Below the pieces are notes generated by a model. It was not told the DNA's origin. It searched no databases and saw nothing but the letters and a program-made list of their open reading frames with translations. The position numbers and the translations under genes were made by a program. This document shows positions 1 to 33,306 of a DNA stretch of 33,306 nucleotides, one piece after another; position 1 is the first letter of the stretch, and the number at the start of each line of letters is the position of its first letter. This DNA comes from Dehalococcoidia bacterium. GTDB lineage: Bacteria > Chloroflexota > Dehalococcoidia > Dehalococcoidales > UBA1222. The stretch spans positions 1 to 33,306 of the forward strand of contig QZJY01000025.1 of the NCBI GenBank assembly GCA_003597995.1, given 5' to 3'.

Positions 1-143
1 GCCTCACCGGGCTATTGGAAAACTTCCGCCTTTGCGCTACTATTTGGATAACTTTGTCACTAACCCCCAAAAATCCAATATGTACTGGACTCTTACACCT
101 GCTTTACCCAGCAAGTGTTTTCGGCTAAAATGTCTGCAAGCGA

Positions 144-233
144 GGAGAGGTGTCCGAGTGGTTCATGGTGCCGCTCTCGAAAAGCGGTTCCCGAGCAATC
201 GGGACGTGGGTTCGAATCCCACCCTCTCCGCCA
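144..233 (+). tRNA. tRNA-Ser(CGA)
   Basis: Long-variable-arm (class II) tRNA with an encoded CCA end. The acceptor GGAGAGG (144-150) pairs with CCTCTCC (223-229), G230 is the discriminator and CCA is 231-233. The anticodon stem CCGCT/AGCGG encloses the loop CTCGAAA, giving anticodon CGA at 178-180. The variable arm CCCGAGCAATCGGG and the GGTTCGAATCC T-loop are both clear. It is the first of two serine tRNAs in tandem. Nothing gene-like is seen in the 143 bases upstream. Confidence 0.96.
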
Positions 234-280
234 CTCTTATTATTCTTCTGCGTGACTTCCACTTTTCTTCCCATATAGGC

Positions 281-286
281 TATAAT
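281..286 (+). promoter_or_regulatory. -10 element (TATAAT) before second tRNA-Ser
   Basis: A perfect TATAAT lies 15 bases before the second tRNA-Ser. No good -35 box is present at 16-18 bp, so the tRNA may have its own weak promoter or be co-transcribed with the first one. Confidence 0.45.
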
Positions 287-301
287 AAAAGCGTTTAGCG
301 C

Positions 302-393
<92 letters not shown>

Positions 394-418
394 TCAGCAA
401 CTCCTTTCATCTGGTGGT

Positions 419-447
419 TTGACAAATCAAAAACAATCCTTTATAGT
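419..447 (+). promoter_or_regulatory. sigma70-type promoter for the trp T-box/trpB transcript
   Basis: TTGACA (419-424) and TATAGT (442-447) are separated by exactly 17 bp. The predicted transcript starts near 454, just ahead of the T-box leader. Confidence 0.8.
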
Positions 448-453
448 CTTTTC

Positions 454-742
454 AATTTGATATCTGAAAGGCTGAGAACAAGAATAGTAAGCCTTCGAGC
501 GGAGCCCAGAGAGCCGGGCAAGGTGTGAGCCGGTGCTAGCGCAGAGACTGAATGGACTTGGGAGCCGCCACCCGAAATCCGATAGCGGATAGTAGGTCTG
601 GACGTGAGGGGAGCGTTATCTAACCCCGGGGTATCTTGCGCAAGCGACGTACCCGAATGAGATGTCCGCCTCATGCGGACGAAGAAGGGTGGCACCGCAT
701 TAGGAAGCCTCCTGCCCCTTCAAGGGTGGGAGGCTTTTTTAT
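454..742 (+). promoter_or_regulatory. T-box leader, tryptophan (UGG) specifier, controlling the trpB2 gene
   Basis: A leader of about 290 nt carries the hallmark T-box sequence AAGGGTGGCACCGC (685-698). This is followed at once by an intrinsic terminator: GC-rich stem 705-734 with an internal CCCTT/AAGGG pairing, then TTTTTT. The long stem I is visible from about 495 to 575. On its 3' side the specifier loop reads ctgaaTGGac, with TGG at 553-555 followed by a purine, which gives a Trp codon. Known T-boxes read uncharged tRNA and switch between antiterminator and terminator. Here tRNA-Trp starvation would turn on the downstream trpB2-type gene. The T-box class is near certain. The specifier assignment rests on position and on agreement with the downstream gene. 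Confidence 0.9.
705..742 (+). terminator. T-box regulated terminator
   Basis: AAGCCTCC and GGAGGCTT form the outer stem, with an inner CCCTT/AAGGG pairing, followed by a run of T. The hairpin follows the T-box sequence directly, so it is the conditional terminator of the trp leader. Confidence 0.85.
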
Positions 743-855
743 TTTAAGGAGGTCGCTATGCAGCTATGGCGCTGGCCCGCAGGGGCCAAGATTAATTAAG
801 CAACAGAGGTTTTTCTAAACTGATAGAATTTTAGAATATAGAAAAGGAGAGAAAA

Positions 856-2211
856 ATGGATAGCATCAAGTTCATCTTGTCAGAAAAGGACATGCCTACC
901 CGGTGGTATAACATCCAGGCCGACCTGCCCGAGCCGCTGCCGCCCTATCTGCACCCGGGCACCAAGCAGCCGCTGGGCCCGTCCGACCTGGCGCCTCTAT
1001 TCCCCATGGAGCTCATCAAGCAGGAGGTCAGCCAGGAGCGCTACATTGACATCCCCGAAGAGGTGCAGAAAATATACCGCCAGTACCGCCCCACGCCGCT
1101 TTACCGCGCGCGACGGCTGGAGAAAGCGCTCGACACCCCGGCTCACATCTATTACAAGTTCGAGGATGTCAGTCCGGCCGGCTCCCATAAGCCCAACACC
1201 GCCATCCCCCAGGCCTATTACAACAAACAGGAGGGCATCAAACGCCTTACCACCGAGACCGGCGCCGGGCAGTGGGGCAGCTCGCTGGCCTTTGCCTGCA
1301 GCCTCTTCGGCCTCGAGCTCAAGGTTTACATGGTCAAGGTCAGCTACAATCAAAAACCTTACCGCCGCATGATGATGGAAACCTGGGGCGCCAAGTGCGT
1401 GCCCAGCCCCAGCAACGATACCAACTCCGGGCGCGCCGCACTGGCCGCCGACCCCAACAACCCCGGCAGTCTGGGGCTGGCCATCAGCGAAGCCGTGGAG
1501 GATGCCGGCCCGCGCGAGGATACCCATTACTCGCTGGGCAGCGTGCTCAACCATGTTCTGATGCACCAGACAGTCATCGGACAGGAGTGCCAGAAACAAA
1601 TGGAGATGGCCGGCGAATACCCTGATGTGGTCATCGCCTGCGTCGGCGGCGGCTCCAACTTCGGCGGCATCGCGCTGCCCTTCGTCCACGACAAGCTGGC
1701 TAAGGGAAAAAAGACGCGCATCGTCGCCGTCGAGCCATCGAGCTGCCCGTCGCTGACCAAGGGATTGTATGCCTATGATTTCGGTGACGTGGCCGGCCTG
1801 GCTCCCATCGCCAAGATGTTCACCCTGGGCAGCCATTTCATGCCGCCTCCGGTGCACGCCGGCGGCCTGCGCTACCACGGCATGGCGCCCATCGTGAGCC
1901 ACCTGCACAAGCTGGGCATCATCGAGGCCAGAGCGGTCAACCAGCTGGCCACCTTCGAGGCCGGCATCACCTTTGCCCGCAGCGAGGGATTCATCAGCGC
2001 GCCCGAAACCAACCACGCCATCCGCGCCGCCATCGACGAGGCCATCAAATGCCGCGAGTCCGGCGAAAAGAAGGTCATACTCTTCAACCACAGCGGCCAC
2101 GGCCACTTCGATATGTCGGCCTACGACGCCTACCTGTCCGGCAAGCTTACCGACTACGAATACCCCGCCGAAAAGGTCAAAGAAGCGCTGGCCTGCCTGC
2201 CTTCCGTATAA
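856..2211 (+). CDS. trpB: Tryptophan synthase beta chain, TrpB2 type
   Basis: This is a PLP enzyme of 451 residues that should condense indole with serine to give tryptophan. The internal-aldimine lysine is in GSHKPNTA (K112). The [12 protein letters not shown] segment (136-147) and the phosphate-binding GGGSN loop (264-268) are present. The C-terminal [10 protein letters not shown] motif is typical of the longer TrpB2 subfamily. TrpB1 enzymes are about 400 residues, so the length also supports TrpB2. The start is fixed by AAGGAG eight bases upstream of ATG. There is no trpA or other trp gene next to it; the gene stands alone behind a Trp-type T-box. TrpB2 proteins in other organisms either work with TrpA or salvage free indole. 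The T-box shows the cell treats it as a tryptophan-supply gene. Confidence 0.93.
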
Positions 2212-2231
2212 CAGGGCTCCTACCAAACAAC

Positions 2232-2270
2232 AAAAAGAAGGGGGGGCGGACAGCCCCCCTTCTTTTATTT
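2232..2270. terminator. Bidirectional terminator between convergent trpB and ileS
   Basis: A G-run/C-run hairpin (GGGGGGC at 2241-2247 with GCCCCCC at 2253-2259) is flanked by AAAAAGAA on the left and TTCTTTTATTTT on the right. It can therefore end transcripts from both the plus-strand trpB gene and the minus-strand ileS gene. Confidence 0.8.
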
Positions 2271-2285
2271 TAATCCAGGCGAGTC

Positions 2286-5200
2286 TTAAGGCTGCTTGAT
2301 AACGCCCAGCGTAATCGTGTGTCCGCCGAGCTTGTGTTCTTCGGTGCGGACGCCCTGAGGAGGGACCTCGAAGCGTATTTCACGAGAGAGCGTCTCGCGC
2401 TTAATGTAGGCGGCATAAGCCTGCATCACGTCCCGGACGTAATCATCGGACTGGTAGTAAGTAACTATATAGTCGGCGATTTCGAAACCGGCGGTCTTAC
2501 GCATGGTCTGCAAGCGGTGCACGATTTCGCGCGTCAGGCCTTCCTTGGCCAGTTCCGGGGTGATATTGGTATCGACAGCCACCCCCAGCTCCCCCTCTTC
2601 GCAGAAGGCACTCAGAGTAGTAGCCGTTTCGTTTACACCAATCTCGTCCGAAAAAACCAGTGACTTGACGTTGAGCTCTTCCAGAATCTGGTCATCAGAG
2701 CGCTTCAGCCCCTTCTTCTCACTGGCCGACCTCACCCTGACAACGGCTGCATTGAGCGGCTGGCGTACTTTGATAGCGGTCTGCGCCCGTGCCGCGCGTC
2801 CCAGGCTGGAGACCTTCATGGCCAGCCGGATATCGGCGGATAGGTTCTCATCTATAAGGCTCTCGTCCGCCTTGGGGAAATCCGCCAGGTGTACGCTGTC
2901 CGGGGCATCGGGATAGACCGTTACCACCAGGTTCTGATACATCTCTTCTGCCAGGAAAGGCATGAACGGCGCCAGCAGTTTGGAGAGCGTCACCAGGCAT
3001 TTATAAAGGGTCTGGTAGGCTGCCAGTTTATCTGTATCGCTCTCGCTCTTCCAGAAACGCCGCCGCGAGCGGCGCACGTACCAGTTGGAGAGAAAATCCA
3101 CGAAGCGTTCGATGGCGCGCCCGGCATCGGTGATATTGTAGCCGTCCAGGTCGGCGGTAACCTCTTTCACCAGTTGGTTGAGTTCGGAAAGTATCCAGCG
3201 GTCCAGCTCGGAGGGTTCCGGCCTGCTGGTATCCACAGCCGGGTTATATTTATCGATATTGGCATAGGTGACGAAGAAAGAATATACGTTCCACAGGATA
3301 AGCATGAACTGGCGCGTCACCTCAGAGACAAGCTGCTCCGAAAAACGCCGGGCATTGCCGGGAGGGGCCGCCGTGAATAGGTACCAGCGCAGGGCGTCTG
3401 CGCCGTATTTTTGCAACACTGGTAGCGGCTCCACCATATTGCCGCGTGATTTGCTCATCTTCTCGCCCTGGGCGTCCAGGATATGACCCAGGCAGATGAC
3501 ATTCTTATAGCAGGGCTTGTCGAAAAGCAAAGTAGAGATGGCGTGCAAGCTATAAAACCAGCCGCGCGTCTGGTCCACACCCTCGCAGATGTAGTCCGCC
3601 GGGAAACGCCCGTCCTCGAAGATGCCTCGGCTTTCCGGCTCGAAGGGGTAGTGCCACTGGGCTACCGGCATGGCGCCGGAATCAAACCAGCAGTCTATAA
3701 CTTCACTGGCCCGTTTCATCCTGCCATCGCATTTCTGGCAGTTGTATACGGCCTCGTCAACGTATGGGCGGTGGAGGTCCATAGGTTCCTTGAGGCCGCT
3801 GAAACCGGGCTTGGTTTTGAGTTCTGCCACGCTGCCGACGCACTCCTGCGCCCTACATTTTTCGCACTGCCACACTGGTAAAGGCGTGCCCCAGTAGCGC
3901 TCGCGGGAAAAGGCCCAGTCTACATTGTTGGCTAACCAGTCGCCGAAACGCCCCTCTTTAATATGCTCGGGGTACCAGTTAATCTGTTCGTTGCCCGCCA
4001 GTAGCCTGTCTTTCAGCATAGCCGTTTTTATATACCACGACTGCTTGGCGTAATAAAGGAGCGGCGTGTTGCAGCGCCAGCAGAACGGATAGGTATGGTG
4101 AATGGTCTCGGCCTTGAGGAGCAACCCTCTGGATTTCAGGTCGGAGATGATTTCCTTATCGGCGCTTTTGACGAACCTGCCGGCGAAGGGATAGCTGCCT
4201 GTTATCTTGCCCTGCAGGTCCACCTGTTGCACGAAGTCCAGCCCCTCAACCCTACCGGCTTCGAAGTCCGCCTCGCCAAAGGCCGGCGCCACATGCACGA
4301 TGCCCGTGCCGTCCTCCATAGTGACAAAGGAAGTGGCTATCACCCGGTAACTGAGGTTCGGGTCGGGGGCTTCCGCCTTGATGACCGGGCTCGATTGTGT
4401 CCCGCCGGTTTGAAAGCGCCTTCGCTCTACGCCGTAGTCATGCGGATTGTAGAGTGGAGTATATCGCAAACCTACGAGGTCCTGGCCCTTCACTACCGCC
4501 GCCACACGGGCGTGGCCCAGACCCGCTGCTGCCAGTCGAGCACAGGCCATGATAATATTCTCATTTTCGAGTTCCACTACAGCGTAGTCGGCATCAGCGC
4601 ACACAGCGAGTGCCGTATTGCCCGGCAACGTCCAGGGCGTGGTGGTCCAGGCAAGCAGGAATAGCGGCAAATGCGGACTCGCGCCCCCGCTAACGAGCTT
4701 ACCTACCGCGGACTCTTCAGTCACCTTAAACTTTATGTAAACCGATGGGTCAGGCGTGTCGTCCTTATATCCCTGCGCCACTTCGTGGGATGACAGCGAA
4801 GTGCCACAGCGCGGGCAGTGCGGCGTCACGCGGTAGCCCTGGTACACCAGCCCCTTATCCCACATCTGCTTGAGTATCCACCAGCCGCTTTCGATATAGC
4901 TGTTGTCCATGGTGATATAGGGATGCTCCAGGTCCACCCAGAAGCCGATGCGCTCGGTCAGGGAGTCCCATTCCTTCAGGTAGCGGAAGACGCTTTCCCG
5001 GCATTTGGCGTTGAATTTGTCGATTCCGTAGCGCTCGATATCCGTCTTATTGGAGAAGCCAAGCTGTTTCTCTACTTCGAGCTCAACCGGTAATCCATGG
5101 GTATCCCAACCGGCAATGCGCGGGGTATAGTAGCCCTGCATCGACTTGTAGCGCGGAATGATGTCTTTAAAAACACGCGAGATGACATGATGGATACCGG

Positions 5201-5360
5201 GCTTTCCATTAGCCGTCGGGGGGCCTTCGTACATGGTAAAACGCTGACCTGCGCGGCGGTTTTCCACGCTGCGCCTAAAGATATTTTTCTCCCGCCAGAA
5301 GCCCAGCGTGGCTTCCTCCATCTGGGAGAAGTTAGCTTTGCTACCCACTACCTTGAACAT
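2286..5360 (-). CDS. ileS: Isoleucyl-tRNA synthetase
   Basis: Class I aminoacyl-tRNA synthetase of 1024 residues that charges tRNA-Ile in the cytoplasm. The HIGH-box region reads PPTANGKPGIHH (about 48-58) and the KMSKS loop is at 634-638. Between them lies the CP1 editing domain, with its T-rich TTPWTLPGNTAL stretch and the GTGIVHVAPAFGE segment. An anticodon-binding domain follows, then a C-terminal extension of DUF5915 type. Length and C-terminus fit the 'eukaryote-like' IleS2 branch rather than the E. coli type; in other bacteria that branch is often insensitive to mupirocin. The start ATG is preceded by AAGGGG. The gene has its own promoter and an isoleucine T-box, although it directly follows jag in the same orientation. 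Confidence 0.97.
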   Translation of the reverse strand: MFKVVGSKANFSQMEEATLGFWREKNIFRRSVENRRAGQRFTMYEGPPTANGKPGIHHVISRVFKDIIPRYKSMQGYYTPRIAGWDTHGLPVELEVEKQLGFSNKTDIERYGIDKFNAKCRESVFRYLKEWDSLTERIGFWVDLEHPYITMDNSYIESGWWILKQMWDKGLVYQGYRVTPHCPRCGTSLSSHEVAQGYKDDTPDPSVYIKFKVTEESAVGKLVSGGASPHLPLFLLAWTTTPWTLPGNTALAVCADADYAVVELENENIIMACARLAAAGLGHARVAAVVKGQDLVGLRYTPLYNPHDYGVERRRFQTGGTQSSPVIKAEAPDPNLSYRVIATSFVTMEDGTGIVHVAPAFGEADFEAGRVEGLDFVQQVDLQGKITGSYPFAGRFVKSADKEIISDLKSRGLLLKAETIHHTYPFCWRCNTPLLYYAKQSWYIKTAMLKDRLLAGNEQINWYPEHIKEGRFGDWLANNVDWAFSRERYWGTPLPVWQCEKCRAQECVGSVAELKTKPGFSGLKEPMDLHRPYVDEAVYNCQKCDGRMKRASEVIDCWFDSGAMPVAQWHYPFEPESRGIFEDGRFPADYICEGVDQTRGWFYSLHAISTLLFDKPCYKNVICLGHILDAQGEKMSKSRGNMVEPLPVLQKYGADALRWYLFTAAPPGNARRFSEQLVSEVTRQFMLILWNVYSFFVTYANIDKYNPAVDTSRPEPSELDRWILSELNQLVKEVTADLDGYNITDAGRAIERFVDFLSNWYVRRSRRRFWKSESDTDKLAAYQTLYKCLVTLSKLLAPFMPFLAEEMYQNLVVTVYPDAPDSVHLADFPKADESLIDENLSADIRLAMKVSSLGRAARAQTAIKVRQPLNAAVVRVRSASEKKGLKRSDDQILEELNVKSLVFSDEIGVNETATTLSAFCEEGELGVAVDTNITPELAKEGLTREIVHRLQTMRKTAGFEIADYIVTYYQSDDYVRDVMQAYAAYIKRETLSREIRFEVPPQGVRTEEHKLGGHTITLGVIKQP

Positions 5361-5373
5361 GCTTTACCCCTTA

Positions 5374-5645
5374 TAAAAAATAGGCCCGTCCATCGAGGAC
5401 GGGTTTATGCCCGCGGTACCACCCCGCTTTTCCGCCTTAGGCGGAACACTTACTGGAGCACTAACATGCCCCGCCAGTTCTAACGGCTGGCATCCGGCCC
5501 GGCCTATTCGTCCGATTTTAAGGGACTTTTGGCTGGCGGCTCGGGAGGGATTTTCAGAAAGAGCCACAGGTCTGCTCACACCATACCAGACTCGCTTGCT
5601 GAGAGCGAACTTCCTTACTCTTCTCCGTCAAGGCCTTTAAGCTGG
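5374..5645 (-). promoter_or_regulatory. T-box leader, isoleucine (AUC) specifier, controlling ileS
   Basis: On the minus strand the T-box core GGGGTGGTACCGCGG is at 5411-5425. It is followed by a terminator hairpin (CCCGTCC/GGACGGG) and a T-run at 5374-5404, 14 bases before the ileS start. Stem I runs from about 5635 to 5540. Its 3' side carries ctgaaaATCcc, with the ATC isoleucine codon at 5549-5551. Specifier and gene agree, so uncharged tRNA-Ile would antiterminate ileS. The Ile and Trp leaders in this window share the layout but show no strong primary-sequence duplication. Confidence 0.94.
5385..5403 (-). terminator. T-box regulated terminator upstream of ileS
   Basis: A 7-bp stem, CCCGTCC with GGACGGG, encloses a 5-nt loop. 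On the minus strand it is followed by GCCTATTTTTT, giving an intrinsic terminator whose formation the T-box controls. Confidence 0.85.
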
Positions 5646-5661
5646 TTATTCAATTAAATCT

Positions 5662-5667
5662 ATTATA
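5662..5667 (-). promoter_or_regulatory. -10 element of the ileS T-box transcript
   Basis: A perfect TATAAT on the minus strand lies just before the T-box leader and next to the jag stop codon. The -35 region at 17 bp is not consensus. The box position implies a transcript start near 5655. Confidence 0.6.
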
Positions 5668-5671
5668 GCAC

Positions 5672-6343
5672 CTACTTGGGCTTCGGGAGTATCACCACTT
5701 TGCGCGCTTCGCCGAAACCCACGCTCTCAGTGGTAACATACGGGTGTTCGGCCAGCGCCAGGTGAATGATGCGGCGTTCGTAGGCTGGCATGGGCTCAAG
5801 GGCGCAGGACTTACCGCTGACCTCGACCTGCTCCCCCACGTGCTGGGCCAGGGTGCGCAAAGACTCATAGCGGCGCTTCTTATAGCCGTTGACGTCTAAT
5901 ACCAACGGTGCGGCATAACCCGTTTGGCGGGTTACCATCAAGCGCGTGATATATTGCAGGCAGGCCAGTGTTTGCCCACGCCGCCCTATGAGTATCCCCA
6001 GGTCTTCGCCGTTGATATCCAGGACGATAGGCGCCGCGGATTTTTCTTCATCGTCCGCCACGGGATTGTCGTACTGACAGGAAACGCTGGCATCCAGCCC
6101 CATGTGGGACAGGATGATTTCAAGGCTTTCCTGGGCACTGGCGGCCACCTGCTCTTCTGGTGGAATTCTATTGGCCGTCTCGGTGACCCGTATACGGGCG
6201 GCTTCCGCCCCTAAGCCCAGCAGGCCGGGCTTGCCTTCGCTCAGTACTTCAATCTCCACCTGATCGAGCCTCAAACCTAGCTGTTCCAGCGCCCGGCGCG
6301 TGGCTTCATCCACCGTCCTGGCGCTTATCTCAAGCTCTTTCAT
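5672..6343 (-). CDS. jag: Jag/KhpB (EloR) RNA-binding protein
   Basis: Predicted cytoplasmic RNA-binding protein of 223 residues with the three parts of the family. First is a Jag_N domain (MKELEISARTVDEATRRAL...). A KH domain follows with the GRRG loop inside LGILIGRRGQTLACLQY. Last is a C-terminal R3H domain with RRIIHLALAEH. The ATG at 6343 is chosen over one 12 codons upstream because it matches the usual Jag N-terminus and has AGAAGGGA before it. It follows yidC by 66 bases on the same strand, the classic yidC-jag pairing. Relatives in Firmicutes bind RNA with KhpA and affect cell elongation. Confidence 0.92.
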   Translation of the reverse strand: MKELEISARTVDEATRRALEQLGLRLDQVEIEVLSEGKPGLLGLGAEAARIRVTETANRIPPEEQVAASAQESLEIILSHMGLDASVSCQYDNPVADDEEKSAAPIVLDINGEDLGILIGRRGQTLACLQYITRLMVTRQTGYAAPLVLDVNGYKKRRYESLRTLAQHVGEQVEVSGKSCALEPMPAYERRIIHLALAEHPYVTTESVGFGEARKVVILPKPK

Positions 6344-6409
6344 CTTAATCCCTTCTATCGGTTGACCATCAACCCGCATCGGAGACCGGATACTGAGCGG
6401 AGAGATGGT

Positions 6410-7201
6410 CTATTTTTTGGGCTTGCGCGATATAGACGGCGTCTTGCCTTTTCCGAAGGGTACAAGGGCAAGCGCTTGCCGCGGCAAGCCAGCCAGACCG
6501 CCCCACCCGCTGTAGAAATACTGCATTCCAACGCGCACAACTGCATTGACGACCCAGTATAATGCCAGTCCGCTCGGCACGCTGATGGAAAAGAAACCGA
6601 ACATAATGGGCATCATAACCTGCATCAGTTGCGCCTGCTGCGCCTGTTTAGGGTCGGTGGAGGTCTGTGTGGTCATCTTCTGCTGCAGCCACATGCTGCC
6701 GCCAACCAGTATCGCCAGCAAGTAGTCGGGAGCGCCCAGGTTGAGCCAGAGGAAATGGGTATTCAGTGGCATGGCGGCGAATATGACAGGCCAGGAATAC
6801 AGGTTGCCAGAAAGGCCGAGGAATTTCTCCGGGGTTACCGCCATCAAGCCGATGATAGCCTGGTATAGCGCAATCCAGATGGGCGTCTGGAGGAGTGTCG
6901 GCAGCAGGCAGCCGGCCGGGCTGACGCCGGACTCGCGGTAGAGTCTCATCTGCTCCTGGGCCAGCATCGGGGCATCCTTGGCATGTTTTTTCTTCAGTTC
7001 AGCCAGCCGGGGCTGGATGTCCTGCATGGCCTTGGTAGCCTTCATCTGCTTGAGCGTCAGCGGATACATGACCGCATTGATGAATAGGGTTAACACGATG
7101 ATGGATAACCCGAAACTGTTTCCTAGATAATGAGACAGCGCTATCAGCACGTTGGTCACGGGCTGGAGTATGATCAGGTTCCAAATCTCTCCGATATTCA
7201 A
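6410..7201 (-). CDS. yidC: YidC/Oxa1 membrane protein insertase
   Basis: Integral membrane insertase of 263 residues with about five hydrophobic segments and the conserved cytosolic helical hairpin (QMKATKAM...MRLYRESGVSPAGC). The GVSPAGCLLPTLLQTPIWIALYQAI core is diagnostic. The short form without the large periplasmic domain fits a monoderm cell. No lipobox is present at the N-terminus. The arginine of the hydrophilic groove (R366 in E. coli YidC, R73 in B. subtilis SpoIIIJ) aligns with N42 here (FINAVMYPLT). The C-terminus is basic (GKGKTPSISRKPKK), as in forms that bind ribosomes. Confidence 0.94.
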   Translation of the reverse strand: MNIGEIWNLIILQPVTNVLIALSHYLGNSFGLSIIVLTLFINAVMYPLTLKQMKATKAMQDIQPRLAELKKKHAKDAPMLAQEQMRLYRESGVSPAGCLLPTLLQTPIWIALYQAIIGLMAVTPEKFLGLSGNLYSWPVIFAAMPLNTHFLWLNLGAPDYLLAILVGGSMWLQQKMTTQTSTDPKQAQQAQLMQVMMPIMFGFFSISVPSGLALYWVVNAVVRVGMQYFYSGWGGLAGLPRQALALVPFGKGKTPSISRKPKK

Positions 7202-7292
7202 GTTACATCTTCCTCACTAAGCAGCACTAGGTTTTTCCGGAAATCCCGTTATGGATATATGCGCATTCATGTATCTCAAATACACCGCCTTT

Positions 7293-8519
7293 CTATTTGG
7301 TAGCCGTAACAGTAACTGTAGCGGTAACAGTGGCGGTAGCGGTCGCGGTTGTGGAAACGGATTCCAAGGCAAAGGCCTTGTATTCACCTGTGGCCATATT
7401 TAGAGCATATATTTTCTCAGATTGAAAACCATGGATATATACAATACCATTGGCAGCGGAAAGCGGAGAGCTTACGGTAAGCTTGCTCTGATTATTATCC
7501 TTAATCCTTAGATCTACAATGAGAACCTGCGATTTGATGCCAGTGGCGTCTAACGAATAAATTTTGGCGTCATGAGTGGCTACGACAACCTTGCCGTCCA
7601 CAACCACAGGAGAAGACGCTATTTCCGTACCCAGGTCGAAGGTCGTCACTAGGCTGCCATCCTGGGTTTTAACAGCATAGACTTTTCCGTCTAGGCACGG
7701 GGCATAGAGGATGCCATTTGAGATAACGGGTGTAGCCCAGAACCATTCGCGCGGCTCATTCCCGCTCTGGCCGGAAGCGGGAAACTGCCATTTGAGGCTG
7801 CCGGTGACTTCGTCCAGGGCATAGATATGGCGGTCGAATGAAGCTACATACACGGTTCCGCCAGCAATAACAGGGGTGGCTATGATGGCACCCTTCGTGC
7901 CAAATGACCACTTTTGCTTACCAGTCGCCGTATCTACGGCATAAACTTTCTTGTCGAACGAACCCACAAAGACCATTCCATCATCCGCAGCTGGTGTTGA
8001 CCAAATTTTATTGCCCGTCTTAAATTCCCAGACTTTCGCCAGCGTGGTTGCATCAAGGGCATAGAGCTTGCCGTTTGAGGATGCCACGTAAACTCTCCCT
8101 TGATCGATGACAGTCCCCCCGACAATGGGCTTGGAATCGTCGGCACTCAGGGTGACACTGCTCGATATGCGCGTGTTAACATTGAATGTATAAACCTTAC
8201 CGTTATAACCGGCTATGTATAACTGGTCGCCGGACATTGACAGATTACCGTATACAGCCACTATGGTCGAGGGTGCCGAGCAACCAAAGCCCCCACTGCT
8301 CGTAGGCGTGGTGTCAACGGCAATTCCCCATAAGGTACTGCCATCAGCAGCTGTAAGCGCGTCCAGCTGCCCGAAACCGGAAACAGTGTAAAGATTACCC
8401 CCGTAGACGGTTACGCCCGCCCATCCCGCAGACACAGCCGTAGAACCACAACTGCTAAGGGTGACAAAGATTGCCAGTAGCGCCAGGGTGAGGATAGCAA
8501 CAAATACTTTTTTCTTCAA
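7293..8519 (-). CDS. Secreted lipoprotein with PQQ-type beta-propeller (BamB-like fold)
   Basis: The 408-residue protein begins with a lipoprotein signal (KKK, hydrophobic stretch, lipobox LSSC with C24). About seven blades of the type 'GTVYVASFDRHIYALD...GSLKW' follow, as in PQQ-repeat propellers such as BamB. The catalytic residues of PQQ dehydrogenases are not apparent, so a binding or scaffolding role is more likely than an enzyme. The C-terminus is a low-complexity Thr/Ala/Val tail of about 20 residues (TATATATVTATVTVTATK) that could span or associate with the cell wall. The start is a TTG with AGGGGAAA seven bases upstream. The gene sits between yidD and yidC, where no propeller gene is normally found. 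Confidence 0.8.
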   Translation of the reverse strand: MKKKVFVAILTLALLAIFVTLSSCGSTAVSAGWAGVTVYGGNLYTVSGFGQLDALTAADGSTLWGIAVDTTPTSSGGFGCSAPSTIVAVYGNLSMSGDQLYIAGYNGKVYTFNVNTRISSSVTLSADDSKPIVGGTVIDQGRVYVASSNGKLYALDATTLAKVWEFKTGNKIWSTPAADDGMVFVGSFDKKVYAVDTATGKQKWSFGTKGAIIATPVIAGGTVYVASFDRHIYALDEVTGSLKWQFPASGQSGNEPREWFWATPVISNGILYAPCLDGKVYAVKTQDGSLVTTFDLGTEIASSPVVVDGKVVVATHDAKIYSLDATGIKSQVLIVDLRIKDNNQSKLTVSSPLSAANGIVYIHGFQSEKIYALNMATGEYKAFALESVSTTATATATVTATVTVTATK

Positions 8520-8545
8520 TGCAAATTTCCCCTATCAGACTCTTT

Positions 8546-8770
8546 TTAACCGGGTTTATCGGGCACAGGGTCGTAACCGCCCTCATGCCAGGGATGGCAG
8601 CGGCTTATGCGGCGCGCTCCCATCCAGACCCCTTCTATAAGCCCGAACCTGGCGATGGCTTCATAGGTGTACTGCGAGCAGGTGGGCAGATAGCGGCAGG
8701 TTGAAGGCATAACCTGTGAAAATGTCCGCTGGTAGAGCCTAATCATCCACAGAGCAATTTTTCTTATCAT
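8546..8770 (-). CDS. yidD: Membrane protein insertion efficiency factor YidD
   Basis: Small protein of 74 residues with the family core [22 protein letters not shown] and the C-terminal [17 protein letters not shown]. The conserved cysteines lie in the TCRYLPTCS and RCHP motifs. It probably acts at the membrane beside YidC. It overlaps the end of rnpA by 32 bases, the usual rnpA-yidD arrangement, so the two are translationally coupled. Confidence 0.95.
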
Positions 8771-9098
8771 CTCTTGCCAATAAGCCGGCCTGTGCCAGCC
8801 GATTCAAAACATCTGTTTTAAGCGCCTCATACTCAGCCTGTGCCGCCTGAGGTCTGGCGCTAAGTACGGTGTCGGTCCCCGGTTTAAGGTCTAGCTGCCT
8901 CACGATTTCCCTCAACCGGCGCTTCACGCGATTTCGAACCACGGCCTTCCCGAGGCGCTTGCTTACTATAAAACCGTAACGCGCTTGGAGCAGATCGTTC
9001 GGACAGCTTTTAATCACAACCAGCCCGCCACCCCACCTCTTACCCTGCTGCACCCGGGCAAAATCCCCTGGTTTGTTAAGGTACTGTTCCCCTTTCAT
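8739..9098 (-). CDS. rnpA: Ribonuclease P protein component
   Basis: Basic protein of 119 residues that helps the RNase P RNA cut 5' leaders from pre-tRNAs. The signature [26 protein letters not shown] (the RNR motif region) is intact. It lies between rpmH and yidD on the same strand, the standard order. The C-terminus runs into yidD. Confidence 0.96.
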
Positions 9099-9167
9099 GC
9101 GTCCATCCGGTTGTAATTTAACCCAAAAGATTCCAGAGCAATTCCGGGGAGAAAAGCGGGTTTGAGC

Positions 9168-9308
9168 TTAAACTACGGTAAGGCGCTGGCGCCCTTTAAG
9201 CCTGCGGGCTTTAAGAACATCCCTCCCGCCGCGGGAATCCATGCGCTTGAGAAAACCATGTTCCCGCTTGCGGGGAATTTTTTTGGGTTGATACGTCCTC
9301 TTTGGCAC
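9168..9308 (-). CDS. rpmH: 50S ribosomal protein L34 (GTG start)
   Basis: This 46-residue gene was found by direct reading. The start is GTG (9306-9308), with CGAGGAG eight bases upstream. The product begins [19 protein letters not shown], continues with [25 protein letters not shown], and ends VV. All L34 hallmarks are present and the length is normal. It lies 69 bases before rnpA on the same strand. Together with rnpA it forms the pair usually found near the chromosome origin; no dnaA is seen in this window. Confidence 0.96.
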
Positions 9309-9322
9309 TTTAACTCCTCGAT

Positions 9323-9341
9323 AAAGACCTGCCCGGTCTTT
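9323..9341. other. Hairpin between rpsR and rpmH
   Basis: AAAGACC and GGTCTTT pair across a 5-nt loop, overlapping the rpsR stop and lying just before the rpmH ribosome binding site. There is no T-run on the minus strand. It is therefore more likely an mRNA processing or translational element than a terminator. Confidence 0.4.
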
Positions 9342-9771
9342 ATATTTCTATATCTTTAGCTGATACTTCTGTCTCCACAGAAGGAACTGCCGCCGCGTTT
9401 TCTGCGGCCGGTTTGGCCTCGGCAGTCGTTTTACTCTCGCCGGCGACAGAGTTCAGATTGAGCGGAGGCACCAGCCCCTGCAGATGAATGTGCTCAGGTA
9501 CGAATGGCAGCAGCGCCACGTGGCGCGCCTGCTTGATGGCCAGCGCCAGCGCGTGCTGGTGGCGGTTGCAGGTACCGGTGCGGCGCCTGGGCTCTATCTT
9601 GCCGCGGTCAGAAATAAAGCGACCCAGCATCGCTGTGTCTTTGTAGTCGATGCCCTTGGCCCGGCTGGCGCAGAAAGAACACACTTTGCGCTTCGGGGCA
9701 AATTTACCACCCGTCCACTTGCCCGGGGGGCGCCTTCCCATAGGTCTGGCAGCAGTCTTAGTTTCAACCAC
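9340..9771 (-). CDS. rpsR: 30S ribosomal protein S18 with C-terminal extension
   Basis: The S18 core (about residues 25-100) includes [36 protein letters not shown] and [11 protein letters not shown]. It has the Cys ligands of zinc-binding S18 forms (CSFC, then C near position 87 with His). The protein is 143 residues long against about 75-95 for most S18. The excess is an Ala/Glu/Thr-rich, probably disordered tail of about 40 residues. The start is GTG with AGGAGAT upstream. It is third in the conserved rpsF-ssb-rpsR operon. Confidence 0.95.
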
Positions 9772-9817
9772 GATAAATGTATCTCCTAACTATTATAATC
9801 TGTAACGAGGTCACCGT

Positions 9818-10231
9818 TTAACTGAAAGGCAGGTCCCCCGCTTCATTATCCTCGACTTCGGTTTCTTCCGTTTTCTCTTCCGGGGCCGCGCTCGCCGCTC
9901 CTGCCCTGTCCAGGAATGTCACCCGGCTGGCGATGACCTCGGTGCGAAAATGCTTCTGCCCGTCCGTGCCGTCCCAGCTGCGGTTGCGCAATCTGCCCTC
10001 GACATACACCAGTTTGCCCTTATTGAGAAACTGGTTGCACTGTTCCGCCAGCTTGTTCCAGGCCACAACAGTAAACCAGTCTGTTTCCTGCTTTTTTTCA
10101 CCTTCGGGAGTGCTGAAGACGCGATTGGTAGCGATGCGGAAGGAAGTCACTGGATTGCCGCTGGGCGTGAACCGCATCTCCGGGTCGTTCCCCACATTGC
10201 CAATAAGCATCACCTTATTCAAGCTTACCAT
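9818..10231 (-). CDS. ssb: Single-stranded DNA-binding protein
   Basis: OB-fold SSB of 137 residues that begins MVSLNKVMLIGNVGNDPEMRF. The WFTVVAWNKLAEQ and LVYVEGRLRNRSW strands are typical. It ends in an acidic tail with the partner-binding tip DLPFS, close to the usual DDDIPF. AGGAGG lies eight bases before ATG. It sits between rpsF and rpsR as in most bacteria. Confidence 0.97.
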   Translation of the reverse strand: MVSLNKVMLIGNVGNDPEMRFTPSGNPVTSFRIATNRVFSTPEGEKKQETDWFTVVAWNKLAEQCNQFLNKGKLVYVEGRLRNRSWDGTDGQKHFRTEVIASRVTFLDRAGAASAAPEEKTEETEVEDNEAGDLPFS

Positions 10232-10248
10232 CGGCCAGGCCTCCTGCT

Positions 10249-10593
10249 TTACTCCACATTCTTTAACAGATAGCGGATAATTTCCTCGGAGATATTTAGC
10301 CTGTTCTCGAGCTCAGGGCTGGATTCGCTCTTCAGCTTGAAATGGAGCAGCACGTAATACCCCTCGCTGAAATGCTTGATAGGGTAGGCCAATTTGCGCT
10401 TACCCAGCGCTTTGGCCTCGGCCACATTACCACCCATCCCCGTGATGAACTGGCTGACGCCCGCCGTTGTCGTATTCAGCTTTTCTTCAGTCCACTCGGG
10501 GTTGATGACCAGCATGAGTTCATAATTCCGCTGACCATCGGCGCTGCTGGCGGCGCCGGCAGGCTTGGCTACTTTAGTTGTTTTTGTTACCAC
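10249..10593 (-). CDS. rpsF: 30S ribosomal protein S6
   Basis: The S6 fold begins at NYELMLVINPEWTEEKL (about residue 23) and includes LGKRKLAYPIKHFSEGYYVLLHFK. The 114-residue product has about 20 extra N-terminal residues rich in Ala, Lys and Thr. The start is GTG with AGGGAG five bases upstream. It is the first gene of the minus-strand run and lies 17 bases before ssb. Confidence 0.96.
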   Translation of the reverse strand: MVTKTTKVAKPAGAASSADGQRNYELMLVINPEWTEEKLNTTTAGVSQFITGMGGNVAEAKALGKRKLAYPIKHFSEGYYVLLHFKLKSESSPELENRLNISEEIIRYLLKNVE

Positions 10594-10625
10594 GAATTCT
10601 CCCTAAAGCAAACGAAATTTTGATT

Positions 10626-10653
10626 ATTATACCATAACGAGAGTAAAGAGCAA
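10626..10653 (-). promoter_or_regulatory. Promoter of the rpsF-ssb-rpsR operon
   Basis: On the minus strand TTGCTC (10648-10653) and TATAAT (10626-10631) are separated by 16 bp. The transcript would start about 25 bases before the rpsF GTG. Confidence 0.7.
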
Positions 10654-10657
10654 ATTG

Positions 10658-10687
10658 TTGACACGTGAGCCGCTGCTTTGCTAGACT
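10658..10687 (+). promoter_or_regulatory. Promoter of tRNA-Asp
   Basis: TTGACA (10658-10663) and TAGACT (10682-10687) are separated by 18 bp, 14 bases ahead of the tRNA. Its -35 lies only four bases from the -35 of the divergent rpsF promoter, so the two promoters are back to back. Confidence 0.75.
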
Positions 10688-10701
10688 TAAATGCTTTGAG
10701 T

Positions 10702-10778
10702 GGCCCCGTGGTGTAGCGGTCTAACATGCCACCCTGTCACGGTGGAGATCACGGGTTCGAATCCCGTCGGGGTCGCCA
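10702..10778 (+). tRNA. tRNA-Asp(GTC)
   Basis: Acceptor GGCCCCG (10702-10708) pairs with CGGGGTC (10768-10774), discriminator G10775 and encoded CCA at 10776-10778. Anticodon stem CCACC/GGTGG encloses the loop CTGTCAC, giving GTC at 10736-10738. The T-loop GGTTCGAATCC is standard. Confidence 0.96.
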
Positions 10779-10878
10779 GTAAAACCCTCTTTAATCCATT
10801 AAAGATTATACTTTTTACGCATTCCCGACGGTTACTTGCACCTCAGATGTTACTAAGTAATTCGTTGGGGAATCCTGG

Positions 10879-11616
10879 TCAGGAGAAACGTTCCTCTTTC
10901 CAGGGGCCGCCGTGATTGTTATACCTCCGCGTTTCCCAGAATCCCGGTTGGTCGACAGCACTGAATTCAATGCCGGTGACCCATTTGGCGCTCTTCCAGA
11001 AATATAGCCGCGGGACTACAAGGCGCACCGGCCAGCCGTGTTCGGGGATGAGCGGGGTGCCGTCGTGTTTGACGGTGAATAGCACGTCCGGCTGTAAAAA
11101 ATCTGAGAGAGTCAGGTTGGTGGTGAAACCGCCGTAGGCATGCACAATAACGAATTTAGCGTCCGTCTTGAGCTTCACCAGATTAGTTACCGTCTGAGCG
11201 CCAAATCCCTCCCACAGGTTATTGAGCCGTGTCCATCTCGTCACGCAGTGGATATCAGAAAAAACCTTCTCCGAAAGAAGCGCCGTAAATTCGCCGTAGC
11301 TCAGGATTACCTCTTTCTCAACCTCTCCTGAAATGGTGAATATCCAGTCATCTAGGTTGATGGTGGGAACCCCGCTAGCCTGGAGCTGTGGCCATGCGCT
11401 GGTCTCTGTTTGGCCGGGTGGTATGCGGTTGGCTCGGAGCGTATCCGGACTATATATGATGCCGGGAAGCTGTGTGACGCTGGTCGGTGGAGACGACGTT
11501 CTGCCGGGAACTCCAAAACATCCCTCAAGGAGGCCAGGAGAGCCTGCCGCGGCTGCGGCAAGCAAAACACCGGTTCCCCGTAAGAATTCTCTGCGCGATA
11601 CTCTCTTTTGAGGCAT
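10879..11616 (-). CDS. Tat-exported molybdopterin-dependent oxidoreductase (SUOX/MsrP fold)
   Basis: The 245-residue protein starts with a twin-arginine signal (SRREFLRG, RR at 8-9). A hydrophobic stretch and a lipobox-like LLEGC (C33) follow, so it may be a Tat-dependent lipoprotein. The catalytic domain has the oxidoreductase molybdopterin-binding fold: WIFTISGEVEK, DIHCVTRWTR with C124 as the likely Mo ligand, then HGWPVRLVVPRLYFWKSAKWV. The ATG at 11616 is preferred over one 10 codons upstream because it has GCAGGAA before it and gives a normal Tat leader. No heme-b partner like MsrQ lies next to it, and the dimerisation domain of true sulfite oxidases is absent. The substrate is unknown. 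Confidence 0.83.
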   Translation of the reverse strand: MPQKRVSRREFLRGTGVLLAAAAAGSPGLLEGCFGVPGRTSSPPTSVTQLPGIIYSPDTLRANRIPPGQTETSAWPQLQASGVPTINLDDWIFTISGEVEKEVILSYGEFTALLSEKVFSDIHCVTRWTRLNNLWEGFGAQTVTNLVKLKTDAKFVIVHAYGGFTTNLTLSDFLQPDVLFTVKHDGTPLIPEHGWPVRLVVPRLYFWKSAKWVTGIEFSAVDQPGFWETRRYNNHGGPWKEERFS

Positions 11617-11813
11617 ACATTGATTCCTGCGGATTCCAAAGACCATCCTGATATCACAACCGCATAAATGATACGGGACAACCCATCAAATAATCATAAA
11701 ATTACTGCTTGAATAGTTAAATAATTGTTACTTCGGCGTTATCGGGTTCCACGGGTTTCGAGTTATTCGTCTCCGGTATGCTATCATTATTTTATTAGTT
11801 TCAGGAGGTTATT

Positions 11814-12479
11814 ATGGATGTAATCGAAGCTATTAACAGCCGCTTTAGCGCCCGGGCGTTCAAGCCCAAGGCCGCCCCGCGGGAAACTATAAATAAAATT
11901 TTCGAGGCTGCCGCCAGGACGCCTTCCTGGGCTAATAGCCAGCCGTGGGAGGTTTTCCTGGCCGGCGGAGAGGTGCTGGAAAAACTACGCAACATCAACC
12001 TCGAGCGCTTCCGCTCCGGCACTCCCCGCTCCCTGGAGATGCCTGGCCCCCAGAAATGGCCGGAACAGATACAGGTCCGCATCGACCAGAACATGGATAA
12101 ACGTCTCCAGAGCGTGGGTGTCGAACGAGAGGACAAGGCAGGCCGCCAGAAACTGCTTGAGTATAACTACCGCTTTTTCGATGCCCCGGTAGTGGCGTTT
12201 CTATGCATGGAGCGCACCCTTAGCACCTGGTCGGTCTTCGATATGGGGGCCTTTTCGTTAAGCATAATGCTGGCGGCGCGGCGGCACGGCGTCGATTCGA
12301 TACCCGCCGTCTGGATGACTTCCTACCCCGACCTCATCCGCGAGGCACTTGCGATACCCTCCGACCTGATGATTCTTTTCGCCATTGCGCTGGGCTATCA
12401 GGACGAAAAAAATCCCATCAACCGCTTCCGCAGCGCCAGGCGTCCAGTTGATGAAATCGTGCGCTTTAAAGGATTATAA
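11814..12479 (+). CDS. Nitroreductase-family flavoprotein
   Basis: FMN-dependent, NAD(P)H-type oxidoreductase fold of 221 residues. It opens with DVIEAINSRFSARAFKPKAAPRE (the RxSxRxF motif that binds the FMN phosphate) and AARTPSWANSQPWEVF. The C-terminal half has DMGAFSLSIMLAARRHGVDSIPAVWM and ends FRSARRPVDEIVRFKG, both standard. AGGAGG lies seven bases before ATG. It shares an overlap with the downstream membrane protein gene. Its substrate cannot be told from sequence. Confidence 0.9.
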   Translation: MDVIEAINSRFSARAFKPKAAPRETINKIFEAAARTPSWANSQPWEVFLAGGEVLEKLRNINLERFRSGTPRSLEMPGPQKWPEQIQVRIDQNMDKRLQSVGVEREDKAGRQKLLEYNYRFFDAPVVAFLCMERTLSTWSVFDMGAFSLSIMLAARRHGVDSIPAVWMTSYPDLIREALAIPSDLMILFAIALGYQDEKNPINRFRSARRPVDEIVRFKGL

Positions 12480-13422
12480 ATGGATTGCCTTTAAAAAGTA
12501 CATAGTGTCCGCAGCAAGAGATAGTCAATTGCGATATCGAAGTATTATCCTCTGGGGATTGTTCATCGGCATTATTCTCCTGGGTGCCGTTTATGTCATT
12601 CAGAGTATTACAGGAAACTCAAATACATCTGTTCTCAATTTCAGCGGGCTTTCGATTGTCGGGAAAATTATCCTCGGCCTGGCGACACTACTCCTTATCC
12701 TGCACTCGGTATGGACTCTCGGCGTCTTCGGGGGCACGAGTCTCGTTGCTCTGGGATTTACGGCGGGGCTGGTTTCCGAGATCGTGGGAGTCAACTACGC
12801 CGAAATCTTCGGCGGTCATTATTTTTATAACATCGCCATTCATCCGAGAATACTCGATGTGCCCTTGTTGATACCTCTAATATGGGCCGGTTTCATATAT
12901 GCCGGATACAGCATCGTCTCTTCCTTTTCCATCTGGCTCAACAGAGGTGGATTTGGCACAACTCAGCGTAGGATGACGCATAAGGTGCCGTTTGCTGCGC
13001 TCGGCGCGCTTATAGTCATGGCTATCGACCTTATTATGGAACCATTACAAGTCGCTGCAGGCAACTGGAGATGGCTGGAAGGCGGGCGTTACTTCGGCAT
13101 CCCGGCGGGGAATTTTAGCGGATGGTTCCTGGTGGCCTTTATTTCAACACTAATATTCGTAATTTTACAGGAGCACCTGCCACGGCACCGCGGGGATACC
13201 GATGAGCATGTGCTCCTGATTCCGGTGATTGGATACGGGTTGCTGTGCGTCATTTTCATACTCTGGGCTTTCAATATAGGCATGTCTTCACTGGCCTTTG
13301 TTGGATTTATCACTATGTCACCGACCGTGGCCGTCAACCTTGCCTTGTTCCTGCGCTGGAGAACACTTGCCCGGCGAACCGAGGCTCAACCGGTCATGCC
13401 AAACCGATGTGTTATAATCTAA
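12451..13422 (+). CDS. Carotenoid biosynthesis protein, CruF/DUF422-like membrane protein
   Basis: Predicted integral membrane protein with about seven to eight hydrophobic helices. Motifs resemble the CruF/DUF422 family (bisanhydrobacterioruberin or gamma-carotene 1',2'-hydratases): GLVSEIVGVNYAEIFGGHYFYN, VPLLIPLIWAGFIYAGY, and DLIMEPLQVAAGNW followed by GGRYFGIPAGNFSGW. The start is uncertain. ATG 12451 overlaps the nitroreductase by 29 bases, while GTG 12505 would begin just before the first helix. Neither has a strong ribosome binding site. No other carotenoid gene (crtB, crtI) is seen in the window, so the substrate is open. Confidence 0.72.
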   Translation: MKSCALKDYKWIAFKKYIVSAARDSQLRYRSIILWGLFIGIILLGAVYVIQSITGNSNTSVLNFSGLSIVGKIILGLATLLLILHSVWTLGVFGGTSLVALGFTAGLVSEIVGVNYAEIFGGHYFYNIAIHPRILDVPLLIPLIWAGFIYAGYSIVSSFSIWLNRGGFGTTQRRMTHKVPFAALGALIVMAIDLIMEPLQVAAGNWRWLEGGRYFGIPAGNFSGWFLVAFISTLIFVILQEHLPRHRGDTDEHVLLIPVIGYGLLCVIFILWAFNIGMSSLAFVGFITMSPTVAVNLALFLRWRTLARRTEAQPVMPNRCVII

Positions 13423-13458
13423 CCGCGCCTTAATAAACCGTTATAAAAGGAGAAAGTT

Positions 13459-13668
13459 ATGTGGCATTGGGGTCCTTTCGACTGGTTCTTCGGCAGCGTC
13501 TTCGGCATCATAGGGTTTGTGTTTACTCTCGCCATATTTTTTCTGCCGACCATCATCGCGGTGGCACGCCACCATCGCAATGCCTTGGCCATCTTTCTGG
13601 TTAACTTTTTGATCGGATGGACCGGTATCGGCTGGATAGTGGCTCTTGTCTGGTCTGTTACCAAATAA
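13459..13668 (+). CDS. Small superinfection-immunity-like membrane protein
   Basis: Protein of 69 residues with two hydrophobic helices. It carries the Imm_superinfect (T4 Imm-like) motif: FFLPTIIAVARHHRNALAIFLVNFLIGWTGIGWIVALVWS. AAAGGAG lies seven bases before ATG. In phage T4 the relative blocks DNA entry of related phages, but the domain is common in bacterial genomes with no phage nearby and its cellular role is not settled. The last two codons and the stop lie inside the left copy of a dispersed 100-nt repeat. Confidence 0.82.
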   Translation: MWHWGPFDWFFGSVFGIIGFVFTLAIFFLPTIIAVARHHRNALAIFLVNFLIGWTGIGWIVALVWSVTK

Positions 13669-13760
13669 ACTTCCCACGACCTTACGGTCGGGGTATTAAC
13701 AGATATGAACTTCGTTCGGTCCGCTTCGCGGCGAACTACATCCCTCGACCACAATGGTCG
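13661..13760. repeat. Dispersed 100-nt multi-hairpin repeat, copy 1
   Basis: The segment matches 33207-33306 at 99 of 100 positions; the only difference is T13706 against C33252. It holds short hairpins in series: CGACC-ttac-GGTCG, GAAC-ttc-GTTC, CCGC-ttc-GCGG, and CGACCA-caa-TGGTCG. The first and last hairpins are each followed by GGGGTATT in this copy. The left boundary falls within the end of the preceding gene (CCAAATAA). It is intergenic and without a convincing reading frame. Confidence 0.9.
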
Positions 13761-13789
13761 GGGTATTCGGGAAAAGGTGAGTATAAAGG

Positions 13790-13825
13790 AGTGGCTGCCT
13801 CCTTTCCAGGAGGCAGCCACTTTTT
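13790..13825. terminator. Strong bidirectional terminator ending the mvhD-glt operon
   Basis: A perfect 14-bp stem (13790-13803 with 13808-13821) has a 4-nt loop and is followed by TTTTT on the plus strand. On the minus strand the stem is followed by TTTATAC. It separates the plus-strand 13459 gene from the minus-strand operon that ends at 13847. Confidence 0.88.
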
Positions 13826-13846
13826 CCATCTCGATAACCACTCAGT

Positions 13847-16507
13847 CTAATCTGCCAGGCTTATTATTTTCTCCTTGACAGTGGATGTTTTGCTGCCTGC
13901 CAGGACAGTCGACTTCAACGGCTGAACCTTGCGATAGACCTCACTGTACAGCTTGCGTTCTCCCTTTACGGTGAGCAGGTCGTTCTCAACCGAGATACCG
14001 AAGAGTTTTTCGTTCTCCGCGAGGTATGGCAGTATCAGCTCCCAGTCAGCCTGAGAGGGCGTGGCGATTTCCCCGCCGTTGAGCTGCTCGTCAACCACTT
14101 TGCCGTGCGGGTCGCGCACGTAAATGGCACCGCCTGAAGCCAGCGAAAAAAGGTTGGAGCCGGGGTAAGGTGAATTCAACTCCTTGACCTGCCCGCTTTT
14201 TTCGTCGAATTCCATCCCGTTGAGGATGACAAATCCTCCACCCTTGAGCGGGTCACCCGCCATGAAAGATTCCGCCAGGAAGTCTAGGCATGTGCCGTTG
14301 ATAACCACCCTTGGGCGGCCCACGGCGTTGATGAGGGGGCGTCCGGCGGCATTGCCCATGATATACACCTCGCCGCCTTTGGCGCCGTACATAAAGGTCT
14401 GCCCGACGTCTCCGTATACCACCAGTTTGCCGCGCTTCATTATCTGACCGAGCTGGTCCTGAGCGTTGCCGTGGACTCTTATCTCCATCCCATCTATGCC
14501 CGAAGCCAGATAATCGCCAGAACTGTCATATACGTCTATGCGCACACCGTCGGTTTCCTTACCCAGCCCGCAGCCGGTGAAACGCTGGCCGCGGTAGCCG
14601 TAACAGATGAAGCTGCGCCATCCCTGCTGGAAAGCCGCGACTATATAGCGCGCGTCGCAGTCCTCACCTTCCGGCGGGAAATCCCGCGCGTCAATTACCA
14701 GCACCTTCTCGTTCCCAATAGGCGCTCCGAGCGTGCCGCGGCCGGCAAAGTTCAAACGGCGGTATTTCCCAACGGAATCCGTGTTGAAGCCGGGAACGGC
14801 GTCGAGCAAACGGTGCAGGGCATCTCGTATTATCTGCAACACCGAGCTGCGCTTTTTATCGCCGGTGGTGTATCTGCGGTCGTTCAAAGAGGTGAGGATA
14901 TCGATAGCCGCCGCTCTGGCTTTATCACTTTCCTGCCCCACTGTTACAAGTTCACTGCTTAGAAAAATGAGCGAGGCGTAGTTCCATTTATTCATGTTTC
15001 GCACAAAATAACTTAGGAGCTCGCTGTTGTCCGCCGCTGCCAGTGCGCTCCTTACAGCCTGGGATATGGCCTGGCGACTCACCGGAGCATCATAGTCAGA
15101 CGGAGCTTTAAAAGCTCTCTGGCCGGGTGGAACAGTGACACTCTCGCCAAACTTATTGGCGCAGGAGAGAATCTTACTGCCATCTCCTCTCCCCGAGTCG
15201 CGGACGGTGAACACGAAAGCCCCGCCGTCGGTGGCGCTGCCGCCGCGGGCGTTCCAATACTTGTCGGCGATTGGCCTGAAACGGTGATCCTCCCGCGAGA
15301 GGCTCTCCAGCGCGGCATCGATAGACTGCTTTTCCGAGCAGATGAAACCTATCTGCACTTCGCCCTCCTGGAGAGCGAATACCTGCGGCCTCAGCATGGA
15401 GGTGTCGGTAATGCCGATAAGCTGATGGTAATGTTTGTACGGGTTGTTACGGGCGATGATGAAGAACCACGGTCCGTCCGGCGAGGCCGGCAAGTGAGTA
15501 GATTGTATGTGTTTATAGATATGCTGTTTCTCAGGCAGCAACTGGTCGAAATCGTACTCAGATGTAGGAGCCATGGCTTCGATTATATACTCCAGCGGAT
15601 AGCCGAAAACGCGGTTCCACAGGTCGAAGAGTTGCACCGAGACTTCGGTATCGGTAAGGAACTGCTGGCGAATGTTGAACTGTTTCAAATATTCGGTTAT
15701 GGCATAGTAGTTGGCAAAGTCGCCGTTATGCACTAGCGCCTCGTCCATGCCGATAAACGGATGCGCACCGCCCGGGTGCCACACGCGTCCTTTGGTAGGA
15801 TAACGCTGGTGAGCTATCCAGCCGTACGCCTTGAAATCCTCCAGCCTGTAGTACTGCGCCACCTGTTCGGCATAGCCCACGATTTTAAGTATCATAATAT
15901 CGCGTCCGTGAGACAGTACGAAGGCACGTTTTTCAACCAGAGACGAGTAGTATTTCTGATTAAGACGGAAGGAGTTCTGCGAGATGAACTCGTCTTCGGC
16001 ATTGCGCACGTCCATATCGGACAGCTTGTTCTCAGCTACAAAACGCTTCAAGACGTCGGGTTTAACACGCACGAAATAACGCATGACGTCCGGCGGCCGT
16101 ACCTCCAGGCCTTTTACCTCACGGTAATCCGCCATGTGAGGCACCTCGGAGGCTTTATGCACATCGAGGAATGGAGTTATAAACTCGGTTTCTATCTCGG
16201 AGCGAGCAGAGGCATCGAGAAGCGCCACTTGCAGCAGATAATGGCTATCCAGCACCTCCTGTGATACTCCCAGGTCGGCAGCGGAAAGGCCCACCGCCGC
16301 GATGCCGCCGCCTTTGCCGTTGCCGCGGTTATGCATCTGCACCGAGGGCTCCATGATATGCCGGCCGCTCACCGGGACCGAGGCGATAAATCCGGTGACA
16401 CCGCAACCGCCTTCTTCCGCCGCTTTCCTCTCACCGGAATCGACATACGGTAACGCGCCCCGCGAGGCGAGAACTCTATCTATTATGGAATCATTGTCTT
16501 GAGCCAT
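13847..16507 (-). CDS. Fused class-II glutamine amidotransferase / GXGXG glutamate synthase domain protein
   Basis: An 886-residue protein made of two parts that archaeal-type glutamate synthases keep on separate genes (GltB1 and GltB3). The N-terminal part is an Ntn-type glutaminase. It has the catalytic Cys in GGCGVTGF (C35, so a 34-residue propeptide is expected to be cut off), then AHQRYPTKGR, HNGDFANYYA (260-269) and TDTEV (285-289). A linker of about 150 residues follows. The C-terminal part, from about residue 590, is the GXGXG beta-helix (GRGTLGAPIGN, MKRGKLVVYGDVGQTFMYGAKGG). It would release ammonia from glutamine and pass it to an FMN partner, presumably the product of the gene 8 bases upstream. 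It is last in the mvhD-metVF-glt operon. Confidence 0.87.
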   Translation of the reverse strand: MAQDNDSIIDRVLASRGALPYVDSGERKAAEEGGCGVTGFIASVPVSGRHIMEPSVQMHNRGNGKGGGIAAVGLSAADLGVSQEVLDSHYLLQVALLDASARSEIETEFITPFLDVHKASEVPHMADYREVKGLEVRPPDVMRYFVRVKPDVLKRFVAENKLSDMDVRNAEDEFISQNSFRLNQKYYSSLVEKRAFVLSHGRDIMILKIVGYAEQVAQYYRLEDFKAYGWIAHQRYPTKGRVWHPGGAHPFIGMDEALVHNGDFANYYAITEYLKQFNIRQQFLTDTEVSVQLFDLWNRVFGYPLEYIIEAMAPTSEYDFDQLLPEKQHIYKHIQSTHLPASPDGPWFFIIARNNPYKHYHQLIGITDTSMLRPQVFALQEGEVQIGFICSEKQSIDAALESLSREDHRFRPIADKYWNARGGSATDGGAFVFTVRDSGRGDGSKILSCANKFGESVTVPPGQRAFKAPSDYDAPVSRQAISQAVRSALAAADNSELLSYFVRNMNKWNYASLIFLSSELVTVGQESDKARAAAIDILTSLNDRRYTTGDKKRSSVLQIIRDALHRLLDAVPGFNTDSVGKYRRLNFAGRGTLGAPIGNEKVLVIDARDFPPEGEDCDARYIVAAFQQGWRSFICYGYRGQRFTGCGLGKETDGVRIDVYDSSGDYLASGIDGMEIRVHGNAQDQLGQIMKRGKLVVYGDVGQTFMYGAKGGEVYIMGNAAGRPLINAVGRPRVVINGTCLDFLAESFMAGDPLKGGGFVILNGMEFDEKSGQVKELNSPYPGSNLFSLASGGAIYVRDPHGKVVDEQLNGGEIATPSQADWELILPYLAENEKLFGISVENDLLTVKGERKLYSEVYRKVQPLKSTVLAGSKTSTVKEKIISLAD

Positions 16508-16515
16508 GGCTTTTC

Positions 16516-18066
16516 CTAAATGACCAGTTTATTCTTGGGTGCCTCTGGGTATTTCGACCTCTCAGCCTCATCAAGGTAGTCCATGTTGACCAGAAGGTCG
16601 CTCCGGCCAACGAGTTCTTTCATGCTGCGTAAACCGTACTGGCGCAGCAACTGGCACCACTGCTTGCGCCAGGCGAGGTACATATTCACAATACGCTGTT
16701 CGGCATATTCTTCGTTGATCATATACCCCAGCTCGGGGTCGGTAGAGGCGATGCCGCGGGCGCAACCCCGTCCGCTCTCGCACTTGCCACAGCGGATGCA
16801 GTCCAGCGCCACCAGGTCGGCCGTGCCGATGACCACACCGTCAGCCCCCAGCGCTATTGCCTTGGCCGCGTCCATGGCGTTCCTGATGCCGCCGCTGGCC
16901 ATAAGGCATACCTGATCGCGGATGCCCTCTTCCTTGAGAAAACGGTGTATGCGCGGAATGGCGTATTCGATGGGCATGGCGATATTCTTTTTGGCGATGT
17001 CGGGCGCCGCTCCGGTGCCGCCGTAGCTGCCGTCGAAGTGTATGATGTGGGCACCGGCGTAATAGCTGCCGACGGCCACCATGTCCGCATCGCTGGGCGT
17101 GGATACCTTAATGGAGACAAGGGCGCGGGGGTTGATTTCCTTAATCCAATCCACGTGTTTTTTGTGGTCTTCCACCGAATAGACGCTATGGAAAGGGAAA
17201 GGCGAGAAAAGAGAACTGCCCACCACCGTCTCGCGGATGGCGGCTACTTCAGGGGTCACTTTATCCCCTAAGAGGTGCCCGCCGAGTCCCGGCTTGGCGC
17301 CCTGGGCATATTTGAACTCTACTACCGGGGCGTTCTGAATGGTTTCCTCGCGCACGCCGAAAAGTCCGGTGGCTACCTGGGTAACCACATGCTCGGCATA
17401 CGGCAAAAACTCCGGCGGATATCCGCCCTCGCCGGTGCAGGTCATGGTGTTCAGGCGTGTAGCTGCCCGCGCCCGGCCCACTATCACCGGCAGAGCCGTC
17501 GAACCGAAGGACATGCCTCCGCCGTAGCATGGCAGCGACAACACCTTCTGCGGACGGCCGTCACCGCGGCGGTTGAGGTTCAGGCTGGTATCGATGTCCT
17601 CATCGTTGATGTCGAGATAATCCGCCGCATCGGGAATACGGAAACGCATTTTGTCGAAACCGCCGCCTGATGAACCCAGTGAATATTCCAGGTCCACTCG
17701 GGGAAGCTCGCCGGTCTCGGCCATGTGCCAGTGCCCGATGAGCATCTCCGGAGTCCAGCGGTAGTCGCCCAGTGCCTGCAGCGTCGGGTTCAAGTTCACG
17801 CTGAGCGCCTGGTTGGGGCAGCGCTTCACGCAGTAAAAATCGTTACCGGCGCAAGCGGTTCCGATACACAGATGCGAGCGCGGCGGCAGGGGCCTGGAGT
17901 AGCCCTCAGGTTTGATATGCACGCCATAGGGGCAGAGCTCGGCGCACAGGCCGCAAGCGGCGCAGCGCGAGTTGCGTTTAACTAAATACTTGCCGATGGG
18001 GTTGCGGAAGCGCGAAGGAGTGTTCACGGATTCAGGCAATATATTTTTAGTTTTGATGGTATTCAT
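16516..18066 (-). CDS. FMN-binding glutamate synthase domain protein with ferredoxin clusters (GltB2 type)
   Basis: The 516-residue protein starts with a ferredoxin-like region holding CxxCxxCxxxC (C35, C38, C41, C45) and a second Cys set (C67, C72, C79, C83). The FMN-binding barrel of glutamate synthase follows, with YGGGMSFGS (181-189), GEGGYPPEF, QGAKPGLGGHLLGDKV (255-270), DGSYGGTGAAPD (345-356), SGGIRNAMDA and GADGVVIGTADL. The iron-sulfur loop is CIRCGKCESGRGC (423-435). All catalytic landmarks are intact. The ATG at 18066 is used: the open frame extends 131 codons upstream but there it only overlaps the preceding gene in another frame. The start lies 4 bases after the preceding stop, so coupling is likely. 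It should condense 2-oxoglutarate with ammonia, with electrons through its Fe-S centres. Confidence 0.88.
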   Translation of the reverse strand: MNTIKTKNILPESVNTPSRFRNPIGKYLVKRNSRCAACGLCAELCPYGVHIKPEGYSRPLPPRSHLCIGTACAGNDFYCVKRCPNQALSVNLNPTLQALGDYRWTPEMLIGHWHMAETGELPRVDLEYSLGSSGGGFDKMRFRIPDAADYLDINDEDIDTSLNLNRRGDGRPQKVLSLPCYGGGMSFGSTALPVIVGRARAATRLNTMTCTGEGGYPPEFLPYAEHVVTQVATGLFGVREETIQNAPVVEFKYAQGAKPGLGGHLLGDKVTPEVAAIRETVVGSSLFSPFPFHSVYSVEDHKKHVDWIKEINPRALVSIKVSTPSDADMVAVGSYYAGAHIIHFDGSYGGTGAAPDIAKKNIAMPIEYAIPRIHRFLKEEGIRDQVCLMASGGIRNAMDAAKAIALGADGVVIGTADLVALDCIRCGKCESGRGCARGIASTDPELGYMINEEYAEQRIVNMYLAWRKQWCQLLRQYGLRSMKELVGRSDLLVNMDYLDEAERSKYPEAPKNKLVI

Positions 18067-18070
18067 ATAA

Positions 18071-19477
18071 TCACCCGCATGGTACTTTTCTCTGCCCGAA
18101 GATGGGCGCGAAGCTCTCTCTTTCGAGGTCTTCCAGGAACAGGGCGCGCCCCACCTCGCCGCGCAGGCGGCGCACCTCGCGGATGCCGCAGGCTCCCATA
18201 ACCTCCAGAAGCTGGTTATGCCAGGCGCCGATAAGATTGACGATGCGTTGTACCCCCCAGGCGACATAGATGTCCCCGATGTCCACCGGGCAGGATTCGC
18301 CTCGCTTGCAGCGCCCGCACAGACGGCATTCAAGGGCGATGAGCATGGGAATGTCCACCACCACCCCGTCGGCCCCGCAGATGACAGCCTTGGCCATATG
18401 CTCGGCCATGGCGATGCCGCCGGAGAAGAGAAGATTGACTGTAGGACGCACCTTGCCATCCACCAGCTTGCGGTGGATCTCGCGTATCATATCGCGCAGG
18501 GTGCGCGGGTTGGAAGAACCTGTTTCGCGGCCGTTGTCTTCGGCATAAAAATGCAGCACGTCCACGCCGGTGCCCGTTAGTTCGAGAGCGCGCGAGGCCG
18601 CCGAGGCGTCAAGCGGCAGGCCGACCGAGATGAGCAATCCGGGTTTGAAACCGCGCAGCGTGGCAAATTCGCGCTCTATTCCGGATGAGTCGACCATCTC
18701 GACCATCCGGCTCTTGCAGATTATGTCAACATATTCCTTATAATTAGCCGCGTCCAGCCTGGGCACCATGGTGCCGTCAAACCCGGTGAAAGATGAGGAA
18801 TAATCTTTCGCATCGATGAGCATCAAAGTATGCAGCTTTTGCGCCGCCCCGGCCATGGCCAGCAGCTCCTTCTGGCTCAGCACGCCGAAAGCGGGCGGCT
18901 GCAAGATCACAGGGAGAGGGATTTCCACGATTTCGGGAAGTGATACTGGTAAATTCCCTTCCTTATCGAAGATGAGCCTCATCGGCTTGCGTGAAAGCTC
19001 TATGGAGGTGCTGATATACTCGCGCCCGTGGATGCCATCACGCGTGGGGCGCACGATTTCGGACATATCGGTCCACATGGCATCGAAACCCGCGCCACTG
19101 AACAGCCCACGGTAACCCGCGCCGGAAACTGGAATTCTTCCGGTGTGGGCCTGGAACCAGGTCTGGTTGATGATTTCGGGCTGCCAGTACTCGTCGCCCA
19201 TGAGCGTGTATTCCGGATTGATGACGGGTGAAAAAATACCCTTGGTGCATTCTTGCACGCAGCGGAAACAGCTCTGGCATATATAGAGAAACTCCGGCTC
19301 ATCCATGGTGATGACGTGCTGGTAGCTATCCTTGTAGACGTTGTAGACGCACTTCTTCTTGACGCACTGCCGGCAACTTCCGGCGCAGTCCTCGCGGAAC
19401 TCCACCGTTGAAAACTTGCCCACCGCCAGAAAACGCGGCGGCGCGGCTTTCGTCTCTATATGATATTTTTTAGGCAT
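18071..19477 (-). CDS. Divergent glutamate-synthase-like Fe-S flavoprotein
   Basis: The 468-residue protein is a distant paralogue of the following gene. N-terminal Cys sets C31/C35/C38/C43 and C67/C70/C73/C77 suggest two 4Fe-4S clusters. A barrel of the FMN-binding glutamate synthase type follows (SGGIAMAEHMAKAVICGADGVVVDIP) and ends in CRLCGRCKRGESC (384-396), the counterpart of the glutamate synthase Fe-S loop. The GGTG motif and the QGAKPGxGG motif of true glutamate synthases are missing; AEDNGRETG (312-320) stands where DGxxGGTG would be. It probably still binds a flavin and clusters but may not make glutamate. An electron-transfer or non-standard catalytic subunit is my inference. It is 11 bases downstream of metF. 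Confidence 0.78.
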   Translation of the reverse strand: MPKKYHIETKAAPPRFLAVGKFSTVEFREDCAGSCRQCVKKKCVYNVYKDSYQHVITMDEPEFLYICQSCFRCVQECTKGIFSPVINPEYTLMGDEYWQPEIINQTWFQAHTGRIPVSGAGYRGLFSGAGFDAMWTDMSEIVRPTRDGIHGREYISTSIELSRKPMRLIFDKEGNLPVSLPEIVEIPLPVILQPPAFGVLSQKELLAMAGAAQKLHTLMLIDAKDYSSSFTGFDGTMVPRLDAANYKEYVDIICKSRMVEMVDSSGIEREFATLRGFKPGLLISVGLPLDASAASRALELTGTGVDVLHFYAEDNGRETGSSNPRTLRDMIREIHRKLVDGKVRPTVNLLFSGGIAMAEHMAKAVICGADGVVVDIPMLIALECRLCGRCKRGESCPVDIGDIYVAWGVQRIVNLIGAWHNQLLEVMGACGIREVRRLRGEVGRALFLEDLERESFAPIFGQRKVPCG

Positions 19478-19488
19478 ATCGCTAATAC

Positions 19489-20418
19489 CTACTTCATCGG
19501 ACGCGGCATCAGTCCGGCGGCCTTTACCAGATCGGGTACTCGTTCCTCGGCTTCGATGGCCATGATGTGTATACCTCTAACACCGGGGATAGCCCGCAGC
19601 TCGGCGATAGTCTCAATGGCAATTTTCAAACCTTCCTCAACTGCCTTCGGTCCGGTCACCCCCGCCATGCGTTTAATAACTGCTTCGGGCACATCCATTC
19701 CGGCGACCTTCGTCGCCATGAACTGCGCCATTTTAGCTGACTTGAGAGGCGTGATGCCCGCCAGGATGTATACCTTTTCCGTCAGTCCTTCTTCCCGCGC
19801 CATCCGCATCCATTCCCTGAAACGCGGCAGGTCATAAACGCACTGCGTCTGGATGAAATCGACACCTGCGGCGATTTTCTTGGCCAGCCGCACCACGCGG
19901 TAAGACAACGGGTCGGCAAAGGGGTTCTCGGCGGCTCCGATAAACATTTCAGGCGCGCCGTTCAGCGCGAAGCCGCTCATGTCTTTGCCCTCGTCGCGCA
20001 TGACGCGCACGGCATGCACAAGATTGACCGAGTCGATATCGAACACATTTGACGCTTCCGGCTGGCTGCCCAGGCTCTGATGGTCGCCTGAAAGGCACAG
20101 CATATTGCGAATCCCCAGAGAGTAGGCGCCTATGATATCCGACTGCAGCGCGATGCGGTTGCGGTCTCGCGTGACCATCTGCATAACGGGCTCGATGCCC
20201 AGCTCTAACAGGTGCAAACAGGCAGCCAGGCTGCTCATTCGCACCACAGCCGTCTGGTTGTCGGTGACGTTCACCGCATCCACGCAGCTTTTGAGCCACT
20301 CGCCCTTCCTGTGTATAATCTCAGCATTGGCGCCCCTGGGTGGCCCGCACTCCGCGGTTACCGCAAAGCCCCCGCCGGCAAGGACGCTTTTAAGTTTGCT
20401 CGCTCCGTCGCTTTTCAT
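19489..20418 (-). CDS. metF: Methylenetetrahydrofolate reductase (MetF)
   Basis: TIM-barrel flavoenzyme of 309 residues that reduces 5,10-methylene-THF to 5-methyl-THF. The folate and FAD barrel motifs are present: AVTAECGPPRG, DAVNVTDN, QMVTRDRNRIALQSDIIGAYSLGIRNMLCLSGD, GVDFIQTQCVYD and ILAGITPLKSAKMAQFM. It overlaps metV by four bases (ATGA) and is thus coupled to it. The MetV partner marks it as the acetogen-type MetVF form, which in Moorella works with HdrABC-MvhD rather than directly with NAD(P)H. In this locus it may supply methyl groups to the Wood-Ljungdahl carbonyl branch or to methionine synthesis. Confidence 0.94.
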   Translation of the reverse strand: MKSDGASKLKSVLAGGGFAVTAECGPPRGANAEIIHRKGEWLKSCVDAVNVTDNQTAVVRMSSLAACLHLLELGIEPVMQMVTRDRNRIALQSDIIGAYSLGIRNMLCLSGDHQSLGSQPEASNVFDIDSVNLVHAVRVMRDEGKDMSGFALNGAPEMFIGAAENPFADPLSYRVVRLAKKIAAGVDFIQTQCVYDLPRFREWMRMAREEGLTEKVYILAGITPLKSAKMAQFMATKVAGMDVPEAVIKRMAGVTGPKAVEEGLKIAIETIAELRAIPGVRGIHIMAIEAEERVPDLVKAAGLMPRPMK

Positions 20419-21083
20419 ATAACGTGGTCCTCTCGTAGTAAGCGGCGCGGCCCGCCGGCCAGACTGGGACGCCAGTCCTTGGCCGGGATATAGCGCTTCA
20501 AATTACCTTGCAGCCCCAGGGCTGTCAGACGGTCGATAATAAGCTGCCAGGCGCAGTCTATATCGGGGCTGACTTCGCACTTGCCGTTCTTCGACCCTCC
20601 GCAGGGCCCGTTCATCAGGCGCTTGGAGCAGCGCGTCACCGGGCAGATACCCCCGAAGGTGTCCAGATCGCAGTCGCCGCAGCCAGAGCATTCTTCAGTG
20701 AATAAACCGGGTTTTTCCAGAACGCCGATAAAAGTCGTATTTACTCCGGGAAGCAGTACAGATTTAGCAAAGCGCCGTGCCATGGCCTGAACGCCGGCCC
20801 CGCAGGCTAAAGAGAGTACGGCTTCGTTACGCGCCACTGCTTGCGCCGCCTCCTGTATGAAGGCATCCTCACACTGGCGCTCTACGGTCAGCTCCTCGGT
20901 CTCAATGGACTTGCTCTCCTGGCCGAAAGCTAGGCGGAGAGCCGCGCCCAGAGTGGCTGCTTCGTCCTCTCCGCCGGCAAAGCACGTCTTGACGCAGGTG
21001 CCGCATCCCAGGATGAGCACTTTCTGGTAAGGCCGCAGCATCTCTTTTATTTCAGCGATAGGTTTCTGTTTGGCGACTATCAT
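20415..21083 (-). CDS. metV: MetV, iron-sulfur/zinc partner of MetF (MTHFR C-terminal domain)
   Basis: Cys-rich protein of 222 residues. The N-terminal part has LGCGTCVKTCFAGG (C27, C30, C34) and the C-terminal part has ECSGCGDCDLDTFGGICPVTRC and LMNGPCGGSKNGKC. This matches the MetV/methylene-tetrahydrofolate reductase C-terminal family, which carries Fe-S clusters and a zinc site and forms a tight complex with MetF. Its end overlaps the metF start. It links MetF to an electron donor other than NAD(P)H; the neighbouring mvhD-like and Fe-S flavoprotein genes are candidates. Confidence 0.88.
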   Translation of the reverse strand: MIVAKQKPIAEIKEMLRPYQKVLILGCGTCVKTCFAGGEDEAATLGAALRLAFGQESKSIETEELTVERQCEDAFIQEAAQAVARNEAVLSLACGAGVQAMARRFAKSVLLPGVNTTFIGVLEKPGLFTEECSGCGDCDLDTFGGICPVTRCSKRLMNGPCGGSKNGKCEVSPDIDCAWQLIIDRLTALGLQGNLKRYIPAKDWRPSLAGGPRRLLREDHVI

Positions 21084-21136
21084 GGGTTATCTCCATTGTA
21101 TCAAGGATTGTATTCATCAAGCTGTAACTCTGGTCT

Positions 21137-21550
21137 CTATCTGGGACTAGCTTGCGCGGCCGGCTTAACCGGATTGGGTCCCAGTTCTGCCAGTCCTTTT
21201 AGCAGAAGAGTTATGGCAGCGTCCGTGTCACTGCTGGCGGTATAAACTAGCCTCTTGCCGCCCAGGCCTATCTCATCCAGCAGTTTTTGCACCCAGGCAA
21301 CGCGTTTGGCTGCCCGAATATTGCCGTCGACGCGCTTACATCTGCCGGCAGGGCAGCCTACGACCATCACTCCGTCAGCGCCACATTCGAAGGCTTTCAG
21401 CATGAAAATATCTTTGATCATGGATGAGCAGGGCATTTTCACGCTTTGTATGCGAGCAGCCTTTTCCGGGTCCTGCGTAGAAAAAACGCCCCGGTCTAAG
21501 GCGTTTACACAGAAGAACACGTGTATCTTTGGTTCGAATTTGCTGCTCAT
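21137..21550 (-). CDS. mvhD: MvhD/FlpD-type hydrogenase iron-sulfur subunit (heterodisulfide reductase delta-like)
   Basis: The 137-residue product fits the FlpD/MvhD family, small 2Fe-2S proteins that carry electrons to HdrA. The signature GADGVMVVGCPAGRCKRVDGN (57-77) is clear, with Cys at 14, 41, 66 and 71. The usual CNWC near the N-terminus is reduced to a single Cys (FFCVNALD). The ATG at 21550 matches the family start (MSSKFEPKIH). An ATG ten codons upstream is also possible; neither has a strong ribosome binding site. It is first in the operon, 53 bases before metV. No hdrA is seen in the window. Confidence 0.85.
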   Translation of the reverse strand: MSSKFEPKIHVFFCVNALDRGVFSTQDPEKAARIQSVKMPCSSMIKDIFMLKAFECGADGVMVVGCPAGRCKRVDGNIRAAKRVAWVQKLLDEIGLGGKRLVYTASSDTDAAITLLLKGLAELGPNPVKPAAQASPR

Positions 21551-21685
21551 ATATCTATCACAGCCTTCAGTGCCTGTCATTTTACTGCTTCTTGAGACAG
21601 CTTAACGGCAACAATTCCCGTAAACTGATTCTGCTCAGGCTGATAAACCATCAGGATACGGTATATGGTTGCCGATAGTGAATTT

Positions 21686-21715
21686 ACTATACTACAGCCT
21701 GAATTGGCTTGTCAA
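21686..21715 (-). promoter_or_regulatory. Promoter of the mvhD-metV-metF-glt operon
   Basis: TTGACA (21710-21715) and TATAGT (21686-21691) on the minus strand are separated by 18 bp. Transcription would start near 21679, leaving a leader of about 130 nt before the mvhD ATG. I recognise no known riboswitch in that leader. Confidence 0.75.
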
Positions 21716-21813
21716 ACCAGCCAGATTGTGCGGAGAGTCATAATATCACTGCATCAATCAGGCAAAAAGAACTTGGGTCACATAAAGAAAACCAACTATT
21801 CCAGATTCAAGCA

Positions 21814-21850
21814 TAAAAAAGAGAGGACTGTGACTGGCCGCCCTCTCTTT
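21814..21850 (-). terminator. Terminator of the Ala-rich coiled-coil gene
   Basis: On the minus strand AAAGAGAGGG and CCTCTCTTTTTTA flank a short loop, giving a stem followed by a T-run. It lies 20 bases after the stop of the 21871-23868 gene and ahead of the next promoter. Confidence 0.75.
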
Positions 21851-21870
21851 CAAATCGGAGCGAATGAAGA

Positions 21871-23868
21871 CTAGCGAATGAGCGAGATCAGACCGGTGCT
21901 CAGGGCTACCGCCGCGATAACAGCGGCAACAAAGACCAGCACGATGATAACGGTGAGTTCGCGCGAACCGATAATTCTCTTGATCAACTCTCTCAGGTTT
22001 TCTTCATTGCGCAGGGCTTCCTCAGCCTTTTCCTGGGCTTCTTTGGCGGCACGCTCGGCAGCAGCCATGGCGCGCGCACTGGCTTCCTCAGCCCTGCGCG
22101 CGGCGTCTTCCGCCGCCCTCTTGGCTTCTGCTGCCCTGGCGGCGGCGCCTTCGCCCACGCTGCGGGCAGAGTTGGCCGCATCCTTAGCTTCGCGTGCAAC
22201 AGCTTCCGCGCGGCGGGCAGCTTCTTCGGCGGCTTTGCGCGCGTCTTCAGCGGCTTTCTTGGAGGCTTCGGCCGCCTCCTTGGCGGCGCGGATGGCCTCC
22301 TCCGCCTCTTTGGTCGCTTTGGCGGCTGCATCCCTGGCAACCATTTCAGCCCGGAGGGCGGCTGCCTCAGCGGCCTTGCGCGCGTCTTCGGCGGCTTTTT
22401 TGGCAGCTTCCGCTGCCTCCCTGGCGGCGCGAATAGCCTCTTCAACGCCTGTAGCGGCGCTGGCGGCGGCTTCCTTGGCGACCGCTTCGGCGCGCCGGGC
22501 GGCCGCCTCAGCAGCCTTGCGCGCGTCCTCGGCGGCCTTTTTGGCAGCTTCCGCTGCCTCCCTGGCGGCGCGGATGGCCTCCTCGGCACCGGTGGCAGCT
22601 TCGCTGGCTGCCGTCTGGGCTGCTTCAGTAGCTGTTTTCGATGCCTGAATGGAGGCTTTGGCGGCGGCCTCAGCGGCCTTGGCCATATCCTCGGCCATGG
22701 CCACCAGTTTGTGCAATGCCTGAGCGGAGGCCTGGATGGCTTCATCACCCAGCAGGTCCGCTGCTTCGGCCTTCTTGAACGCCTTGTCGGCTACGTCGTA
22801 TCCTTTTGTGGCCGCTGCCTTGGCTTCAAGCCCGGCCGTTTCAACTCTTTCGGCCACCTTTCCACTCACTCTTACCGAAGCTTCTATAGCTTCGTCGCCG
22901 GCGATATCGGCCAATGCAGAGCGGCGACGTACATCCTCGGCAGCCTGGAAAGTGGCGGATGCCAGTCTCTTGCTCTTCCTGCCAGCTTCATCGGCCTTGA
23001 TGGCAGTTTGAGCGGTGATATGAGCAGCCAGCTCAGCCCTGGCGGCTTTGACCTCTTTGGCGCTGTCGTCAGCCTCTTTGGCTGATTTATTGGCTTTTTC
23101 AATGGCCGCAAGCACGGCGGCTTTGGCTGCGCTGGCAGCTCCTTCTGCCCGGGCGGCAGTTTCACCGGCGGCCTTGGCTGCTGCTGCAGCGGCTTCTCTG
23201 GCAGCCAGTTCAACTTCCTCGGCTTTACGCGCTGCTTCTTCCGCGGCATACTTGGCCCCGCGTGCCGTTTCCTCCGCTTTAAGAGCGGCCTTTTCGGCTT
23301 TCCTGGCAGCTTCTTCCGCAGCCAGCGTGGCGCTCTCGGCGGCCTTACGGGCCATAGCGATGGCTTCGGCGGCAGCTTTCTTGGCGGCTTCGGCGGCCTC
23401 TCTGGCGGCCTTTACAGCTTCTTCCGCCCCCAGGATGGCTTTTCGGCTGGCTTCTTCGGCACGCCGGGCGGCTTCATCGGCCGCTTTTTTAAAGGCTTCC
23501 AATGCCCTTCTGGATTCCCTGTCGGCTTCTTCGGCCTTGCGGATGGCTTCTTCAGCGGCCAGCTTGGCGGCCTTGGCCTGCGCCTCAGCCTTGGCGGCGG
23601 CTTCCTGAGCAGCGCGGGTGGCTGTCTCAGCCGCTTTTTCTCCAGCCTGCCGGGCTTCTATCGCCCGGGCTTGAGCCTCTTTGGAAGCCTTGGTGGCTGA
23701 AAGGGCAGCTTCACGCGCCAGTTTGGCGGCTTCCTCGGCCCTGCGGGCGGCTTCGGTTGCCGCATCGATATTGCTGTCCATCTCATCGAGTATCTGGGGC
23801 AGCGGTTTGCTCATTATTTTTATGTGTTCGGCGGCCTTCTTCACGGGCTCAGTAACTTTTGGCGACAT
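21871..23868 (-). CDS. Ala/Glu/Lys-rich helical repeat protein with C-terminal membrane anchor
   Basis: I do not recognise a named family. The 665-residue protein is almost entirely amphipathic helix of the type AARRAEEAAKLAREAA, dominated by Ala, Glu, Lys and Arg with no Cys. It resembles LEA-like, tropomyosin-like or apolipoprotein-like helices more than leucine-zipper coiled coils. Residues 427-567 form three 47-residue near-identical repeats. A second pair of similar segments (GDEAIEAS, GDEAIQAS) lies mid-protein. It ends with one hydrophobic segment (ELTVIIVLVFVAAVIAAVA) near 637-660 and no N-terminal signal, so it should be tail-anchored with the long domain in the cytoplasm. The ATG at 23868 is chosen for AAGGAGGA six bases upstream. 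It has its own promoter and terminator. Confidence 0.85.
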   Translation of the reverse strand: MSPKVTEPVKKAAEHIKIMSKPLPQILDEMDSNIDAATEAARRAEEAAKLAREAALSATKASKEAQARAIEARQAGEKAAETATRAAQEAAAKAEAQAKAAKLAAEEAIRKAEEADRESRRALEAFKKAADEAARRAEEASRKAILGAEEAVKAAREAAEAAKKAAAEAIAMARKAAESATLAAEEAARKAEKAALKAEETARGAKYAAEEAARKAEEVELAAREAAAAAAKAAGETAARAEGAASAAKAAVLAAIEKANKSAKEADDSAKEVKAARAELAAHITAQTAIKADEAGRKSKRLASATFQAAEDVRRRSALADIAGDEAIEASVRVSGKVAERVETAGLEAKAAATKGYDVADKAFKKAEAADLLGDEAIQASAQALHKLVAMAEDMAKAAEAAAKASIQASKTATEAAQTAASEAATGAEEAIRAAREAAEAAKKAAEDARKAAEAAARRAEAVAKEAAASAATGVEEAIRAAREAAEAAKKAAEDARKAAEAAALRAEMVARDAAAKATKEAEEAIRAAKEAAEASKKAAEDARKAAEEAARRAEAVAREAKDAANSARSVGEGAAARAAEAKRAAEDAARRAEEASARAMAAAERAAKEAQEKAEEALRNEENLRELIKRIIGSRELTVIIVLVFVAAVIAAVALSTGLISLIR
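22168..22590 (-). repeat. Three 141-bp tandem in-frame repeats in the helical protein gene
   Basis: Three consecutive 47-codon units each encode (G/E)xEEAIRAAxEAAEAxKKAAEDARKAAExAA and a variable end. The first two copies are closest to each other; the third carries more substitutions. The unit length is a multiple of three, so copy-number change would keep the reading frame. Confidence 0.85.
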
Positions 23869-23907
23869 TTTCTTCCTCCTTAACCCTGAAAACACTCAGA
23901 CAAAAAC

Positions 23908-23922
23908 GGCTGCCAAGCAGCC
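23908..23922 (-). terminator. Terminator-like hairpin in the leader of the helical protein gene
   Basis: On the minus strand GGCTGC-TTG-GCAGCC is followed by GTTTTTGT, about 40 bases before the ATG at 23868 and downstream of its promoter. It could be an attenuator or the end of transcripts from the 24049-24729 gene. Confidence 0.5.
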
Positions 23923-23994
23923 TGATTGAATTCGCTCGATTGATCTCTAATTGATGCGTCAATTTTATGTTTTATATGGCGCCTTCAATTCTTG

Positions 23995-24023
23995 ATATTA
24001 TTATCTTGTTCGTGATTTGTCAA
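23995..24023 (-). promoter_or_regulatory. Promoter of the helical repeat protein gene
   Basis: TTGACA (24018-24023) and TAATAT (23995-24000) on the minus strand are separated by 17 bp. The predicted leader is about 120 nt. Confidence 0.7.
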
Positions 24024-24048
24024 CAAACATCCGCTAAGTACGTTGGTT

Positions 24049-24729
24049 TTATCCCCCGGTACGTTTAAGCAACTCGTCGAAGGCGGTGAACCATTTTAGC
24101 TTCACCTCATCAGGCCAGGACGGGTCAAACTCGGGGAACTTATCTATCAGTAACTTGTCCATGCCAGTTCCATTTGGAATTAATCCTGAGTGTTGTGGAA
24201 TTTCTGTCCCTGCCTTTTTATCCAGGCTCCTGCCTGATTTTTTCACAGCAGCAGATGGGCGAGCGTTTCTGGTCTTTTTAGTAACGAACGGCGATAATTT
24301 CATTCCGCCGTCACTGGCCAGCCCTATGAAGAATTTAATGCATTTACGCGCCACATCGTTGGCAATCTGATAGTTATCATGGAAAGCTTCTTCAAGTTGG
24401 GCGTAAGTGGCCGCCTGCGAGTCAACCTGGCTGAGGAAGAAAAAACTATAAGATTCATGCGTGACTTGCTTGAGTAGTTCGGTACGCTGGCTGCCTTTGC
24501 TGGTTACCAGTTGCCGCAGCTTGACGGTCGGGAACCCGTTCACGTCTATCAGATCGAGGAACCGCAGGGCCGATACCAGTTGCGTCCCGGTGCTGCCCGA
24601 AAGACGGTCTCCCCAGTAGCTGCGGTCAATGCGCGCCGGCATGGTCTGTTGCAGACCCTCGAGGAAGTTTAAAAACGTGCGGTAAGACACGTAGGGAGGC
24701 AGCAGCTTCTTGGATGAACTGGGTAGCAT
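24049..24729 (-). CDS. DUF5343-like protein
   Basis: Protein of 226 residues whose first part (LPPYVSYRTFLNFLEGLQ...RIDRSYWGDRLSGSTGTQLVSALRFLDLIDVNGFPT) fits the DUF5343 family of unknown function. A region of about 60 residues rich in Lys, Arg and Ser follows, then a C-terminal KLKWFTAFDELLKR segment. DUF5343 proteins resemble small winged-helix or vWA-linked adaptors and are often found on mobile or defence-rich loci, but no partner is seen here. A TACAAT box at 24737-24742 would put the transcript start at or next to the GTG/ATG pair, and no ribosome binding site is visible, so a leaderless message is possible. Confidence 0.7.
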   Translation of the reverse strand: MLPSSSKKLLPPYVSYRTFLNFLEGLQQTMPARIDRSYWGDRLSGSTGTQLVSALRFLDLIDVNGFPTVKLRQLVTSKGSQRTELLKQVTHESYSFFFLSQVDSQAATYAQLEEAFHDNYQIANDVARKCIKFFIGLASDGGMKLSPFVTKKTRNARPSAAVKKSGRSLDKKAGTEIPQHSGLIPNGTGMDKLLIDKFPEFDPSWPDEVKLKWFTAFDELLKRTGG

Positions 24730-24842
24730 CACTACAATTGTAGGTTAATTCCAGTCCAAAATGCAACAGGACAAAGGTATTGTTGAGGGGTTGGACAAAT
24801 TTTTCTTGCGTTGGAATTTTGGCGGACAATATTGGACAGTAT

Positions 24843-24872
24843 TTGACGGATACGTTTGGCACGGCCTAATAT
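24843..24872 (+). promoter_or_regulatory. Promoter of the small 24906 gene (possibly ftsAZ)
   Basis: TTGACG (24843-24848) and TAATAT (24867-24872) are separated by 18 bp, 33 bases before the ATG at 24906. Confidence 0.6.
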
Positions 24873-24905
24873 TGCCACAAGTTTTACAAAGGAAGGAGTA
24901 GGAGC

Positions 24906-25124
24906 ATGGGAGCAGCAATCGAGTATCAAAAACTCATGACGGAAATTGTCCACATCAATCTTCCGGGACCAGCAGAGCCAACGCCGGGAATGAGCGGCGG
25001 TGAACTGCTGCATGGCTTCCTGGCAGACCTCTATCGCACCGATAGCCAGGAAGTCAAGAATTACATCAATTCCTTATGCCTGAAGTGGAACGTCCACTAC
25101 CGCAATACCCCGGCTGGCCGGTAA
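24906..25124 (+). CDS. Small protein of unknown function upstream of ftsA
   Basis: I do not recognise this 72-residue product. It has a good ribosome binding site (GGAAGGAG ahead of ATG) and a promoter upstream, so it is probably expressed. The sequence is soluble in character, with one likely helix (GGELLHGFLADLYR) and a second (SQEVKNYINSLCLKW). It has one Cys and no membrane segment. It ends 84 bases before ftsA on the same strand. A role in division is only suggested by position. Confidence 0.6.
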   Translation: MGAAIEYQKLMTEIVHINLPGPAEPTPGMSGGELLHGFLADLYRTDSQEVKNYINSLCLKWNVHYRNTPAGR

Positions 25125-25208
25125 ATCTACATTATAAACATATAAGAAAAAAACAGGAGAGAGCAGGGAAAGGATGAGCAATAACTTCACGTTAGAGGGA
25201 GTTACCCA

Positions 25209-26423
25209 ATGAAAAGAAGAAAGATCGCATCCATTGACGTCGGTACTTCCAAAATCTGCACCGTTATGGCGGATACCGATGGCGAGGATTTGCGCATTCT
25301 GGGGGTGGGCGTTGCCCCTTCGAACGGCTTGCAAAAGGGCCTCGTCGTCAATCTCAACGACGCCAAGGAATCCATCCGCCAATCCGTGAAAACTGCGGAG
25401 CAGGCGGTGGGATACAAACTCGAATCCGCCATGGTTAGCATCACCGGCCGCCACATCAGCTCGGTGAACAACCGCGGCGTCATCGCCATCACCTCCAACA
25501 AGCAGATGGTAAAACAGGAAGACGTCGAGCGCGTTCTCAAGGTGGCTCAAAACGTGGCGCAGACCGGCGCATCAGGGTCGATGATCCTGCACCTTATTCC
25601 GCAAACATACGCCGTTGACGGGCAGGAAGGCATCAAAAACCCTGTCGGCATGCACGGCTTCCGCCTGGATGTGGATACCCATATAGTAACTGCCGCCACG
25701 GCTTCGGTGGAAAACCTCACCAAGTGCGTGCGCGGAGCCGGTATAGAAATCGAACAGCTGATCTTCGCCCCACTGGCCAGTGCGGAAGCGGTGCTCACCG
25801 CGGACGAAAGACAGAACGGCGTAATCATGGCCGATATCGGCGGGGGCACCACGGGCGTGGCTGTTTACAAAGACGATAACATTTTCCACACCTCCGTACT
25901 CCCCGTCGCCGGCAATTCGATAACCCACGACATTTCCGTCGGTCTGGGCGTCTCCGTGGAACTGGCCGAGGAGATGAAAAAGAAATACGGCAGCGTTGTC
26001 CCGGGTGAGGAAAAAATCACTGAAAGAACGCTCACCGAAGACGGGCAAACCGTGCCCTATGCCGAGCTCTACGAGATTATCCGCACCCGTGTGGAAGAGT
26101 TGTTGCGGCTGATACTTCTCGAGCTCCCCAACGATTACAGCAAATATATCCGCTCCGGCATGGTTCTTACCGGCGGTACTACCAACCTTCCCGGAATCGC
26201 CGAGCTCGGCCTGGAGGTTACGCACTTGCCCGTGCGCATCGGAACTCCTCCGCAGCTCTACGGCGTATCCGACAGCCTGATCGATCCGGCTTTTTCCACC
26301 GCCGTGGGCCTGCTTTTATGGAAACAGTCTCACCCCGAAACACCCAGGGCGAGTGAAACGGGCTCAGGCCGCAGTTTCATGTCCGACTTGACCGGCATGT
26401 TCAGCCGGAAGCAACCGTCGTAA
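25209..26423 (+). CDS. ftsA: Cell division protein FtsA
   Basis: Actin-fold ATPase of 404 residues that tethers FtsZ to the membrane. The phosphate-1 loop (ASIDVGTSKICTVMA), the SHS2/1C domain (ESAMVSITGRHI), the phosphate-2 motif (VIMADIGGGTTGVAVYKD) and the adenosine motif (GMVLTGGTTNLPGIAEL) are all present. The C-terminal FMSDLTGMFSRKQ is a short amphipathic helix of the type that binds the membrane. GAGGGAG lies ahead of ATG. It is followed by ftsZ 41 bases downstream. Confidence 0.97.
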   Translation: MKRRKIASIDVGTSKICTVMADTDGEDLRILGVGVAPSNGLQKGLVVNLNDAKESIRQSVKTAEQAVGYKLESAMVSITGRHISSVNNRGVIAITSNKQMVKQEDVERVLKVAQNVAQTGASGSMILHLIPQTYAVDGQEGIKNPVGMHGFRLDVDTHIVTAATASVENLTKCVRGAGIEIEQLIFAPLASAEAVLTADERQNGVIMADIGGGTTGVAVYKDDNIFHTSVLPVAGNSITHDISVGLGVSVELAEEMKKKYGSVVPGEEKITERTLTEDGQTVPYAELYEIIRTRVEELLRLILLELPNDYSKYIRSGMVLTGGTTNLPGIAELGLEVTHLPVRIGTPPQLYGVSDSLIDPAFSTAVGLLLWKQSHPETPRASETGSGRSFMSDLTGMFSRKQPS

Positions 26424-26464
26424 GAAGAATCTAACTACATTTAAAATTAGGAAGGAGCAACAAA

Positions 26465-27619
26465 TTGGCAAAAACGATTTATGTACAGAGTGGAGCTAAA
26501 ATCAAGGTTGTCGGCTGCGGCGGCGCCGGCTGCAACGCTATCACGCGCATGGTGCGCGAACAGATTCGCGGTGTCGAATTCGTCGCCATGAACACCGATG
26601 CCCAGGCGCTGGCCATCACCGAAGCCCCCATTCGCATACAACTGGGTGAAAAAAATACCCGCGGCCTGGGTGCCGGCGGCGATAATAAAATGGGGCATGC
26701 GGCCGCCGAAGAAAGCCGCGATGAAATCCGCCAGGTAGTTGCGGGTTCGGACATGGTATTCATCACCGCCGGCATGGGCGGCGGCACCGGCACTGGTTCC
26801 GCACCAGTGGTGGCCCAGATGGCCAAAGAAACCGGGGCGCTTACCATTGCCATCGTCACCAAGCCCTTCGCTTTCGAAGGCACGCACCGCATGAAGGTGG
26901 CCGAAGAGGGCATTGCAGAACTTATGCCGAATGTCGATACCCTGGTGCTCATCCCCAACGACCGCCTTTTCGACATCTGCGACCAGAAAACGGGTGTTGA
27001 CGGCGCCTTCAAACTGGCTGACGAGGTACTGTGCAACGGCGTTCAGGCCATTGCCGAGGTCATCACCGTCCCCGGCCTCATCAACCTGGACTTTGCCGAT
27101 GTGCGTTCCGTGATGAAAGATGCCGGCCCGGCCTGGATGTCCATCGGACATGGTTCCGGTTCCAATCGCGCTGTCGAAGCCGCCAAGCATGCTCTGCAGA
27201 GCCCGCTGCTGGATGTATCTATCGAGGGTTCCAAAGGAGTCATCTTCAACGTCGCCGGCGACAGTTCGCTGACACTCTATGAAGTCAACGCCGCCGCCGA
27301 CATCATCCGCAAGGCAGTTGACCCGGATGCTAACGTAATTTTCGGCGTACTGCTCGACCCCAACATGGGCAACGAGGTACGTCTGACACTCATCGCCACA
27401 GGGTTCGCCACCAAAGAGGGAATGGCCGGAGCCGCCCGCGAACGAGAAATATTCCGCGCACTCAAAAATCTTAAATCGGAAGATGAACTGGAAGTACCCT
27501 CTTTCATGCGCCAGCGAGGCATGCTTGCCAGCCGGCGCCCGGCTCCCGCCGCCGATACCCCTCCCTCCTACACGAGGGTGGGAATGGGTGCGGGCATGGG
27601 ACGCCGCCCGACGCGATAA
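26465..27619 (+). CDS. ftsZ: Cell division protein FtsZ (TTG start)
   Basis: Tubulin-like GTPase of 384 residues that forms the division ring. The start is TTG with AAGGAG upstream; no ATG or GTG in frame precedes the conserved IKVVGCGGAGCNAI. The tubulin signature GGGTGTG is at 105-111 and the T7 loop reads NLDFADVRSVM. The conserved C-terminal peptide is LEVPSFMRQR. About 25 Pro/Gly/Arg-rich residues follow it; in many FtsZ the protein ends close after this peptide. Confidence 0.97.
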   Translation: MAKTIYVQSGAKIKVVGCGGAGCNAITRMVREQIRGVEFVAMNTDAQALAITEAPIRIQLGEKNTRGLGAGGDNKMGHAAAEESRDEIRQVVAGSDMVFITAGMGGGTGTGSAPVVAQMAKETGALTIAIVTKPFAFEGTHRMKVAEEGIAELMPNVDTLVLIPNDRLFDICDQKTGVDGAFKLADEVLCNGVQAIAEVITVPGLINLDFADVRSVMKDAGPAWMSIGHGSGSNRAVEAAKHALQSPLLDVSIEGSKGVIFNVAGDSSLTLYEVNAAADIIRKAVDPDANVIFGVLLDPNMGNEVRLTLIATGFATKEGMAGAAREREIFRALKNLKSEDELEVPSFMRQRGMLASRRPAPAADTPPSYTRVGMGAGMGRRPTR

Positions 27620-27634
27620 CACCTGCCCTGCTCT

Positions 27635-27666
27635 TGTGGTAGGGAGGGTAACCCCTCCCTACCACA
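27635..27666. terminator. Hairpin downstream of ftsZ
   Basis: TGTGGTAGGGAGG and CCTCCCTACCACA form a perfect 13-bp stem with a 6-nt loop. No T-run follows, so it may be a weak terminator or an mRNA-stabilising hairpin between ftsZ and the 27701 gene. Confidence 0.55.
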
Positions 27667-27700
27667 TACTCCTGTGCCAATTTATTGCGGAGGTGGTCTG

Positions 27701-28087
27701 ATGCTTGAGGTTGAATTTAAAGAAAACAAACAGCTTGTCGAAGAGCTTTGCCGCAACCAGTACCACCGCGAGATATTGCGTTTCTTCGCCAGACATCCGT
27801 ATGCGCGCTTCGATAAACAAGTGCTGCTAGGCGGGCTTGGACTGAGCGATACTCATCGTGTTGAGATGTCTCTGGAAGCTCTCTCCGGGCAGAAACTATT
27901 GGAAACGAGGGGAGGGCGCGGAACGCCGTTATACTGGCTCACCAGACGTGAACCGGTTCACGGCGCTATCAAATCCGTTCTCACCCCCGAAGTGCATCAG
28001 CCAGGAGATAATCGGGACCGTATGGCCATGATGCAGCTTATCATGCCGCTGAGCCCGTGCTCTGTGATGGTCCCCGCTTCCAAATAG
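27701..28087 (+). CDS. Putative winged-helix protein of unknown function
   Basis: The 128-residue product reads like a small winged-helix domain: REILRFFARHPYARFDKQVLLGGLGLS (helix-turn-helix region), then EMSLEALSGQKLLETRGGRGTPLYWLT, which suggests the recognition segment and wing. A tail of about 40 residues shows no clear fold. The ATG at 27701 has GCGGAGG upstream, which is better than the start nine codons earlier. It follows ftsZ and ends at a strong terminator, so it may be co-transcribed with ftsAZ. Function as a regulator is inferred. Confidence 0.65.
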   Translation: MLEVEFKENKQLVEELCRNQYHREILRFFARHPYARFDKQVLLGGLGLSDTHRVEMSLEALSGQKLLETRGGRGTPLYWLTRREPVHGAIKSVLTPEVHQPGDNRDRMAMMQLIMPLSPCSVMVPASK

Positions 28088-28115
28088 AGCCAAATCCCAC
28101 CTTTCGATATTAGGT

Positions 28116-28154
28116 AAAAAAAAGCCCCTCTCATTCCGAGAGGGGCTTTTTTTT
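28116..28154. terminator. Bidirectional terminator between 27701 gene and marR
   Basis: AAAAGCCCCTCTC and GAGAGGGGCTTTT pair across ATTCC, with A-runs on the left and T-runs on the right. It serves both the plus-strand gene before it and the minus-strand marR gene. Confidence 0.92.
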
Positions 28155-28189
28155 ATGCGGATGGTCGGTCTGATTCGATAGAGTTCGGC

Positions 28190-28669
28190 TTACTCTAAAG
28201 CCTCAGACGGCAGTTTGTATTTTCTTCCCAGGCTCTGCTGTGCCTTATCGCGCAGCTTTCCAAGGAGAGACTTGAGCTGCTGGTGCTCTTCGCTGTTCAG
28301 CACAGAGATGATGTCGTGCATCGGCTTCATCCCGATGGCCTCATGATAAAGCTTTTCGCCTTTCTCAGTCAGTCTAATGCGCACCAGGTTTTTCTTATCC
28401 AGGCTTTTTTCTTTCACCACCAGCCCCTGCGCCACCATGCGGCTCAACAGGCTGGATACGGTATGAGGTTCGCGGCCCAGCCAGCGCGATATCTCGGCGG
28501 GAGTAGCGCGTTCGCCTATCGCTTTGATAGTGAAGATAGTCCATCCCTGCATCAGCGATATGTTCCACTTGGACAGCTCCACCTCGCCTGCAGTAAACAG
28601 CAATGCCCTTGTTTGAGCCAGCAAAATCCATAGATCGAAATCCTGGTCAAGAAACTCAGCCCTGTTCAT
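28190..28669 (-). CDS. MarR-family transcriptional regulator
   Basis: Protein of 159 residues with the MarR winged helix. The helix-turn-helix reads TPAEISRWLGREPHTVSSLLSRMVAQGLV, followed by the wing KNLVRIRLTEKGEKLYHEA. MarR proteins usually bind palindromes as dimers and release DNA when they bind small aromatic or oxidising ligands. It is divergent from a zinc-ribbon/flavin-reductase pair. A TTGAG-CATT-CTCAA palindrome coincides with its own -35 box, which suggests autoregulation. Confidence 0.9.
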   Translation of the reverse strand: MNRAEFLDQDFDLWILLAQTRALLFTAGEVELSKWNISLMQGWTIFTIKAIGERATPAEISRWLGREPHTVSSLLSRMVAQGLVVKEKSLDKKNLVRIRLTEKGEKLYHEAIGMKPMHDIISVLNSEEHQQLKSLLGKLRDKAQQSLGRKYKLPSEALE

Positions 28670-28710
28670 ATGTTCTCCGATGCTCGTATTTGATGGTCGT
28701 ATAACTGCGC

Positions 28711-28747
28711 ATTATAACACATTATTCATTTGTTTGAGCATTCTCAA
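28711..28747 (-). promoter_or_regulatory. marR promoter with candidate operator palindrome
   Basis: On the minus strand TATAAT is at 28711-28716 and the -35 position (17 bp spacing) falls at 28734-28739. That hexamer is part of the palindrome TTGAG-CATT-CTCAA (28734-28747). A bound dimer would block RNA polymerase, as is usual for self-repressing MarR regulators. Confidence 0.55.
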
Positions 28748-28855
28748 TACATTCTGGCATCGATTCAATAATGACGATTGACCAAATTGTTGCTTAATTG
28801 GGATTTCTGCCTCTCCTGTGATATATTGACTATAAATCATTTCAGAGGTGTCAAA

Positions 28856-29092
28856 ATGGCTGGAAAATGCCCCGGTCAGGATAGCAAAAATCTGCGCTCG
28901 GCAGTGTACAAATGCCCGTCCTGCGGCGACCTTGTTGAAATATTCTCGGATGAAGCTCGCTTTCGCTGCAAGAAGTGCGGCCAGTACGTCTACCGCGAAA
29001 AGGCGCCTTCCTGCATGGAATGGTGTCCATCAGCCCGCCAGTGCCTGGGCGAAGAAAGATGGAAACAGCTTATGGGGCTGGATAATAAGTAA
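28856..29092 (+). CDS. Small zinc-ribbon protein
   Basis: Product of 78 residues with three Cys groups: YKCPSCG, FRCKKCG and CMEWCPSARQCLGEERW. The first two look like a zinc ribbon or rubredoxin-like knuckle, and the third resembles a further metal site. The ATG at 28856 is preceded by GAGGTG and matches the start of the conserved part; the open frame extends 26 codons upstream without support. It is 18 bases before the flavin-reductase gene, so the two form an operon. A role in electron transfer or regulation is possible but not shown. Confidence 0.75.
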   Translation: MAGKCPGQDSKNLRSAVYKCPSCGDLVEIFSDEARFRCKKCGQYVYREKAPSCMEWCPSARQCLGEERWKQLMGLDNK

Positions 29093-29110
29093 TAAGTTAA
29101 GAGGTTGACA

Positions 29111-29689
29111 ATGTCACAAAAAATAACGCTCGGCCCGCGGCCGCTGGTCTATCCCATGCCCAGCTTCCTGGTGGGAGCCAATGTGGAAGGCAACGCCAAT
29201 TTCATGGCGGTAGCCTGGGGAGGAATTGCCTGCAGCCGCCCGCCTATGGTCAGCGTGGCGCTTCAGCATCACCGCCACACCTACAAGGGGATTAAGGACA
29301 AAGGGACTTTTTCGGTCAATATCCCGTCGCAAGATCAAGTAGTGGAAACCGATTACTGCGGTATCGTCTCCGGGGCGAAGAGGGACAAGAACAAGGTCTG
29401 CGGCTTTAATATCTTTTACGGCAAGCTCGAAACAGCCCCGATGATAGAGCAATGCCCCTTCAATCTGGAATGCAAGGTTGTCCACATCCTCGGCCTGGGC
29501 AGCCACGCCCTGATTATCGGAGAGGTCATCGAGACTTATGTAAACCAGGATTGTCTGACGGAAGGCGAACCTGACGTCACCAAAATCAAGCCCTTCATAT
29601 ACAGTGAAGGGACGATAGCCCAGTATCAGGCCTTCGGCGAAGTGCTGGCGCCCGCATTCAAAGTAGGCCGTAAGCTCAAGACTTCTTAA
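29111..29689 (+). CDS. Flavin-reductase-like FMN-binding split-barrel protein
   Basis: Protein of 192 residues of the flavin reductase domain family (flavoredoxin type). The start region LGPRPLVYPMPSFLVGANVEGNANFMAVAWGGIACSRPPMVSVALQ and the SVNIPSQDQVVETDYCGIVSG segment are typical. The fold binds FMN and often acts in anaerobes as a small electron carrier. The ATG at 29111 with AGAGG upstream is preferred over a TTG two codons earlier. It belongs with the zinc-ribbon gene before it, opposite marR. Confidence 0.88.
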   Translation: MSQKITLGPRPLVYPMPSFLVGANVEGNANFMAVAWGGIACSRPPMVSVALQHHRHTYKGIKDKGTFSVNIPSQDQVVETDYCGIVSGAKRDKNKVCGFNIFYGKLETAPMIEQCPFNLECKVVHILGLGSHALIIGEVIETYVNQDCLTEGEPDVTKIKPFIYSEGTIAQYQAFGEVLAPAFKVGRKLKTS

Positions 29690-29765
29690 TCTTCTTGCGC
29701 AAGAAGTCCATCACCATATGAACTTGCCGGCCCGGTTGGTGGCACTCACTCAGGCTTAGTCTTCC

Positions 29766-30422
29766 CTAGTGGCAGCCGCAATCGTCATCGTGTTCATGGC
29801 CGGAGCATTCGCCTTCACCCGGTACTCCGTCTAAAATCCGCAGCATCTCGCGTCTTCCCGTTCCGAAAGCCGCTAGATTCACATCCAGCGTTCCAGGAGG
29901 CACTTTTCTAGCTATTACTTTCTCCCACAGATCGGGATTAAAGGGCGTAAGCATCGAGAGCGCCCCCAGCATAACGGTACTGAGTACGTCGGGATTTCCA
30001 CTCTCTGTGGCACGGAGAGAAGCTTCGATAACCATTACTTCAGCCGAACGGAGAGATAACAAATACAGTATCTGTGCATCATCCGGGTAAGCTTCGCTGC
30101 CGGGGTTGACGGAGGGCCGCGCAACGGCCATATCATTCACGATAGCGATGCCGCCGTTCCTCAGGTATTCACTGCACCTGGCGGCTTCCACTTTTTCAAA
30201 TGCCAGCAAAATATCCGCTTCGCCCTCGCCGGATGACGCAGCGGACGCATCTTCACCGACGCTCAACCGGGTAATGATGCTGCCGTCACGCTGGGATATG
30301 CCCTGGTTGTCCTTTTTCTTGACATCCAGGCCCCTCTCCCTCGCGACCTCCTCAATAATGTCGCCGGCTAGTTCCACCCCCTGCCCTGCCACGCCCGTGA
30401 TGATTATGTTGAGTTTAATCAT
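29766..30422 (-). CDS. Indolepyruvate/2-oxoacid oxidoreductase beta (IorB-like) subunit
   Basis: Protein of 218 residues of the pyruvate ferredoxin oxidoreductase gamma/IorB family. GVAGQGVELAGDIIEE and the NQGISQRDGSIITRLSVGE segment mark the family, as does EADILLAFEKVEAARCSEYL. In a full enzyme it pairs with a large thiamine-diphosphate subunit (IorA), which is not in this window. The C-terminus ends in a metal-binding-looking tail, HEHDDDCGCH. It lies 59 bases after an IscU/NifU-like gene on the same strand. Confidence 0.82.
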   Translation of the reverse strand: MIKLNIIITGVAGQGVELAGDIIEEVARERGLDVKKKDNQGISQRDGSIITRLSVGEDASAASSGEGEADILLAFEKVEAARCSEYLRNGGIAIVNDMAVARPSVNPGSEAYPDDAQILYLLSLRSAEVMVIEASLRATESGNPDVLSTVMLGALSMLTPFNPDLWEKVIARKVPPGTLDVNLAAFGTGRREMLRILDGVPGEGECSGHEHDDDCGCH

Positions 30423-30481
30423 TTAGTTCTTCCTCATTAATCATTAGATTATTGCCTGCTCCTATGCGTAGATAATCTCGG

Positions 30482-30934
30482 TCAGGAGACCGCCGGCTGC
30501 TGGTTTCGTAGGTAATCATTGACGGCGGCCTGGATGGTTTCCACCGCCAGTTCTGCGCAATGCTGGTCTTCTTCAGGTAATCCCTGAAGCGTGTCAATCA
30601 CTTCCTGCGGGGTAATAGCCAGAACCTCTGCCGTCGTCTTCCCCCTGGCAAGTTCGGTGATAACGCTGGCGCAGGCGGTGCAGGTAACGCACTCGTCGCA
30701 GGTGAATGTGGCATCTGTGACCTTGCCATCCTCTATCTTGAGCCAGATGGCCATCGTCTCGTCATGGTCATCGTTCACTATCCCGAAACACGAGTGATCG
30801 GAAAGCTCGCCCGAGTTGCGCGGGAAGACCATGTGGTCGGCAGCCACTTCCGAATACTTCTGGCGGTAGGTCTCTTTCAGGAAGGCCCAGTATTGGTCCA
30901 GAGCCCCATCACCCGTATGTTGATTGTCGGCCAT
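30482..30934 (-). CDS. Divergent IscU/NifU-type Fe-S scaffold protein
   Basis: The 150-residue product aligns by eye with the NifU N-terminal/IscU fold: MVFPRNSGEL, WLKIEDGKVTDATF, SVITELARGKTTAEVLAIT and LPEEDQHCAELAVETIQAAVNDYL. The first ligand Cys of IscU (CGD motif) seems to be lost (HDETM at 57-61). The middle ligand region is expanded to CDECVTCTAC (79-88), and C126 (QHC) is kept. The ATG at 30934 has AGGTGG eight bases upstream, better than the GTG four codons earlier. It could be a specialised scaffold or cluster carrier rather than the general IscU. Confidence 0.75.
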   Translation of the reverse strand: MADNQHTGDGALDQYWAFLKETYRQKYSEVAADHMVFPRNSGELSDHSCFGIVNDDHDETMAIWLKIEDGKVTDATFTCDECVTCTACASVITELARGKTTAEVLAITPQEVIDTLQGLPEEDQHCAELAVETIQAAVNDYLRNQQPAVS

Positions 30935-31117
30935 TACGTGCACCACCTTTCGATTATTAAGTCAGAGAGCAGCCTGGATGCTTTATTTTCGTATTCAGTT
31001 TAGTCGAACGTATGTCTCTTGGCAAATTTCCAGCAATTTAATGCCACAGAGCACAGCCCTATCTAATTATCTGGAGAATATATAATTAATATAATAAACT
31101 ACAAGGATGTAATTTCG

Positions 31118-31276
31118 ATGAAGTATAAGTGTTTGGTTTGCGGCTACATCTACGACCCCACGAAGGGCGACCCCGATTCGGGCGTGAAACCCGGCACCTC
31201 TTTCGAATCTCTGCCCGACAACTAGTCCTGTCCGGTCTGCGGCGCCAGCAAGAAAGACTTTATCGCCCTGGGTTAG
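31118..31276 (+). pseudogene. Rubredoxin reading frame interrupted by in-frame TAG
   Basis: The frame from 31118 reads [20 protein letters not shown]... up to SLPDN, then TAG (31223-31225), then SCPVCGASKKDFIALG and a second TAG (31274-31276). This is a rubredoxin with its two CxxC iron knuckles (C5/C8 and C38/C41) and normal 52-residue length, except that the TAG replaces the tryptophan usually found before the second knuckle (LPDDWxCPxCG). A single TGG to TAG change explains it. It has AAGGAT upstream and an AT-rich promoter-like region (31081-31095). Stop at codon 36 would remove two iron ligands. Its end overlaps the convergent nadE stop by four bases. A sequencing error or suppression cannot be excluded. 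Confidence 0.85.
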
Positions 31277-33024
31277 CCGTTACCCTGGAACTTGTTGGTG
31301 ATAGGCAGCCTTCTGTCGCGCCCGAAGGCGCGCGCCGTTATCTTAATGCCCGGCGGGGCTTGCCGCCGCTTGTATTCGCTGCCGTCAACCAGCTTGACCG
31401 CTTTGCGCACCGCCGCCTCGTCCAGCCCCATTTTCAACATCTGTTCCACGCTCTTGTCTTCTTCCACGTAGGCTTTGAGCACCTGGTCGAGTATGTCGTA
31501 AGTCGGCAGGCTGTCGCTGTCGCGCTGGTCGGGACGCAGCTCGGCGGAAGGCGGTTTGTCGATTACCGCTTGAGGTATGAGGTCGAAACCGGCCTTCTGA
31601 TTGCGATAAGCCACCAGCTGATATACCAGCGTCTTGGGTACGTCCTTGAGGATGGCAAAGCCGCCTGCCATATCGCCGTAGAGCGTGGCATAACCCGTCG
31701 CCATCTCGCTCTTGTTGCCGGTGGGCAGCACCAGCCAGTCGAACTTGTTGGAGAGCGCCATCACGAAGTTGCCGCGTATCCTCGCCTGGATGTTCTCTTC
31801 GGTGGTATCGGGTTTGCTATTCTTGAAAACATCGGCCAGGCTGTCCAGATAGACCTGAAAGGTTTTCTCGATGGGTAATGAGAGCAACTGGATGCCGAGA
31901 TTCTGCGCCAGTTTTTGCGCATCTGTGATGCTCCCTGGTGAGGAATAGCGCGAGGGCATGGAAACCCCGATGACGTTATCATTGCCCAGTGCGTCGGTTG
32001 CTATGGTGGCCACAAGTGCCGAGTCCACCCCGCCCGACAGCCCCAGCACCACCTTCTTGAACCCGTTTTTGACGATGTAGTCGCGCGTGCCGAGCAGCAG
32101 GGCGTTATAGATTTCCTCGGCGAGCGGCGTTGGCTTGACCTCTCTTGGAGGCAGAGGAGGTTTGGAGGTTGATTCGACATGCTCCGAGACGGCGATTTTC
32201 TGCGTCGCCCAGTCCGGTAAAGCATCGTAAACGGCGTGCTTGCGCCAGCGCGGGTCGTGCAGTCTGGCACGGACGACAGCTTCCACGTCGAGGTCAACTA
32301 CTATAAAATCTTCCTCGAACTGCTTCCCGCGCGCCAGCACCTCGCCTCTTTCATTCATCACGACGCTGTTGCCATCGAAAACCAGCTCGTCCTGCCCGCC
32401 GACGAGATTCGTATAAGCCACGATAGCCATGTTATCCAGCGCCCTGGCGGTAAGTATCCTGGTGCGCTCGCCGGCTTTGCCATAATGGTAAGGCGAGGCA
32501 CTTATGTTGAGAATGACCTCCGCTCCGGCATATGCCTGCGCCGTAGCCGGACCCGCCTCGTACCAGATATCCTCGCAGATATTGACGCCAACGCCCGTAC
32601 CCGCGATTACATATACGGGGCATTCGCTGCCAGCCTTAAAATAGCGGTTCTCGTCGAAAACGCCGTAGTTGGGCAGATATATCTTGCGGTAGGTACCGAT
32701 ATGCTTGCCGTCGTGGATGACAGCGGCGGCATTGTACAGGTCTCCGCGCTGCTCTACGAAACCCACGACTACGCTCAGCCCCGCCGATGCCTTGACCAGA
32801 TTTTCGAGGTACTGGAGGTTCTTGTCTATAAACTGAGGTTTGAGCAACAGGTCTTCCGGTGGATAGCCGCAGATAGCCAGCTCGGGAAATGCCACCAGGT
32901 CGACCTTGAGATGCCGCGCTTCGTCGAGTATGCGCACCATCTTCTCCAGGTTGCCGGCAAAGTCGCCGACGGTGGTGTCAATCTGGGCCATCCCCAGGCG
33001 CAGGGTGCGAGGTTTCTTATCCAT
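31273..33024 (-). CDS. nadE: Glutamine-dependent NAD+ synthetase
   Basis: A 583-residue two-domain enzyme that makes NAD from nicotinate adenine dinucleotide, ATP and glutamine. The N-terminal nitrilase-fold glutaminase has the E48 (FPELAICGYPPEDLL), K114 (YRKIYLPNYGVFDE) and C150 (GVNICEDIWYE) triad. The C-terminal synthetase has the pyrophosphatase loop SGGVDS (330-335) and the late KSEMATGYATLYGDMAGG segment. Length is normal. It has its own promoter at 33039-33067 and overlaps the rubredoxin frame tail-to-tail. Confidence 0.96.
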   Translation of the reverse strand: MDKKPRTLRLGMAQIDTTVGDFAGNLEKMVRILDEARHLKVDLVAFPELAICGYPPEDLLLKPQFIDKNLQYLENLVKASAGLSVVVGFVEQRGDLYNAAAVIHDGKHIGTYRKIYLPNYGVFDENRYFKAGSECPVYVIAGTGVGVNICEDIWYEAGPATAQAYAGAEVILNISASPYHYGKAGERTRILTARALDNMAIVAYTNLVGGQDELVFDGNSVVMNERGEVLARGKQFEEDFIVVDLDVEAVVRARLHDPRWRKHAVYDALPDWATQKIAVSEHVESTSKPPLPPREVKPTPLAEEIYNALLLGTRDYIVKNGFKKVVLGLSGGVDSALVATIATDALGNDNVIGVSMPSRYSSPGSITDAQKLAQNLGIQLLSLPIEKTFQVYLDSLADVFKNSKPDTTEENIQARIRGNFVMALSNKFDWLVLPTGNKSEMATGYATLYGDMAGGFAILKDVPKTLVYQLVAYRNQKAGFDLIPQAVIDKPPSAELRPDQRDSDSLPTYDILDQVLKAYVEEDKSVEQMLKMGLDEAAVRKAVKLVDGSEYKRRQAPPGIKITARAFGRDRRLPITNKFQGNG

Positions 33025-33038
33025 CTTATGTAATCCTA

Positions 33039-33067
33039 ATGCTATCTGCCTGCACTGCCTTTGTCAA
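33039..33067 (-). promoter_or_regulatory. Promoter of nadE
   Basis: TTGACA (33062-33067) and TAGCAT (33039-33044) on the minus strand are separated by 17 bp and lie just before the nadE start. Confidence 0.65.
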
Positions 33068-33119
33068 GAATATTTGAACAAGTATTCTAGCAGGCTGACA
33101 GCAACAATGCACATCTCTC

Positions 33120-33149
33120 ACCCTTCGTCCGCCTAGGCGGACGAAGGGT
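33120..33149. repeat. 30-bp perfect palindrome
   Basis: The segment is fully self-complementary around the centre CCTAGG: ACCCTTCGTCCGCCT and its reverse complement. No T-run follows. It lies in the spacer upstream of nadE with no gene next to it on the right. Confidence 0.85.
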
Positions 33150-33206
33150 CTGGCAGGCTAAAAATCTCTCCATCTGCCATCACCGCCATGACAGGCAATC
33201 CTCACC

Positions 33207-33306
33207 CCAAATAAACTTCCCACGACCTTACGGTCGGGGTATTAACAGATACGAACTTCGTTCGGTCCGCTTCGCGGCGAACTACATCCCTCGACCACAA
33301 TGGTCG
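33207..33306. repeat. Dispersed 100-nt multi-hairpin repeat, copy 2 (cut by window end)
   Basis: Matches 13661-13760 with one mismatch and stops only because the window stops. The same hairpins are present. The sequence before it is unrelated to that before copy 1, so the left boundary (CCAAATAA) is sharp. Confidence 0.9.

Follow-up and report, generated by a model that had tools for sequence, protein, structure and literature searches.

Glutamate synthases of the archaeal, ferredoxin-dependent type work without GltD and are made of separate glutaminase, FMN and GXGXG parts, and glutaminase, GXGXG and FMN domains, each encoded by its own gene, also make up the N-methylglutamate synthase MgsABC. 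F420-linked glutamate synthases, whose gene clusters carry FrhB as an electron-input protein other than GltD, have been proposed in ANME archaea (PMC9012536), and a predicted HdrA/glutamate-synthase fusion has been named in Desulfobacterium autotrophicum (PMC2702500). The MetVF-type methylene-THF reductases are known in the open-licence literature in association with HdrABC-MvhD or RnfC2. In the HdrABC-MvhD-MetVF systems (PMC8515935, PMC5736913) MvhD, MetV and MetF are encoded in one operon, and the characterised MetVF of C. ljungdahlii transfers electrons from reduced ferredoxin, not from NAD(P)H, to methylene-THF (PMC8515935). No description of the six-gene set presented here was found in that literature.

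The DNA that we analysed (the window, 33,306 nucleotides) is contig C25 of a metagenome-assembled genome (MAG) of 1.80 Mb and 95.5% completeness, whose nearest relative among the genomes compared was an uncultured Dehalococcoidia bacterium. On its minus strand, from position 21580 to 13847, six intact open reading frames follow one another in the order MvhD, MetV, MetF, FesX, GltF and GatG, the last three names being labels coined here for the proteins of the trio. With the GltF start set at 18066 the intergenic gaps are 53, −4, 11, 4 and 8 nt, which confirmed the six same-strand genes and the spacing of −4 to 53 nt given in the original prediction. The single promoter and terminator also predicted there are present as sites: a sigma-70-like sequence (TTGACA-N18-TATAGT, positions 21686 to 21715, minus strand), recognised by its consensus match only (11/12) about 105 nt 5′ of the mvhD ATG, and a terminator-like hairpin (positions 13790 to 13821, minus strand) with a perfect 14 bp and a poor T tail, in a region that folds at −35.4 kcal/mol (z = −6.2). 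As shuffled sequences did not contain clearly fewer sites of this class, however, it is plausible, not proven, that they are real signals.

The last two genes of the operon carry the features of a glutamate synthase. gltF (positions 16516 to 18066, minus strand) encodes 516 amino acids with a ferredoxin-like Fe-S domain (Fer4) and an FMN/2-oxoglutarate synthase domain (Glu_synthase, E = 2e-87); the protein aligned with solved GltS alpha chains at 1e-48, and its residues E213, Q255, K258 and R278 were invariant in 76 of 76 sequences. gatG (positions 13847 to 16507, minus strand) encodes an 886-amino-acid protein in which an N-terminal-nucleophile glutaminase (GATase_6, sub-threshold) is fused to a GXGXG domain (PF01493, E = 9e-14). 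A 34-residue leader precedes Cys35, and the glutaminase residues C35, R235, N261-G262 and D286 were invariant in all relatives aligned. The predicted fold of GatG matched GltS and GlmS and, more weakly, PurF. Glutaminase, 2-oxoglutarate site and GXGXG domain are thus all present in the operon, and the GltD partner, which belongs to the NADPH type only, is absent from it. Within the window genome no protein other than GltF matched Glu_synthase strongly, FesX being a weak second, and full-length GltB was missing in 25 of the 30 operon genomes. Judging from these sequence features, the trio is very probably a glutamate synthase, and it is best seen as the glutamate synthase of the cell, with MvhD-MetVF as an exchangeable add-on.

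This enzyme resembles the archaeal type in the Fe-S plus FMN/2-oxoglutarate layout of GltF, in the glutaminase and GXGXG domains of GatG and in doing without GltD, but differs from it in the fusion of glutaminase and GXGXG, in the addition of FesX and in the MvhD-MetV-MetF genes that precede the trio. The reaction predicted for GltF-GatG is that of NADPH-dependent GltBD, whose catalytic residues are kept, whereas GltD is lacking, two proteins take the place of the one large subunit and the electron supply is another one. The fused GatG also sets the operon apart from MgsABC, as do its Fe-S domains, FesX and its nitrogen-regulon context.

fesX (positions 18071 to 19477, minus strand) encodes 468 amino acids with N-terminal cysteine motifs, likely for two clusters, followed by a glutamate-synthase-like FMN barrel without a 2-oxoglutarate site; in Pfam searches only its C-terminal part matched Glu_synthase, and weakly. 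Profile comparison of FesX with GltF gave a near full-length alignment of 420 columns (E = 1e-58). The stretch bearing K258, R278 and H293 of GltF is missing from FesX, E213 and Q255 are replaced, and the E/Q/K/R site was absent throughout the 84 FesX sequences aligned. The N-terminal cysteine motifs were near-invariant and the four C-terminal cysteines were kept in about 97%. Binding of FMN by FesX is uncertain, one conserved glycine pair being kept and other positions lost. The best matches of the predicted structure, whose Fe-S region is of low confidence, were glutamate synthase alpha chains (Z of about 23, vs about 20 for other FMN barrels). FesX and GltF form a single reading frame at two loci (L119 and L121) and in four Dehalococcoidia genomes. 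By these alignments GltF is a normal synthase subunit and FesX is its paralogue, with the 2-oxoglutarate site lost and the Fe-S cysteines retained. The two Fe-S/FMN glutamate-synthase-like proteins noticed originally are therefore both there but are not equivalent. Most simply, FesX would be an electron wire and docking subunit.

A scan with FesX, taking one genome per species, returned 80 loci labelled as Deltaproteobacteria/Desulfobacterales, Dehalococcoidia/Chloroflexi, Nitrospirae, Verrucomicrobia, Phycisphaerales, Sedimentisphaerales, Acidobacteria and Polyangiaceae. Where enough upstream sequence was available, FesX was preceded by MvhD in 51 of 51 loci, by MetF in 47 and by MetV in 38. 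GatG lay downstream in 54 of 55 loci, and the core genes were on the same strand in 84 of 84. Median spacings were −4 nt (metV-metF), 15 nt (metF-fesX), 3 nt (fesX-gltF) and 23 nt (gltF-gatG). Pairwise distances of MetV correlated with those of FesX (r = 0.93) and GltF (r = 0.94), to which shared ancestry contributes. The distribution within the class of the window is patchy, FesX being found in 16 of 196 genomes and 14 of 134 genera. Clustering by chance is ruled out by a gene order and strand that recur across several phyla, in dozens of genomes. The joining of MvhD-MetV-MetF to a glutamate-synthase assembly is thus real and conserved across phyla, and the search for the same gene order that had been suggested as a check recovered it in Chloroflexota and several further phyla, so that it is not an oddity of one strain.

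The upstream half of the operon begins with an mvhD-like gene (positions 21137 to 21580, minus strand; 147 amino acids; Pfam FlpD, E = 2e-21) for a predicted [2Fe-2S] electron adaptor, which matched the MvhD/VhuD chains of solved structures at 1e-16 to 1e-11 and whose C24, C51, C76 and C81 are conserved among relatives. metV (positions 20415 to 21083, minus strand; 222 amino acids; Pfam DUF5981, E = 6e-36) encodes the multi-cysteine Fe-S partner of MetF, with 13 conserved cysteines; a tail specific to the operon MetV was considered and rejected, other MetV proteins sharing it. metF (positions 19489 to 20418, minus strand; 309 amino acids; Pfam MTHFR, E = 2e-37) overlaps metV by 4 nt and encodes a MetVF-type methylene-THF reductase flavoprotein that retains E23, D112 and Q192, equivalent to E28, D120 and Q183 of the E. 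coli enzyme. This Glu, Asp and Gln were kept at the MetV-bearing loci, the window included, with the sole exception of L114, whose MetF is without the catalytic Asp. MetF proteins of loci without MetV had lost the equivalent of Asp112 in 14 of the 14 loci aligned and in two more genomes, and folate catalysis has probably been lost in this clade. An apparent MetF-MvhD fusion of 448 amino acids (L202) was rejected as a wrong-frame over-extension at the N-terminus, separate MvhD and MetV reading frames being present upstream of MetF.

The slot 5′ of FesX is occupied by MvhD-MetV-MetF, by MvhD-MetF, by MvhD alone or by a 614-amino-acid GlcD-type FAD/Fe-S protein, and is empty in one genome (G024). 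With few exceptions the operon MetF proteins form clades of their own, apart from the other MetF of the same genomes. Further MTHFR genes occur in nearly all operon genomes, several of them beside HdrABC-MvhD or CODH/ACS, and none was seen in G044, a genome with a MetV-less MetF; elsewhere the window genome encodes a lone E. coli-type MetF, a third MetF-MetV-like protein and CODH/ACS. As in the HdrABC-MvhD-MetVF systems, MvhD, MetV and MetF lie in one operon, but FesX-GltF-GatG stand here in the place of HdrABC; several operon genomes carry an HdrABC-MvhD-MetVF cluster elsewhere as well. No full-length HdrA was found in the window MAG (95.5% complete), and reliance on an HdrA encoded elsewhere in this incomplete genome was rejected on that ground. 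The absence of HdrA and GltD, as first described, holds for the operon and, for full-length HdrA, for the MAG, but a GltD/NfnB-type protein is encoded on another contig (C32), and several MetV-less loci have hdrC-hdrB-hdrA downstream. HdrA there has a GltD-like part, recognised by domains for L114 but only by length and a nucleotide-binding motif for the others.

The surroundings of the operon point to nitrogen metabolism. At operon loci of at least 12 kb, glnA, glnK or amtB was near the operon in 19 of 51 cases, vs 0 of 25 stretches used for comparison, which came from operon genomes and were centred on genes for MTHFR, CODH/ACS or GltD-like proteins (Fisher p = 1.6e-4). The regulator NrpR adjoins the operon at four Dehalococcoidia loci (L204, L206, L207 and L208) and is on its contig in further genomes. 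In the window the NrpR operator GGAA-N6-TTCC was not found upstream of the operon, its sole match being at position 4985, as expected by chance. The trio without MetVF is flanked by hisH and hisF in G024 and follows amtB-glnK in G012 and amtB-glnK-glnA in G048. Relatives have their archaeal-type glutamate synthase in slots of this kind, and that type also occurs, in similar surroundings, in relatives of the window. These neighbours suggest that the operon is part of a nitrogen regulon. No glnA was found in the window MAG, its family being matched in all 26 other genomes searched (in 3 only weakly or partially). This was not retained as evidence against a glutamine enzyme, since G001, of the same genus, has three glnA copies.

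Gene order, correlated distances and FesX-GltF fusions, on which the coupling is based, make it likely that MvhD-MetVF is functionally coupled to the trio. We propose that the operon encodes a glutamate synthase without GltD, in which MvhD-MetV-MetF are an interchangeable electron-input module, a reading to which we give an even chance. An electron relay would take the place of GltD, the usual NAD(P)H-oxidising subunit, as FrhB and F420 would in the clusters of ANME archaea. GatG would free ammonia from glutamine and GltF, through its FMN and Fe-S clusters, would reduce 2-oxoglutarate and ammonia to glutamate, two steps strongly indicated by the conserved residues. FesX, unable to bind 2-oxoglutarate, would serve as Fe-S wire and docking subunit, and MvhD would connect it with MetVF. 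Electrons would enter at the flavin of MetF, and their flow from MetF to GltF has, in our estimate, a little less than an even chance. In the MetV-less clade a MetF-derived flavoprotein, with folate catalysis probably lost, would be the entry point. In the MetV-containing clade of the window MetF would most likely oxidise methyl-THF to methylene-THF; methyl-THF may be the donor there because MetF keeps its folate residues, although we hold this to be a rather unlikely identification.

Glutamate formation has a midpoint potential of about −120 to −130 mV. That of the methylene-/methyl-THF couple is about −200 mV (PMC8515935), and electrons could therefore run from methyl-THF to glutamate. The fullest form of the proposal, a single complex of the six proteins in which glutamate synthesis at GltF is powered by methyl-THF oxidation at MetF, by way of MetV, MvhD and FesX, and in which MetF of the related MetV-less clade is an electron-transfer flavoprotein without folate chemistry, is tentative and, taken whole, doubtful. 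Against the proposal in general stand the electron direction of the MetVF in PMC8515935, which is opposite, and the ferredoxin-like domain of GltF itself, which may need no relay; G044 without another MTHFR and the window MAG without glnA were also counted against it. The window-clade MetF, keeping all residues of folate catalysis, may be a plain reductase.

Such a reductase is part of the main rival, in which the Fe-S domains of FesX and GltF take up the electrons of ferredoxin and MvhD-MetV pass part of them on to MetF to reduce methylene-THF, glutamate and methyl-THF formation being two outlets of one complex, possibly with flavin-based bifurcation. This would agree with the ferredoxin dependence of the C. 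ljungdahlii MetVF (PMC8515935), with Fe-S motifs in both GltF and FesX, and with the retention of E23, D112 and Q192 by the MetF of every MetV-bearing locus but L114. MvhD, going by its structure matches, is moreover the partner of HdrA in known complexes. But the same genomes have other MTHFR genes, several of them beside HdrABC-MvhD or CODH/ACS, the MetV-less clade retains MetF without its catalytic Asp, and the neighbours are nitrogen and not C1 genes; we therefore consider it improbable.

Still less probable is that a MetVF reductase and a glutamate synthase fed by ferredoxin are co-regulated for biosynthetic supply and neither bind each other nor exchange electrons. The ferredoxin-like domain of GltF and the occurrence of the trio without MetVF in G024 and G012 would fit this. 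Yet the conservation across phyla includes MvhD, an electron adaptor for which we know of no role in either enzyme alone, MvhD stays beside FesX where MetVF is missing, and in some genomes the module is swapped for another flavoprotein. That the trio makes another product, by N-methylation of glutamate as in MgsABC or by another transfer of amide nitrogen, is very unlikely, since, despite the shared domain types and the C1-folate genes in the operon, the residues known from glutamate synthase to hold 2-oxoglutarate do not vary, the trio supplies the only GltB-like protein of most operon genomes, or the main one, and its neighbours are glnA, glnK, amtB and NrpR. The N-methyl or methylene chemistry on glutamate raised in the original prediction accordingly found no support, the 2-oxoglutarate and glutaminase residues being those of an ordinary glutamate synthase. 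Its other suggestion, that the flavoproteins pass electrons between ferredoxin, MetVF and glutamate formation, survives in part: the two halves are best read as joined by electron transfer, with a donor and a direction that we infer only.

A match to MetF or MetV should not by itself be counted as a Wood-Ljungdahl gene: the operon genomes contain MetF paralogues that probably have their role in nitrogen metabolism, and some of these lack the catalytic Asp. Nitrogen assimilation depends centrally on glutamate synthase, for which NAD(P)H via GltD, ferredoxin and F420 are known or have been proposed as electron suppliers. If true, a MetF-based input would be a new type of supplier, common to uncultivated Chloroflexota, Desulfobacterota and other anaerobes, and would make electron transfer a direct tie between C1-folate metabolism and nitrogen assimilation.

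At other loci compared, the slot that MvhD-MetVF occupies ahead of FesX, the GltF paralogue, was filled by a 614-aa FAD_binding_4 and 4Fe-4S flavoprotein (L040:6229-8073; L041:7333-9177; also L204 and L205). An additional Glu_synthase-family protein of about 550 aa was encoded close to the operon at L102:5072-6787 and likewise at L108, L116 and L122, in some of which it is adjoined by a KaiC-like/pyruvate-phosphate-dikinase-like gene. Glutamate synthase genes of Dehalococcoidia were also found next to hisF (L199, L203, L204, L038 and L042) and, at some of these loci, next to hisH.

Directly 5' of the window operon, and on the minus strand as well, lies the gene for an Ala/Glu/Lys-rich protein of 674 aa (21871-23895) with long internal repeats and a membrane segment at its C-terminal end, which is probably a coiled-coil protein. 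On contig C59 of the same MAG (G000), a 542-aa protein carries MTHFR and DUF5981 (MetV-type) domains on a single chain (L145:997-2625) and is a MetF-MetV-like fusion. MTHFR-family ORFs of comparable size are present in genomes G024 (541 aa) and G001 (543 aa). Glutamine synthetase was not found in a search of the whole G000 MAG, probably owing to an assembly gap; G001, of the same genus, has three copies.

A long HdrA (1050-1500 aa) containing a GltD-like part was identified by its domains, Fer4_20 and Pyr_redox_2, in L114 (1072-5571) and was further indicated, from its size and a nucleotide-binding motif, in L087, L090, L096, L101 and L104, and in most of these loci it is located 3' of the operon version that keeps MvhD and MetF without MetV.

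Follow-up and report, generated by a model that had tools for sequence, protein, structure and literature searches.

A contig of a Dehalococcoidia bacterium (QZJY01000025.1; the window, i.e. the whole stretch analyzed, comprises 33,306 nucleotides) carries two adjoining genes of the glutamate synthase family, one of them intact and the other without the motifs of an active enzyme, which raises the question of what the product of the second gene contributes. A sequence-only reading had proposed a duplication followed by a change of function, either to an electron-transfer subunit or to a new substrate.

A glutamate synthase paralogue in a six-gene operon

The open reading frame in question (P0001) is real, its boundaries are exact at 18071-19477, and it represents the fourth of six tightly packed genes on the minus strand, arranged in the order MvhD-MetV-MetF-P0001-GltS-glutaminase with intergenic gaps of 53, -4, 11, 4 and 8 bp:

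21137..21580, minus strand: MvhD/FlpD-type iron-sulphur protein (PF02662, E 2.4e-21)
20415..21083, minus strand: MetV, Fe-S partner of MetF (PF12225, E 5.7e-36)
19489..20418, minus strand: MetF, methylenetetrahydrofolate reductase (PF02219, E 2.1e-37)
18071..19477, minus strand: P0001, putative dead-barrel partner subunit, placeholder name GlxA, 468 aa (ORF and translation)
16516..18066, minus strand: GltS (P0002), intact FMN glutamate synthase subunit with an N-terminal ferredoxin-like region, 516 aa (PF01645, E 1.8e-87)
13847..16507, minus strand: glutaminase plus GXGXG subunit, 886 aa (PF01493, E 9.4e-14)

The 886-aa subunit additionally matched GATase_6 slightly under the Pfam cut-off (E 2.4e-5) as well as NCBIfam models of the glmS/purF glutaminase type. 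P0001 itself was recognized above the cut-off by PF01645 over residues 331-432 only, the C-terminal quarter (E 5.9e-12), and gave no match to NCBIfam or to the Pfam family of the GltS central domain (PF04898). P0002, which begins 4 bp downstream and had correctly been read as an intact paralogue, carries all three catalytic motifs (GGMSFGS, QGAKPGLGG and DGSYGGTGA) and is 27.5% identical to P0001 over 440 aligned positions. Just upstream of the operon, positions 21871-23895 (minus strand) encode a protein of 674 aa that is rich in alanine, repetitive and coiled-coil-like, with a hydrophobic segment at the C-terminus; a similar protein occupies the same place relative to the operon in locus L004 (1779-3677).

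A scan of GTDB genomes yielded 80 related loci with 44-82% identity, nearly all of full length, from Dehalococcoidia, Desulfobacterota, Syntrophorhabdus-like bacteria, Nitrospirota, Verrucomicrobiota, Acidobacteria and Planctomycetota MAGs. The alignment used for column counts comprised 79 of these 80 loci and, together with P0001 and P0002, defined the following features of P0001:

19247..19387, minus strand: N-terminal dicluster ferredoxin-like region with C31, C35, C38, C43 and C67, C70, C73, C77 (Cys present in 77-78 of 79, the remainder being gaps)
19007..19132, minus strand: near-invariant front loop, residues 116-157, PVSGAGYRG...GFDxMWTDMSEIVRPTRDGIHGREYIST (most positions 79/79)
18683..18700, minus strand: place, from E260, at which active GltS has QGAKPGxGG and about 45 residues that P0001 lacks (joint alignment)
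18518..18544, minus strand: AEDNGRETG, residues 312-320, where P0002 has DGSYGGTGA (alignment)
18353..18376, minus strand: GADGVVVD, residues 368-375 (position 375: D in 68/79, N in 8/79)
18290..18328, minus strand: C-terminal Fe-S motif C384xxC387xxC390x5C396 (78-79 of 79)

The alignment bore out the losses of GGTG and QGAKPGxGG and the exchange of DGxxGGTG for AEDNGRETG that had been read from P0001 alone, as well as the retention of three sets of cysteines and of the barrel end (SGGIAMAEH...CGADGVVVD). The twelve Fe-S cysteines follow the patterns C31xxxC35xxC38x4C43, C67xxC70xxC73x3C77 and C384xxC387xxC390x5C396, the last of which is the counterpart of the 3Fe-4S site of GltS with one extra Cys. 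GGMSFGS is missing as well, with no conserved motif at its position in the family, and D375 stands where active GltS has Gly-Thr, the presumed FMN-phosphate site. GxKPGxGG, GGTGA or MSFGS-like motifs were present in 0/79 aligned orthologues, and since none of them carries a catalytic motif anywhere, the GGTG equivalent has not simply been displaced. Judged by its alignment, P0001 is thus a member of the glutamate-synthase barrel family whose catalytic motifs are lost in every aligned relative.

Loss of these motifs would be expected of a decaying duplicate, but residues that are near-invariant across phyla (among them 116-155 in the 79 aligned relatives), intact reading frames and strict co-occurrence with GltS speak against this explanation, to which we assign a negligible probability; decay is refuted by the conservation. 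The segment replacing GGTG, for which an absence of conservation had been named as a sign of decay, is indeed conserved, not letter for letter as AEDNGRETG but as HxxADxxGxE (H309 in 76/79, D at 313 in 70/79, G316 in 79/79 and E318 in 64/79).

One locus (L144:200-1750, minus strand, genome G082) differs in that its operon GltS contains two in-frame TGA codons, the first of which stands in place of the fourth Cys ligand of the C-terminal Fe-S site (CVRCSRCESGRG-TGA-PRGIATTD). Either selenocysteine or damage may account for them. No clear tRNA-Sec gene was detected in G082 (the best candidate scored 46.3 bits and was read by ARAGORN as tRNA-Ser), and the genome of the window (G000) has a clear one (C26:19258-19347, 75.3 bits, ARAGORN tRNA-SeC).

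Association with one class of glutamate synthase

The gene that follows encodes GltS in essentially all of the 80 loci. The association extends to gene fusions, as the P0001 homologue precedes GltS within one in-frame chain in a deltaproteobacterium (L076, 969 aa), in a verrucomicrobium (L078, 988 aa) and in several Chloroflexota. Among 301 Chloroflexota genomes, six contain a P0001-type gene and the same six hold this class of GltS (E <1e-200); the next class of GltS (E 1e-105) occurs without a P0001-type gene. Taken together, the comparative evidence makes it very probable that P0001 is a dedicated partner of the downstream GltS, and it is most likely a fixed non-catalytic partner subunit rather than a decaying gene.

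The upstream genes are also frequently maintained. Of the 53 loci with sufficient sequence, 52 have MvhD no more than 3 kb upstream; MetF was located there in 46 and MetV in 39. In L039 and L040, MvhD adjoins the P0001 homologue and MetV is positioned downstream of the glutaminase gene, together with MetF in L039. P0001 could accordingly form a methylene-THF reductase complex together with MvhD, MetV and MetF, with glutamate synthase as no more than a neighbour in the operon, since MetF is located directly upstream in most loci and MvhD-MetVF modules of the Moorella type are known (PMC5736913, PMC7325909). However, the fusions and the co-occurrence involve GltS and not MetF, L065 and L078 possess MvhD with no MetF nearby, and the cluster-poor homologues described below have no MetF nearby, all of which renders this reading highly unlikely.

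Genes for nitrogen assimilation (GlnA, type III glutamine synthetase, AmtB or GlnK) adjoin the operon in about 20 loci, so that the operon points to ordinary nitrogen assimilation. This context bears on the proposed new substrate, according to which P0001 would be an active enzyme on a remodelled barrel. The complete eight-strand barrel of the structure model and the conservation of HxxADxxGxE and SGGIAMAEH would be compatible with such an enzyme, but the motifs of the FMN face and for 2-oxoglutarate are gone in all members and kept in the neighbouring GltS, the presumed phosphate site is occupied by D375 or N, the position of GGMSFGS is not conserved as a motif, and the protein is always tied to GltS. 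The chance of a new substrate is consequently considered very remote.

The front loop and the classical central domain

The central domain and the synthase domain of classical GltS line the ammonia tunnel, and the central domain is a truncated barrel that may derive from duplication of the FMN barrel, although such an origin is debated (PMC8097209, PMC5011417). Comparison of family profiles revealed a complementary loss between P0001 and the operon GltS: the P0001 family has kept the front loop (SGAGYRG...SEIVRPTRDGIHGREYIST..GRKP) and lost the catalytic motifs, whereas the operon GltS has kept the catalytic motifs and lost the front-loop motif. Archaeal-type single-chain GltS unites the catalytic motifs with a front loop (GMGxD...SQVTNPSIDPLREPMEL..LGRKP) in one chain, while classical GltS exhibits the same split as the operon, with the loop (GSMGxDTP...QVTNPPIDPIRE) in the central domain and catalysis in the FMN domain.

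The front loop of P0001 was matched end to end by the profile of archaeal-type GltS (E 1.6e-8; score 44.6 against at most 17.1 in 40 column shuffles) and, as a weak pass, by that of the classical central domain (E 1.5e-4; score 26.0 against at most 15.5 in 40 shuffles). The operon GltS matched the same two loop profiles over the preceding helix only. Unlike these profile-profile comparisons, short single HMMs of the loop did not score significantly on the P0001 family. Over the whole protein, the P0001 family and the central domain could be aligned along 265 columns (E 8.5e-9).

AlphaFold2 predicted a complete eight-strand barrel for P0001 with 64 orthologues (pLDDT 77, pTM 0.80), with low confidence in the ferredoxin-like part and the invariant loop. 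The closest folds were the FMN domains of glutamate synthases (ranked first by VIA, Z 20-22). Foldseek matches to lactate oxidase, IMPDH and similar proteins were set aside, as they reflect the common barrel only. A fused model, for which natural gene pairs were read through their single stop, aligned in order with both the central and the FMN domain of each of the seven GltS entries, a result to be read with the tendency of the sequential aligner to lay the first barrel on the central domain regardless. Against residues 450-1183 of 1ea0 it covered 564 residues (Z 33.5) at an rmsd of 12 A, and together with a pTM of 0.57 this means that docking is not settled by the fused model.

In the phylogenetic tree, the P0001 family and the classical central domain grouped together with support of only 93/75, and a duplication within the P0001 family's own GltS lineage, as the alternative, was not rejected (p-AU 0.23); the tree is compatible with a single common duplication as well as with two independent events. 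The P0001 family and the operon GltS formed separate clades that each span many phyla, and the duplication is therefore old rather than local. The proposed duplication with changed function thus stands with respect to the paralogy, the loss of catalysis and a function kept among orthologues, in operon, fusions and co-occurrence, but not as a local event.

Based on the loop, the fusions and the whole-protein profile match, we consider it fairly probable that P0001 is not only the dedicated partner of GltS but also does the job of the central domain. P0001 would then be the non-catalytic subunit of a split glutamate synthase, with its own FMN/2-oxoglutarate active site gone and with its loop 116-157 replacing that of the archaeal-type chain or the classical central domain. 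Docked on GltS, it may complete the mouth of the active site along with the route by which ammonia arrives from the glutaminase subunit. The order of the fusions, P0001 followed by GltS, matches the order of central and synthase domains in classical GltS. Whether the central domain arose independently or from a duplicated FMN barrel that lost elements has been named as an open point in a recent review (PMC8097209), and a free-standing Fe-S protein with a complete barrel and a complementary loop that is tied to GltS represents a type of intermediate expected under the duplication idea.

A possible electron input and comparison with known systems

The genome of the window (95.5% complete) encodes a single MvhD, which is located in the P0001 operon. 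HdrA was detected neither in this genome nor in one of the same genus (G066), and in both only MvhD and stretches with ferredoxin domains or short flavin folds were matched; the usual partner of MvhD is therefore missing and another one is needed. A second MetV belongs to a MetF-MetV-like fusion protein of 553 aa (G000:C59:2227-2502, L110), which is perhaps the Wood-Ljungdahl enzyme and would free the MetVF of the operon for another role. In two other genomes a different dehydrogenase is found: in G178 (L143), the gene immediately upstream of the P0001 homologue codes for a GlcD-like FAD/Fe-S dehydrogenase, and a GlcD-like FAD and 4Fe-4S dehydrogenase is fused to the N-terminus of the homologue in G327 (L162:3074-6763, minus strand, 1230 aa). 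A glutamine synthetase gene is present near this fusion. In L071 (1-3450, plus strand), an incomplete protein of 1150 aa, perhaps HdrL-like, that combines Fer4 domains with two pyridine-nucleotide oxidoreductase regions is encoded just upstream of an MvhD-MetV-MvhD-MetF-P0001 homologue-GltS arrangement.

Closer inspection of Chloroflexota revealed ten cluster-poor homologues, seven of which lack all N-terminal cysteines and three of which retain part of them. Dicluster ferredoxins pair their ligands in two interleaved clusters. The three partial members (G128, G303 and G328) have lost exactly C31, C35, C38 and C77 and kept C43, C67, C70 and C73, as predicted by the loss of one of two such clusters. 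Some homologues without N-terminal clusters also lack the C-terminal cysteines, and in G096 and G128 the N-terminal ferredoxin part of the GltS is absent as well. MvhD, MetV or MetF were found near 0/10 of the cluster-poor homologues in the DNA covered, which extended 0.7 to 8 kb upstream. The invariant front loop is retained in all ten, as is the partner GltS. Clusters and dedicated donor genes come and go together but the front loop stays; the correlation with donor genes is not phylogenetically independent, as the cluster-poor members belong to related Chloroflexota lineages. The partner GltS in L164 (7273-9834, minus strand) and L165 (743-3313, plus strand) has three instead of four C-terminal cysteines (e.g. 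GCTRVGACEKGLGC), a pattern resembling the 3Fe-4S site in classical GltS.

These patterns divide the remaining proposal, an electron-transfer subunit. In its pure form, the barrel would be a scaffold for three clusters passing electrons from MvhD/MetVF to GltS, in line with twelve conserved cysteines, with MvhD as a neighbour in nearly every locus or another dehydrogenase upstream or fused in two genomes, and with an MvhD that needs another partner than HdrA. The homologues that lack the N-terminal clusters, and in some cases the C-terminal cysteines, but retain loop and GltS argue against it, and electron transfer is therefore not the sole role; as the entire function it appears not very likely. 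As part of the role, the idea is in keeping with the Fe-S clusters and the donor genes: where present, the clusters of P0001 may be an electron inlet from MvhD/MetVF, with P0001 as the putative docking point for this input in anaerobes.

For a non-catalytic GltS partner with this additional task in its Fe-S-bearing members, electrons would pass from MetVF via MvhD and the clusters of P0001 to the FMN of GltS, in place of GltD/NADPH, with the GlcD-like dehydrogenase as possible donor instead of MvhD/MetVF in the two other genomes. The physical complex, the ammonia path and the route and direction of the electrons are inferred; the wiring of MvhD/MetVF to P0001 is tentative, its chances falling a little short of even. 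The most far-reaching version, in which all six products form one complex, oxidation of methyl-tetrahydrofolate by MetVF (or the swapped-in dehydrogenase) drives glutamate synthesis through MvhD and P0001 without NADPH or free ferredoxin, and P0001 is the surviving full-barrel Fe-S form of the central-domain ancestor, is unlikely to hold as a whole. A full-text search of the open-access literature retrieved no description of an MvhD-MetVF-glutamate synthase cluster or of such a split GltS. That glutamate synthase is linked in a conserved manner with MvhD and methylene-THF reductase, here in a genus lacking HdrA, suggests an as yet undescribed means for strict anaerobes to power nitrogen assimilation, and the swapped or lost electron-input modules represent natural experiments.

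Among known systems, the HdrABC-MvhD-MetVF complex of Moorella thermoacetica likewise has MvhD, MetV and MetF genes together; the operon described here differs in the absence of HdrA from the genome and its same-genus relative and in the glutamate synthase genes that follow. P0001 resembles GltD, the NADPH-linked beta subunit, in that it would feed electrons to GltS via Fe-S clusters, but it is of an unrelated fold without an FAD/NAD(P)H domain (no Pfam match). By profile, its closest relative is the operon GltS (E 1.7e-60), which has the same domain order but, unlike P0001, intact catalytic motifs and no front-loop motif. Archaeal-type single-chain GltS (about 505 aa, e.g. L117; E 1.4e-43) shares the N-terminal ferredoxin-like region, front loop, barrel and C-terminal Cys motif with P0001, and differs in that its chain also bears the FMN/2-oxoglutarate motifs. 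The central domain of classical bacterial and plastid GltS alpha (PF04898; 1ea0, 1ofd) is, like P0001, a silent barrel related to the FMN domain, carries a front loop of the same kind, and is positioned directly N-terminal to the synthase domain, as P0001 is in its natural fusions (L076, L078 and others). While this domain is an incomplete barrel within a 1500-aa chain (PMC5011417, PMC8097209), P0001 is a separate chain of about 470 aa with a predicted complete eight-strand barrel and up to three Fe-S clusters. With the front loop and the partner GltS kept even in cluster-poor homologues, the irreducible role of P0001 looks structural or active-site completing, like that of the classical central domain.
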